DNA from: Labyrinthula sp. Ha
Lineage: Eukaryota > Sar > Bigyra > Labyrinthulida > Labyrinthulaceae
DNA: 64,000 bases
Reading direction: 5' to 3'
Assembly: GCA_015227615.1 (NCBI GenBank)
Contig: JAALGZ010000015.1
Span: 1,073,667 to 1,137,666 of the forward strand
The notes under the pieces were generated by a model. That model was not told the DNA's origin. It did not search any database and worked only from the letters and a program-made list of their open reading frames with translations. The position numbers and the translations under genes were made by a program. Shown in pieces: positions 1 through 64,000 of the stretch. Position 1 is the first letter of the stretch, and every line of letters starts with the position of its first letter.

Positions 1-575
1 CAGAAAATCCTCATCTGCATAATTCATGTTAATTCCTAACGATATCAGTTTCAAATATTTCATTTTACTGGTAATGGTGTTATAAAAATGATGACTAATT
101 GAACTGAAAGGGAAATGAAGTTCTTCAACGGTGTGCAATAAATTTATGATTTGTTTTCTTATTTTCTTCGAGACTTTTTCATCACTATGCGAATTAATTT
201 TCAGTATTTGTACAGTCTTTAGCTGGCGTAGTAAAATATAGATTAAGTCAATTTGATGATCTGAATATCTCTCTATAATCTCAAGTTCGACTAATTCGCC
301 CACTTTTTGTAGCAAAGATAACAAGAAAGAATTTATTTTCAGAACTTTTAAGTTCATCTCACAAATTATAAGGTGTTTAACATCAATTCTGTTCACAAAA
401 TCTAGAACCAGGTTTGTTTCTTTTTCGCTTGGTTTGAATTTGAAATGTGTTAGCTTATTGCACTTTACGTCTTCTCAATGTATATACTTAAGACGTCCGC
501 GGAAAGGAATACACAACTTGACAAGTAAAACTTCAAATAATTGATAATAGGAATATAAATCTTTGACTTCTTATA
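1..575 (-). pseudogene. LRR-like gene fragment (left arm of inverted duplication)
   Basis: This is the reverse complement, nearly base for base, of the LRR-like gene at 54,746-55,320, so it encodes the same leucine-rich, beta-strand/helix-like repeats. The gene continues beyond base 1, so its 3' part is not visible. It carries the same in-frame TGA as the right-hand copy (codon at about 477-479) and no convincing upstream ATG. The 5' end of the coding frame stops near the flank shared with the MULE. It is either a 5'-truncated pseudogene or a gene whose first exon and intron I cannot place. The paralogue at 57,230-58,201 supports the idea of a local family; function is unknown. Confidence 0.55.
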
Positions 576-1083
576 TGTAAAAACTCACTCACGAATAAAA
601 CCTTCTTCTTTTTTACAAAAACTTCTTCAAAAACTTATTCGTGTTAAAAATAACGGCTTGTTTTTTTCAAAAACTAACTATTCCAAAGAGGCTAAACATG
701 ATATATTTCAAAGTATTTCCAATACCGAGTCATACTATTTTAATTTGTTACTATTGTTTGTTATTTCCTACAAATCCTCCCCACATTATTTCACTTCAAT
801 CGTTAGTAACAATATTTCGCTCCAAATCCATATCAACCAATATCACGTAATGTAAATTCACAGCATAAAAACATCAGTGAAATAAACACCCTCATATAAC
901 ATCACGGGCGAAAATATCACCAAATACGAAAGTGAAAAGACAACAAAATAAACCTCCAAATCACACAAAGGTGGTCATATCTGTCAAAGAAACACCTGAG
1001 ATAATGCCATCAACAACTAGTTATCATAGTAAATACATCAGGTAACCTTCATATACCAAAATAAAATTTTTTAGAGTCAAATT

Positions 1084-1296
1084 TCATATCCCAAACCCAA
1101 AAACCTTCGTAAGCTGAAATAATATAACAGTGGAACACACAACAAGCTCCAAAATGTCTATTTCGTCTTCTTCGTCTATTTGTTTTATCCCTTGCTCGAG
1201 ACGAACCCAAAAACCATATCCCTCTATCTCCTGATACAGACGAACTAAGTTGCTTGATCTATGAAAAGTTAGGATATAATTTTTAGAAGTGTTCAT
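1084..1296 (-). CDS. Small 70-codon ORF shared by both arms, doubtful gene
   Basis: An ATG-started 70-residue frame with an acidic stretch (KQIDEEDEID) followed by a hydrophobic stretch (VVCSTVILFQLTK). The same frame is kept at 54,024-54,236 in the other arm with only two amino-acid differences that I can see (Trp/Cys and Val/Ile). It is oriented like the LRR-like gene and lies between that gene and the MULE. Conservation between two nearly identical duplicated arms is weak evidence for coding. It could be a lost first exon of the LRR-like gene or chance. Confidence 0.2.
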   Translation of the reverse strand: MNTSKNYILTFHRSSNLVRLYQEIEGYGFWVRLEQGIKQIDEEDEIDILELVVCSTVILFQLTKVFGFGI

Positions 1297-1504
1297 ATAA
1301 TTGAAATTGGGTTTGAATTTTTCTACTCATGAGCCAGTTTCTTCTTATGATATTATTGGTCAGATCGATTTCCCAAAATTATTTTTCATTATACTTCGTC
1401 TGAATAATCGATGCGCAGATTTGTGAGTTCCCATAGAAAAAATCTTAAGAGGGCAGACATAAATATTATGGGCGAATTTCAAAACAAAGTTACGAACAAA
1501 AACT

Positions 1505-3595
1505 ATGCAAAAAGACGAATCCAAAGGGATGAGCCTCCAACCAGAGGTTCTAGACCCTGAACAACAAAGTCAATCAGAAATACTAGGAAAATGGACTGCA
1601 GCAACGTATTCTACTTCAGAAGAAATGCTGGAAGTGGTCAGTAGACTTGCCAGTGGTCGCTTTAAGTGGAAAATTCGTGCTTCTCACTGCTTTGATGAGG
1701 TAATCAGCTATACAAAGTTGAATTGGAACATTAAAAAACTGAAAAGAAGCAAACTTAACTGTAGTTCAGAGAAGAATTGCTCGTTTGAAGTTAACATGAA
1801 GCTTAATTCTGATACTTCTGAGTACTTTTTTGTCGTAATTATTGAAAATGACGGCAATCAGGAGGTGAAAGCCTCTGGAAAGACTGAAAATATGCACAAG
1901 AGTCAACAACAGAAGAATTAAAAATGATTAAACACACAGGAGTTGCCGACAGTGGAAATGCAGTAGCAGACGATGCTCTTCATCACAATTTTCCAGACAC
2001 ATTATTTGACAAGCAGCTAGTATAAAGAATCATGAAAAAAGCCGAAGAAGGTGTTGACGCCATGCGAAGATGATAATATTAAGAAATTAATTACGTCTGG
2101 CAAAACATGCCTAGAACATGTAGGAACATTTGATCTGAATTGGGATTATCCCAAAGAAGGCAAAGCTATTCTAAATGAACTCAGCTTTCAAGAACACCTA
2201 CAACATGAATTAGAAGGTATGTACGGGGATAGTGTTCAAGTGGGTACAACCCATAGAATGAGCAGATATCGGTTGGTGGTAATGTTCCCTTGCGGGATCG
2301 ATTGATTCCTTAGAACCATAAATTTCGAGTGCTCAATGATGGAGAGTGAGTTCAGCAAAGATGTCGTTAGAGGCTTGAAACTTCTGGGTCTTCAGGATGC
2401 GGAAGTCATCATGACGGACAGTAGCAAAGCCTTGGAAACAGCTGTGGAGGAACTTGGAGCCTCTCATGTTCTTTGCAGGAAGCACTTCTTTGCGATATTG
2501 AACTCAGCTGCACCTAGCTTAAGACTGGTTAAAAAAATTACCAGCAACTTGGGAGATGTACTCACTAGAATCTTTTCAGGTGAGAAAAATCTTGACCAGC
2601 TTATTGAAAACATGTTGAGTGAGTTTCCTGATGAACCGCAGCATATTGCCTTAGAAAGAATTAAGAAAAATAAAAACAAAGTGTGTTGGGAGATAACAAA
2701 AAAAGTTCTAACATTCTCGCACAACGTTACTTAGAGGGTTGAATCATTTCATTCGGCCATCAAAGGGAATGGTTCTTCAAAGAGCTCACTTAAAACCTGA
2801 ACACTTGATGAGGCTGCCATCAACCATGAGAATAATGTGGATAAGTACACGGAAGCAACTTTGAAAAAGCTCAAGGATTTGATAAGGGGTGATAAAAAAT
2901 TTTCAAAGGAAGCTGATGAAATGTTCAGAAAAGAGTTGAAGTTGATGGGAGCGTGCCAAATTGTTGAAGATTTGAGTTCAAGAAAGTTCATTGTCAGTGA
3001 TTCAAACATGAGAATAAAGATGAGGCATGTTTTGGAGGTTGTTGAAAGGGAAGGGGTAAAACTTCAACTATGTACTTGTGAAACATGGACCAATCTTCAT
3101 TTTCCATGTCGTCACTATGCACGGTATAGTGATCGTAAAAGGATCCAATACATGTGCATAGATCATCTTCCAGAGAGGTGGAGGTATCAGGAGCATCCTC
3201 TGTTCAAGCAAGCATTAAGGGAAATGGGGCGAGAAGTCGATGGCCCACGTGGGTGTATTGAGTTCAAGGTGAGAGCTCCACCTGTGAACACAGCTTACAT
3301 CCCAATAAAGCCGGAAGCTAAATATTCCAAGCTCCTCACTGCATGCAAAGCGCTCTGTAAAGAGGCGAAAAGCAGCAACGAGAGCTGGAAGAAAAGCTAT
3401 GCAGCAGGCTTCAAGATGACCGCTGCACTAAGGGAGAACCCAGATGGAGACTTTGGGGATGTGGATGAGGTTTCTGAAGAAAGTGGGATTATGTTTGAGT
3501 CACCAAGGAAGAGGATCAAAGGAAGGAAGGGGAACGGAGAAAACGTCGCTTTGCCTCTGGGCTTCTCACAGACCACTTTTCTCACAGATGAGTAA
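1505..3595 (+). pseudogene. MULE transposase pseudogene (copy L)
   Basis: Four colinear reading-frame blocks: 1505-1921, 2051-2305, 2336-2734 and 2837-3595. The third block holds a MULE-transposase-like core with VIMTDSSKALETAVEELGAS and VLCRKHFF. The last block holds a SWIM zinc finger of the CxC(n)CxH type (CTCETWTNLHFPCRH) near 3070-3117, then a basic C-terminus. The frame is interrupted by a TAA at 1919-1921, a TAG at 2732-2734 and a TGA at 2798-2800. In copy R2 the last two are sense codons (CAG and TGG), so they are genuine nonsense mutations. R1 shares both stops, so L and R1 were duplicated after the gene died. The N-terminal block may be a FAR1/MuDR-like DNA-binding region; that assignment is weak. 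Confidence 0.85.
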
Positions 3596-3635
3596 AAAAA
3601 GTAATTCATTGTTTAACCCTTTCCTTTTTTTGAAA

Positions 3636-3990
3636 TGTTTCTCTAAGAATAAATCCTTGAACACTTTACTTTTCTTGAACATAAATCTTGATCTTTGAAT
3701 ACAAATCCTTGAACCCAAACTCCCTCCCTTTTTTGAATATTAATCTTGCTCCAAGAACCTTGAATACAAATCTGAACCTTGACTTTTTTCTTTGAATATA
3801 AGCTGAACACTACTACCCAACCATGCAGAAGAGAATTGGGCTCTCAACTGCATTTTCATTACTATTCAATCTATCTGATCCTTGAAACCGTTCCCTTTTT
3901 TTATTAATATATAGACATTGAACCTTGAACCCTCATCCTTTTAGTTTTTTTGAACTACTTTTCAAGAATTAAATTCTTGAATCTTAAAAT
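3636..3990 (+). repeat. Degenerate CTTGAAYA-type short repeats in MULE 3' region
   Basis: Downstream of the transposase stop the sequence repeats variants of CTTGAATACAAATC and CTTGAACC about every 17-25 bases (for example near 3656, 3676, 3695, 3710 and 3756). The reverse complement is kept in copy R2. It looks like a subterminal repeat array, a common place for transposase binding in Mutator-like elements. A binding role here is inference only. Confidence 0.4.
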
Positions 3991-4528
3991 TTTCATTTTT
4001 GTTTTTTTTTAAAACACATAATTCTTCAAGGGTTTTCTGGAATAGGGAAAAGAGTTTATCCAGAATAAAGCTTATGCCCAACGTCCCAACCAGTTGAATA
4101 AAAACTTTCTTTCTTCAATCCTATTCCATGCAGCTCATCTACATCCAAGAAACAAATCTTTCTGATGCTTCTTTGAACACATAAAATAACAGTCCTCTGA
4201 GTAGAAGCAGCTAAATACAAAAAAATGTACCTTTAGTCTTTCGTTCGTGTTATCTTTCATATAATCTTGTTCATAATATCTGCAGCTTGATTTTGACTCT
4301 GTGTTTGTTCGCTCTTTAAACATGTTGTGATCATTTCCTTGAAAACCACGACATACAGATTCTTTGAGTTTCTATTTGCCTTTTCATATTTTCTTGAACT
4401 GTTTCTCCTTGATAACTGGGTCTTACGGTGGTTTTTGTGATCTAACTGTCATGATTTGAATTAACCATTTTTAATTTTGTTAGCCTTTTCTTCAAGATTT
4501 TTTTTTGGCAATTAAACATTCGACCAAT

Positions 4529-7500
4529 GAGTTTTATGAGTATCTGACTCCTAAATCAAGCAACCTAGCTCATGTTTCATTTCCTCGTTACGATTTTAAT
4601 AAAACTAAAAAGAGACAATATTTAACTTCCAATGTGTTTATATGATGACTTAAACACTAGAATTTGTGTACAAAGCAAACTAGAATTACAAGTGAATACT
4701 GATTAACTACCCTGAGGGGAAAAAGAGTTCTCTAGCAAATGTGTTAAAATAAAACCCGACCATACCGCCGAAGGAATAAAAGCAAGAAAAAAGAGCCATT
4801 TTATCGAAGGGAGAGAAACTCAACTGGGTAGTCTATTATTCTAATGATAAGGAAACTATACAGAAAGTTAGCCATGGTACATCTATTTAACTCTGTCTAG
4901 TTTATATTCTGAAATATATATTTATTTAAAACATTATTCTTGCTAGCTCTTATGCTTTTATTTAATGTTTGTGTTCCGGATAGTTTAATTCTCCATTCAA
5001 TATTTTCTATTAGTGGTTTCAAAAGTGAAAATTTTCTTATTCAAGCTATATTAAGTTAAAACAAAATCCAATCCTATAAATAACAAACAAACGTATATTT
5101 TTTATCTGAAACTCCTCCTATATACTTGAGCTTATCAATCGTATACCAACAAAAATAAACACACTGGGCTTCTTGCCAGAAAAATATTTAATTTAATTGA
5201 TTCTAAATATATTGAACCCTAAATATAGAAAAATGAGATTTTTTGTTTTTTTAAAGTGATTGCGAAAAAATCTATTATTAGATTTCGGTCGATCTAAAAA
5301 AAGTTATATACACGAGTATCTCTTATATAAAGAACTAACAATCATTCTTATTAGGTTCTCAAGAATCAAAATCCATTTATACATGGAGTCTGCTATATTG
5401 ATTTTTCTCTATGACGTGATTAAACAATAAGTTCTATTTCTGCAAGATACTATTAAAATATTAAATAATGCAATTGAACTACCAAATATGCTACAATACA
5501 TGATGCCCTATTGTCCCACGTACTAAGTAAGCACCGTGAAACTTATTGCCCTATTTTTTCAGAATTTAATCACTTTAGAAATATTTTTATCATTAAATAA
5601 CCCGAAAAGTAAAAATTTCTCTTGTTTTGATCAACCTCTTATTGGTTTAGTGTCCTACAATATTCGAATTATTGATGATAAACTGGCACAAATTTTAATA
5701 CACTGATGCAATACCCATTGCCTAAAGACATATAGAGTAACTTTACAACATTCTTGTATAATTCAGTTCATTTAATTTTAAGTTATTACCAAAATAAATA
5801 TCAATACGTTAACTTTTCATAAAAAATATACATATCATTATTTTTTCATTTCTGTATATTTATCCATTTCTGTTTCTTCACCAATGTGTTTGAGACCTAA
5901 ATCATCATATATTTTTTGCAGACTTCTATTTGCTGCGTAGCACCCTGTCTCTCAGAGACTTTATTCCATAAAAACTACAATCTTCTTAATATAAATTATT
6001 CATATCTTCTATATTCTTCTTTCAAAACGACATGTTATCTATATGAGTTCATGACGTGCACTGTTTGAAGTATAACTCGCACTAGCCGCTTGATACTATG
6101 GTTAGTGCTGCGATCCAAATCTTCATTTATCAATTGATGTAGATAATTAAACCAATACATATTCAATATCTTGTTACAGCTTATTGGCTTGCTGTTCAGT
6201 GTAACTCAAACAGCTGGTACAAGAAAATTATCTGGAAAGAATAATGTTTGAAATTGGACTGTTAAACACATCTAGTATTTCTCTTACTTCAACAAGCGGC
6301 ATTTTTTATGTTTTATGTAACTATTGAGGTAATACTTAAAATCTCCTTTTCTATAAAGTAACTTAGAAACTATTTTTTAAAGATGTTATCGAAGTAGGGG
6401 TACCAGTTGATGTTATCGTGATATTTGAAACAAGCGTTGAGGATTTTGAGTATAATTTGAGTTTGTTGGCTTTTTCACAGACACTCTGAGTGAGGTTTGA
6501 TAATATCATGAGCATCGTTTGATATTTTGTTCATCTGGTGCGGTTTCTTTGATATGATGATACTTTGAGTTTTTTATATTTTCCAGCTTTATCATTCTCA
6601 AGTATTCCTTGGTTGTTCCTGGACAGCTTTCACAGTTTATGGGAATCGAACTCATTCCTAATACTTCATATTTCACATCGCCCCTAGCTGCAATAGGGAA
6701 ATTATGTATAATATATACATCCTAGTACCAGTTTGACGGGAAGACAAATATTATGAAACTTTGAAAAGAAAACACAAGAAATATATAAACATAATAGCAA
6801 ACCTAAACAAAAACAAGTAAAGAAACTACTATGAGCAGCAACCGAAACTCTCCGAATACAAAAGATTCAAACCCTGCAAATTTTCAAAAAATGGATACTA
6901 ATCGCTGCAGAACCCTCACATTAAGCCAAGGAAATATTTGGATGTACATAAACAAATTCCGCCACTATCAACTTAGGAGAGAATAGAGAAAAAGGCTCAG
7001 CAACTGGTATAGAAGTATGGAGATGAACATAGAGTTTTCTACATTGAATGAGAAGAGGTAAATTATTAGAAACATAATTGCGTGTGGATATCAACCTTGT
7101 AATTAAACTACCTCTGTTGAACTCTCTTAAGTTTTACATATATATTAAAGTTGAATGCGAAGTAAGTTACTGTTAAGTATGTGAACTAAAATTAGTATGC
7201 GTTCTTTTAACGGAAAATTTCTCCACTCCTACATGTAGTTTGCGTAAATTGTGCTTTATATTAATTAAGTCTAGCTAGTTAGAGGCGATTATTATGTGTG
7301 AATACATATATTGAGGTTGTGGTAGAACTAATAATTTTATTGGATATCATGGTGAAAAATCAAATAAATATACTCTGTTTAAACAATGAATTTGAATATG
7401 TATATCTATAACGTTTAATTTTTATCAAGCTGGTTGTAAGAATCAACAAAAATGTACAAACTAAGGCTTAAGACTTGAACTAGGTTCAAGAGTGATTTTT

Positions 7501-10045
7501 CTTCGTCAAGTTAAAGATTGTTTTTATATTTTTTGATAGTTAATCCATACGGGCGAATAGAATGCGGCGAGAGAAATGAGCACACCGACTCTTCAAATTT
7601 AGCTTTTTTCTATTGGATTTATCCACTTTATTTCCTTCCTCAAATATATAAATTAGAGACTGAAAATAATTAATACTTCAGAGCTTGAACACGATTTGGC
7701 AATTGGGTAATTCAGCCATATAGCCTAAGTGTCATTTGAAGACTATTGATATATAAAGAAAAATCGTATGTCATTAAAGGAATATTAAAACACCAAAAAA
7801 AACTCCAAGATTCAAAAACTTTGATAAAATTATTTGAGTTTTGATATTTTTTCCTCAAACGACGCCCCTAAATATAGTAATGCACAGCAATAGCTGATGA
7901 GAACATAGTTTTTTGAGTAAGGGAAAGCCCAAGATGCAGTAAGAGAAGAATTCAGGACAAAAAAAATTAAGAGAGACACAAAATTAATAGGTATTTTTAT
8001 CATATTCGGTTTTTAATACTTTAAAACCTCTGACATATAAACATATTTGTTTAAGCCACACCAACTTTTCTCACAAGCTTAAATGTAACCAGCATATCGA
8101 TATTCTTCTATTATAGATTTAGTATCTCCAGGAACTTTGATCATATAAATATATTCTTGAAATATGGCTTTTCTACCGTCTGTTTCATTAAGTATTCAAA
8201 ATAGTAAACTGCTAAATGTCCTAATATTCAATAATGTCATAAAATTTTCTTAGCTTATACCCACTAAGATATTATTTTTATTTGCCTATTCTTATTAGAA
8301 GTCAAAATCAAAGCTTAGGTAAGTTTTTTTCATTTAGACAATCACAAAAATACAAGTGCTTCTAACTGCCCACCAAATTCTGATTTAAGTATCTTCATGG
8401 TGCTTGAAGTGATGCTTCCTCTTAATTTATTACCACGCAGAGATCCTGGAGTAAATTAACACTTTATTTTCATATTTCCGATATTTTGTGTTTTTTATGC
8501 AGATATCAATACAATATTTTTCTATTCTAGTTTCTTTAATATCTTTCACTAAATTCCTTTAACTTAGCAAATCTCATAACCCGTCTAAATTCCCCATGAC
8601 GAGTTTTTGTATTTGATAATCACATTTTGTTTCTTTTAATTTTTTCTCAGCAACAATAATTAGAAAAGCGAGAGAAAAGCCACATTTATTCCAAAAATTT
8701 AGCGTATTTAATGTTATCTCAATTTCCGCTCTCCAACTCTTAAAGAAACAAACGAGTCTTCCTTTTACAATATTCATCATTCGCGTTTTGAATTCTAAGT
8801 TTTTTACTACAATTTTTCCTGACTATTTCTCTAATACAATGCTTAGGTACAAAATCCGGTACCCAAGTTCTAGTTAACCTTCTTTCTATACCGTCAACAT
8901 CATTTATGAAAAGTAAATCTTTTTCCAGACCAATTTGTCGTAAGAATATATTCTTATTATTAATAAAAGGCTATAATGCTTTAGATATCTACTTTACTTT
9001 TATTTAAGTTATATTAATACTGTTTTTCTGAACTCTATTATAAACTAATTGGGAGTCTCCAAAATTAGCAAGAAGAAACTCGAATAAAGTCATAACTTAT
9101 AAATAAATACCAGAATATGTTTGCCATTTAAAATATTGGGGAAATTTACCAAAATTATTCCAAAATCATGAGATTCTCTCAGCTAGAGTATCATATGTAT
9201 GAATTAGTCTTACTACAAACGTGGATATAGATGCAATGAAATTTGGATATTATCATAAGCACGCCTTTCACAAAAAATAACCGGTAATATAGATTTCAAC
9301 ATAATTTAGACACTGGACACCTAAGCTTTAGATAAGCAAATAAATATATACAATCAATACCAATACAATTTCTGACAGTAATATACCCAACATTGCATGT
9401 TTTTTTGGAGTCAACTCTGCTAAAGTATCTATTGAAATAGGTAGAGTAAGCTTAAGTTTAAATTAAATGATATGTATTTAGTAAAGCACGATATAATAAT
9501 GTAAGAAATATAAAGAATTACTAATTAGCTGAACACTTTCTGAAAAAAGTATCTTAATAAAAAGTCCCCATACTTTATCGACCCGGGGTACTCGTACGCG
9601 ATGAAAACTGTCTGCAGAACCAAAATAAAATTCAGCGTCATCTTCACGGGTTATTGATGTACTAACTATTTTCTACACAAGAATCCTTGGAGAATGATTT
9701 ATGCTTTCACCAATAAACCTAGAGTCGAGTTCATTTCTCTTTATGACAGAATATCAAGTATTTTGTCTGAACCAAACATAGGACTTACACAAAATTAAAT
9801 AGAAGTGTTTGTTGAACATGTTCATGCCTAAAAAATATTTGATATCTGTAAGAATTAAACATTTGTAATTAATGAAGGAAACTTAGTACATAATCGGGTT
9901 TCAAATAGATCCTTGGTTTTGTTTGCCTTACCATAGGAAGTAATTACGGAACAATATAATAATAATTGTATCTAATACCCCTGAAAAATACTATAGAGAG
10001 TGCACAGGTAGTTGCAAATCGTACTCTATTTCTTTTATTGTATAT
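4529..10045. other. Gene-poor AT-rich stretch
   Basis: No reading frame longer than about 70 codons with convincing composition, no tRNA-like cloverleaf and no simple-sequence array was seen by eye on either strand. Short coding-like snatches are broken by stops in every frame. It probably holds old decayed repeats plus intergenic DNA. Confidence 0.6.
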
Positions 10046-10047
10046 TG

Positions 10048-11354
10048 TTATAACAAAACTTCAAATAAATCTTTTCTTATTGTTCCAGTATCAATATATT
10101 TTCGATTATTTGAAAATACTTTTTTATTTGTTCCAAAAGCAAGTTGATGAAAACTTTCATCACGAATGAAACTTCTCAAAGCTTGAGCTAAAAAAGAAGG
10201 TGCAAAAAATATAAAATTTTTACTTTCAGATAAATTTATATCTTTGAAATAAGAAATAATTCCTTCTTTAAAATATATTTCTAACATTTCTTCCATTTCT
10301 TCTTCAGAAAAGTTACATTTTTTAACTTTTAGTTTAAACTTTTGAACTTTCATATAACTTGATTGTTCACGACAATTATCCAAAAATAATACATAAACAG
10401 ATTTGATCCATGTTTCTGGACTTAATAAGGTATTTAACTTTGAACGAATCTTGTCTATACTCTTTAATATTCTTTTTATTTCATTCTCACGACTCTTATT
10501 AGAATCAATAGCGCTTTCAACAGGAAAGAAAATAGTTCTTTTATCTTCAACATATAGTTAACTTCCCAGAAAGTTCAGAAATAAAGGATTCAAACAAAGA
10601 AATTACACTCTCAAGTGTTTTATTTTTCTTTAAGAAAGTATTTAGAAAAGTTCCAATAAATAAAACAGGTGCTTTTGGAGTATTTCTTAAAATACTTTCA
10701 CACCAAAATTTTAGTCTAAATAAATCTTTTTCTTTTAACTTTGTCATATTAAAAACAACTAAATAAATAGCTTTTTTATTCATAAAAATATGATAAACTG
10801 TAGAAAAGCTTCTTGTCCACCAAAATCATAAACATGTAAAAAAGTTTCTAGAGTTCTGAAATCTGTATAATTATTAGTTGTATATTGTTCAACAAAACTT
10901 TTCTCTCCTATAGTTCTTGTAATCAACGCATCTTCAAAATCTATGTTATATTTTCACTTTTTTGAACTTCATCTTCAATAAAATATTTACAAGTTATCAT
11001 ATTTTTAACTCTTTGAATACTAAATTCATATTTTGTAATTGGTTTAAACTTATTGTATCCAACTTAAAATATTCAATAATTTTCCAAAACTAAAGTAGAC
11101 TGTGTTTCTTTTTGAAAGCATTTCCCTATAACTTTCTTAAAAAGAAGTTTTTCCAGTTCTTTGATCACCTGGAAAATAACAAGAAAACAGTAAATAATAC
11201 CCATTATAATAATAACTTCGGTCAAATCTTTCGGTTGGTAATATTTTTTCTGAAATAGAGAATCAATTAGCTTTTTTCCAAAATTCCCGTTTTCTTTTAC
11301 TTCGAATAAATCAGGGGTTAATATGCAAAGAAGGAACCGAATGTTGTTTTTCAC
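10048..11354 (-). pseudogene. Decayed ROCO (Roc-COR GTPase) gene
   Basis: Reading the minus strand, broken frames give, in order, the G3 motif DFGGQEAF (10,807-10,827), a Roc beta-strand block AIYLVVFNMTKLKEKD, the block WCESILRNTPKAPVLFIGTF (10,660-10,715), a V(E)DKR-IFFPVES block, and a COR-like part with GIISYFKDINLS and FFAPSFLAQALRSFI (10,150-10,260). This order matches Ras-of-complex followed by COR domains of ROCO proteins. The frame is lost at least three times, near 10,955, 10,790 (one T short in a T run) and 10,550. The frame after 10,048 decays. No intact GxxxxGK[S/T] P-loop is visible; a degraded GKCFQKET at about 11,125 may be its remnant. LRR or kinase parts are not seen. I call it a dead gene rather than a multi-intron gene because the breaks lie inside conserved blocks. 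Confidence 0.65.
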
Positions 11355-14300
11355 TTATTTCTTCCAGCCCATTCATATTTTGTTTCATTAATTTCTTAAG
11401 TCTATCTTTCTTAGTATATGAACGTTAAGAATATGAAAAATATATACTATTATTAGTTTTAAGAAATTCCTTAATAACATAAATAACATAGAATCTGGAC
11501 ACATGTCGAAAATCAAACTAAATAGTCAAGGATTTATTAAAGTATAATATAATGATCGAAGTCTATTATTGAAGAAAATACTTTCTAGTATATTTGGAAT
11601 ATGATATGAACTCGTTTTATTTCTTCCTATTCTAAATAATAAAATAAAATCTTATTATACTTAATATCTCGCACTTGTTACTGTCAATAACTTATAAAAT
11701 GAAATCCCAACACAAATGTTGTACTCATAAGACCTAAACTATTGAAAATATATAAGAAATTAATCTAAAAGTTTAACTCAAAAATTTTGAAGAGGTTCAA
11801 GTGCTTCAAACTTTCCTGCACTGAAAATACAGTTATTAAACTTGCAATAATACAACATGAAATTAAGATACCTAATTTCCTTCAAAGATGAAATATATAG
11901 AATTATCTTCAAATTATTGGAGTTGTGTATAAATGAGGTACATAAATGAAATATAAAAGTAAGTTAAGTGAATGTAAGATACGTTATAGATATCACTTGG
12001 TCATTTGTTTGTAACTCATTAAGAAAATCTTTCATCTGCCCTTTGAATTTTGACAAAATTATGTCTGAACCCACAACGTGAATAGACATCCTTAAAATAA
12101 ATAGAAAAAAAAACAAATCTCATTCTATGTTAAACATAGTATTATCTTTTCTTGTTCATAATCTAGCTTAATTGTTTGTATGTTTGTCTTGGAAGTTTGA
12201 ATTGCGCTGTGTTGTCTACTTGAGACGCGTGGATTTCTTATAATTTATAGTAAAAAATTATTGTTGAAAAAACAAGTTTTATCAATCTTTTTCATTCTTT
12301 GGTGTTCTTGTACCTAGAACTATGCGCTTTATAACCGTATAGATATAAGAAACAAGTAGATAACCACGTGAAATACTAATATAACAACTACAAGTCGTCA
12401 GTAAATTACCTCTTTATGATTAAAAGAACTTTCGTTTTTTTATTCCAAGTGTTCATAATTAAGTACTAACGAATAAAACGTTCCTATTTCAGTATTATGT
12501 TAACAGAATACCAATGCGTAACGTTACATGTTATTGGTATATTCTAGGTAGGGTTCTCAAAATACTGTTTTCCTCACAATACGATACAAACCACCCAGTC
12601 TTCCGAACTTAGGCAGTTTTCTACCTAAAAAAAACTTAAAATATTTGTAACAAGCTATTGATAATCTTTTTTATTGAACAGTTGTTCAACAGAGTAAATA
12701 TATTTGATTGCAGAAACAAAACATTTTGCTCTAATTGTTGAGTTATTTAATTAGGAAAAGAAAAAAGTGTTTAAGGATTAAACAAAAAAAGTTCATTCTT
12801 AATTTTATGCATTAAAGGCTTAGACCTTTTAATACTTCGAGTCAATAAAGTGGGAGTGAATTAGCAGGATTTTCTTGGAAGCATGTCCATAAGAATAAGT
12901 TGTAGTTCAATATAAAAAGATAAGCATCTAGAACTCTTTTCGCAAAATTTAATTACTATTGATATAAATTTCTATCACATTAAACCAGCTGCTTAAGTTT
13001 CCATCAAGCACTTTAATCTTTTTTTAATCTTCAAAAGGATCACTTTAAATGAAGAAAAGCTTCTGCTAATTGGAAAAAAGCTGTAAAAACTGTACCTGTT
13101 CAGCTTTCTTTGAAAATAGCAACAGAGATATAAAACAAAAAATATATCTTGGAAATCTATTCTTTCTTGTTAAATGGGCATAAGCTCATCCTTCATATTT
13201 ATCCTAAGAATTTAGCTTAATGTAGAATAGCCCTTCTTTCTCAGTTTATCGATGCTGATGCTGCTAGACCTACAGATGAAGCTCAGGTTTGGCATGTAAG
13301 AGAATATTTGACTGAAGATATTGGATATTAAATTCGATGATTATGATCAACTGCTCTACGAGGAACTAAAAACGATACCTTTTTGAAGCAAGACGCTACG
13401 AATTAGACAAAGTTGGTTGGCTTTTCTTTGTATAAGACTTGACTTGAAACAGAGTTGTAGCAAGTTAAAAATTAAATCTTGCATCCAAAACGTTTAAATA
13501 CTCATCAAATGAGACTTAGCTTTCAAACTAAATAAAATTCAAGCGATTCCACCTTAAAAAACAATGTAAACCAGTTTTATGAAAGTTATTTCTTCAATAA
13601 AAATCTCTGTGTCATTTTTTACTGCTTTAACATCACCGGTGTTACTTTTATGAGCCTCATTCTCAAGAAACAATCTAGTAATAAAGCCTTTTTCAGATGA
13701 AGCAGGTTGTTATACTCTATATGTATATTCAGCAGCACTACATCGCTTACTTCATAGATTGTAGTTGGTTACAATTTCTTTTCAAGTACCATTTCCTACA
13801 ATCTCAGGTTGATTTAGGGTAGAGTTCTGAGTTGATTAGCCTGTATTTCTATGAATTTACATTAATTCTCGAAAAGAAACATTAGGAAGGAAATATTGGT
13901 CGTATGCTTTGCAAGAAACCTTTACTTTGTATGTAGAGTATTGACATGAGATAAAATTTCATTGCCTAATAATTAATATTTGCAAGAGAGACATTTTCAG
14001 AGAATATGAGTAAAAATTAGATTTATTTAGACACAGAATAAAAAGATTGTCTAATTGCTTTTATTGGTTGATTATTAATGGTGCAATACATTCTAAAATC
14101 TTCATTGGAAGTGGTATCTTGAGAATATGCAGATTTTCTCTTGTCAATGTTCATTAACTAATAGTATAAAATGTTGTTATTAGTTTCCTAAACACGGAAA
14201 ACTGCGCTAAATGGTTTATCTTCCTGCTTGATGAAACAAGTAAGAGAAAAGAACTTGCCAAAGATAATTAACTTCGGACTTTGAGTCTAGTAGTTTTTGC

Positions 14301-14838
14301 AAGAAGTGAATTCTTAGAAATTTACCACTGATATATCGAATCTGAATACGGATTGGGGTTCCCAAACATATGAGCGCCTTTGTCAAACGTAAATAAAGTT
14401 CCAATGAAATAAGGAAAACCACTTGAAGAGTTGAGATTCATAATTACTTTCATCTGTGAAGAGAATACCTTTTTCATTTCTGAGCTACTTAACAAACACT
14501 TCTTATGTTTTAGAGACTTGATATTATAATATGGTTTCTGCTTTATTAAAGTTGAACCAGATCAATAAAACAAAGTATAGTTTCTAACAAAGGAAACTAA
14601 GAGCTCTGATAAACTCTAGGAAGTGAAGTTGTTTGAAATATTGGCACTATAGTACCTTTTATTGCTCCAACATCCTATTACATGAAACTGTTCCTGCAAC
14701 TTATGAGGTTCAAGCGACTGGCTCTTAAGACAATTCAAAGTAGTTTCAAAGCAGAGAAAATAATTCAGTACAACGAAATGTTCTTAAGGTTAAAGTTTTT
14801 CGACAAAGTATTTACAGTCTTATGCCATTTGTAAACAT
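11355..14838. other. Gene-poor stretch with coding relics
   Basis: No intact gene was seen. A protein-like relic on the plus strand at about 13,244-13,395 reads DEAQVWHVREYLTEDIG, then after a one-base frame change FDDYDQLLYEELKTIPF. The stretch 13.6-14.8 kb has mixed GC-richer segments resembling eroded coding DNA but no frame survives. Confidence 0.5.
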
Positions 14839-17800
14839 TTACCAGTTGAAGTTGGTAAAGTCATCATACTTTTCTTTCTCAGCTTTATTTCTTGACTCAT
14901 AAAGAGTGTGGTCTGAATAAGCATGTTCCTTTGCAGGGTTCACTCTTACAGTACATCCATTACCAGTCTTGTAGTGAATAAAATCTGGTTGGAAGTCAAT
15001 CTTCATTCTCTTCTCTCTCATAACTTCCTCAGTAAACACCTTACATACAGTCAAACAGATACGTTGTCCTGCTTCTACACCATATTCCTGTATAGCTTCT
15101 TTCAACATGTGACAGTCAGGAATGTATAATCCACCGCCCATTGCATCTTCAAATCTATAACTGTATCCCACCAAAAGTCTAAACTGCGTTGCAAAAACCC
15201 AACTGAACACCCAACTATTCATATTTGGCGCATATGCTCCAACAGCAGCAAGAATTGCTTGAGCCCAAGGTCCTAGAAAAGGCATAAATCCATCTTCAAA
15301 GGTTCCAAGCCAAAATCGAATTCCAGTTCTAAAATCTTGAAGGTTCCACTGCATTGAGTACTGTACTTCAGGATAAGCAGGAATATTAGTAAAGATATTA
15401 TTGAAGCCATGCATAGGAGCTTGAATAATCTTGAACACACCATCACCAGGACCAATATCTTTAGGATATTGAGTAGGATCATAGTCCGAAGGAAGTGGAG
15501 CAGGTGGCATACCATTTGGCTTGCCATTGAAGAAGTCTACATATCCTCTCACAGTCGGAGAAACGGAAAGAAACTTCTTCATATCATAAGTCAAAGGATT
15601 CCCTAAATCTTGTGTTTCAAATGCGACTTGTAACTCGTATCTTGCTTTCCTTAAATAATATCCTTCAGCCAGTGGATAACTGATAATATAGAACAAGGTC
15701 CAAATAATTCCAATAATTATATTCAAAACTGTTCTGATCAAGTTTCTAATTCTCGAGTTCTCAACATTGAGAAGAAACTGTTGAGGTCTTTGATATTCTT
15801 CTGGTCTTTTGTCAGCTTCTGGTTTCAATAAACTGTCTAGTTCTCCAGTGAGACCATCAAACAACATATTGTTGTAATTCACAATATCCAAAACAGATTC
15901 GAAGTTATTACTTGCGTGCACGAAGAAAGTATTATTCTTTCCTTGAAGGTCCATTAAGTTCCACAAACTACCTTTATCCATATCTGTACCTTCAAAGTGT
16001 GTAAAGTATGTCCAAGCTTGACTGTGCAAGTGATCTAGTTGATCATAAGTTCCCATATCAGTTTTCTGTTCATTAAAGAATAATTTTTGTTTATCATCAA
16101 GATACCTTTTAAGTTCAACTGGACCATGTTTGAAACTTGGTGCAACATATTGGTAACACATTTTCTCACGAGGAGTATCTTTTAGAGGATCAGTTTTGTT
16201 TCCATTCTTTGTTGAAAGCATAGGTTGAATAGCCTTGTATGAATCTCTAACTCCAAATACATCTCCAGTTCCAGGAACAACAGTACAACTAGGATTAGGT
16301 GACTGTAGAATAGCATCAGTGAAGATTCGCAAATGATCTTTCTCAAAGTGTCCATTTTGTGGAGGTTTGAATAAGTTCGTTCTAAAAGTTGAACCAACTA
16401 TTTGGTCACTCAATAAAATAGAACTTTCCTCACTTGTTAACTGGAGTGGAAAGGTTTGAACTGTACTGTCCTGATACGCATCACTCATTGGAGCAGCCAT
16501 TACCAAGAAATCAAAGTCTTCAGTAAATGTATTTCCTTCATGTGTATAGTTTACAGTAACAGAAGCATCGCCCCCAGTTACTGCTCTTGTAATATTTGCG
16601 ATATCTGCATTTAGTTTCATTCTTCTTCTTAAACCATGAAGATCAACAATTCTATCCCAAACAGCTAACCAACCAGCAACAACCATCGCTTTTCTAGGGT
16701 TGTCAAAGTCATCCAAATCTCTTCCTGTCTCTTTCATCTTTGCTTGAAACTTTTCCATTTCTGGTCTGAAATTTCCATTTTCATCTTTCATGAATAGGAA
16801 GAATTCATACCACTCAAAGTAACCATCCAACAAATCTGGAGTCATCCAGCACATTCCCCAATATGTAGGTGTCTCATCTATCAGTCCGTAGCCTTGCGCA
16901 GTGCAGGCATAGGTAAAGAGCGGCAAAAGGATGTCCAGTTTCTCTTCACGTAGAAAGTCTCCGAACTTCTTCTTTAACTTATCATTCATCTTAGGTTGCG
17001 GTCTAGCAGGAATGGTATAGTAGTAGGACCCCATCATTTCCTGATGTAGTTTACAGTATTTCAACTTAGCTGCAAGAACAGCTGCGTTCACTGCCATTCG
17101 CTTTGTTCTTGGGGTAAAGCCAAATATTTCATCCAAATTGGTCTTATCCTTTCCACTTTGATAGATCCACTCATCCATTGTCAACCCAAGAGGAGGCGGA
17201 ATATTTCCTCCTTCAAAAGCATAAGTATCAGGACCAACTTCTGCTGTTAGATCAATGGACATAGTTGGAGAAACCTTCTGCAGGTCCTTTAGCATTTGTC
17301 TTAAGGCAAAATATCCTGGGCTCATGTAGCATGTTCCTAGCTCATGAAAAACTGGATCTCCACCTTCATACATTTCTTCAACAGTTTGGTCACCCCAGAT
17401 CAACTCTCCATCAGCTGTGTATTGAGGGTTAGCAAGCTGGCACTCGGACTTATCCAAGATAGACAAAGTTTTCCCACCATATCTGTCAGTTTTTTCCAAA
17501 ATTGTGATGTTTTTAGCGGGTAAACCCTTTTGAATTAACAAGTGAGCCATGTGTAAACCACTAGGTCCAGCTCCTACAATCACAACTTTGGAATCCTTCT
17601 TAGGCAACTTGTTACTAAATTTCCTGTGGAATAGTCTCCAAAGAATAAATGTATGTCTCTGAATATCAGTTTCAAACTGTCTTTGTGTCATCTTACCAAC
17701 TGGCCATCCCAATACGAAGTTAGTTCTCATTCTTCTTGTCCATCTTAAGTGACACTTGTTAGGGTCTTGTTGATAAGTAGTAAATACCATAAGCCAGTTA

Positions 17801-18333
17801 TGATCTTTTGCTGGGTGCATTGGAATAGAATGCTCGTTGGAGAAATGTACTCCGAACTTATATACCTTTTGCCCATATTGATCGACTTCAGAATCATCAC
17901 ATACCTTAATCTCTTCTACAATGGAGAACACCTTTCCCATGTCAAAATATGAATATCTAAAAGCTGACCCTGGTCCATTCTCAGACAAATGGTTTGGCAC
18001 GCATCTCTCCCATTGAGGAACTGATCTAAAGTTCTGCATTCCCCCCTCTCTAGCTTCCTTTTCTACATCATACATAAACACTGACAAGAAGTCCAAGTAG
18101 TTTGTCATTACCGAGAAACATTTCTCAGCACTGAACGGGTAAACCATCTCTCCCTGAATATTTAAAAACTCCTTTCCAAAACTCATGTGCTTGTAGATAA
18201 AAGGCAGTTCACTTTCATCAATAGGCTGACTCCCTTTAATTGGAAATGGGCCTCCTTTCTTAGGATATACACCCACTGACATATCCTTCTCCAACCCCTC
18301 TGATACACCTACAGGTTTCACAGTAACAGTCAT
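14839..18333 (-). CDS. SRPBCC-like + FAD-dependent oxidoreductase fusion, 1164 aa
   Basis: A single-exon gene starting at the first ATG of a long open frame and ending in TAA. Residues about 50-235 look like a START/polyketide-cyclase (SRPBCC) lipid-binding fold. Residues 249-290 form a dinucleotide-binding Rossmann start, KVVIVGAGPSGLHMAHLL, with an acidic strand end and YGGKT, as in flavin amine-oxidase/phytoene-desaturase-like enzymes. The central part (to about residue 800) continues that oxidoreductase type. A hydrophobic segment, LIRTVLNIIIGIIWTLFYII, around residue 865 could anchor it in a membrane. The last about 250 residues are a separate region with several Cys (CHMLKEAIQEYG, ICLTVCKVFTEEVM, GNGCTV). 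The substrate is unknown; a lipid or isoprenoid-like substrate is inference from the paired domains. Flanked by deserts on both sides; an AACGG motif lies about 80 bp upstream (18,417). Confidence 0.85.
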   Translation of the reverse strand: MTVTVKPVGVSEGLEKDMSVGVYPKKGGPFPIKGSQPIDESELPFIYKHMSFGKEFLNIQGEMVYPFSAEKCFSVMTNYLDFLSVFMYDVEKEAREGGMQNFRSVPQWERCVPNHLSENGPGSAFRYSYFDMGKVFSIVEEIKVCDDSEVDQYGQKVYKFGVHFSNEHSIPMHPAKDHNWLMVFTTYQQDPNKCHLRWTRRMRTNFVLGWPVGKMTQRQFETDIQRHTFILWRLFHRKFSNKLPKKDSKVVIVGAGPSGLHMAHLLIQKGLPAKNITILEKTDRYGGKTLSILDKSECQLANPQYTADGELIWGDQTVEEMYEGGDPVFHELGTCYMSPGYFALRQMLKDLQKVSPTMSIDLTAEVGPDTYAFEGGNIPPPLGLTMDEWIYQSGKDKTNLDEIFGFTPRTKRMAVNAAVLAAKLKYCKLHQEMMGSYYYTIPARPQPKMNDKLKKKFGDFLREEKLDILLPLFTYACTAQGYGLIDETPTYWGMCWMTPDLLDGYFEWYEFFLFMKDENGNFRPEMEKFQAKMKETGRDLDDFDNPRKAMVVAGWLAVWDRIVDLHGLRRRMKLNADIANITRAVTGGDASVTVNYTHEGNTFTEDFDFLVMAAPMSDAYQDSTVQTFPLQLTSEESSILLSDQIVGSTFRTNLFKPPQNGHFEKDHLRIFTDAILQSPNPSCTVVPGTGDVFGVRDSYKAIQPMLSTKNGNKTDPLKDTPREKMCYQYVAPSFKHGPVELKRYLDDKQKLFFNEQKTDMGTYDQLDHLHSQAWTYFTHFEGTDMDKGSLWNLMDLQGKNNTFFVHASNNFESVLDIVNYNNMLFDGLTGELDSLLKPEADKRPEEYQRPQQFLLNVENSRIRNLIRTVLNIIIGIIWTLFYIISYPLAEGYYLRKARYELQVAFETQDLGNPLTYDMKKFLSVSPTVRGYVDFFNGKPNGMPPAPLPSDYDPTQYPKDIGPGDGVFKIIQAPMHGFNNIFTNIPAYPEVQYSMQWNLQDFRTGIRFWLGTFEDGFMPFLGPWAQAILAAVGAYAPNMNSWVFSWVFATQFRLLVGYSYRFEDAMGGGLYIPDCHMLKEAIQEYGVEAGQRICLTVCKVFTEEVMREKRMKIDFQPDFIHYKTGNGCTVRVNPAKEHAYSDHTLYESRNKAEKEKYDDFTNFNW

Positions 18334-21300
18334 TCTTATCGTCTATTTATTTTCGAGATTTATATGTTTCTTTCCTTGTTTGTTTTTCCTCGATTTTTTC
18401 GATTGATTTTGATTCAACGGATAGTGAGCTTTTCTTCATCTCGCTAGATTTTGCAGGTTGTATTCAACGTACAAAATACACCAGGCATCAAAGCGAATCA
18501 GATTTCTTTTCCTGTATCAACAAAACGACATGTGCTCTATTTTTTATATAAACAAGAAAACTAGTATAAATATCTTACATAATTCCAGAATATCGTAATG
18601 ATAGAGGAACATTATCATTCCCAAAATAAAGTCCCAGATCCCAAAAAAAAGACAAACATTATGTTTTAGGAGAACTCAGTTTAAATATAAAAAGGAGATT
18701 TTTTCGTATTTCGTGTTCCATCTTCTTATTATATAAGTACCAGAATTGTATCTGTGACTGCTGGGAAGATATGCGCGAAATAATACTATTTTCGGGATCC
18801 CAGCTACTACAAAAAAAATAAGCGATACGAAGTGCCTTAAACAAACATAATATTGAATTTAACCAAGGATATTACAGGTGCAAGCAATGGAGAATTACTA
18901 TATAAAACAACATATTTCGTGACAGTAAAATATTTGTGTATAAAGAGTTTTTTTTGGGAATGAGGAGAATTGTTTTCATACCCTAGCTTGTCGGATCAAG
19001 TGAAGGACAAACATGTTATCTATCAGTAAAAGATATTTTGTTTGAGTATATAAACTAGGGTTGTGATAAAAGCTTTAAATGTAAAAGATAGATGATGTCA
19101 AATGTTTTTCAAAGAACGAGAGACTGGAAGCAACAAGTTTACCTTGAGTCTTACGTTTGCAACTAATCAGTAGACCTGAATTATATCATCCAAATGCTTC
19201 TTAATGTTAGTATATATGCTTCTTCAACCATAAAATACTTAAAACGACTACGCAACGCAATATCTTTAATTGAATCCGGAACCATTTCCTCCGAACAATT
19301 CAAAAATATTCCTATTTGAAATATTCATTGTTTTTCAAGAGTAGCAAAGCTTTGTTAAAGCAATAATAACTCTTTAATCCATATAAATGCAGCATACAAC
19401 ATGCTCCCTGAGTAGTTAAATACCTCTGTTTAAACTATTATTAACATTTGCAAAAGAATGCACCAAAACCAATAGAGCAGTTAGCTTTCACGTACATGAT
19501 AATGTCAAGAAAAGAGAATCGCGTCAATAGGAATGACCCGCACTAACCCTTCTCTTATAGGAATAACCACTGACATATAAGAATACCTTACTGGCACACA
19601 CTTACCTCTTATATAGTATACAAACAGTTGATCAAAGAAAGGTCTTCTCTTTTGGTTTGTCTAACCTATATAGGTTGTCCTGAAAAAGTAGAATTAGAAC
19701 AATTTAATTAGTTGTATAATTTTCCTAAAATATGACTGGACAGTGTGAATCCAATGGGTTTTCCCATAAAACATTATCCTAAAGGATAATTCCTCAGAAA
19801 GTTCTTTTCACGTCCTTTAATGTTTTCTTCTTGTTTGAAGAGTCGAAACATTTCTTATTTTTAAAAGAAACCACTTCATACACCCTTTGAATGGTTTAAT
19901 ACTCCGCAGCATTTCAATTGCGCTCCGTTAGCAAATTGTTCTAGGTTCAAGACTATTGTACAGAACTACGCTTTATTTTTGAGAACATGGTTTTTTTACA
20001 TCTATGTCGGCAGACACTATCTCATAGGACCATTAATGATATAACAAAACTAATATGTCTCACCAAATCGGTTAGATCTCAGCTAATATCATGCCTTTCT
20101 TGATCAAGTATTTACTCGAAAAATCCTCTCGCTGTGCTCTGTTCATCAATCATTTACATGGCGAAATTTAAATTTCCATGCAATTTCAATATTGTTTGTT
20201 ACGCCAGTTGATCTCAAGCTAATGAAAACCCTGTTGTTAAAATAAAATTCTAGATTTGACGAAAACAAATTATTTACCTAAGCAACTTTGAACACTGTCG
20301 TTCTATTCAATTATACACGCATTGCCTTCATTCTTCTAAAGCAGAAATTTTGCCCAATGATTCAAAGAGGAATGTGTGAAGACGTGACTTCTTTTACTAT
20401 CACAGAAACCTTGATAACTGATACTTCAACGTTAGTTGCAATCTCCATACAAAGCAAGTAGTACATATTGTCGATGAAAGTGGCCTGAAGGCTGATCCTA
20501 TTGCTAAAAGTTTTGATGGTTGACCAAGGTCACAATGACAGGCCTGCAGGATCACTGCTTCCAAGTTTCCCACTACAGGGAGAGAATTCACGGAACTAGT
20601 TAAGCTATGACCCATCCCTGATACATATATTCAGGAAACTAAATCGATGAAACTTCTTCAACTTAAGAATTCAATGGTTGGAACCTACGCAATTTTGTCA
20701 CTGTGAAAATATCTTCATTTCTACATCCATGGTATTTTCTTAGCTATTGATACTATGCTCACAATTAAGCAACTTGCAATAGACTGCTTGAGTCCAAAGA
20801 TCAACGTATCTTACTGTACCTGAGTACTTCTGCAAGAATGCTCTTTTGCCTATATTATTGATGGACATATAAAATCAGTATGTGTGAACATTGTTGTACC
20901 AAGAGTCGTCCAGTATTCTTATTGGAATGGTTTTGAGTACACTTTTAATTCAGGAAAGAATTAAAGTAGATTTTGTATACGCTAAGATTGCCCGTGCTTC
21001 ATTCTATGCATTGTTCAAGAGTTGCTTTGAAGTAGTGGCACCATAGAGTATAATTTCAAGCAAAAGCAAGAATCAAAGTGTATTTTGTATTTGGGAGGCA
21101 TTGAACCTTAAATAAGTTTCTTAAAATGTTAAGTATCAAGATAAAACTAGAGGTTTTGGTCACTATTACCAAAATGGTTATTATTTAGGTTACAAAAGCA
21201 AGCCTTGGTGTTAGTACTTTGGCGCGACAACATGGCAGATATGACTTGTCTAATGCAGCTATAAAAAACTTTCCATATCTGTAAACCCAAGAAAAACATT

Positions 21301-24300
21301 ATTGGTAGGAAGAAAATATTACCCATTAGTTTTATTGAGGAAGATTACACATAGATTAATACAAAGTGAAATTTCATAATAACCTTACTCACTAAGACTC
21401 CCTAAAGAAACAAAGGGTGTTATACTTTACAGTAATCTTAAAAGTACCCACATGAAAATACTTTGTAACAGAAAATTACATAAAATAATACTATTAGTTT
21501 TGAATTGGATGAAAGAACGGCAGAATGTTTCGAGGCTGGGGTTTAAGCAAACAAGCGCCTCACAGTATTCAAGGTTTGTGTCTCCGCGTATCTAAGCTAT
21601 AAAGTGCAGTAACAGTTTGACTCCTTACCAACCCATAATCTTGTATTTTCCATTCATTGACGAACAATAAATTCATGCTCGATACCAAATAAATTTTAAG
21701 TCTCCAAACTGTCTAGGATAGAGAAAATGTCGGTCTGCTAAATTGGCATTACTTCCGTGTAAATTTTAGCCACCCATGTAATACTACTCACTTCTTATGT
21801 TTTCGCGTAATCATACTTGTTTCAAATTCGGATTTTACTGAAACTAAACCTTAATTAACTTTGATAAATATAAAATGCTACCAGATACATACAATTTGTG
21901 ATATCCCGGTGTTAACTTTACACCTTGATCAGGGAAGTATACTCTACCATCGATGAACATATGTGTCTTAGAAGAGTATCCTTAAGAAAACGATATATTC
22001 CTCTTGTATTGGGTGGAAAGAGGAGGAATAATTTCCGACTGAAAATTCCCATATATGGGAAGGATTTATAGCACAACAAAGATTATGGTTTGAAAGTGAC
22101 ATAATACATGAGAAAATTCTCATGCTTTGTTTTTTTCTTCTAGCTTCAATGAATTCTTGGAAAGTCCTTTCCCTATAAATTAAAATCTCGAAATGGCTTT
22201 TTTTGCATTCTCTATATTTTCATTAACCAATTAATTACAAAGCTTATTCCTTAGACTTGAATAAAATTTTAGTTAAGCTACTGGGTCTAGGGTATCATGA
22301 ATAAGTGAGACCACCAGAGCCTTAGTCTATTGTGTCAAATTCTTTGTTTTTTTTCTGCATATTCTTATAGTCTCAATGAAATGAACATCTTACCACTCAA
22401 TTTTTTGGGTATAGACAGTTATTTTAAGTTTCTTTTAGAAAGTAAAAAATAGAGTACATAGCACTGCAGAGCACTGATACGAGGAGTTGTTTAGGCCCTC
22501 GTAGATTTTTATTCCCTATTTAGTATATTAACAATGCCATAAGGTATTCACGTCATGAAGTTGATCGATTTTGACAGAAAATGATACAGACCTCCGTGTA
22601 ATGCACTTAAATTGTATTGTTAATAGAGTCAAGCAATCAAATAATTACTAAGAAATTCACAGAAATGTATAGGGAAAGTAAGTTAATTAAGGGGCCCAAA
22701 AATATATTATCTCTGTATATCTAGCTGAGGTCTATTGTCAACGAAAATGATCTCAATAATCTCTGTACTGGTAATATATATTAATTCCAAATGTTTAATT
22801 ATAGACCTTGTCGATAGTCTTTCTTGTTCAAAACCGCTAATATGTATAAACTTCCCTAGAAACTTCTTTCTACGTTTCGATAATAACTTCATATAAAAAC
22901 CTAGGGTAAGAAGAATGAAATCTCGGTACAAGTTTTCCCACCTCTATGGAACAATAAAAGACAAACCGTATAATAGGTAAACAACAACAACTGATGGTTA
23001 ACCTGCTCCATCACTTTGGGTATATTGGTGAAGCCATACTGGCTTAGAATAATATCTAAGCGTACAATTCGATCAAATTGCTTTCTAGAACAAACAGAAA
23101 TTAATTAACTCAAATATAAAATTTCAGATATTGCAAATAAGTCTAAATAGATATTTAGAGTATGAATATAGAAACCTTTAGTATCAAAAAAGTTATCCTT
23201 TCGCATTTGGGTATTTTAATCTAGTAAGAATTTGGATTAATTTTCTGTGCTACAACGCGAAAGGACAATCTTCTAGTATAGGATTTATTCAGAATCACCG
23301 ATGAGTAAACCTTCACCAGATATATTCTCCATGACCTTGTATTAATTTTATACATGTATTATGACAAAGAAATATAACATTCTTTAGTTATATTGACAAG
23401 ATACAATCACTCGATATAACATAATATTTTGCCTGCTTGTTCGGTAGAGGTCCAACTAACTATATACAAGCCCAATTCTGTTCGTGCTGGTGTCCAAAAA
23501 AGTTTTTAAGAAACGAATTATCAATAAAAACTTTAATAGACCTTATTTAAATCTTCCAGTTTCTTTAGTTTTATCTAACCGGTGTGTCTAATTGGCTTGT
23601 TGATTATCAGGTTAGTACCCACAAATTGATGAAGTAAGGCCATGGAATTATTCAATCGTCTCAATTAATACATGAAATAAGTCTTGCTCAGCTAAGGAGA
23701 AATCATATACTAAGAAGTCTCTAAGAATAAGAGTATACTCTATTATACTTATTGAACATATTGTTGAAATGATGTTATTATTCTAAGATGGTAAACATTG
23801 GCAAAACCGCATTGTATTTAAATCGTTCTAAGTTTATCAGCGTACTAAATCAAATTGCACAAAATTAAATAAGAGAGAAATTAACGGAAATTCTACATCA
23901 TACAGGAAATTAATTATAAAATTTTTACTTATTCCTGATTAACAATTCTAGCACCTTGATAGACGCTTTTAAAAGTGCCGATTCTTTTAATAAATCAAAG
24001 CTGATGATATCAATTAAACTCGTAATTTTTGTTTTATGTTCTTAGTTGTTACTTTAATCACGTTGTGCATGAATAAGCCTTTGTGTGAACTAGGCGTCCT
24101 AAAACGATAATACTTAATTTGTTTGAGCAATGTCATCAACTTTAATTATACTCGATCCGAGAATCAAATATTTCATCATTAGGACTACAGTTGCAATGCT
24201 TAGTGCTACTTTTTTCTCATCGTGCTTGCCTCGACAGTTAGATAGTGATGCTAGAAAACGGTTCTTTTTCAAACCCCCATTCTATATCCATTTACCAATT

Positions 24301-25562
24301 AAAGTATTAATACAGGATATTATCAATATCGATGGAAAATTGAGGTTAATTATCTTAACCAACACAGATACTAGAATTTCTAATAAATAGGTAGCTGAGT
24401 TATAAATTCCATATATGCTTTATTTTTAGGGTATAAGTCTTTGGAGAAGGTAAAAATGCATTTCAAATATATATGTTCATAAGCAGGCTATCTATGCTAT
24501 ATACATTAAATTTGAACCAACATCGTATATGTCCATTAATGCAAAATCAGTAACGATTGGTTTTTCTATGAAGCTACATATTCCTCAGTAACTCTGCTAT
24601 GTACATAGAAACCAGTAAGGCCCTTTGAAATAAAAATAAGGAAGACTCCATCGCTACAGCTACATATCACACGACTACTGCCAAAATATTTTTGTACCAT
24701 ATGAATCTTCCTTGCTCTTATTGCAAATATTTTTTATACTGTCAACAACTACATGGTGATGTGATGAACAGAAGTAAACTCTCAACCCAAGAAGAATATT
24801 TAGAAGCAACCAAAATAAGTATCGATTTTTTGTCCTGGGACTTGATTGTTCAGCAGAGTGGTAGATGCAATGATGAATCGATCTAATTTGCAATTTGATT
24901 TGATGGAAGGAACTACGTTTATACACCGTATGTGAGCTTGCATTTTGCAGCGTAAAATATAACTATAATAAGGGTACAGATAGGTCGGGGACAAAAGTGT
25001 GTAAAAATCATTAAAATCATGGTTAAAGTTTTAATCCTGCTGACAGCAGGTGCATTTTTCATGTTTTTTAAGTTGGTTATTTTTTGTATAAGAGCAAAAG
25101 GGAGGACATAAATATCCTTTAATAACAACAGGAAAAACATTTCACCAGCAGATGAAACTATCAGCAAATAAGTTTCTAAATTACATCCTGGCTTAGCAAC
25201 ACACTAAAAAGCTCGGCGATGATAGAACCCGCAAAACCATCATTTTTATTAAAGAAATATAACTCAAGCAAATACAAACTCTCGGCTACTTAATTTATAG
25301 AAAAACACAAATGGTTTCAGAAATAAGTTATCATAGTTACATCATCTGCGAAAAGTGGTAAGATCTCATAAAAACTGGCATTAGAAGCAGACTTATTTAG
25401 GTTTATCTAGAGTATGGTACGTTTAGTCATCAGATTTGATACGAATTAACAATAATTTTCTATTTTTGTTTTCATTTTCATTTCCAATGGAAAAATAGAT
25501 TTTAATTTTTATCACTTGATTCTTGTTTTTTCTGATTACTAAGTGATCCCCAGTACGCCATA
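18334..25562. other. Gene desert, 5' part
   Basis: Over 7 kb without a frame that I accept as a gene. The longest frames (for example 24,130-24,390 and the overlapping minus frames at 24,675-25,167) have no recognisable motif and lie on opposite strands over one another. A stretch at 20,400-20,620 has higher GC and a decayed coding look; it shares GTTTCCCA(A)CTACAGGGA with 33,982-33,999, suggesting fragments of one old repeat. Confidence 0.55.
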
Positions 25563-25801
25563 GGGCCACATGGCGTTGTGTCAAATGGTCAGAATATTCC
25601 TATCTGCTCTTTGCATCCAATGAAGACACATATAAAAAGGTCATATTAGTCGGTGAATATGTCGCAAATTATCCAACAAAAAACCAGTAATACTCCAGGA
25701 GTTGGATACATTGGGACCATTTTGCCTATTCTTTGAACTATTTCGTACAGTACAAGAATGGAACAGGAATTTCTGATCGTAAGACACAACGTCGTGTGGC
25801 C
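25563..25801. mobile_element. 239-bp TIR element (MITE-like)
   Basis: The left end reads GGCCACATGGCGTTGTGTC (from 25,564). The reverse complement of the right end reads GGCCACACGACGTTGTGTC, so 17 of 19 positions match. Similarity continues inward more weakly (GGTCAGAATATTCCT against GATCAGAAATTCCT), giving about 45-bp inverted ends. A TA dinucleotide borders each side (25,561-25,562 and 25,802-25,803), as expected for a TA target duplication. No coding frame lies inside, so it would be non-autonomous. No second copy was seen in the window. Confidence 0.5.
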
Positions 25802-27412
25802 TACTTTATTATTTGTTATCAATAATCAATCAAAATACATGTCGAATTACCACAACAAATCAATAAGAAAAAAAATTAAATTTCTTTTTGATAAAGTATC
25901 AAAAAATAAATCCCACTCTTAGTGACACCAATATCCTTGAAGATGCACCAGGGGATGAAATGGTAATAAGCATCACCAGTCAGCTCAGTAGAACGAGGCA
26001 TTAAGTTAAGGAGACATACTAGACAATAAACGCTTATTTCCTACCACCGTGGTCATTACTCATTCCAAATTATCCATACCTTACTTGCGCTATTAATTCT
26101 ATTATTGGTGTATTCAAGTACAACGAGAAAAGTGCGGACTTTTTTACTCAGGAATCATATACTTCTCCTAAGCTGATTGGCAAAGGAAGCTCCCGGAAAA
26201 CATAATTTTCCATAATTGGAAAAACTCAGTGGTGTAGAGAATGACGGTTTGCAAGAATTGTATAAACGATAGAGATAACTCTGAACAAGTGAAACCAGTT
26301 ACAAGGTAACAAGGAATAGTAAAATTTAAAAATTTAAGGTTAAAGCATTTTCTTCAGCTTATTATATGTAATTACATAAGCTTCTGCTTTAACCAAACTT
26401 AATACTTGAACATAGGTACATGTACGCATTTAAGATTTGCCCCATAACTCAGCCCTCCCTTCCCACTGGACGCTCGATGAAAATGAGGATGGACTTACAC
26501 CTTTTTCCATATCTTGATCACAGATACGTTCAAGCTTGTTTAAGACTTATTTAGCAGAAGTTTACCTTAAGGAATAAAACCTTTTCGTACAACTGTTTTT
26601 TGAATAACGGGGTTGAGAAGATGTAGATTTGTATTGAAGTAAAATAAAATGACTAAACTTAAGTGTTTTTGTTGCAACATAGAACGCTTAAATGCTATAT
26701 AAAAACTTTGACTTGAGGCCGAACCATATCACATTCATCTTAAATAAGGTTTTTTGGTTCCAGTTTCTTGCTAAACATTAAAAGGGAACCCTCTGATTAG
26801 AAATAGAACGATTGGAATTTAGAAAAAGTCTTGTTTTCTTGGATCCTCTTCATATATGAGAATCCTTTTAGAAACACCATTATCTTTTTAGCTGATATGC
26901 TTTGAAAATTAATTTCACTCAGTTAATAAAACCTTGCCATACATTTTTAGGCGTGGTTTCCATCAGAATTTCAACTGTTCAACTCTCTTCATGGACAATA
27001 GGCTTCTTGTATCCGAATTGAGGCTTCAAGTATCACCTTCTGTAGCTAGTGTGTGTTTAATTAAAAAAAGCTCACACATCTTCTTTTAAGGTTATATAAT
27101 GATTGAAGGCTGACTAGAAGCTCCAATTTAACTTTGTTTGGTTCATTCTCCTTTGTTCCGGTGTCTTGACTTGATGCTTCGGCTTGTTTCTTGTTTTGTG
27201 TTTTAAATTTTGCTATTTTTCATATAGTAATTATGCATTATAAAAAAATGAACCAATGAAAACTCTGAGTATATGATTTTGGAGTCAAAATATCTTATTG
27301 GAAACGAGAATATTCTTGGAAAAGCAAGAATTTGTATGCATTGAGAATTCTCCCAAAAGTTAAACAATCTGCAACATTCAAGAGAAACCAAGAAGAATCT
27401 TATTCTGCAGAA
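25802..27412. other. Gene desert, 3' part, to the ABC gene promoter
   Basis: No gene seen. The last 200 bases before the ABC gene are very AT-rich and presumably hold its promoter. An open frame runs in from 27,332 but begins with TTG, not ATG. Confidence 0.5.
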
Positions 27413-28207
27413 ATGACCAAAGATATTATAGAAGTTAAGAACTTGTCATTTTCCTACAAAACTCTAGGAAAAACCCCAAATTCCGAGCAAGTACTTCATA
27501 ATATAAGCTTTACACTTCCTAAAAACTCCCGTTGCCTCTTAATAGGCGAGAACGGAGCTGGAAAGACATCTCTCCTTCGAATTCTAGCTGGAAAACATAA
27601 ACTAGATGCAAAGTCTGAAGTCAATGTTTTAGGAAGACCTGCATTTTTTCACACATGTGGTCAAACAGGCGTTAATTATCTTGGTCAGAACTGGGTAAGG
27701 TCGATTGCCTTTGCTGGACATGGAGTTCCTTACCAAGCAGACATTTGTGTGAAAGATTTAAGTAAGAGCGTTCAGCATGATGAAAAGTATCAAGAAAGAA
27801 GAAAAAAATTATACGAAGTTTTAGAAATTAATCCAGAATGGAGAATGCATAAAGTTAGTGATGGACAAAGAAGAAGAGTACAGATTATGCTTGCGTTGCT
27901 TAAGCCCTGTGAAGCACTTTTCTTGGATGAAATTACAGTTGATTTAGATGTTCTTGCCCGTAAAAGATTCATGAATTTCTTGAAAGATGATGTAAAAAGT
28001 AATTCAGGAACAGTGATATATGCTACTCATATCTTTGACGGCCTTGATGATTTTCCAACGCACTTGCTCTTACTTCACAAAGGAAAAGTTGTACAATGTA
28101 TTGAGTACGAAAAAGTTAAAAAAGATAATGTTTCTTTGTATAAATTTGTTGTTGAATTTCTAGAACAAATGGCAAATTCGCAACCACCTTATCAAGTGTC
28201 TTTTTAG
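27413..28207 (+). CDS. CAF16: Caf16/ABCI-type soluble ABC ATPase, 264 aa
   Basis: A single ABC domain without membrane segments. Walker A is GENGAGKTS, the signature is the variant VSDGQRRRVQ instead of LSGGQ, and Walker B is ALFLDEITVDLDVLAR. The variant signature and the DEITVDLDVL sequence after Walker B are hallmarks of yeast Caf16p (CCR4-NOT associated factor) and plant ABCI19-21. The length (264 aa) fits that family. The chosen start is the ATG just before TKDIIEVKNLSFSY, which opens the domain; the frame extends 27 codons upstream but without an ATG. The next gene on the same strand starts 76 bp after its stop. Family identity is firm; a CCR4-NOT link here is transferred knowledge. Confidence 0.92.
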   Translation: MTKDIIEVKNLSFSYKTLGKTPNSEQVLHNISFTLPKNSRCLLIGENGAGKTSLLRILAGKHKLDAKSEVNVLGRPAFFHTCGQTGVNYLGQNWVRSIAFAGHGVPYQADICVKDLSKSVQHDEKYQERRKKLYEVLEINPEWRMHKVSDGQRRRVQIMLALLKPCEALFLDEITVDLDVLARKRFMNFLKDDVKSNSGTVIYATHIFDGLDDFPTHLLLLHKGKVVQCIEYEKVKKDNVSLYKFVVEFLEQMANSQPPYQVSF

Positions 28208-28283
28208 CCGTTAGGTTTGAGATAGTTGTCCGTTTAGATTAAGAGTTAATAAACTAAACCGTTAGATATTGAAAGAATTTTTA
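28208..28283 (+). promoter_or_regulatory. Short intergenic with repeated CCGTT(A/T) motifs
   Basis: The 76-bp gap between two same-strand genes holds three copies of the hexamer CCGTT(A/T): CCGTTA at 28,208 and 28,259, and CCGTTT at 28,231. CCGTTA is the reverse complement of TAACGG, the core of Myb-type binding sites. Similar motifs occur upstream of other genes here. A regulatory role is inference. Confidence 0.3.
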
Positions 28284-30827
28284 ATGGAGAAAAATTTGGA
28301 AGAAGAAGTTATTGTATTTGTTAGACCAGAAGCTTTGGTGCAGGACTGGAATGTTAATTTGGGGCAAACGAGTAATGTGGGAGTGGAAGCCGAAGGTGAT
28401 AAGGAAGATACTCAGCAGGAACAAGACGCAGAGGAGAGGAAAGAAGTGATAGAGGAGAAAAGAAAAATTACAAAGGCTGAAGCGTTGATGAAACATTTGG
28501 AAAGTCTGGGTTTCTCAATTATAAAAAGTGAAGGTATCGTACTGTCTGAACAGATTCTGGCTGGGTGCTGTGCCTTTACAGAAGATGCTAAATGGAAGAA
28601 CTTTTTCTCAAATTTTCGGAACAAGGTGGCAAAATGCCTCACTTTAAGAAAAGAAAATTGCTTGGAAGATATAAAAAAGTGTATGTCTTCCAAAGAACAT
28701 GTGCATGAGCTCTACAAAGCGAACCATAATGACAATTCATTGGGTTTGGCAGAATTCTCTCAAGTAGAGGAAAGCAAAGATAATGATGAACTAAAAAATA
28801 ACAGCGAAGAAGGCGAGGCAGAACTAAAGGAAGCAACTACCTCAGAGAATACCGAGAACAAAAACGAGAAAAACTCTAAAATGGATGAGCTATTTCAGAA
28901 TCATAGCTTAATGGAACTATATAGGGTTCATGAGCTTCCTGTTATCCTTCTTCCTTTGGATGAGGAAGAAAACAATATTTTCCGAGTTCTGAAGGATCTT
29001 AGTCAAAACATAATTGTTAAAGAAGAGTCATCCGTAGTATGTGGTGACAAGGAACATGTTTTAGATATAGCAACTTGGCTTCAAGGATCCATATTAAGGG
29101 AAGTGAGAACATCTGAAGCTAATTTTGTCTTCTTAATAAGAGCGCAAAACCTGTATAAAAAACTTAATCTTCTTTCATTTGGAAACCAGTCAAAATTATC
29201 ACATTACTCAAAAAACCTAGCTCAGTTTAAGTTTGATTATGACATGCACTTTGGACCGGTTGAGGATGACGTAGAAAGTGCAGTGTCACCAGTGAACTTG
29301 GTTACTCCATTTACTAATGAGAACGTTGAGTTGCTAAAAATTTTAAGCAAAGTTGGCTACGAAAAACCTGGGCAAGTAAACTGTATAAAGCGTATTTCAG
29401 AGGCGTTTAAAGCGATAAACAAGAACTTAGAGAAAAAGCAATCAGTTTCAAAGCCTGATTTGATAACCTCTCAGGAAAGATTTGCTATTTTTCAGTATGG
29501 AAAAGCGCAGCAAAGTATTTTAAAGGTTGCTGCATTGAAATTTGGTCTTGATTATTTGTATCTTGATGAAATCAGCACAAGCTCATCAGTTGCACCACTT
29601 TCAATTTGTAATGTAGTTAACGATTACAGTAGAGGAATTCTATTACACATAGATGGAGATAAACTTGTCGATGTTCTTGGTCAGGTAACTCATCTTGGAA
29701 TTAGCATGGAAAAAGTTTCTAAGTTTGTTTCCCCGGCCTATAATGGGGGATGTATGATTCATGAATTCTTTCTGGAACAAGGAAAGTTTTTTAAGCAAGG
29801 TGAACTTAGTCTTGAAACATGTTCAGCACTTCTACAAAGTCAGTTAATTATAGGAAATTTACACTCCCATAATAATATCAGCAAGTTGCGCACGGATTCT
29901 GCCCTAAGCTTGAATTTTGGTGACCAGTCCAAGTTTTTCCACTGGATTAAGAAGATAAAGAAGACATTTAATGAGTCCCCATTCTCGATAATGAACTGTC
30001 CTTCGTTTACATCGGATGATAAAGTCCAATTAGTAAAAAACGAACTTGGCCCAAGAGTTTGTGTCAACATTCTGTCAACCTCACGGCCCTTGAAACTCGA
30101 AATTATCCTGTGTGGCTCAAAGCGGATTGAGGATGAAGTGACCAATAAGCTACTTTCTGAAGGAGTTTTCGTTCTCAAGGTGAAAAAGTGTACAACAGAA
30201 ACTATAAACAGATTGAAACAGCTTACGTATAATTCTCTTACAGAAACCATTGTTGCAGTTGAACCAAGTTTCAACGTTGCAAGATGGACTCACCAATCCT
30301 TGCCGGAAGAGTTTGCTGTGGCTCAGGTAATAAAAAGATATTTTCCAACTTCCGCTGAGGCTATAAACGAGACTTTACTTACATCTCTTGCAGATGGGTG
30401 GATCATATCTTCCTGGCAAGCCCTTAACATGCCAAGAAACAAGAGTATTACCATTATCCCGAAAGTGCGAGAGTTGGAAAACATGGCTCTTCTTGCAGAA
30501 GAATTCGATGCAGTAATAGATTGTGAGAAACTATTGCCAGAAAATGATATTCGCAGCGAGGTACAACTCTTAAATTATGTACACAAGAAGCGAAGTCTTC
30601 TTCAAACTGCTGGCGTCAAAGGAAATATTTTGCTTTGCAACCTTCCAAGAATGGATTACTTGAGAGAAGAGGCCGAAGAGAACTTTCTCCACCTAATAAT
30701 GAAACTGCAAAGAAGATTTAAGTGTCCTTGTAATGTTATAACCCCCCAAATCAAACCTAACACAGTCGCAACTCACAACTTAGTTAATAATTATTTGTAT
30801 TCAACCCAGCTAGTATTTTCAAGCTAA
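28284..30827 (+). CDS. Unrecognised 847-aa protein
   Basis: One long open frame; the first ATG gives MEKNLEEEV. Residues about 5-65 contain VIVFVRPEALVQDW, then an acidic Glu/Asp-Lys linker, then KHLESLGFSIIKSEGIVLS. This spacing is faintly like a nucleoside diphosphate kinase fold (strand, helix, strand), but no NDPK catalytic His motif is seen, so I do not assign it. A second acidic low-complexity stretch follows around residues 155-205. The remainder is mixed alpha/beta without a motif I know. It follows the ABC gene by 76 bp on the same strand and is convergent with the next gene (25 bp between stops). TAA stop. Lineage-specific orphan as far as I can see. Confidence 0.85.
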   Translation: MEKNLEEEVIVFVRPEALVQDWNVNLGQTSNVGVEAEGDKEDTQQEQDAEERKEVIEEKRKITKAEALMKHLESLGFSIIKSEGIVLSEQILAGCCAFTEDAKWKNFFSNFRNKVAKCLTLRKENCLEDIKKCMSSKEHVHELYKANHNDNSLGLAEFSQVEESKDNDELKNNSEEGEAELKEATTSENTENKNEKNSKMDELFQNHSLMELYRVHELPVILLPLDEEENNIFRVLKDLSQNIIVKEESSVVCGDKEHVLDIATWLQGSILREVRTSEANFVFLIRAQNLYKKLNLLSFGNQSKLSHYSKNLAQFKFDYDMHFGPVEDDVESAVSPVNLVTPFTNENVELLKILSKVGYEKPGQVNCIKRISEAFKAINKNLEKKQSVSKPDLITSQERFAIFQYGKAQQSILKVAALKFGLDYLYLDEISTSSSVAPLSICNVVNDYSRGILLHIDGDKLVDVLGQVTHLGISMEKVSKFVSPAYNGGCMIHEFFLEQGKFFKQGELSLETCSALLQSQLIIGNLHSHNNISKLRTDSALSLNFGDQSKFFHWIKKIKKTFNESPFSIMNCPSFTSDDKVQLVKNELGPRVCVNILSTSRPLKLEIILCGSKRIEDEVTNKLLSEGVFVLKVKKCTTETINRLKQLTYNSLTETIVAVEPSFNVARWTHQSLPEEFAVAQVIKRYFPTSAEAINETLLTSLADGWIISSWQALNMPRNKSITIIPKVRELENMALLAEEFDAVIDCEKLLPENDIRSEVQLLNYVHKKRSLLQTAGVKGNILLCNLPRMDYLREEAEENFLHLIMKLQRRFKCPCNVITPQIKPNTVATHNLVNNYLYSTQLVFSS

Positions 30828-30852
30828 ACTTCAACCCTAGGAAAAACTTCCA

Positions 30853-31635
30853 CTATGAAATACAACAACAGCAGCAACTATTCTTTTTTTTCTTTCTTTT
30901 ATCATTAACACCTGAAACTCGTAAAACTCTTGGTTCTTCTCTTGGATAGTTCTCAGTCGCTAAAGGTGAATCTGGTGCTATTTCTCTGTTCCAACCTGTA
31001 TATGTTTTTTTCTTTTGAGGCTTGGGTTCAAAGTCAACATCGTCATATAATGAGTTATCTCTCATTTTTCTTTCCAAGTTAGATAACTTTCCAACTTTAA
31101 TAAAAGGGTTAAAATTAGACAAAAAAGTTTGTTTTTTTGGTGACTTCTTTCCCTCTTGTATAGAATTTCTAACCGTTATAGAACTAGGTTCTGTATTCGC
31201 GTGATCATGAAGAGAAAACATTGATGCGGATACCTTCCTTCCTTGAGTCGTTGGTAAAGTATACCCACTTCCATTAAGTGGAGAATTACTTCCTTCTCCA
31301 GCACTTCCGCCGTAGTCAAAGTCAGGTTTCATAGACAAAGGTGTTTCTATTTGAAAAGACGATGTTGAAGCCATATTACTCGATTTATCGTCTTCAAAGT
31401 TCAGTCGTCTCAAAAGTCCTTGAAATCTACGGGATTTGTTTACCTCTGTTTGAAAATTTTTTGATTCCTGTTTCTTCTGTGCCGGTATTATTCTGTTGTT
31501 GCTTGGCCTCATGTCTACGGAACATGAAAATTGGGATTTAACGGATAAAATATGTACCAGCTCTCCGTCCAATTTTGACAGAATTACTCCATGGCAACAA
31601 TGAACCGGGCGAGAAATGAATACAATCAGCTCCAT
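30853..31635 (-). CDS. 260-aa protein with polybasic, Cys-cluster and CaaX-like C-terminus
   Basis: A Ser/Asn/Lys-rich, mostly disordered-looking protein with no known domain. Its last residues are KRKKKKNSCCCCCIS followed by TAG. That is a polybasic run, five cysteines and a terminal C-C-I-S that fits a CaaX prenylation box with Ser as X (farnesyl type). The extra Cys could be palmitoylated, as in Ras-like tails. This predicts attachment to a membrane. The N-terminal 41 residues (Cys- and Val-rich) may belong to the protein, or translation may start at MRPSNNR. It ends 25 bp from the 3' end of the 847-aa gene on the other strand. The role is unknown: adaptor or membrane-tethered regulator are guesses. 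Confidence 0.8.
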   Translation of the reverse strand: MELIVFISRPVHCCHGVILSKLDGELVHILSVKSQFSCSVDMRPSNNRIIPAQKKQESKNFQTEVNKSRRFQGLLRRLNFEDDKSSNMASTSSFQIETPLSMKPDFDYGGSAGEGSNSPLNGSGYTLPTTQGRKVSASMFSLHDHANTEPSSITVRNSIQEGKKSPKKQTFLSNFNPFIKVGKLSNLERKMRDNSLYDDVDFEPKPQKKKTYTGWNREIAPDSPLATENYPREEPRVLRVSGVNDKRKKKKNSCCCCCIS

Positions 31636-34600
31636 TGATAAGCTACCAGCATGAATTTAAGCTTTAGTTTATGTAATTAAGAAATCGTAATCTTATAATA
31701 GTGTGTTGATAAAGTGATTTAGATCGGAATTTGGCTATCCTAAATTTTGGGCATTTAGAGAAATAAGTTGGAAGACTTTCTTCAGCTTACATGGGAGTTA
31801 CTACAAAGAATTGGTTTTTAACATGAAAACAATAAGAAAGAAGTAAATTCTTCTTAAACATATTGTCAAGCCCAGCTTTCTGCCCATTTAGCGCTAATAA
31901 AGTTATAGAATCTTTCTTCAAGAATCAATTTGCGGAGTTTAAAGAAGAATAGAATTGAGAACCAACTAGTATGGCTTCAAGTTAGAGTCTTCAACTGAAC
32001 TCACTTCCGCAACTTCACAGACAACAGCCCGAGCATAAATGGCTAACACGCTACAATTTCATATTTGCCAATTAGTTTATTGATGCCAATATTTCTTCTG
32101 GCTTAAGACATGTAGTAAAGAGAGTTTGCAACCATCAATTCACTATAGTTTATCTAGGAGAGTAGTAGTGAAGTACTTAATACAATTTTTTCGTGATTTT
32201 TGACTTTTCTCTTCAAGATTCTATCAAATTTGAAGAAATAACTTTTTAGAACATCATAAGAACCTCAATATCTCACGTCGTTAACGAACTCATCTGATAA
32301 TGAGTTCAGTATCAGGTGAACATAGAGCTAGTCCCTTAGGTTTCTCCCACACAAGCTCTCCACATGTGACAAATTTTAAGGCGGAGGACATCACGCCTCT
32401 GAAGTGTTTTTCAGAAGAAGACTTGCTCATAGTAACTTTCAGACATGGATTATGGAATTTAGAACTGACTTGAAGAGCAATAGGAAAAACTAATACTACT
32501 GAACTTATTTGTTTCGTCAAACGGTTGTAAAGCCCAACATTTGTTTTCTTTAGAGGGACTAAGTTGATGTTCCCTCAATACGAAAATGACTGCAGGTTTC
32601 AACCTTCGAAGCGAACAGAATAACTGCAATCGGAGTTTTTTGTCGCCATTAAGGTATTGACACCAATAGAAATTTCATTATGGTACTGAAATTAGAAATT
32701 CTACTCCACGTCCTATTGATTTAAAAAAAGAAACTTAAAAGCACTAACTTAACTCAGCAAAATCTTAGATGCAGAACTTAACCGAGAACGAAAAGTACTA
32801 ATACAAGCTAACAAAATGAAGCCATCTACTGCCAAAAAAAGTTGAACACAAACAGGTTGCGTGTGTGAAGTCTATGTTTTGCAACTATTCCAGCAGCTTG
32901 GTGATCTTGATATATATTGCCTTCGTTCTTAGGATTTTCTAGGAAATTTAGCTAGTTTGAGTAGTCTTCCAGCGACTTAGGGTGCGTATTAAGATCCTTA
33001 TTGGGGTGCTTTGTAGCTGTTCCTTCTTTGCGCATGACAAATGTTTTACTGTGAGCCTAGAACCATGTCCCCAACTAAGTTTAAACTCTCTTCACACCAC
33101 CTGACGTAGTTAGATTCTGTTCCTAGTAGTGCTCTACTAAATCGGGAGCTTATTTCCAGGACATTCACTTAAGCCTAGACCTTCATTGCTGATATCACAG
33201 TGCATATTCTTGTTTCTAAATAGTTTGCAGACCGAGTAACCTTTTCAACAAGCTGTACCTTAAAAAAATAAAAAAAAAATTCATGACCTGACGGCCAAAA
33301 GTTGTAGGACAGGTATTCAGATAACTATTGAAAGCGGGGTCTTGGTTTACAATATTTTATGCAGTTCGAGAAACTATTTGAGGCATATTTCCCAAGGTCC
33401 GAAAGAATATTAAGGTCTGGTTAACAGAATTACTAAAATTGTTACTCGAACAACCAGTGCCATAAAGAACGTTAGCTTTACTACCTGAGCTAATCTTCTA
33501 CTTATGAACCTTAACTGCAGAGCTCTCAAAAGTAGCTATCAATTACTCCAAAGCTGCTGATGAATTTTTACAAATGAATATAGAAAGCATATTCCACAAT
33601 GTTTCATTGAGATTTGCTAAAAGGATCTCTTCAATTTCAACAATACATAATAGTTATTGTGAGAATATATTTTCGCTAAACTCGGTGGCTGAACACTTGT
33701 TGTAAAGAATGTAGCGTTTTAATGATATTTTTTGAAATACCTTTGTCGCGTAGGATTTGGTGAGACATCTTAAGGAACTAGAAATTCTAAGGCCAAATCG
33801 TTTAGGTAAGGAACTGGTGTTTAAAATCAAGCCATGCCCCTTGTTTCCAGTCTAATTTTATGTCAACCAGCAAACAATATTAAATCAAGCATTAGAATAT
33901 AAAAATAAATAAAATGGTGACGCTCTATATTCAATGCCTTGTTGAATGGGGAAATGCCTTTGCTAGATTCTACCTGCCCATGTTTCCCAACTACAGGGAT
34001 CAATTTAGGAAAGCTTTTCTCGCAAAAGCTAGTATCACTACTGGATGTCTTCACGGTGCCTTTGTATAGCTGCCTTCATTGCTATGTGTAGATTTACAAG
34101 TTAAGTGGGTATATAGTTAGACCATAGTTAGAGTACTACATAACCCTCCAGGGAAATATTCCTACATGTAGGCATTTTGAGCAACTACTTAAGTTCTAAG
34201 CAACTGTAACAACCATAATAAGAAAACAGGATAGTGAAATAAGCAACACGTCGGATGATTAGGTATAAAACTAAAAGGGTGTATAACCGCAGTTGAGAAA
34301 ATTCCCCTGGTGATACCTGATAACATACATCAATCCAAAATTATTGTAGTGCATATTTAAGACAAAATCAACTAAAACAAAGTACTTGGAACGATAAGTT
34401 CCTCAATGAAAGAGAAAGAAACGATAAAATCCGTTAGGTTTCGACTTATTAAGTACACGGGGATCCTACTAGCTCTATAAAAATATATTAAAAACCAAGG
34501 GTTCTTGGATTTTCAATCAGAAAGGTAATAAAGGAAGGAACCAAACCTTCAATACACTCGATTCGTTGTAACTACAGGCATTCCTAAGCAGTTAGGCATT

Positions 34601-35371
34601 GCTAGCTCTACATCAGCTGGTAAACCTTCAAAGAAAAAAAATGCCTAGAGACTAATAATAATCTGAAAAATACTCCTATTTTGTCAGGAGAGTGTAACTC
34701 ATCTCAGTATATGTAGTAGGGCATCAACTATAACTCTGCCAACTATTTTTCTAGGTTTGACCAAATTTTTTCTTTCGAACGATACACTATTAATCCGAGC
34801 TGATGAATTAAAAAATATAGGTGCAACTGAATAATATTATCTAGCAAAAAAATATTTTTTTCGATCTCTTCGATTTTGGGTTTCTTTCAGCCCTTCAATT
34901 TCTATGAATATTTTTCTTCAAGAGTGGACCAAGTAGAAGTTGAGCGAAATCATATTTGTGGAAACAGGTTTTACGATGAATCTTTAGCTCTTTCTCTTAG
35001 AAGAATTAAATTGCAGGATGTTCACTAATATTACAAGAAAATCGAAACCCATGACCATTTGGTGAAAGAACTACAGATCAAACCAATGTAGCAGCAGCAG
35101 GATGTTGTAACTGTGTGGTTAGCAACACCCGATGGACAAAATATCTTAGTTCTAACAAAACAAATAGATTTATTTAAGCTTTTTTTAGTTTAGTTTGGTT
35201 TCTTATGTTTTGTATCCAAATGTCCGCTTTAGTCCTAAAAAAAATCACAAAACTCGATTTACAAAATGCAAAAAAAGTGATGGGCCACATGGCCAAAAGA
35301 TTTTGGGCAATCAAAAAAGTAAAAGAAGAATAAAATTGATATTCTTTAAGTAAGAAATAAGCTAAAAGATA
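31636..35371. other. Gene-poor stretch with eroded repeats
   Basis: No intact gene was seen. Several GC-richer pieces (32,290-32,520; 33,000-33,200; 33,860-34,060) look like decayed coding DNA in broken frames; one shares a 17-18 base piece with 20,565-20,581. The last about 200 bases before the proteasome gene form its likely promoter, with GGGCCACATGGCC at 35,282. Confidence 0.5.
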
Positions 35372-36268
35372 ATGGCAACCAGAGTAAACAGCAATGGACC
35401 TGATCGATCATTTCCAAACATTCCAAAAGGATTTAGTTTTGAAAATCACCGACGAAACATCAATCTCTTGAACGACTCTGTGCACTTCCCTTTTATTTCT
35501 CATCCTTAGGCTTTAAATGGAACAATTCCTCAAACTAAAAAGACAGGAACAACGATTTGTGGACTAGTGTTTAAAGGTGGTATTGTTCTTGGTGCTGATA
35601 CAAGAGCAACTGCAGGATTAGTTGTAGACAAAGATTGTGAAAAGATTCACTACATGGCTCCAAACATCTACTGCTGTGGAGCAGGAACTGCTGCGGATAC
35701 TGAGTTTACTACTTCCCAAATAGCATCGCAATTGGAATTATTGAGATTAGATTCAGGTAGACCATCTCGAGTTATTGCAGCCAGAAGTCTTTTGGAGCAG
35801 CATCTGTTTAAGTATCAAGGGAATATCTCTGCTGCATTGGTGCTAGGTGGAGTAGATGTGACAGGACCTCATCTGCATATGATCTACCCAGGAGGATATG
35901 CAACTGAGTTGCCTTTTGTAACTATGGGAAGTGGATCAGTAGCTGCTATGAGTGTCATGGAAACTCAGTTCAAGGATGATTTGACAGAGGAAGAAGCTAT
36001 TCTAGTTGTACAAAATGCAATCAGAGCTGGAGTTTTTAATGATCTTGGATCTGGAAGCAATATAAACTATTGCATTATCAAAAAAGGTTCTGTCCAGCAG
36101 TTCAAAGGAACAGATAGACACAAAGATCTTGGTAAAGTTGCAAGAGACACTGTTGATGCGAATGACGTGGGCATACTTCAAAGCAAAGTCAACGCTCCAA
36201 AATATTTCGCAAACTTTCCAAAAGGAACTGCTATCACTGTTGGAAAACCCGTTATTGAGAACTTTTAG
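35372..36268 (+). CDS. PSMB7: 20S proteasome subunit beta2 (beta-type 7), trypsin-like
   Basis: Two exons, 35,372-35,479 and 35,510-36,268, joined across a 30-nt GT-AG intron to give 288 aa. Exon 1 encodes the propeptide with [10 protein letters not shown], the family's conserved pro-region. Exon 2 holds KKTG before the mature N-terminal threonine (residue 50). The mature chain starts [20 protein letters not shown], with Asp17, Arg19 and the aligned catalytic Lys33 in [20 protein letters not shown] is typical of beta2. The length is near the usual 270-280 aa. The subunit gives the core particle its trypsin-like activity. The exon join is forced: exon 1 runs into an in-frame TAG inside the intron. 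Convergent with SDHAF4, with stops 69 bp apart. Confidence 0.96.
35480..35509 (+). other. 30-nt spliceosomal intron in PSMB7
   Basis: Begins GTGCACTTCC and ends CATCCTTAG with a pyrimidine-rich middle. Phase 0. It contains an in-frame TAG at its end, and removal joins LLNDS to ALNGTIPQ in the conserved pro-region. Confidence 0.9.
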
Positions 36269-36337
36269 ATTTTGCTATTTGGTATTTTTAACGGCAAAAT
36301 ATTGTTTTTAACGGATTTAGTTTTGGGTAAAGGAAGT

Positions 36338-36664
36338 TTATGAGAAATCAGATGTTCTTCCTTTTTGCTGCCAATCGCCATGGACTGTAGGTTCACCGTG
36401 ACGAGGTCCATTCCACTCTCCTGTGTCTGGGTTAAACATTTCTACCCATTCTTCTTCTTCGTCTTCAAAATTTTCGGGTAGTGTGATGTTAGCTGAGGCA
36501 TTTGGTGGTGTTGAAACTTCATCATCTTTATCAAGGAGAGATTTAAGGTTTGCATTCAATGTTTGGAAAAAGTTTTTTGCATCTGTGCTTGCCGGTTTAT
36601 CAGTAAAGTGACGAGCTTGTATTTTGAATGATCTTACATGTAAAAAGTTGATTTTATTCAACAT
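36338..36664 (-). CDS. SDHAF4: Succinate dehydrogenase assembly factor 4 (SDHAF4/Sdh8, DUF1674)
   Basis: A 108-aa protein whose C-terminus, NGPRHGEPTVHGDWQQKGR then TSDFS, is the diagnostic DUF1674 tail (family form GGP..PEPTRYGDWE.KGR.TDF). The N-terminus (MLNKINFLHVRSFKIQARHF) is basic and hydrophobic without acidic residues, as expected for a mitochondrial targeting sequence. The middle is acidic (FEDEEEEWVEMFNPDTGEW). The family binds flavinylated SdhA in the mitochondrial matrix and promotes assembly of complex II, so the organism should keep succinate dehydrogenase. Single exon, TAA stop, tail-to-tail with the proteasome gene. Confidence 0.93.
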   Translation of the reverse strand: MLNKINFLHVRSFKIQARHFTDKPASTDAKNFFQTLNANLKSLLDKDDEVSTPPNASANITLPENFEDEEEEWVEMFNPDTGEWNGPRHGEPTVHGDWQQKGRTSDFS

Positions 36665-39600
36665 TTTCTTGAGTATAAGGAATTTTATTCTGCTTGAAAG
36701 GTTTCTTTATTTGTTTGCGTCTCTCGAGTATCAAATCTTTTTTTTGTTGCAAATTTCGCAGGAAATCGTCAGTAATTTCCCATCGAGTTTGTAATGAAAT
36801 GAAAACTTTGTGTCGTAAAGTTGAGCTTGTTGTCTCAGTTGAGAAGGCTATTAAGTTTCTTTAATATCATGCGTCAAGATTAAGTTCATTGGGCGACTAT
36901 TTAATTAAAGAAATGCAACTCTTCTTTGGAGAAGTGGACATGTTATTGAATGAAACAAACCCAAAGGATTGCCCATGACTATACTAGGTATAAGGTTAAG
37001 TTACACTGCTAACATGAAGCTAAACACCTATCTCTCATAATAAAAAATTAGTTAAAAGCCTATGATTTTCCAAATATTCCTAGCTTCAACTTACATTGGT
37101 CCCATGATGTGGTAGTTAATGGTGCTCTTGCAGTGTTACTCAAGGAACTATTATATAGAAAAAATCCCATCATATTTAGAACAAGCGAAAATCCAAAATA
37201 AAGAAAATTGTGCAAAATATATCATTAAATACGAAAATAATATTAAATATGAATAATCTTCTCATAATCTCCGTTCAATTTTTTTATGAGGAATTTCATA
37301 GCAAAGTAGACTATATTGCTAAACATATAAATGCCCAACTAATCTTAGAAAGTGACCATATAAACTTCAGAAAGTGATAGAGAAGACTTGTATTGTTTCA
37401 TTTATAAGCTTAGGAGCGCAGAGTTTTTGCTTCTTTATAGGAATAACAAATTTCTCTGTGATCAACGGAAGAAGCTATTCACATAGAAATCGAAAGAAGA
37501 GTTTAACACACCTAGAAACCAAAAAGTCATGATCACTCGTGGAGAACCTTAAGAACATGAGCGAATAATATACGCTCTAAGTAATTTAACCTAGATAAGT
37601 GCGATGCTCTAAGCATAATTATACTTGCCATTTCAGAGCTTTGATATACTTTGTGAGGTTCTTAGAAGTGTATAATGATTAGGGTTATGGTAGGTAGATT
37701 AACCCAGTCCTAGCCATAATTCAGATGCATAATAAAACCATGTGCACAGAGGCGTTTCAAGTTATACGCAAAGTGTATCTAGGTAGAGGAGAGACATCAT
37801 TGTTCTTTTTAAGACAGAAAAATTCCTGTTCAAAGGTTCTTCGTGAATAAAGAGATTAACACAAACTGAATGTGGAGAAGTTTCTCTAGATCCCTTTACG
37901 TCATGAAAAATTTTCCAACCAGCAGAAATAAAACAAATATAGAATTTCTGATCTAGCATCCTTTATCTAATATGGAAATATTTTCTTACATATTCTATGC
38001 ATAACGGAAGACAATATCACAATAGATTAGTTTTCCAACAGGTTAAAACTAGGAAGATGAAGGAAAAACAATACAGAAATATCTATAGATAGATTATAGT
38101 GATATCTCTTTAAGATTTAAACCCTCAGTTGTATAATACAAAATAACGGTATCCTTACCCCAGAACAAGTAAATTGAGTCTACATGGCCATAGTATGGTT
38201 GTGCTAGCTTTAAATATGTTTGACAATCATTGAAGCGTGAATAATGGTACAAACGTTAAAAGTTATACAATACTCCAGATCTGTGATATAATACTATAGC
38301 CTAACAAGGAACGCTACAAATTCAATAACGTTTCAATTTGCAGCTAAAAGAGTTATTATGCGCCTAGTCAAGGATCTCAAGAGCAAATGAAGCAGATACT
38401 TATTGTTATATTAGCAATTGTGCAAACTAGAAAGGTTCATCTAAGCACTCATACTAACATCTTATTAAATGCGCCCAGCCATGCAAGATGTACCAAGTGC
38501 AGAAAATATTATATCTAGCTGAAGTAGCAATCAAGCAAAATAAAAGATGAAACTTAATTCTGTCAAGAAAATAGGACGTAACTTCTTAATATAGCCTATC
38601 TAATGCCGAGTTTTGGGTCTTAGTTCGTCGCCAATTTAGTAACTCCAAACCACAAAAATATTCCTGTCTTAACACATAGTTGAATATTAAGTACGGCTTC
38701 ACATTCTTAGCACTATGATTGCTATTGATTTCATGCCATTAAACTATAATATTCCTTTATTCTACTCTGAAGTTATTCAAAAATGCTACACTATTAAGTA
38801 TTGTTTAAAATGGTTGCTTACTTTTAGAAATTTGTTTGTTTATATATCTTATTTAACTACTAAAGTCTGGTTGGTATTTTTTAATAAGCACCAGAAATAT
38901 ATATAAAATATAGAATGCCAATATAAATAATACTAGCATACTAAATAAGTACCAAAAGGACTGTTCTATTTTCAATACGTATACACTTGGATATCATGAA
39001 TCTCATCTAATTTTGTTATTGTCTTGGTTACAGCAGGAAACAAAAATATTTACGACTCTCTAACCAAATTAATTTAGTTCAATAGATTTATGCTCGGGTC
39101 GATTTGAATATACACCTTTATATTCTAGCAGTATATAATCTTAACAATTGTTAAAACTCGAAACGAGAAGAAGTGATAGGATTAAGGTTGTGTTACTTTC
39201 CAGCTGAAAGCAGTAATTAAGTTCTAAATCTTTAGGGTAAACGAAGAAGATGAAAAAATAGCGCCAGCAGTAAACGATCTTCTCTCATAGTAAACAAAAT
39301 TTTTGATACTTTTACTTAGGTCCCCAAATCCAACAAATTCATATAGCAGTTTGCCCAAGGCATATAATATTGTTGTGAGAGATCTTTCCTTTTACCAGAT
39401 AACACGTCATGGTCTCTTGGAAGGCAAATTATCTTCTGTGGGGATCTATTCTACTTTGTTTTACACTAATACGTGGAGTGATAAAGTTTTGTTTTATTTG
39501 GCATTTAACTCTGTCTTGGTGCAAAGAACAACAAGAACACAACTATAAATAAATTTACAGTAACAGTAGTTTCTATACGGCGTTATATATTTCTTACTGT

Positions 39601-39961
39601 TTCCAAATCCAATTTGTGTTCAGAGATACATCTCTTATTAGGGTATGCATACAAGTCAAGAACGAAATCAAGAATAACTTCCTATCTGGCTAATCTATTG
39701 ACAATTATAATATTATACAACAATATAAAAATATAGTTCAGAGACCAATAGAGAAACGAAACTTCAAGACTAAACAAACTTGGTCTTGTTTGCCACTATT
39801 ATTTATTGTTTGAAGATAAATTTCCCTGACTTTGTAAATTTTATCTTCCACCTAAACTTAATAGAAGATAACTGAAAATAGAGAAATCAAAATATAACTC
39901 ATAGTAAAGTTTCGTCTTCATTTTGAAAATGTATTCCGTGAAAAAAAAACATTTAGAACAT
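36665..39961. other. Gene-poor AT-rich stretch
   Basis: No convincing gene on either strand. The longest frames (37,762-37,959; 39,303-39,548) are under 82 codons with no motif. No repeats beyond simple AT-rich runs were seen. Confidence 0.55.
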
Positions 39962-40457
39962 CTATTGAATTTCTCCAATGCTAATCGATAGCCTTTTTTC
40001 TTTCTTAACTTTCTTTACGCCAATCTCTTCAGTTTCCATTTTGTTTCCATCTAAACTACTTCTTAATTTTGATACATCAACTGGTCTATTTTGAGCTAAT
40101 GTTTTATCTCTTGGTAAGTTCAAAAAATTTCCGCCTTTGGGAACTTTAAATCCTTCTTTTGTTGGTCGCATTAAAATCTCATCTGGACTTATTTTAGGTT
40201 TCATCTCTTCAAATCTATTTTTACTAGGTGATTGATGCATAATATCCATAAGATCTTTAGCCATTAAAAAATCTCCTTTTGTCAACTTAACTTTTCCTTC
40301 ACTAGGAACTTCGATATTCGAGCTCAAACATCTCTCCAAAATTTCCTGCACAAGGTCTAAATATCTTAAAATATATCTTTCATTTACTATTTTGAAATTC
40401 CATGACTTTTAATGCAGCAGAATCATCAAAATCAGAGATATTGGACTCCTCAAACAT
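39962..40457 (-). CDS. Small histone-fold-like protein, possibly TAF13-like, 154 aa
   Basis: Two exons: 40,388-40,457 (starting MFEESNISDFDDSAA) and 39,962-40,356, joined by a 31-nt intron at 40,357-40,387. The joined N-terminus reads ALKVMEFQNNLVQEILERCL, then GKVKLTKGDFLMAKDLMDIM, then HQSPSKNRFEEM. The helix, loop, strand and helix spacing and the P.K.R end resemble the histone fold of TFIID subunit TAF13, but identity is low, so this is a suggestion. The C-terminal half is basic with KKVKKEKR, a possible nuclear localisation signal. Divergent from the DUF2177-like gene with 137 bp between starts. TAG stop. Confidence 0.7.
40357..40387 (-). other. 31-nt intron
   Basis: On the minus strand it begins GTAAATGAAAG and ends AAGATATTTAG. 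Phase 1; removal turns a frame ending in TGA soon after EFQNSK into EFQN-NLVQEILE and supplies the only upstream ATG. Confidence 0.75.
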
Positions 40458-40594
40458 TTTTGTGATGGATATTCTTTCCATTCTTAAACTTTTCCATTGC
40501 CCAAAAACTTATAGTGCCCAAAATATTTTTTGAAACACAGTTTGGCAAAGGGTGAATATAAATAAACAAAAACAGAACAAAGAGTACAAAAAGG

Positions 40595-41038
40595 ATGCCA
40601 GTATTCGAAGTAGCCTTGTTTGATGGAGATACCGCAAAAGAAGCAGTATTGCGCGGTCTTGTAGCATTTTTCATTGGATTTTTCGCAGATGTGATATATT
40701 TCAGTGTTATGAGGACAAAATATACGGAGCTCCTGTTTGATGGGAAAGTGTTAGAAAAGAAAGACTACCTTAATTTACTCTCTGCCATAATTACCTCCCA
40801 TTCCTTGCTGTGTTCTGGAGTTGCTATTTTGGTTCCACCTGAGGATGGAAACTTTGCGATTCCTGCCATGTGGGGTGCTGTTATTGGTTTACTTGTGTAT
40901 TTGACGCTGAATTCGTATTTGATTACGTTCAAGGAAAAATGGCATCACGGTTGGCTGGTGTTAGATTTAGTTAAAGGGGTTTCTGTAACAGCATTAGCTA
41001 GTGTAGGATCTGCTTTTATATTTTTTGTTAGAAATTAA
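40595..41038 (+). CDS. DUF2177-like integral membrane protein, 147 aa
   Basis: About four hydrophobic segments: GLVAFFIGFFADVIYF, IITSHSLLCSGVAILV, MWGAVIGLLVYLTL and GVSVTALASVGSAFIFF. The order of features matches the DUF2177 family: an early Asp in the first helix (ADVIYF), a lysine/tyrosine-rich loop, a middle Gly-rich segment followed by LNSYLITFKEKWHHGW (family: Y.TYDLTN...W), and a last helix starting near LDLVKG (family: D..WG). The length of about 140 aa also matches. Function of the family is unknown. Single exon, TAA stop, divergent from the histone-fold-like gene. Confidence 0.75.
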   Translation: MPVFEVALFDGDTAKEAVLRGLVAFFIGFFADVIYFSVMRTKYTELLFDGKVLEKKDYLNLLSAIITSHSLLCSGVAILVPPEDGNFAIPAMWGAVIGLLVYLTLNSYLITFKEKWHHGWLVLDLVKGVSVTALASVGSAFIFFVRN

Positions 41039-41613
41039 TGAATAAAAAGTCAAGGTTGTTTTCTTAACTTGCAGCACTTGTGTTTTTTCCCTCGAGGAGA
41101 CTTTGCATATTCCTATACACAGTAGTTGCATGGCACATGTTTATCTGTTGTGTCTCCATATGATACATTCCATAGCATTACTGGCGCTATTTAATAATTC
41201 CATTACCTAAATACTTGTATTTATTTTAAATTGACCCATCAATTTGGCCCCTTTCTGGTTTTTCCTAGATGCTATTCTTATTTTCGGTAATACAGTTAAT
41301 CCCTAGCTAATTTCATCCACGATATATGAAAGTCCTTTCCCCAATATAAGATACCTGTGAAAATTAGGTCACGATATCGTGAAGACTCGAGTGATCGCTT
41401 TATATTGACAAACTCAGACCGACCATTTATGACTCAAAAAATGAACGATTACTTGATTTATTCGTCTATAACACAGGAATATTGAGTCATATTTGTTCAT
41501 GAACCGCACCGTTAATTTTCATTTTACTAAGAAGCGGGAAAATAAAAATAAAAAGAACGTATCAAGTGAAAATCTAGCTACGCCGCAGAGAAAACGAAAA
41601 AGGCGTGAAAACG
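41039..41613 (+). promoter_or_regulatory. 575-bp intergenic upstream of the 467-aa gene
   Basis: No gene seen. It contains a CCGTTAA motif (reverse complement TTAACGG) about 100 bp before the next ATG (41,508). The frame of the next gene is open from 41,605 but begins with GTG, so the intergenic reaches to 41,613. Confidence 0.35.
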
Positions 41614-43017
41614 ATGTCAAACCATACGCCCATTTTAAATGATCAAGATCCTTTCGAAGTGGTTGATTCCCTTGAGGCGAAAAACGAGAACTCTGAAGGT
41701 ATTGAGCTTGAGTCACTTGGAAGCAAAGGATCAAAAGGATCTATCATAAGCCAGGTTTCCGCGATAATAAGACAACTTCCTCAAGAGATTAAAAACACAG
41801 CAGTAAAGTTAGTCGAAAATGGCGCTGAGTTGAAAAAGGCACTTAATTTCCGTGAGTCCAAAAGAAGAAAGCCGGAAAGAAAGCTTCCTAGATTTGATAA
41901 GAATACAACACTTGCTGAAAGATTAGCAGCTATGCAGCAAGATAAACACTTTGAACAGCTTCAGACGAAGAAGAGCCAAACTAGTGAAAAGTTTTTTTCC
42001 ATTTTTGGAAAAAGGAAAAAACTTGTTTCCACACATGGAAAATCCGCAAAGCATTCGTCTTCTTTTTCTTCTGATGAAGACAGTTATTTGGGATCTGAAC
42101 AAAGTAGCTTGCTAGAAAGTGATGAAGAAGATCTAGCAGAACTTGAACGGATTGAGAAAGAAGTTGATGACGAATATAAGACAGATGTGCATAAGAGGCA
42201 AACTATGCTGACGCATGCGAATGCGGAAAACTACTTTGGAGGTTTTACAAGGAAGAGATTTTGTGAGATTTGGGGAAAATTGAGTGAGTTGCAGGGACTA
42301 ACCAACCAAGTTGTTTATGGAGAGGTTGAGTTAGAGAAATTACAGGTGTTCAAGAATAATGCGCTGAATAGGAAGATTTTGCGAATTTTTCCAGTGTATA
42401 AATCAAGTGCTCCTTTGTTGAATGTTGATTTGTATAATAAGAGATTGAATAAAGTTCGAAAGAAAAGAGGAAAAATAAAGCATACAACTATTTCTAGAAG
42501 GATTAGTTTTAATAAGATGCCTCTTAGGAGTAAAAGTGAGGAACAATCAGTAGTGCAAAGTTTGAGTACGATGAGGAAAATGAAGAAAGGAAAAAGATTT
42601 ACAAAGTTTTTTACTTTTGGTTCAAAGAAGAAGGGAAATGCAATGCAAAACTTATTAATGAAGAAACTTCAAAATTTGAGTGCTTTTGAAGCGAATGATA
42701 CAAAACAATTTAGTTCAGCTGCATTTATTTCTTCTATGAACTCTGTAGATGAAAAAACTATTTCAAAGGAGATTATGTTTCAAAGAGTTTTTGCATTGCG
42801 ATGGCAAGGATTGAAGATTTTCTTTTACTGTAATGATTTCTACGAACAAAATTTACATAAAGAAATGAGACTTTCTATAAAAAACATCCGTGATACCAGA
42901 GCTATTCTGTTGAATGGATCTCCAAGCGTAACTTTGAAAGCACATAGAATACTATTGTCTATCTTACTTGGATTTATCAAACAAACGAAGAAATCCAAGA
43001 CAAGAATTGCTAGTTAG
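41614..43017 (+). CDS. Unrecognised basic 467-aa protein
   Basis: The first ATG gives MSNHTPILNDQDPFEVVD. The N-terminal 60 residues are acidic, followed by Lys/Arg-rich segments (RESKRRKPERKLP, KKMKKGKRF-like) and an acidic Ser-rich block (SSFSSDEDSYLGSEQSSLL, ESDEEDLAELERIEKEVDDE) around residues 150-200. The C-terminal about 90 residues look folded (FALRWQGLKIFFYCNDFYEQ). No known domain was recognised; charge pattern suggests a nuclear or nucleic-acid-associated protein, as inference. The TAG stop (43,015-43,017) overlaps the TAA stop of the convergent CDK gene (43,014-43,016), so the two transcripts must overlap. Confidence 0.82.
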   Translation: MSNHTPILNDQDPFEVVDSLEAKNENSEGIELESLGSKGSKGSIISQVSAIIRQLPQEIKNTAVKLVENGAELKKALNFRESKRRKPERKLPRFDKNTTLAERLAAMQQDKHFEQLQTKKSQTSEKFFSIFGKRKKLVSTHGKSAKHSSSFSSDEDSYLGSEQSSLLESDEEDLAELERIEKEVDDEYKTDVHKRQTMLTHANAENYFGGFTRKRFCEIWGKLSELQGLTNQVVYGEVELEKLQVFKNNALNRKILRIFPVYKSSAPLLNVDLYNKRLNKVRKKRGKIKHTTISRRISFNKMPLRSKSEEQSVVQSLSTMRKMKKGKRFTKFFTFGSKKKGNAMQNLLMKKLQNLSAFEANDTKQFSSAAFISSMNSVDEKTISKEIMFQRVFALRWQGLKIFFYCNDFYEQNLHKEMRLSIKNIRDTRAILLNGSPSVTLKAHRILLSILLGFIKQTKKSKTRIAS

Positions 43018-44408
43018 TCATATCTTCTTTTTCTGTACTTCTTTGGGCTATAGCTGCGTTTCCTTTTGTAATTGAACGATCTACTTCTGTATTTATCTAA
43101 GCCGTTTCTCTCTTTCTTTCTGTACTTTTTTTCTGATCCACCTCTTCTTCTCGAATCCCTCTCTCGACGAGATGGAGAAGCTGATCGACTTCTGTCTCTT
43201 CTTCTTGGTTTTTCCTCTTCTACACTTCGGTCATCAACTATCAAAGAATTCACGTCATCATCTTTATGCTCACTATAATTCAACACAGAAAGCTCATGCA
43301 AAGATTCTGGTGCTTTAATTTTACTTTTCTTCATCCGTTCTGTTATAGGTAGAAAATCTTTCTTTGTTCGTCTAAGAAAATCAAACTTTAGCGCTTCTTC
43401 AGCAGAAACTCTTCTCTTAGGGTTAATCAATAATATATCCTGCAACAACTCTCTTGCATCTTCATTCACATCTTTCCGTTTTAAATACGCTTCTAAATTA
43501 TTAACTCTTATCCTCTCTTTTGCCTCCAATCCAATTACTTTAGCTAAATTAAATCTTTCTAAAAAACTTGATGGACCAAAAAACTCAAGGATTTTCTTCA
43601 ATACTTCAACTTCTTTGTTCTTTGGAAACAACCTCTTTTTTATAAACATCTCTAAGACAACCAATCCAGCCGCCCAAATATCAATTTTTTCTGTGTACGA
43701 GGAATAACCAAGTAATAATTCAGGCGCTCTGTAAGGTAAAGAAACTACATTCAGTGTCATTTGTCTCTTCTCTATGAAATTTACTTCCTTAGCAAGTCCA
43801 AAATCACCAATCTTCAGTACATGGTTATCAGTTATCATTAAATTTGAACACTTAATATCTCGATGCCATATTTTTTTTGAATGTAAGAAATCTAATCCTT
43901 TGAAAAGTTGCTTAGAAAAGTTTTGAATCTCCCGTATAGAAAACTTATAATTTGCGTTGATCAATCCGGCGAGATCGTGATCAATATATTCAAACACAAA
44001 ATATTGAGTTGCAGAAATAGCTTCTTCTAAACTTTGTGGTTGCTGAGACGAAGCAACAACTTCAATGAAAAGAATTATGTTTTCGTTTTTGTAACGTTTT
44101 AGATTTTGCAAAAGTTTGAGTTCTCGGATAAGTTGTAACGGTTGGCCAAAGTGACCAGACTTCTTCTTAGGGTTAAATTTTAATTTTTTTAAAGCCACTA
44201 CTTCGCCAAAGGACGTAGGATAATTAGGCATGCATTTCCAGACTTCTCCATAGCTTCCACGTCCCACAAGTTGCTCTTTTCTGTACCTTTTGCTCGTACC
44301 AAGGGGAATATAATTTGCTAAAAATCCTTTTGAACCCTTTTTCTTTGTGTTTGATGGGGATTCTACTGCAACAGCTGCTTTAAATACTTTATTGAAGATA
44401 TCGTTCAT
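43014..44408 (-). CDS. CDK9/CDK12-like cyclin-dependent kinase with RS tail, 464 aa
   Basis: A complete protein kinase domain: glycine loop GRGSYGEVWKC (49-59), catalytic Lys74 in VALKK, a CDK-type alphaC helix GQPLQLIRELKLLQ (in place of PITALRE), HRDIKCSNLMI (182-192), DFGLAKEV (202-209), activation Thr218 in TLNVVSLPYRAPELLLG, and a C-terminal arginine-serine tail (RRRDRSRSASPSRRERDSRR) like CDK12/13 or CTDK-I. The family phosphorylates the RNA polymerase II C-terminal domain with a cyclin K/T-type partner in the nucleus. The start is ATG at 44,408; the frame extends 10 codons upstream only with TTG. The normally conserved Trp of [T/R]WYRAPE is Pro here. Divergent from RAD54 with a 116-bp gap. 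Confidence 0.92.
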   Translation of the reverse strand: MNDIFNKVFKAAVAVESPSNTKKKGSKGFLANYIPLGTSKRYRKEQLVGRGSYGEVWKCMPNYPTSFGEVVALKKLKFNPKKKSGHFGQPLQLIRELKLLQNLKRYKNENIILFIEVVASSQQPQSLEEAISATQYFVFEYIDHDLAGLINANYKFSIREIQNFSKQLFKGLDFLHSKKIWHRDIKCSNLMITDNHVLKIGDFGLAKEVNFIEKRQMTLNVVSLPYRAPELLLGYSSYTEKIDIWAAGLVVLEMFIKKRLFPKNKEVEVLKKILEFFGPSSFLERFNLAKVIGLEAKERIRVNNLEAYLKRKDVNEDARELLQDILLINPKRRVSAEEALKFDFLRRTKKDFLPITERMKKSKIKAPESLHELSVLNYSEHKDDDVNSLIVDDRSVEEEKPRRRDRSRSASPSRRERDSRRRGGSEKKYRKKERNGLDKYRSRSFNYKRKRSYSPKKYRKRRYD

Positions 44409-44524
44409 TCTTTTTCTTTGTTTGAATTGACCAATCAAATTTGTCGTGTATTCTGATTGGCTCGGACGAGTAGATACAATGACGTGGCCAAAGAGAAGAT
44501 AACGGTTTAGTTAATCTAGCAAGA
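44409..44524. promoter_or_regulatory. 116-bp bidirectional promoter between CDK and RAD54
   Basis: The two starts face away from each other. The gap contains GATAACGGTTTAG at 44,500, another TAACGG Myb-type core. No TATA box is obvious. Confidence 0.4.
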
Positions 44525-47238
44525 ATGAAAAGAAGTATTGAAATAGAAAATGATAACATTGAGAAAATAGATGATCCAATTGGAAGGAGAATTATTTTGA
44601 GGACTTCTTTCATGCCACTTCTTTCTTGCCCAGCAGGTCCCACGTATGAAATCTATCAGCCGCTGCTTCAACCTTTCAAACCTCCGACTTTTTTAAAATC
44701 TAAGAGGCCAAGAAGAGTAAATGCTGGTGAACCTGAGTTGAATTATTCACCTGAATATTTGACACCTGTTCTTCGGACTAGTTATCAGCCAGCTGGTTGG
44801 CTTGGATTAAATGGAAACTTTACAATGCCAAAGACAAGTCTCTTAAGGAATTTAATGTCAGCGGAACCAATGGTTAAACAGGTTGACCAAGAGGTATATA
44901 AAGAAGATGAAGAAGAAGAGATAATTTATGATCCATTAGTATTATGGAAGAAGGGGAGAGACAAGATTCCCCCATACGAAGGACTCAATGCGGATGATTT
45001 AGTGGATGAAGTTATATGCCCAGCACTCATTGGAAAATACTTGAGAGAACATCAAAGAGATGGAATGAAATTTTTGTTCAAATGTGCAATTGGTTTAACC
45101 GAGAACTTAGGTGAAGATCCTGAGTCTCGTCTGGAAGGATGCATTCTTGCAGATGACAGTGAAATAATATTCTTTCATCATATTTTCTAGTGGGTCTTGG
45201 TAAAACAATTCAATCAATTGCTTTGCTATATACTCTAATGGCAACCAGTTTATTCAGATCTGGTGAGAATAAGGGAAAACCAATAATTAAGAAAGCGCTT
45301 GTTATTTGCCCGACTAGTTTGGTGAAGAACTGGGAAAATGAGCTTCAAAAGTGGTTGCAAGGTAAAGTTAAAGCTTTGGGTGTGTCGGAATCAGGAAGAA
45401 AAGAAGTTATTAAGTGTATAAAGAAGTTTACAAATCCTAGTCGCATCAGTTATGGAGCAGAAGCACCAAAAGATTACCAAGTCTTGGTTATAAGCTATGA
45501 TACGTTTCGAATCCACCAAAGATTGTTCAAGAATAACAAGCATCTGTGCGAGTTAATGATCTGCGACGAAGCACATAGGCTGAAGAATGGAGAAAGTAAA
45601 ATAAGTAAAGCACTAAACACTATTGAAACAAAACGAAGACTATTGTTGACTGGGACTCCTATCCAAAACGAATTGGAAGAGTTTTATTCTCTTGTTTCAT
45701 TTTCTAACCCAGGGGTATTGGGAGACGTCAACAAGTTTCGTCGAAAATACGTCAATCCAATAGCTATTGGTCGCGAGTTTGATTCGACAGAGGGAGAAAA
45801 AACGAGAATGAAAAACTTGTCAATTGAGTTGTCTAATATAGTGAATAAGTTTATTCTGAAGAGAATCAATACTATCAACATTAAATATCTTCCCCCAAAG
45901 TTGACCCAAGTGGTTTGCATTAAAATGACAGAGTCACAGAAATTACTCTATAAAAAAATTCTTACTGACAAGAGCATTGTAAATTTGACAGATTCAAATA
46001 AAACTTCTAATGTTGCCCTTCGATCTATAAATGTTTTAAAGCAGATTGCCAACAGCGCAGAAATAATAGAAAAGGAAAACCTGGCTAATATCAGGCGAGG
46101 AGCTGATGCTGATAAATTTAATCTTCAATCAGTTTTTGACTCACTTTCTGAAGCTGTTAGAGCAGAGGGTTACAGTAGTAAGTTTGCATTAATCATAGAT
46201 TTACTCCAAAAAATAAGGAGCGAGGCATTACCTGACAAGTTCGTGATCGTAAGCAACTACACGAAAACGCTTGCCTTATTGAGTGAACACTTGAAGAAAC
46301 ATGGATTTGTTCATGTGAGATTAGATGGAAGTGTTAGTGGGAAGAGAAGAGCTGAAATGGTTGAAGAACTTAATGCCAAACACAGCAAACTGGATGCATT
46401 CTTGCTTTCGTCGAAAGCTGGAGGTAGATGTTCTTTATATTTTATTTTAGGATGTGGATTGAACCTCATTGGCGCAAATCGACTTATTCTACTTGATCCT
46501 GATTGGAATCCCGCTGTAGATCTACAAGCAGTATTTTTTCTCTTTCATTTAGTACAGGCTGCTAGAGTATGGAGAGAAGGACAAAAGCACATGTGCTATA
46601 TTTATAGATTTTTCTCTACACGCACTATCGAGGAGAAAATATTCCAACGACAGCTTTCGAAAAATGCGCTGCAGTCAGTAGTTGAGTATAATGCAGATAG
46701 CGACAACAACTTGGATAGTTTTTCTTCAAAGGATTTAAAAGATATTTTCTCTCTTGAGTTATTCGAAAGTCATTCACTAAGTGATACCCATGACAAGTTA
46801 AACTGTAGCAAGTGTAAACTGGTTCAAGAAGGATATCCTGACAGCGAAGATCTCGTCAACTGGACTCATTGGGATAATATTGACGATGGTAAGGACGAAC
46901 TTTTGAAGTCCAGTGATATTGCTAAAAAGTATGTAAGTTTTATTTTTGCCCAAAGAATTGACGCAGATGGAGCAGAAATTCTAAATGCAGCGCCACAGCG
47001 ATCTGAGTTTCAAGCAGCGGAAAATATTGCAGATGAAGACCAGTCCACGCAAGACGATGCAACCACCTTGACAGCGGAGACATCCCTCGAAGAGATTCAA
47101 CAAGACACTGACAGTGTTGTAGCTCTTAGTGTATCGGATGAAGGTGAGAAAGGCTTAATGCCAGTTTCTAAATCTGGGGAATCGGCTCAACTAACCTCCG
47201 ATCCTACTAATGAAAAGGTTGTTGATCTCACCGTTTAG
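44525..47238 (+). CDS. RAD54: RAD54 family SNF2 DNA translocase, 875 aa, four exons
   Basis: Exons 44,525-45,158, 45,191-46,423, 46,451-46,530 and 46,558-47,238 give 875 codons. Splicing restores Walker A [12 protein letters not shown] (Met212), then DEAHRLKN (337), LLTGTPIQNELEEFYSL, and the helicase C-terminal block [41 protein letters not shown]. SKLFS-type and C-terminal CSKCKLVQEGYP plus NWTHWDNI features fit RAD54 rather than other SNF2 groups. The protein drives Rad51-dependent strand invasion and chromatin remodelling in homologous recombination. The N-terminal region has KRPRR and acidic EDEEEE. The C-terminal about 100 residues are an acidic, Ser/Thr-rich extension not typical of the family. 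TAG stop. The coiled-coil gene begins 122 bp later on the same strand. Confidence 0.95.
45159..45190 (+). other. 32-nt intron in RAD54 (Walker A)
   Basis: Begins GTGAAATAAT and ends CATATTTTCTAG. Phase 1. It interrupts the ATG codon of DD-M-GLGKT; without splicing the frame stops at TAG at its 3' end. Confidence 0.95.
46424..46450 (+). other. 27-nt stop-free intron in RAD54
   Basis: Begins GTAGATGTTC and ends ATTTTATTTTAG. Length divisible by three and no stop, so an ORF scan reads through it and inserts nine residues into [10 protein letters not shown], a motif that never has an insert in this family. Confidence 0.92.
46531..46557 (+). other. 27-nt stop-free intron in RAD54
   Basis: Begins GTATTTTTTCTC and ends CATTTAGTACAG. 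Length divisible by three, stop-free. Removal gives [14 protein letters not shown], the conserved motif VI. A nearer TAG (22 nt) would break the frame, so TACAG is the used 3' site. Confidence 0.9.
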
Positions 47239-47360
47239 CCAATTAGTTGGTTCTTCTTGAATAAGGTTTTTCAGTTTGATCTGATGTGTAGACTTTGTTG
47301 GAATACGCACTTGACCGTTTGTCTTTGGACCAAGTTTTTGTCATAGAGAAGAGCAGAATT

Positions 47361-50300
47361 ATGTCGAGAAATCGTGGTAGGTATTACGATTCCCTGTTTG
47401 AGCATTCTATTGAGAAGCGACCCGGAAGAAGATATCCTAGCTTGTTCAATAAAGAAAAACTTGATACCGATAAGAGCAAATCAAGTACAGAAGCAGAGGA
47501 GAATGTACATGAATCGCAAAGAGTCGCAGAAACAAAAGACCGTGTCTCCAAAAAGCATACAAACGAGAAACTAAACTTGATGAAGCGAAACTATGAAGAA
47601 AAATTACTCTTGTTAACTAAACAAGTAGAGGATATATATAGTGAAGTTGAAACAGACCCTCTTCTTAAAACACTCAAGGCTGATAAAAGTTCCTCTAAGT
47701 ATGCGAGAGAGAGGCTACATGAGCTTATTATTAAGAGTATTAAATCTTTTACTGATTCCAGGGAGCAGGAATATGCAAAGAAAGTAAGTAAGAAGAATAA
47801 TTATATAAGGCGACTGCTGGCTGCAAATGACCAAGCAAAAAGTCTTAATTCTGAAGTGATTAATGAAAAAGCAAAGCTTGAGAATAGGTTGGGTGAAGTT
47901 CTCTCCAGAAATAGCACTTTGGAGAGTGAGCTGAAGACTTTAAAGTGCGATTTATCAAATTTGAAAAAGAACTCAATTAGCTTGGAGCGCAGAATATTTT
48001 CCATTCTAAAGCCTAGCGAACCGAGAGCAGAACCTGAACCTAAAAAGACACCCCCAAAACTAGACGAGACCGTTATCATGTCTTTGTTACAGGAGCAAAC
48101 TAATCAAGTTGCCTCTCTGAGAAAGGACAGGGCCACTATAGTGAAGAAACTTCAGTTTCTAGAGAATGAATGCTCAGAACTGAAAAGAGCCCGTATAGAG
48201 AAAACTGAGCTTAGTCTTGTACTTAAAGAAAAAGAAAAGTACCTGGAGAAATTAGAGGATGAAAAGTTTCAACTTAATCTGAAAGTAGAAGAAAATACAA
48301 GAAAAGAAATCGAGGCGAACAATCGTGTTAATGAATCTTTCGCTCTTGCTACAAGAGTAGATAGTGAAAATAAAGATAAGCTAAAGAAACTTGGTGTTGC
48401 AAAAATTCAGATTCAGAAATATACCAAGCTTATTCGTAAACTAAAGCTGGATTTAGTGTATGCAAAGCGTAGAACTGTTACAAAGGAGGATCTTCTCCAG
48501 CAGCAAACTATGATCTTGAAAGAACGTGATAATGAGATTAAACAACTGAATGAAAAACTAAAGGAAACGAAATTGCTGGAAAACAAGAAAATCCATAGAC
48601 TCAAGACGTTTCTTCAAAGGAAATTCAATCATCTCTTGTCCAAGTTTGTGGCCTCCTCAATCACAAAAGACTCAAATATAGAAAACTCTATACAGAATTT
48701 TGTCGATGAGAGTTCTTGTGTGGTTGAGTTCAAACAGACAGAGCTTCAGGAGTTTCTTGAGTGTTCAGATATTATAGAATCCAAAGCTAAAGATCTGGAT
48801 TTATTGGCAAAGGTAATGCAAACAAGCTCTGAAAAAGAAAAAGAACACCATGAACAAGTCAGGCGTTTGAAGACCACCCTTGATTCTGTTCGGAAAGAGT
48901 TAGAAACCAGCATGATAACAATAAAAAGGTTGAAGGATAGCTTACCAGAGGTAAGGGCATCTGATAAATCGCTGGAGTCGACTTTGTTATATAGGGAATT
49001 CCTTACAAAGGGTAAGAGTTTAATTTCTTCCACTCGTGAGAAAATAGTTTCAACGCTCACTCGCCAACTTCATCCTATTTTTCTTCAGTTCAGATCAGAT
49101 ATTTTACTTACTCTATCCAGAACTATTTCCCTGTTTCAAAAGAAATTCTTAGTCTTGCAAAACTGTTTGGGCGAAGGCAGGAATGCAAAGATGAAATGTG
49201 AAGAGAAAAATGCCATAATAACAGAACTAAATGGCAGGAGTTCACAGCTCAAGTGTCAGTTAAGAGAGTCAAGAAGAAATAATTTTGAAACTTTAAGAAA
49301 TATCTGCACTTCGCTGAAACTCAATGCTTCTAATAACATAGAACCCTTTACTCTAAAAGAGAATATTCAAAAGAAGATTGCAACCTTATTGCAATCGCTG
49401 GATGAGAAAACAGTAAAAAGTAGGAAGTTAGAACGAGACTTAGAAGAATCTAATCTGGTACAACAGAGTAATAGGCAGAAGTTTGAAAAGGTACGACAAG
49501 AGGCCGCGATAACGCTAAAAGAGCACGAAGAACAGAGGGCATTACTTCAAGAGGAAATGAGTCGCTTAAGATCAGAGCAAAAAGCTCTGAACTGTACCTC
49601 GTCTGAGGCACAAATTCAGCTGAAGGATCGTGTCGCTGAAAATAACAATCTTAAGACTCAAATTAATGATTTGATGAAACAGTTAATGCTCCTAAAGAAT
49701 AAGAACGAGTCTTTGGAAAACATGATAAGAGAAAATAAAGAGAGTAAGGAGGTTGTAACATCAACTATGCTTGAAGAAAAAAAGGTATTGAACGAAAAAA
49801 TTGAGTCCCTTCTTCTTCGAGAACAAACATACAAGAATAAAGTTGAGGAGTTGACTCCAAAGATAAATCAGTTAGAAGAACAGTTAAAGATTGTCAAAAA
49901 CAAGGTTGAGTTGACTGAGAAAAAGGCAACTAAGGAGAATAATGACATGGTTTCAAAGTTAAAGGTTGCAGAGTTAGAACGTGAGAGTTTAAAACGTGCA
50001 CTTGAAGACTCTACTGATTATATTTCTATGCTGAACTCTCACAAGGAACATCAAAGTAGTAAAATAGTTGATCTGGAAAAAAAAGTGAAAGCGCGTGTAA
50101 ATAAGAATAGATATAGTAGCTCACAGTATCAGGTTGAAACTCGAGATCCATTTCGTAATATAGCTAAAGAAGATGACATTCCTAATAATAGAAACGTCAT
50201 ATCACCTCAGCAGTCGACGCATTCAAGTAAGAAAGAACAAAACCGTAAATTTTCTTTTCACTTAGAAGATACAAAAAATGTTAGCGATCAAAGACTGAAG

Positions 50301-50912
50301 CAAATTGAATTTCCCAAAGAAAAAATTTGCCGGTGCAACCCACAACAAAAATATAATATTGAAAACATTAAGAGGTTTGATTTAGAACATAAGGAAGATA
50401 TGTTGCAACAGCTTTGTCCAATCACGTTGCCTGAAAGCAAATTAGAAATAGAAGACTTAATATATCCAAGGCAACAAAATAGTGTTACTAAGTCAGGTTG
50501 GGTGGACAATGATTACAATACTGTAAAAAAAAATACAAAAAAAAAATCTCCTTTGCCAAAAGCAGATAGCGAATATCTTCAAACTCTAAGGAAACTTATA
50601 GATAGATCTCGAGCATTTAACGAGGAATCGTCAAATCATTTTAAGAGAATGTTACAAGTGGGGAACTTAAATAAAGATCCAAACTTAAATGTCTTTCGAA
50701 CAAAATCAAACGTCTCTAGAACCAAACTTCAAATAAACACAACAGCAAACTGTAATCAACCCCTTGAGTTTTGTATTACTCCAAAAGGTGGAGATCCCTA
50801 TAGATGTAAGATAAATAATAGAACAAGACAAAACTATAATACCAAAATAGATTTAACCCCTTCGAAGAGCAAGACAAAACTTAGCTTGAAAGACTTAAAT
50901 ATCACCTTATAA
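47361..50912 (+). CDS. Long coiled-coil protein, 1183 aa
   Basis: The ATG before SRNRGRYYDSLFEHS is preferred; the open frame begins 22 codons upstream without an ATG. Residues about 60-960 are heptad-rich, Glu/Lys/Leu/Asn-dominated coiled coil with few breaks (a proline-containing break around 230-260, KPSEPRAEPEPKKTPPK). The C-terminal about 220 residues are basic, Asn/Ser/Thr-rich and less helical, with CRCNP. No SMC head, kinesin motor or other catalytic motif is present. Such architecture fits centrosomal/basal-body, cytoskeletal or kinetochore scaffold proteins; I do not choose among them. Same strand as RAD54, 122 bp downstream. TAA stop. Confidence 0.85.
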   Translation: MSRNRGRYYDSLFEHSIEKRPGRRYPSLFNKEKLDTDKSKSSTEAEENVHESQRVAETKDRVSKKHTNEKLNLMKRNYEEKLLLLTKQVEDIYSEVETDPLLKTLKADKSSSKYARERLHELIIKSIKSFTDSREQEYAKKVSKKNNYIRRLLAANDQAKSLNSEVINEKAKLENRLGEVLSRNSTLESELKTLKCDLSNLKKNSISLERRIFSILKPSEPRAEPEPKKTPPKLDETVIMSLLQEQTNQVASLRKDRATIVKKLQFLENECSELKRARIEKTELSLVLKEKEKYLEKLEDEKFQLNLKVEENTRKEIEANNRVNESFALATRVDSENKDKLKKLGVAKIQIQKYTKLIRKLKLDLVYAKRRTVTKEDLLQQQTMILKERDNEIKQLNEKLKETKLLENKKIHRLKTFLQRKFNHLLSKFVASSITKDSNIENSIQNFVDESSCVVEFKQTELQEFLECSDIIESKAKDLDLLAKVMQTSSEKEKEHHEQVRRLKTTLDSVRKELETSMITIKRLKDSLPEVRASDKSLESTLLYREFLTKGKSLISSTREKIVSTLTRQLHPIFLQFRSDILLTLSRTISLFQKKFLVLQNCLGEGRNAKMKCEEKNAIITELNGRSSQLKCQLRESRRNNFETLRNICTSLKLNASNNIEPFTLKENIQKKIATLLQSLDEKTVKSRKLERDLEESNLVQQSNRQKFEKVRQEAAITLKEHEEQRALLQEEMSRLRSEQKALNCTSSEAQIQLKDRVAENNNLKTQINDLMKQLMLLKNKNESLENMIRENKESKEVVTSTMLEEKKVLNEKIESLLLREQTYKNKVEELTPKINQLEEQLKIVKNKVELTEKKATKENNDMVSKLKVAELERESLKRALEDSTDYISMLNSHKEHQSSKIVDLEKKVKARVNKNRYSSSQYQVETRDPFRNIAKEDDIPNNRNVISPQQSTHSSKKEQNRKFSFHLEDTKNVSDQRLKQIEFPKEKICRCNPQQKYNIENIKRFDLEHKEDMLQQLCPITLPESKLEIEDLIYPRQQNSVTKSGWVDNDYNTVKKNTKKKSPLPKADSEYLQTLRKLIDRSRAFNEESSNHFKRMLQVGNLNKDPNLNVFRTKSNVSRTKLQINTTANCNQPLEFCITPKGGDPYRCKINNRTRQNYNTKIDLTPSKSKTKLSLKDLNITL

Positions 50913-51184
50913 CTTAATACTTATTCTAACATTTTACTAACCTTTCCACAACTAAATTTTTTGCTTTGTACAAAAAGTCGTTTTTAAGAACACCCATCTT
51001 TGAAGCGCAGCAATTGATGAGACACAAATGAAACTGCAACTACATACTAAATGGAAGCAAGGCAGTATATTTGATGAACATTGGTGTTTTGTGCAATTAT
51101 GCGTTTCTTTATACTACTTTATATGATTTTACAAGATCACCGAATAAAGTTTCTTGGCTTCGGAGTCTGATACTCCTATTTCTC

Positions 51185-53965
51185 ATTGGCCAAATTTTTA
51201 ATTTACCAAAATATATTCTGAAAAAAAAACAACAAATTTTAAATAAAAAATTTAAAATCACAACAGTTGGATCACAAGAACACCGGAAGAGCCAGTTATG
51301 AACCAGAACCCGTTTAAGGAAGTTTAGCAATGCCAAGGGAAGGTTAAAAAATGTATTTGTCATGCTTTTCAAGGAAAGGATCACAAGATGTTTAAAGAGC
51401 GAGCAAGCAGTCAGGATCAAGGTGAAGATATTATGAACAAGATTATGTGCAAGAAAAGACTCAGGGAAAACAAAGGTTAAACTATTTTTATTTTCTTTTT
51501 AGACTGTGCAACTCAGAGAGTTATTATTTACTGTTTTCAACGTTGTTTCAGATATTTTTCTTTGTTGGATGTAGATCAGCTACATGGGATAGGGTACAAG
51601 AAAATCAGTTTTTATTCAAGTGGGTGGGGAGTTGGGCTCAAGCTATGTATATATTCAAAAAAAAGTTCAAGTATTAAGAAAAGCAAAAGGAAAAGTTCAA
51701 GAAAAAGAAATCTTCAAGAATTAAAACCTCATTCATCAGTGAGGTAGGTGTTTTGTGAGAAGTCCAGAAGAGAAGCAACATTTTCTCCCTTTCCCTTCCT
51801 CCTTCTGGTCCTCTTCCTCGCAAACTCAATAATGACCCACTTTCCTCTGACGCCGCACCAATGCTCGTGAAATTTCCATTCTGAGTTTTGTTCAACGCTG
51901 CGGTCATCTTCAAGACTGCCGTGTACACTTTTTCCAGCCCTCGTTGCTGCTTTTTGCCTCTTCACAGAGCGCTTTCCATGCGGTGGGAAGCTTGGAATAC
52001 TTGACTTCCGGCTTTCTTGGGATGCAAGGTGCATCCACAAGTGGAACTTATACCTTGAACTCAATACACCCACGTGGGCCATCGACTTCTCGCTCCATTT
52101 CCCTTAATGCTTGCTTGAACAGAGGATGCTCCTGATACCTCCACCTCTCTGGAAGAAAATCTATGCACATGTATTGGATCCTTTTACGATCACAATACCG
52201 TGCATAGTGGCGACATGGAAAATGAAGATTGGTCCATGTTTCACAAGTACATAGTTGAAGTTTTACCCCTTCCCTTTCAACAACCTCGAACACATGCCTC
52301 ATCTTTATTCTCATGTTTGAATCACTGACAATGAACTTTCTTGAACTCAAATCTTCAACAATTTGGCACGCTCCCATCAACTTCAACTCTTTTCTGAACA
52401 TTTCATCAGCTTCCTTTAAAAAATTTTTATCACCCCTTATCAAATCCTTGAGCTTTTTCAAAGTTGCTTCCATGTACTATCCACATTATTCTCATGGTTG
52501 ATGGCAGCCTCATCAAGTCTTCAGGTTTTAAGGGAGCTCTTTGAAGAACCATTCCCTTTGATGGCCGAATGAAATGATTCAACCCTCTAAGTAACGTTGC
52601 GCGAGAATGTTAGAACTTTTTTTGTTATCTCCCAACACACTTTGTTTTTATTTTTCTTAATTCTTTCTAAGGCAATATGCTGCGGTTCATCAGGAAACTC
52701 ACTCAACATGTTTTCAATAAGCTGGTCAAGATCTTTCTCACCGGAAAAGATTCTAGTGAGTACATCACCCAAGTTGCTGGTAATTTTTTTAACCAGTCTT
52801 AGGCTAGGTGCAGCTGAGTTCAATATCGCAAAGAAGTGCTTCCTGCAAAGAACATGAGAGGCTCCAAGTTCCTCCACAGCTGTTTCCAAGGCTTTGCTAC
52901 CGTCCGTCATGATGACTTCCGCATCCTGAAGACCCAGAAGTTTCAAGCCTCTAACGACATCTTTGCTGAGCTCACTCTCCATCATTGAGCACTCGAAATT
53001 TATGGTTTTAAGGAATCAATCGATCCCGCAAGGGAACATTACCACCAACCGATATCTGCTCATTCTATGGGTTGTACCCACTTGAATACTATCCCCATTT
53101 ACTCTTTTAATTTATTTTGTAGGTGTTCTTGAAAGCTGAGCTCATTTAGAATAGCTTTGCCTTCTTTGGGATAATCCCAATTCAGATCAGATGTTCCTCC
53201 ATGTTCTAAGCATCTTTTCCCACACGTAATTAACTTTTTAATATTATTATCTTGGCTAGCGTCAACACCTTCTTTTGTTTTTTTCATAATTCATTTTACT
53301 AGTGTTTTGTCAAACAGTGTGCTTGGAAAATAATGATGTAGTGCGACATCTACCACTGCAATTCCAGTGTCGCAAACTCCTAAGTGTTTAATCGTTCTTA
53401 ATTCTTCTTTTGCAAGCTTTTGAGCATTTTTTTCAATCTCTCGTAGCGCATTTACCACATGGCTACAATAATTCTTGTTAATTACGACGAAGATGTACTT
53501 AGAAGTCTCAAGATTAAGCCTAATGTTGACTTCAAACGAGCAATGTTTGTCCGAACTATACTGAATTTTGCATCTTTTGTATACTTTACAGTTCCAACCC
53601 CGCTTTACATAGCCGATTGCCTCGTCAAAGCAGTGAGAAACACGAAATATCCACTTAAAGCGACCACTGGCAAGTCTACTGACCACTTCCAGCATTTCTT
53701 CTGAAGTAGAATACGTTGCTGCAGTCCATTTTCCTAGTATTTCTGATTGACTTTGTTGTTCAGGGTCTAGAACCTCTGGTTGGAGGCTCATCCCTTTGGA
53801 TTCGTCTTTTTGCATAGTTTTTGTTCGTAATTTTGTTTTGAAATTCGCCCATAATATTTATGTCTGCCCTCTTAAGATTTTTTCTATGGGAACTCACAAA
53901 TCTGCGCATCGATTATTCAGACGAAGTATAATGAAAAATAATTTTGGGAAATCGATCTGACCAAT
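51185..53965 (-). mobile_element. MULE copy R1, inverted relative to copy L
   Basis: The 3' end (left side here) is at ATTGGCCAAATTTTTAATTT (51,185), the same terminal sequence as in copies L and R2. The other end is at GACCAAT, 53,959-53,965. It is shorter than L mainly because the region after the transposase is reduced (about 540 bp against 930 bp). Flanks of 9 bp (CTATTTCTC and AATATCATA) do not match. The outer flank beyond 53,965 is duplicated at 1-1354 in the opposite orientation. Confidence 0.7.
51729..53815 (-). pseudogene. MULE transposase pseudogene (copy R1)
   Basis: Blocks 53,815-53,291, 53,287-53,099, 52,985-52,587, 52,473-52,048 and 52,082-51,729 are colinear with copy L. The core (VIMTDGSKALETAVEELGAS, VLCRKHFF) and the SWIM finger (CTCETWTNLHFPCRH) are intact in sequence. 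The frame has the TAG and TGA nonsense codons shared with L, and a frameshift around 52,060 after which the C-terminus (KGENVASLLDFSQNTYLTDE) is divergent from L and R2. The N-terminal block is longer than in L (174 aa), as L has an early TAA. Not functional. Confidence 0.85.
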
Positions 53966-54023
53966 AATATCATAAGAAGAAACTGGCTCATGAGTAGAAA
54001 AATTCAAACCCAATTTCAATTAT

Positions 54024-54236
54024 ATGAACACTTCTAAAAATTATATCCTAACTTTTCATAGATCAAGCAACTTAGTTCGTCTGTATCAGGAGATAGAGGG
54101 ATATGGTTTTTGCGTTCGTCTCGAGCAAGGGATAAAACAAATTGACGAAGAAGACGAAATAGACATTTTGGAGCTTGTTGTGTGCTCCACTGTTATATTA
54201 TTTCAGCTTACGAAGATTTTTGGGTTTGGGATATGA
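54024..54236 (+). CDS. Small 70-codon ORF (right-arm copy), doubtful gene
   Basis: Counterpart of 1084-1296. It lies just outside the proposed 5' end of the MULE and upstream of the LRR-like pseudogene on the same strand. The frame is unbroken in both arms. It could be a first exon for the LRR-like gene, but I see no splice arrangement that connects them. Confidence 0.2.
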   Translation: MNTSKNYILTFHRSSNLVRLYQEIEGYGFCVRLEQGIKQIDEEDEIDILELVVCSTVILFQLTKIFGFGI

Positions 54237-54745
54237 AATTTGACTCTAAAAAAATTTTATTTTGGTATATGAAGGTTACCTGATGTATTTACTATGATAA
54301 CTAGTTGTTGATGGCATTATCTGAGGTGTTTCTTGACAGATATGACCACCTTTGTATGATTTGGAGGTTTATTTTGTTGTCTTTTCACTTTCGTATTTGG
54401 TGATATTTTCGCCCGTGATGTTGTATGAGGGTGTTTATTTCACTGATGTTTTTATGCTGTGAATTTACATTACGTGATATTGGTTGATATGGATTTGGAG
54501 CGAAATATTGTTACTAACGATTGAAGTGAAATAATGTGGGGAGGATTTGTAGGAAATAACAAACAATAGTAATAAATTAAAATAGTATCATTCGGTATTG
54601 GAAATACTTTGAAATATATAATATTTAGCCTCTTTGGAATAGTTAGTTTTTGAAAAAAACAAGCCGTTATTTTTAACACGAATAAGTTTTTGAAGAAGTT
54701 TTTGTAAAAAAGAAGAAGGTTTTATTCGTGAGTGAGTTTTTACAT

Positions 54746-55700
54746 ATAAGAAGTCAAAGATTTATATTCCTATTATCAATTATTTGAAGTTTTACTTGTC
54801 AAGTTGTGTATTCCTTTCCGCGGACGTCTTAAGTATATACATTGAGAAGACGTAAAGTGCAATAAGCTAACACATTTCAAATTCAAACCAAGCGAAAAAG
54901 AAACAAACCTGGTTCTAGATTTTGTGAACAGAATTGATGTTAAACACCTTATAATTTGTGAGATGAACTTAAAAGTTCTGAAAATAAATTCTTTCTTGTT
55001 ATCTTTGCTACAAAAAGTGGGCGAATTAGTCGAACTTGAGATTATAGAGAGATATTCAGATCATCAAATTGACTTAATCTATATTTTACTACGCCAGCTA
55101 AAGACTGTACAAATACTGAAAATTAATTCGCATAGTGATGAAAAAGTCTCGAAGAAAATAAGAAAACAAATCATAAATTTATTGCACAGCGTTGAAGAAC
55201 TTCATTTCCCTTTCAGTTCAATTAGTCATCATTTTTATAACACCATTACCAGTAAAATGAAATATTTGAAACTGACATCTTTAGGAATTAATATGAATTA
55301 TGCAGATGAGGATTTTCTGGTTGAAAATTATATTAAACTTTGTAAAATATGTTCAAAGGGAAAAATATTAAAAGTTTCTATTAGTGTGACTGATCTGAAC
55401 CAACTCCCTCTTTTCATAGCAGCTCAACTACTCTTAAAATGCCCAAAAAAAAATTGGATTATTAAATTAGGTGTGATGTATGGTAATACGAGAAGAGTAA
55501 AGGAATTTGTTTCTGCCGGTGTCATGATTCAGGATGAGTGCAAGAGAGGTTCAGAGATTCGCTTTCCCTACAGGAAAGTTTTGCTAAATTTCTACAGGAA
55601 CATTTTCAGTAGATGTAGAACTTTTTTCTCTGAAGATTGGAGTGAATCAAACAATTTTTATAGGAAAGGATATCTAAATTCAACCACTATTACCAAATAA
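54746..55700 (+). pseudogene. LRR-like protein gene, 5'-truncated (right arm)
   Basis: An open frame from 54,746 to a TAA at 55,698-55,700, broken once by TGA at 54,843-54,845. No ATG lies in a sensible upstream position; the 258-codon part downstream of the TGA begins at a GTG. Leucine-rich strand/helix units recur (LKVLKINSFLLSLLQKV, LKTVQILKINS, MKYLKLTSLGIN, ILKVSISVTDLNQL). The middle aligns with the paralogue at 57,230-58,201: LLHSVEELHFPFSSISHHFY against LFHQVKELQYPLCTLTSHFF. A 21- or 24-nt GT-AG intron could remove the TGA, but this is below the 27-32 nt seen in secure introns. Function unknown; F-box/LRR-type interaction proteins are one possibility. Confidence 0.6.
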
Positions 55701-57229
55701 TCTCCTCGTTTCTTTCTTTTTATACAAAATAAATATATTCTAACTTATTTTACTTTTGATACCTGGTAATTTTTTTGGTTGCATTTATGGGTAATTTCAT
55801 ATTGAAACTTCTTAGAAAATAGTAAGTGATAACAGTTTATTCAAGAGATACAAGCAGATTAAGCCAAGAAGTAAAGAACTTATAACATTCTTGAATTAAA
55901 GGTTAGTTAGCATCAATAGCGCTCCAAGTTAATATCAAGATGTACTTTCATGTTTCTTACATATATGTTTTTTATAAGATATGCAAAAGGTCATTAGCAT
56001 GTTCATTGTTGTTTTAGTTTCACAGACAATCACAAAAATCCCAGGAATATTCTTTTTCTTATAATATCATATCACATTTCTGTAGTATTTAGAGGACCAT
56101 CTTAAAATGTTCTAGTCATTGCATTGACATTCTCCAGTGCCTTCCTTCATTCTAACATTCAGCCATTAGTAATCTAACTAATAAGAAGAGCAGTAAATTT
56201 ATTTTAAACTTTAAACTCAACCCATACTCTTTTAAGCCATAGGTTAAGGTGTGTTTAGTAGATAAGCTAGAATTTTTTTCTATATCTCTTTCAACAGTAT
56301 ATTCAAATTAATCTTTATGGTCATTAAATCATAAAATTTTATTTTTAGTCGAGATTCCTCTGTAGAGAATCTTGGGAGCTTAATTAGAAATAAATACATA
56401 CTCTTCAAAACTATCTATTAGTAAACAATGAATATTCTCACCGATTTTTGACACAATTAATTTATCAAATTTAGTCATAAATTCAAGGGTGCCAATCAGC
56501 TGCTTTTCCTTTGGCTTTACTTAATTAAAAGTTCATTAACACATTATCTTATCCTCAATATAGAAGCAGTGATTCGGCTAGTTTAAAATTTGTTAAGCTA
56601 AACTCATAGCTAAGTTACTTTCCCTTCAAGTTGGGAATAACGAATAACAATGCAAATGCCTATAGTAGATATTAATCTGTTTTAATAAACTCTATCTTTC
56701 CTTGAATTAGTTTTTTATTGAAAGATAGTTTTGACCATTATCTATTTACAAATTATATTTTCAAATTCTACTTAGATATTTTGTAGTGTTTATTCTCTGA
56801 GTATGTTGTTTTGAGTATATATTGCTATATTTTATCACAACCAGTCAAGAATATATTGATTACAAATATTTCATGTTTTGTATTCAGTATATTAAACTAA
56901 TGAGCAACAATAAGATATTTGTTTTTTCCTTGAACTGCTTCCCTGATATTTGAATTCTTTTTATCTAAATATTAAGAAAAGGTAAAAACCATCAAATTTT
57001 CTCACCATAGAAAAAGATTCAATGCAATAGAAAATGTATTGCAAAAAAATTCAATAGATAGAAAAGTATTGGTTTTGTACAGTGCACTTTAATCTTTAAT
57101 TCTTTTAGCTTTTCATGAATTTTATGAATATTCTTACTGGTTAAATACTATTATTAGAGTATTGTAAAAAATAAACCTGAAATATTAACATAAGAGTAAA
57201 AAATTATCTCTTCCCACAAAAATATATAT
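55701..57229. other. Intergenic, no gene seen
   Basis: AT-rich DNA between two convergent LRR-like genes. No frame of note, no repeat recognised. Confidence 0.55.
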
Positions 57230-58201
57230 CTAAGCTAGCTTATAAATACAATGTTCACCAAAGCTTCCAGCCATCGTATCCCAGTTTTCTGGAGTAATCA
57301 ACGACACTCTATCAACAAAACTAAATTCGTGATTCTCTAGATAGTCCAAGTTCTTGAAAATAATTTTGGAATCCTTTATTATATTATTCTCCATCTTAAT
57401 TGCTGAATCAAAGAGATATTTTACTCCAACTCTAAAATAGTGAAAAGTCCAACTACTGAATTCCCATTTTATTCCATTATTTTTTCTTAATAATTGAGAT
57501 GTTATAAATATTTCAATATTACCATAGACTTCAATTCTAACTTCTTTAAGTAAACCAATTCCACACAGTTGTTGAACGAGCAAAAAGGTTTGAGAAACAA
57601 CTCCTTCATCAACATCAAGACAACTAATAGATAATATTCGCAAATTTGAAATATCGTCCTTGGTAGCTAAGTTTTTAAAAAAATGACTGGTCAGTGTACA
57701 TAAAGGATACTGAAGCTCCTTAACTTGGTGAAACAAACGAAGGAGTTTCTTCTCTTGAACAGTTCTTATTTCAGGACCAGTCGTACTTGGGCACTTCAAA
57801 ACTCTTAAATTCTTTTGACAAATTAGTGGATGAAACAGTGGTCTTGCATCACTAAACGAATAATTGGCTAAGAATATAAATTCTTCTATTCCTTTGAGTT
57901 CTTCAGAGAATACTTCCAAGAGTTGTGATAGTTTGTTATAATCAATAAAACAATGGTCGAGAGTTAGTGATTTGAACCTTAGTTTTTTCACTCTTGGTTT
58001 AATTATTGAAATATCATGGCTAGTAATAGAATTTGTAATACTTGAAAGGCAAAGTTTAGTTGCCGTAAACTTTTCTATTCCGCGAATTTGGCTTTTTAGA
58101 GGAGGTGTGCGAGTACAACCCCCACCTAGAAGTTGTATAATCTGAAGAGAATCATATGTTTGGTACATATTAATAACATAAGGAAGAATAGATGCATACA
58201 T
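57230..58201 (-). CDS. LRR-like protein, 323 aa, paralogue of the 54.7-kb gene
   Basis: An intact frame from ATG (MYASILPYVINMYQ) to TAG. It has leucine/isoleucine-rich repeats with the same order as the truncated copy: VKKLRFKSLTLDHCFID, LKGIEEFIFLANYS, NLRVLKCPST, LFHQVKELQYPLCTLTSHFF, LRILSISCLDVDEGVV, LKEVRIEVYGNIEIFITSQL. No F-box, kinase or transmembrane segment was recognised. A short frame upstream on the same strand (58,212-58,394, ending NRKTNSIS) may be a further exon, but no clean splice pair joins them. Being near a repeat-rich region with a broken paralogue suggests a recently expanding family. Confidence 0.75.
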   Translation of the reverse strand: MYASILPYVINMYQTYDSLQIIQLLGGGCTRTPPLKSQIRGIEKFTATKLCLSSITNSITSHDISIIKPRVKKLRFKSLTLDHCFIDYNKLSQLLEVFSEELKGIEEFIFLANYSFSDARPLFHPLICQKNLRVLKCPSTTGPEIRTVQEKKLLRLFHQVKELQYPLCTLTSHFFKNLATKDDISNLRILSISCLDVDEGVVSQTFLLVQQLCGIGLLKEVRIEVYGNIEIFITSQLLRKNNGIKWEFSSWTFHYFRVGVKYLFDSAIKMENNIIKDSKIIFKNLDYLENHEFSFVDRVSLITPENWDTMAGSFGEHCIYKLA

Positions 58202-59923
58202 ATGTCTTTTTTTAACTTATAGAATTTGTTTTTCTATTTATTCTTTGTCTCTTTTGATTGAAAATATTATTAATTATGGGTATTTTTTTAACTATGGTCT
58301 TGAAATAAGTCTTGACTAAATTAGACATTCTAATTGGAACAATTTTACTGGAACAAAAAAGAATTCTTTCATAGAACATTTTGTAAACACACATATTTTG
58401 GGAATTGGAGAAAATATAAAACTAAAAGCTCTTAGAAACTTAATATCCCAAATAAATTAAAGCTTATAACTGGGTAATGGTCATTGCTTCTAATATAAAT
58501 AGTTTTTGCAAAACTTTGTAAAGAACAGGTGGTCCATTGTGTTGCTCAATCAATTAATAGAGCTGGCTAGCCTGTTTAGGTGAAAAACCCTGAAAACAAA
58601 AACCCTAGATAACAATTTCTTAAAAACCCCCGTCCCTAATTCAGATGAATATTTTCTTGAAAATTTACTATATATTCTTACTTAATTCAACAATTTTTTC
58701 CCAGAATACATTACTCATTTGCCTCGATGTTTTCAATGAGTTATCAACGGTTGGAGAAGTAAATTATATACATGTAACAATAAAGAATGCTAAATTCCTT
58801 GTTCATTTATTCAAAAAATCTATCTATTCTGTAGAAAGCGATTGAAGATATTTTATAGGAAAAAGACCAATTTCTGACAGGTTTGTTGTACTAGTGAAAT
58901 ACTACATTGAAGAACCTGTGACTTAAAGAGATGAAGTAGAAAACAATAAAAATTTGGCCTGATGCACACTCACGCGAAACTGTTGTGTAATATATATGTG
59001 ACCGAATCTCTTCTCAAGATACAATTAAAGGGAAAATAGGAATAGTGAAAGTCAGGTATTCTTGTAGTTATAGCTAAGAACGGGTGATCTGATTCTCTTT
59101 ATGTTAAGAATAAACATGGCCTAAAATACTCTTCTTAAATTGAACTTTATATCAAGCACGTTGTTAATAATACATCAATTCTCGCGAAACAATGCTTCAA
59201 TACTCGAATATTGCTTAAATTCATTTATAGTAATTGCTTTTTTCTTTTAGATACTCATTTAATAATAATACTCTGCTCACACCGTTAACCACAGCATCAT
59301 ACTACGCAACACTCCTATCCAATGTTACAAGGAAAAAACAATTCGGACACAGCAATTGTACTTATTCTTGACATCTCAACACTAATAATAAATAGTCCAC
59401 GAAACGCCCTTCACAATAAAGTCTCTTCAGGGTTACAGGGTTGACGAATAAACTGAAGATAGTAAAACTGGGTGAGTTTTAGTCTTTGTTGCCAAAATAA
59501 CTGATAGCTTCTAATACATCTACTTAATAATGTTCTGATACCTATTTAAGAGCATACACAAATCTAAATCTCCGCTCTAGTTTCTACCATTATTTCCTTA
59601 TCCGCTTCCTTTTCCCCCTCCGGAGTTTATACTGCTTTTTTGTATAGAGGATATGTACTGAAACAAAGTAGGTAAAACATTTCAGAATCTAGAGCAGAAA
59701 ACATGCAAGGGAAATGGAAGGGATGGATAAACCCACATAAATATATTAATAACCCCCTTCTTGTCATCTACTGCAACTGCAGAATAATTTAGAGGTGTAC
59801 TTGCTACTAGTAAAGCTAAAAAACTTAACAGGCCACCGAAAAAACAAGAACACAAGAAGCAAATAAAATTAGTTCCACTGAAAGTATTTGTAGAAACCAA
59901 AGAGCGCCCAGCAATAAAGAAGC
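58202..59923. other. Intergenic, no gene seen
   Basis: AT-rich; contains the possible extra LRR exon at 58,212-58,394 and otherwise only short frames. The minus frame at 59,682-59,927 overlaps the tail of the pseudogene next to it and has only generic hydrophobic stretches. Confidence 0.45.
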
Positions 59924-61490
59924 TCAATAAAAAACAAGGCCATGTACAAATATAGCTTTTGCACTCTTTAATATTTCCTTATCGGCCTCATCATCTCGGC
60001 AAGCTTCATTTAACTGTAGATAAACAAAATCTATAACTTACAACCTTGCTCTAAGTATCATTTGTTGTATAGTCAACACATTCTGAAAAGCTCCATTCAG
60101 AAACAAAGCAGAGAATAATTGTGGACACTCTGACATAGAGAGGTCAGCAAAGAAACAGGCAGTATAAAGTTCTTCTAATTGACTAAGCAACTCTGCTGCG
60201 GGATTACCAGCACTCCTTGCTAAATTTGCAGAATAGTCAAGAAATTCTACATAGTTGCAAGCTGGATCATGAGTACTACCAGTTATGGTGCTAACAATGT
60301 TACACGGAAGGTAATTGTCCCCCATATTCTCTGAAAGCGACTGACTCAACAAACCGGATAATAGGGACAACATCATAGACATTTTTGCGAGTCTTCCAGT
60401 AAGGCTAATTAAGGTAAAGTATATAGTATCAAGCAAGCTTAATTCTTCCCTATATGCAGAGAGATCTTCAACTAGTGATCGCGTAACAATTGATCCTATG
60501 AATGCAAGATATGTAGCGCTGGAGTTATAACTTGAAACCAATGAACAAATACCCTCTTCCTAAATAGTAGGAACACCGCTAAATTGTTCTCTATCAACAA
60601 CCTCCAAAGCACCACTAAATTTTACGAATAAACATTCTTGAACCGTAAGAGCTTCATATCCATATCCGAACGGAAGTGCAGTGTACACCATTTGAACAGA
60701 AGAAAGGTGAAGAAACGTGTTTGGTCCAAAGATTAGGCAAGTGTATTCAGAATTAGTTAGTACCTCTTCTAACTTCTCAGTATCATTAAAATTTGAAAAA
60801 GTACTCGAAGAAGGTGTACAGAAATTATTCCCTACAACTTTTATAGCAGCATCTCCAATAAATGTAAATAAAAGGGTTCCAACTGGTGATGTTTTTGGGG
60901 TTATTATTCTAGTGCTAACATCAGGAACAACTTCAACGAGATTTGCTTCTGCCGAATGACCATAGATTAACTGAGGAAGTGCATGCAAGGAGGATTGCAC
61001 CTGCGAAAATACTTCTGTCGCGGCTTCATTTACATCTTCTAAGTACTGACTGTATGAGTCAAATTCCATTTCATCAACTGGTTCTAACGCTGGTCCAAGA
61101 AGCGCAGAAGCGGTAGATGCTAAGTCTCCGCGGCCGGATAAGCTCTCATTTGATAGAGAAAAAATACCAACATCTAGGCTAGAATGAACAGCAAATAGAA
61201 GAGGGAATCTAATTATACCACCTTTCTTCTCAGCAGGTAGACCATTCTCTTCTAATTGCGCTTGATTTAAGTTAACTGGACCATAAGCTGTTGTGAAAAC
61301 TCCAAGCATGGCAATAACTTTTTTCCTTTACCTTTTCATATTCATATGATGCAACTCCTAGATCATTAGTTGCTAACTTTGCCACTACTTAATCCTCGGA
61401 CACAGCTTGAGCAATTCCAAGGGTAAATACCGTCAAGGATATAACAACAGCCACAGCAGCTGCATAATAATACTTCAATTGTTTGTTCAT
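59924..61490 (-). pseudogene. Probable secreted-protein pseudogene
   Basis: The minus strand starts with a clear signal peptide: MNKQLKYYYAAAVAVVISLT, then VFTLGIAQAVSED. An in-frame TAA follows (61,389-61,391). A one-base deficit in an A run near 61,340 separates SYEYEK from GKGKKVIAMLGVFTTAYG. A 250-codon block ends at an in-frame TAG (60,560-60,562), and the same frame continues for another 167 codons. Near its end a GTAAGT...CTACAG intron of 28 nt (60,014-60,041) is plausible and would give the ending MILRARF and TAA at 60,010. The protein is Ser/Ala/Leu-rich with no domain I recognise. Several lesions make a pseudogene most likely; sequencing errors in homopolymers or unplaced introns could explain some. 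Confidence 0.6.
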
Positions 61491-61815
61491 ATAGGTTTTG
61501 GCTTGATTGTTCCATATGTTCTTATTGTGTTTGAAATTGAGAAAAGCACCCCAACAGCTGAGAATTTCTCTTCATTTTCTCTAACGGGAACATCTATTGC
61601 GAATTTAATAAAATTTTCGATACAGTCAGAATTTATTCTTTGTTGAATATTCTTCAAGAACCACTCAACGGATAAATTTCAGTTTAATTGTAATTAAAAA
61701 AAATTGTTTTATGAAAATGTTCCAGCACTTGTCCGTTTAACGTTGGGATAGGTTCCTGCAGAAAAAAAACGAATAAGTTCTTTTTTTACTCCAGAATAGG
61801 ATTCTCCTCAATACC
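61491..61815. other. Intergenic between pseudogene and MULE copy R2
   Basis: No gene; it includes the presumed promoter of the secreted-protein pseudogene and two AACGG/CGTTTAACG motifs (61,668 and 61,735). Confidence 0.4.
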
Positions 61816-64000
61816 ATTGGCCAAAATTTTAATCGCCAAAAAAATTATTAAAAAATAAATCAACAAAATTCAAAATGGATAATCCAAATCATGATAGTTA
61901 CATCACAAAAGACACCGAAAGACCCAGTTATCAAGAAAAAACATTTCAAGATGATATTAAAAGACAAAGGGAAGGTTTAAGGATGGTTATGCTATCGCTT
62001 TCAATAAAAGAATCATATGATTCTTAAAGAGCGAACAAACACAGAGTCAAAATCAAGCTGCAGATATTATGAACAAGATTATATGAAAGATAACACGAAC
62101 GAAAGACTAAAGGTACATTTTTTTGTATTTAGCTGCTTCTACTCAGAGGACTGTTATTTTATGTGTTCAAAGAAGCATCAGAAAGATTTGTTTCTTGGAT
62201 GTAGATGAGCTGCATGGAATAGGATTGAAGAAAGAAAGTTTTTATTCAACTGGTTGGGACGTTGGGCATAAGCTTTATTCTGGATAAACTCTTTTCCCTA
62301 TTCCAGAAAACCCTTGAAGAATTATGTGTTTAAAAAAAAAAAACAAAAATGAAAATTTTAAGATTCAAGAATTTAATTCTTAAAAAGTAGTTCAAAAAAA
62401 CTAAAAGGATCAGGGTTCAAGGTTCAATGTCTATATATTAATAAAAAAAGGGAACGGTTTCAAGGATCAGATAGATTGAATAGTAATGAAAATGCAGTTG
62501 AGAGCCCAATTCTCTTCTGCATGGTTGGGTAGTAGTGTTCAGCTTATATTCAAAGAAAAAAGTCAAGGTTCGGATTTGTATTCAAGGTTCTTGGAGCAAG
62601 ATTAATATTCAAAAAAGGGAGGGAGTTTGGGTTCAAGGATTTGTATTCAAAGATCAAGATTTATGTTCAAGAAAAGTAAAGTGTTCAAGGATTTATTCTT
62701 AGAGAAACATTTCAAAAAAAGGAAAGGGTTAAACAATGAATTACTTTTTTTACTCATCTGTGAGAAAAGTGGTCTGTGAGAAGCCCAGAGGCAAAGCGAC
62801 GTTTTCTCCGTTCCCCTTCCTTCCTTTGATCCTCTTCCTTTGTGACTCAAACATAATCCCACTTTCTTCAGAAACCTCATCCACATCCCCAAAGTCTCCA
62901 TCTGGGTTCTCCCTTAGTGCAGCGGTCATCTTGAAGCCTGCTGCATAGCTTTTCTTCCAGCTCTCGTTGCTGCTTTTCGCCTCTTTACAGAGCGCTTTGC
63001 ATGCAGTGAGGAGCTTGGAATATTTAGCTTCCGGCTTTATTGGGATGTAAGCTGTGTTCACAGGTGGAGCTCTCACCTTGAACTCAATACACCCACGTGG
63101 GCCATCGACTTCTCGCCCCATTTCCCTTAATGCTTGCTTGAACAGAGGATGCTCCTGATACCTCCACCTCTCTGGAAGATGATCTATGCACATGTATTGG
63201 ATCCTTTTACGATCACTATACCGTGCATAGTGACGACATAGAAAATAAAGATTGGTCCATGTTTCACAAGTACATAGTTGAAGTTTTACCCCTTCCCTTT
63301 CAACAACCTCGAACACATGATTCATCCTTATTCTCATGTTTGAATCACTGACAATGGACTTTCTTGAACTCAACTCTTCAACAATCCAGCACGCTCCAAT
63401 CAACTTCAACTCTTTTGTGAACATTTCATCAGCTTCCTTTGAAAAATCTTTATCCTCCCTAATCAAAAACCTTAATTTTTTTCAAAGTTGTCTCCATGTA
63501 CTTATCCACATTATTCTCGTGGTAAGTCACAACCTCATCAAGTGTCCATGTTTTAAGAGAACTTTTTAAAGAACCATGCCCTTTAATTGCTGAGTGAAAT
63601 GATTCAACACTCTGAGTAGCGCTGTGAGAGAACGTTGGAAGTTTTCTCGTCATCTCCCAACACACTTTGTTTTTTTTCATAATTTTTTCTAGGGCAAGAT
63701 GCTGCGGTTCTTCAGGATATTCAACTAACATGTTTTCAATAAGCTGATCAAGATTTTTCTCTTCTGAAAAGATTCCAGTGAGAACATCCCCCAAGCTGCT
63801 TGTAAATTTTATTTTTTTTCATCCCTTTTAGGCCAGATGTTGATGAGTTCAAGTTCGCAAGAAAGTGTTTCCTGCAAAGAACGTGAGGCGCCCCCACTTT
63901 CTCAACAGCTGCTTCCAGTGCTTTACTCCCATCGGTCATGATGACTTTCGCATCCTGAAGACCCAGAAGTTTCAGTCCTTTCACAACATCTTTACTGGAC
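61816..64000 (-). mobile_element. MULE copy R2, cut by window end
   Basis: The 3' end is at ATTGGCCAAAATTTTAATCG (61,816), matching the ends of L and R1. From 62,024 to about 63,239 it is nearly identical to copy L (4319 down to 3112); outside that tract it is clearly diverged. The flank before 61,816 does not match the flank of L, so the near-identity is confined to the inside of the element. The 5' half runs off the window. Confidence 0.72.
62750..64000 (-). pseudogene. MULE transposase pseudogene (copy R2, partial)
   Basis: Frames 63,984-63,748, 63,794-63,459 and 63,466-62,750 cover the MULE core (VIMTDGSKALEAAVEKVGAP, VLCRKHFLANL), the linker VESFHSAIKGHGSLK and LKTWTLDEVVTYHENNVDKY, the SWIM finger (CTCETWTNLYFLCRH) and the basic C-terminus ending FSQTTFLTDE. 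Two codons that are stops in L and R1 are CAG and TGG here, so this copy is closer to the active ancestor, but frame changes near 63,460 and 63,770 still break it. Confidence 0.82.

What the first reader, a model, noticed from the sequence alone, without database searches (positions are those of the whole stretch)
1355..4528. MULE copy L is a patchwork of at least three sources with sharp switch points
Against R1, copy L is nearly identical at 1-1670, clearly divergent at 1671-2234, nearly identical again at 2235-3105, and divergent from 3112 on. From 3112 to 4319 it is nearly identical to R2 (63,233 down to 62,024), then divergent from it again. The R1-to-R2 switch lies between 3105 (L and R1 C, R2 T) and 3112 (L and R2 T, R1 C). 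A tract bounded on both sides, with unmatched outer flanks, points to gene conversion between dispersed dead elements rather than transposition or simple crossover. The direction of transfer is unknown, and the source of 1671-2234 is not in the window.
Basis: seen in the sequence. Interest (0 to 1): 0.75.

Follow-up and report, generated by a model that had tools for sequence, protein, structure and literature searches.

The report
Mosaic dead transposon copies swapping segments
Three broken copies of a jumping gene in one stretch of a eukaryotic genome share blocks of sequence in a mosaic pattern that points to repeated exchange between copies, a process already known from other transposons.

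Summary
The mosaic is real. L (window 1-4571) is 99.0% identical to R1 over 1-1670, 79% over 1671-2234, 98.1% over 2235-3270 and 74% over 3271-3595. Against R2 it is 84% identical before 3035, 99.5% over 3035-4319 and 74% over 4320-4540. No shuffle reached the observed signals.

Three corrections matter. (1) The R1-to-R2 switch is not sharp: the L-R1 and L-R2 tracts overlap by 236 bp (3035-3270), inside a longer island (2905-3270) where R1 and R2 are also alike, with 1.8 synonymous differences in 69 sites. R1 and R2 therefore took part too, and L need not be the recipient. (2) L and R1 share their 5' flank, including part of an ORF, to the window edge, and share three stop codons. That part was not made by simple transposition. 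(3) The MULE label rests on sub-threshold Pfam hits; no target-site duplication was found.

Best reading: recurrent non-allelic homologous exchange (gene conversion plus one flank-including duplication) among dead MULE-like elements, direction unresolved. L cannot be an assembly chimera of R1 and R2 alone; reads are needed to exclude other artefacts. The phenomenon is known, so interest is modest.

The parts
1..1241 (.). 5' flank of L, shared with the R1 flank (55319 down to about 54079); holds the truncated flank ORF (1-396, minus strand)
   Evidence: 16 differences in 1240 bp; tblastn 98.5% over 132 aa
1242..1264 (+). candidate terminal inverted repeat, left arm
   Evidence: 19/23 complementary to 4549-4571; 5 of 500 block shuffles reached the score for L's 3' end. 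Against: R1's 3' end shows no match (299 of 500 shuffles reach its score), and R2's best match lies elsewhere, at 1318-1386 (6 of 500)
1242..1670 (+). L element 5' part, R1-like
   Evidence: 1 difference in 429 bp
1671..2234 (+). divergent block between L and R1; source not in the window; a near-identical patch lies inside at 2131-2203
   Evidence: 119/562 differences; dS 0.51-0.59 and dN/dS 0.36-0.59 up to 2062, dS 0.20 over 2066-2216
2235..3270 (+). transposase-like coding part, R1-like; carries stop codons at 2303, 2732 and 2798 shared with R1
   Evidence: 20/1035 differences; stops
3035..3270 (+). three-way agreement zone holding the SWIM-like C-x-C...C-x-H motif; overlap of the L-R1 and L-R2 tracts
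   Evidence: change-points; R1-R2 7/236 differences, 1.0 of 46.8 synonymous sites
3035..4319 (+). L-R2 shared tract
   Evidence: 7/1285 differences, bounded by 16.3% and 26.4% divergence
4320..4571 (+). L 3' end, unlike R1 and R2; right candidate TIR arm at 4549-4571
   Evidence: 4320-4540: 60/219 to R1, 58/220 to R2
51149..55319 (-). R1 copy with its 5' flank; lacks about 390 bp of the L/R2 3' non-coding part; unlike L and R2 from 52051 down
52052..52417 (-). R1 side of the island of agreement with R2 (L positions 2905-3270)
   Evidence: 17/366 differences; 1.8 synonymous differences in 69.2 sites
61800..64000 (-). R2 copy, cut by the window end; 62024-63310 is the tract shared with L
   Evidence: no in-frame stop before the terminal TAA, but insertions of 7 and 1 nt and a 3-nt deletion relative to L

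Best explanation
L, R1 and R2 are decayed copies of one family of MULE-like DNA transposons that have undergone repeated non-allelic homologous exchange. Shown: several shared or foreign blocks with localised edges and different divergences. Inferred order: (1) an older event copied a dead element together with at least 1.24 kb of its 5' flank between the L and R1 loci (1.0-1.9% divergence since), by segmental duplication, long-tract conversion or break-induced replication ending in the element near 3270. (2) The R2 lineage and the L/R1 lineage shared the piece around 2905-3270 (R1-R2 4.6% now). (3) Block 1671-2234 was replaced in L or R1 by a diverged, unseen family member. (4) The youngest event made L and R2 alike over about 3035/3106-4319 (0.5%), most simply gene conversion by double-strand-break repair using the other copy as template. 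The handover from R1-like to R2-like lies in the stretch where R1 and R2 are most alike, as homologous strand exchange would favour. The direction of each transfer, and the place of (2) and (3) in the order, are not determined.
For: Segmentation and permutation. L and R1 share stops at 2303, 2732 and 2798; R2 lacks those at 2732 and 2798 and does not reach 2303. The shared 5' flank and flank ORF rule out simple transposition for that part. Synonymous sites follow the blocks: R1-R2 over 2905-3270 have 1.8 synonymous differences in 69.2 sites, against 47 in 114.5 on the left (p=1e-9) and 36 in 68.7 on the right (p=2e-11). L-R2 divergence is lower than L-R1 divergence (5/1208 against 32/2545, p=0.013; with change-point tracts 7/1285 against 37/2704, p=0.022), so that sharing is younger if rates are similar. 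The four longest R1-R2 identical runs (72, 62, 42 and 35 bp) all lie in 3026-3270.
Against: Only three copies could be compared: no whole genome is held, and one ORF searched in IMG/VR contigs and GTDB genomes gave no relative. Conversion, double crossover and template switching cannot be told apart. No 8-11 bp target-site duplication was found. The edges at 1671, 2234 and 4319 do not lie in long stretches shared by the visible copies; the patch identical in all three at the 4319 edge is about 11 bp. L-R1 divergence is itself uneven: 1/429 over 1242-1670 against 16/1240 over 1-1241 (p=0.09), so age estimates are rough. The R1-R2 island was not split off at the strongest segmentation penalty.
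Confidence: 0.8

Rival explanations
1. L is the source rather than the patchwork. R1 received L-type sequence (flank to about 3270) and R2 received L-type sequence (about 3035-4319). The zone 3035-3270 agrees in all three because both recipients took it.
For: The pairwise tracts overlap at 3035-3270, and there the agreement needs no separate R1-R2 exchange. L's two candidate TIR arms match each other (19/23), while R1's 3' end does not match the shared 5' arm. R1-R2 synonymous divergence is higher in the right block than in the left (36/69 against 48/136, p=0.024); a similar contrast in non-coding sequence is not significant (63/252 against 72/218, p=0.066).
Against: R1-R2 likeness at synonymous sites reaches left to 2905, beyond the L-R2 tract (2905-3034: 0.8 of 22.3 synonymous sites, p=0.0005 against 2350-2904), which this model does not predict. 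The seven R1- or R2-private sites of the island sort perfectly around 3105/3112 (chance 1 in 21), and a switch model fits better by 1.1-3.6 log units averaged over breakpoints, with hand-set rates and one fitted parameter. L-R2 differences are denser in 3026-3111 than in 3112-4319 (4/86 against 5/1208, p=0.002). No target-site duplication was found around L.
Confidence: 0.25
2. L became mosaic elsewhere (by exchange or template switching) and arrived here as a copy of an unseen mosaic element.
For: The 1671-2234 block and the 4320-4571 end have no source in the window, so unseen relatives existed. Only three copies could be compared.
Against: The shared L-R1 flank still needs a flank-including duplication. 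No such copy could be searched for.
Confidence: 0.2
3. Assembly artefact: reads from several copies were merged into L.
For: Near-identical inverted copies on one contig invite mis-assembly, and no reads could be inspected.
Against: A chimera of R1 and R2 reads would be about 100% identical to each in its block. L differs from R1 by 17/1669 and 20/1035, and has a 562-bp block and a 3' end found in neither copy. In the L-R1 tracts the differences are mainly substitutions, with few gaps. A chimera of unseen copies stays possible.
Confidence: 0.07
4. No exchange: uneven conservation of transposase domains creates apparent blocks.
For: The SWIM-like motif lies in the best-conserved zone.
Against: Synonymous and 3' non-coding sites follow the same blocks, and partners swap (L-R1 close, then L-R2 close).
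Confidence: 0.01

Closest known systems
Gene conversion between Alu SINEs (Doronina et al. 2021, PMC8230782; abstract and outline seen)
   Same: Non-allelic conversion between dispersed copies; partial tracts giving hybrid elements (69 partial cases, per the abstract)
   Different: Short retroelements with orthologous loci that give direction; here a DNA transposon with no outgroup
Recombination among Pokey DNA transposons in Daphnia (PMC3575242; passages seen)
   Same: DNA-transposon copies that are mosaics, breakpoints mapped by maximum chi-square and GARD, some parents unknown
   Different: The Pokey copies studied sit in 28S rRNA genes, which may evolve in concert; the copies here lie at other, dispersed places
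Exchange between dispersed Tc1 copies in C. elegans (Fischer, Wienholds and Plasterk 2003; seen only as a reference entry in PMC1978519)
   Same: By its title, sequence exchange between dispersed copies of a DNA transposon
   Different: Another transposon family (recalled); content not read
Ectopic recombination between Galileo transposons in Drosophila (PMC2775673; search listings only)
   Same: DNA-transposon copies recombining with each other
   Different: Galileo generated chromosomal inversions; no inversion is shown here

Membership tests
Mutator-like element (MULE) | MULE transposase domain (PF10551) | tested here: inconclusive
   E=0.0025, 18.6 bits against a cut-off of 27.6, with a query joined from R1 and L pieces. 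The L ORF 2336-2734 alone gave Transposase_mut at E=0.023 and IFT57 at E=0.0088, both below cut-off
Mutator-like element (MULE) | C-terminal SWIM zinc finger | tested here: inconclusive
   PF04434 at E=0.038 for L ORF 2837-3595 and 0.089, both below cut-off; the R2 ORF 62750-63466 gave no match at E<=0.1. That this finger is typical of MULEs is recalled
Mutator-like element (MULE) | Terminal inverted repeats | tested here: inconclusive
   23-nt candidate in L, 19/23, 5 of 500 shuffles as good; R1's 3' end gives none (299 of 500), R2's best match lies elsewhere (6 of 500)
Mutator-like element (MULE) | 8-11 bp target-site duplication (length recalled) | tested here: not met
   No shared 8-, 9-, 10- or 11-mer with at most 1 mismatch around the candidate ends of L or R1. 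If the ends stem from different insertions none is expected. I therefore call it MULE-like and do not file it as a member
Non-allelic gene conversion tract | Internal tract of near identity bounded on both sides by higher divergence | tested here: met
   L-R2 3035-4319
Non-allelic gene conversion tract | Non-reciprocal transfer with identified donor and recipient | not testable with these tools
   No outgroup locus, no genome held

The most novel reading that the evidence does not exclude
A small network of dead MULE-like copies in one 64-kb region has exchanged sequence repeatedly, four or more events including an R1-R2 one, through a near-identity island (2905-3270, over the SWIM-like motif) that serves as a handover point between copies 16-26% diverged elsewhere. 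Earlier conversions would thus create the identity that later ones use.
Probability: 0.35. Interest if true: 0.4.

Novelty: new member of a known kind. Interest (0 to 1): 0.27.

Why it matters
Copies like these cannot be dated or classified from whole-length trees, because different blocks of one copy have different ancestors. The blocks give relative ages and candidate repair templates between inverted copies about 48 kb apart. A genome-wide version could test whether conversion islands seed further conversion. As it stands it is one more case of a known process.

Tried and rejected
Own-genome search for further copies: no genome held. Relatives of one ORF (R2, 62750-63466) in IMG/VR and GTDB contigs: none (16 pattern matches in GTDB, none confirmed). 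Other copies in the window by blastn of 1-6000 and by tblastn of three transposase ORFs at E<=0.01: only R1 and R2. Target-site duplication: none. tRNAs: none with the bacterial setting. Tandem repeats: six short rows, one inside R1 (51685-51720), none explaining the mosaic. A promoter scan of 1-200 gave one match, as expected by chance. One literature search returned no paper. Host identity: Pfam and PDB matches show a eukaryote but not which one. Rejected: conservation alone and a chimera of R1 and R2 reads, for the reasons given under rivals.

Mended readings: part of the 1671-2234 block was read in the wrong frame past 1886; one search replaces those values, and the stops at 1919-2033 are disregarded. 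I first drew the R1-R2 island as 3026-3270 by eye from the site list; the segmentation puts it at 2905-3270, and repeats the tests with those edges. That result weakened the L-as-source rival (my odds for it went from 0.35 to 0.25) and raised the network reading (0.30 to 0.35).

Full report
Setting. The window is 64,000 bp, 33.9% GC, from an unidentified eukaryote: of nine ORFs scanned with Pfam, four had matches at E<=0.001, among them a proteasome subunit, an SNF2-family helicase and an ABC protein; the best PDB matches of the proteasome ORF include beta type-7 chains. No whole genome is held. blastn of window 1-6000 finds two partners in the window: R1 (55319 down to 51149, minus strand) and R2 (63997 down to 61800, minus strand, cut by the window end). 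L is cut by the window start.

The observation. In a MAFFT alignment of the three copies, binomial change-point segmentation of pairwise differences finds L-R1 blocks 1-1670 (17/1669 differences), 1671-2234 (119/562), 2235-3270 (20/1035) and 3271-3595 (85/323), and L-R2 blocks 2350-3034 (111/682), 3035-4319 (7/1285) and 4320-4540 (58/220), the same at three penalties. The R1-R2 segmentation (2350-2904, 101/551; 2905-3270, 17/366; 3271-3595, 86/323) held at two penalties and collapsed to one block at the strongest. Of 284 sites where R1 and R2 differ and L matches one of them, 277 fit a single switch at 3105|3112; the seven exceptions are 2351, 2578, 2588, 2721, 2802, 2904 and 3504. The maximum descent of 171 was not reached in 20,000 shuffles (maximum 91), and the 1671-2234 block has a log-likelihood ratio of 142 against 12.7 in 100 shuffles.

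The switch is an overlap. The L-R1 tract runs to 3270 and the L-R2 tract starts at 3035. Between them all three copies agree (R1-R2: 7/236). R1-R2 likeness at synonymous sites extends left to 2905: over 2905-3270 there are 1.8 synonymous differences in 69.2 sites, against 47 in 114.5 over 2350-2904 (p=1e-9) and 36 in 68.7 over 3271-3595 (p=2e-11); the part outside the L-R2 tract, 2905-3034, has 0.8 in 22.3 (p=0.0005 against the left) but 9.2 non-synonymous differences in 106.7 sites. A low-divergence island in R1-R2 has a log-likelihood ratio of 31.9 against a maximum of 12.4 in 300 shuffles. Conservation of the SWIM-like motif alone does not account for it. So the R2 and L/R1 lineages seem to have shared this piece in an exchange of their own, and the younger L-R2 exchange ends inside it. 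The order of private sites also favours a switch inside the island (1 in 21 by chance; 1.1-3.6 log units averaged over breakpoints, with hand-set rates). The rival in which L gave overlapping pieces to both R1 and R2 explains 3035-3270 with fewer events but not 2905-3034.

Flank and death marks. L-R1 identity does not stop at the element. It continues through 1-1241 (16/1240 differences) and includes 132 codons of an ORF (R1 side 54924-55700) at 98.5% protein identity. In the frame of the transposase-like protein L and R1 share stops at 2303, 2732 and 2798; R2 has neither of the latter two and does not reach 2303. Hence the L-R1 part descends from one already broken copy and was copied with its flank, which simple transposition does not do. 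R2 has no in-frame stop before the terminal TAA in the aligned part but carries insertions of 7 and 1 nt and a 3-nt deletion.

The divergent block 1671-2234. L and R1 differ here with dS 0.51 and dN/dS 0.59 (1671-1885), dS 0.59 and dN/dS 0.36 (1888-2062), and dS 0.20 and dN/dS 0.40 (2066-2216), read in the corrected frame. Such divergence with some protein constraint suggests that the two versions separated largely as functional elements, so one was probably brought in whole, not built by mutation in place. Against uniformity, 2131-2203 has one difference in 73 bp, so the block may be two tracts.

Relative age. L-R1 tracts have 32/2545 differences (1-1670 and 2235-3111) and the L-R2 tract 5/1208 (3112-4319), p=0.013; with change-point tracts 37/2704 against 7/1285, p=0.022. 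Over 3112-4319, where R1 can polarise, there are 0 L-private and 1 R2-private changes; over 2350-3111 there are 6 L-private and 6 R1-private, and 2 three-way sites. The L-R2 sharing is younger if rates are similar. But L-R1 divergence is uneven: 1/429 over 1242-1670.

What the element is. A 23-nt imperfect inverted repeat at 1242-1264/4549-4571 (19/23; 5 of 500 shuffles as good) could be the terminal repeat, but R1's 3' end does not show it (299 of 500) and R2's best match lies elsewhere (6 of 500). No 8-11 bp target duplication was found with at most one mismatch. I use 'MULE-like'.

Artefact. A chimera of R1 and R2 reads would match them fully. L does not, and has a block and an end found in neither. 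An artefact from unseen copies is possible and only reads can exclude it.

Literature. Exchange between transposon copies is established: Alu conversion with partial hybrids (PMC8230782, abstract and outline), a review (PMC6598467, abstract and outline), mosaic Pokey DNA transposons (PMC3575242, passages), and Tc1 (Fischer et al. 2003, reference entry only). Three searches with Mutator-like/MULE and gene-conversion terms among others (15 of 114 listed; 12 of 17; 7 of 7) listed no paper whose title or abstract start describes conversion tracts between MULE copies. Only listings were seen, not every term was required, and the library is partial, so I claim no absence from print.

Verdict. A real, well-resolved mosaic of a known kind.

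Noticed in passing
54924-55700 (+) and 57230-58201 (-): Two diverged members of an unnamed ORF family, without Pfam matches at E<=0.1; 23% identity over 180 aa, pairwise E=2e-13. The first is duplicated in L's flank (1-396).
   Followed up: partly
1-3270 and 52052-55319: Inverted, largely near-identical segments about 48 kb apart enclose a stretch of other genes; they could mediate inversion of that stretch.
   Followed up: no
14839-18333 (-): A single uninterrupted 1164-aa ORF whose Pfam matches at E<=0.001 (NAD_binding_8, Amino_oxidase, and Thi4 below cut-off) all lie near residues 238-295; the rest is unassigned.
   Followed up: no
3615-3954 and 62407-62737: Diverged short repeats of the type ATCCTTGAAC...TTTTTTGAA in the 3' non-coding part of L and R2; R1 lacks most of this stretch.
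   Followed up: no
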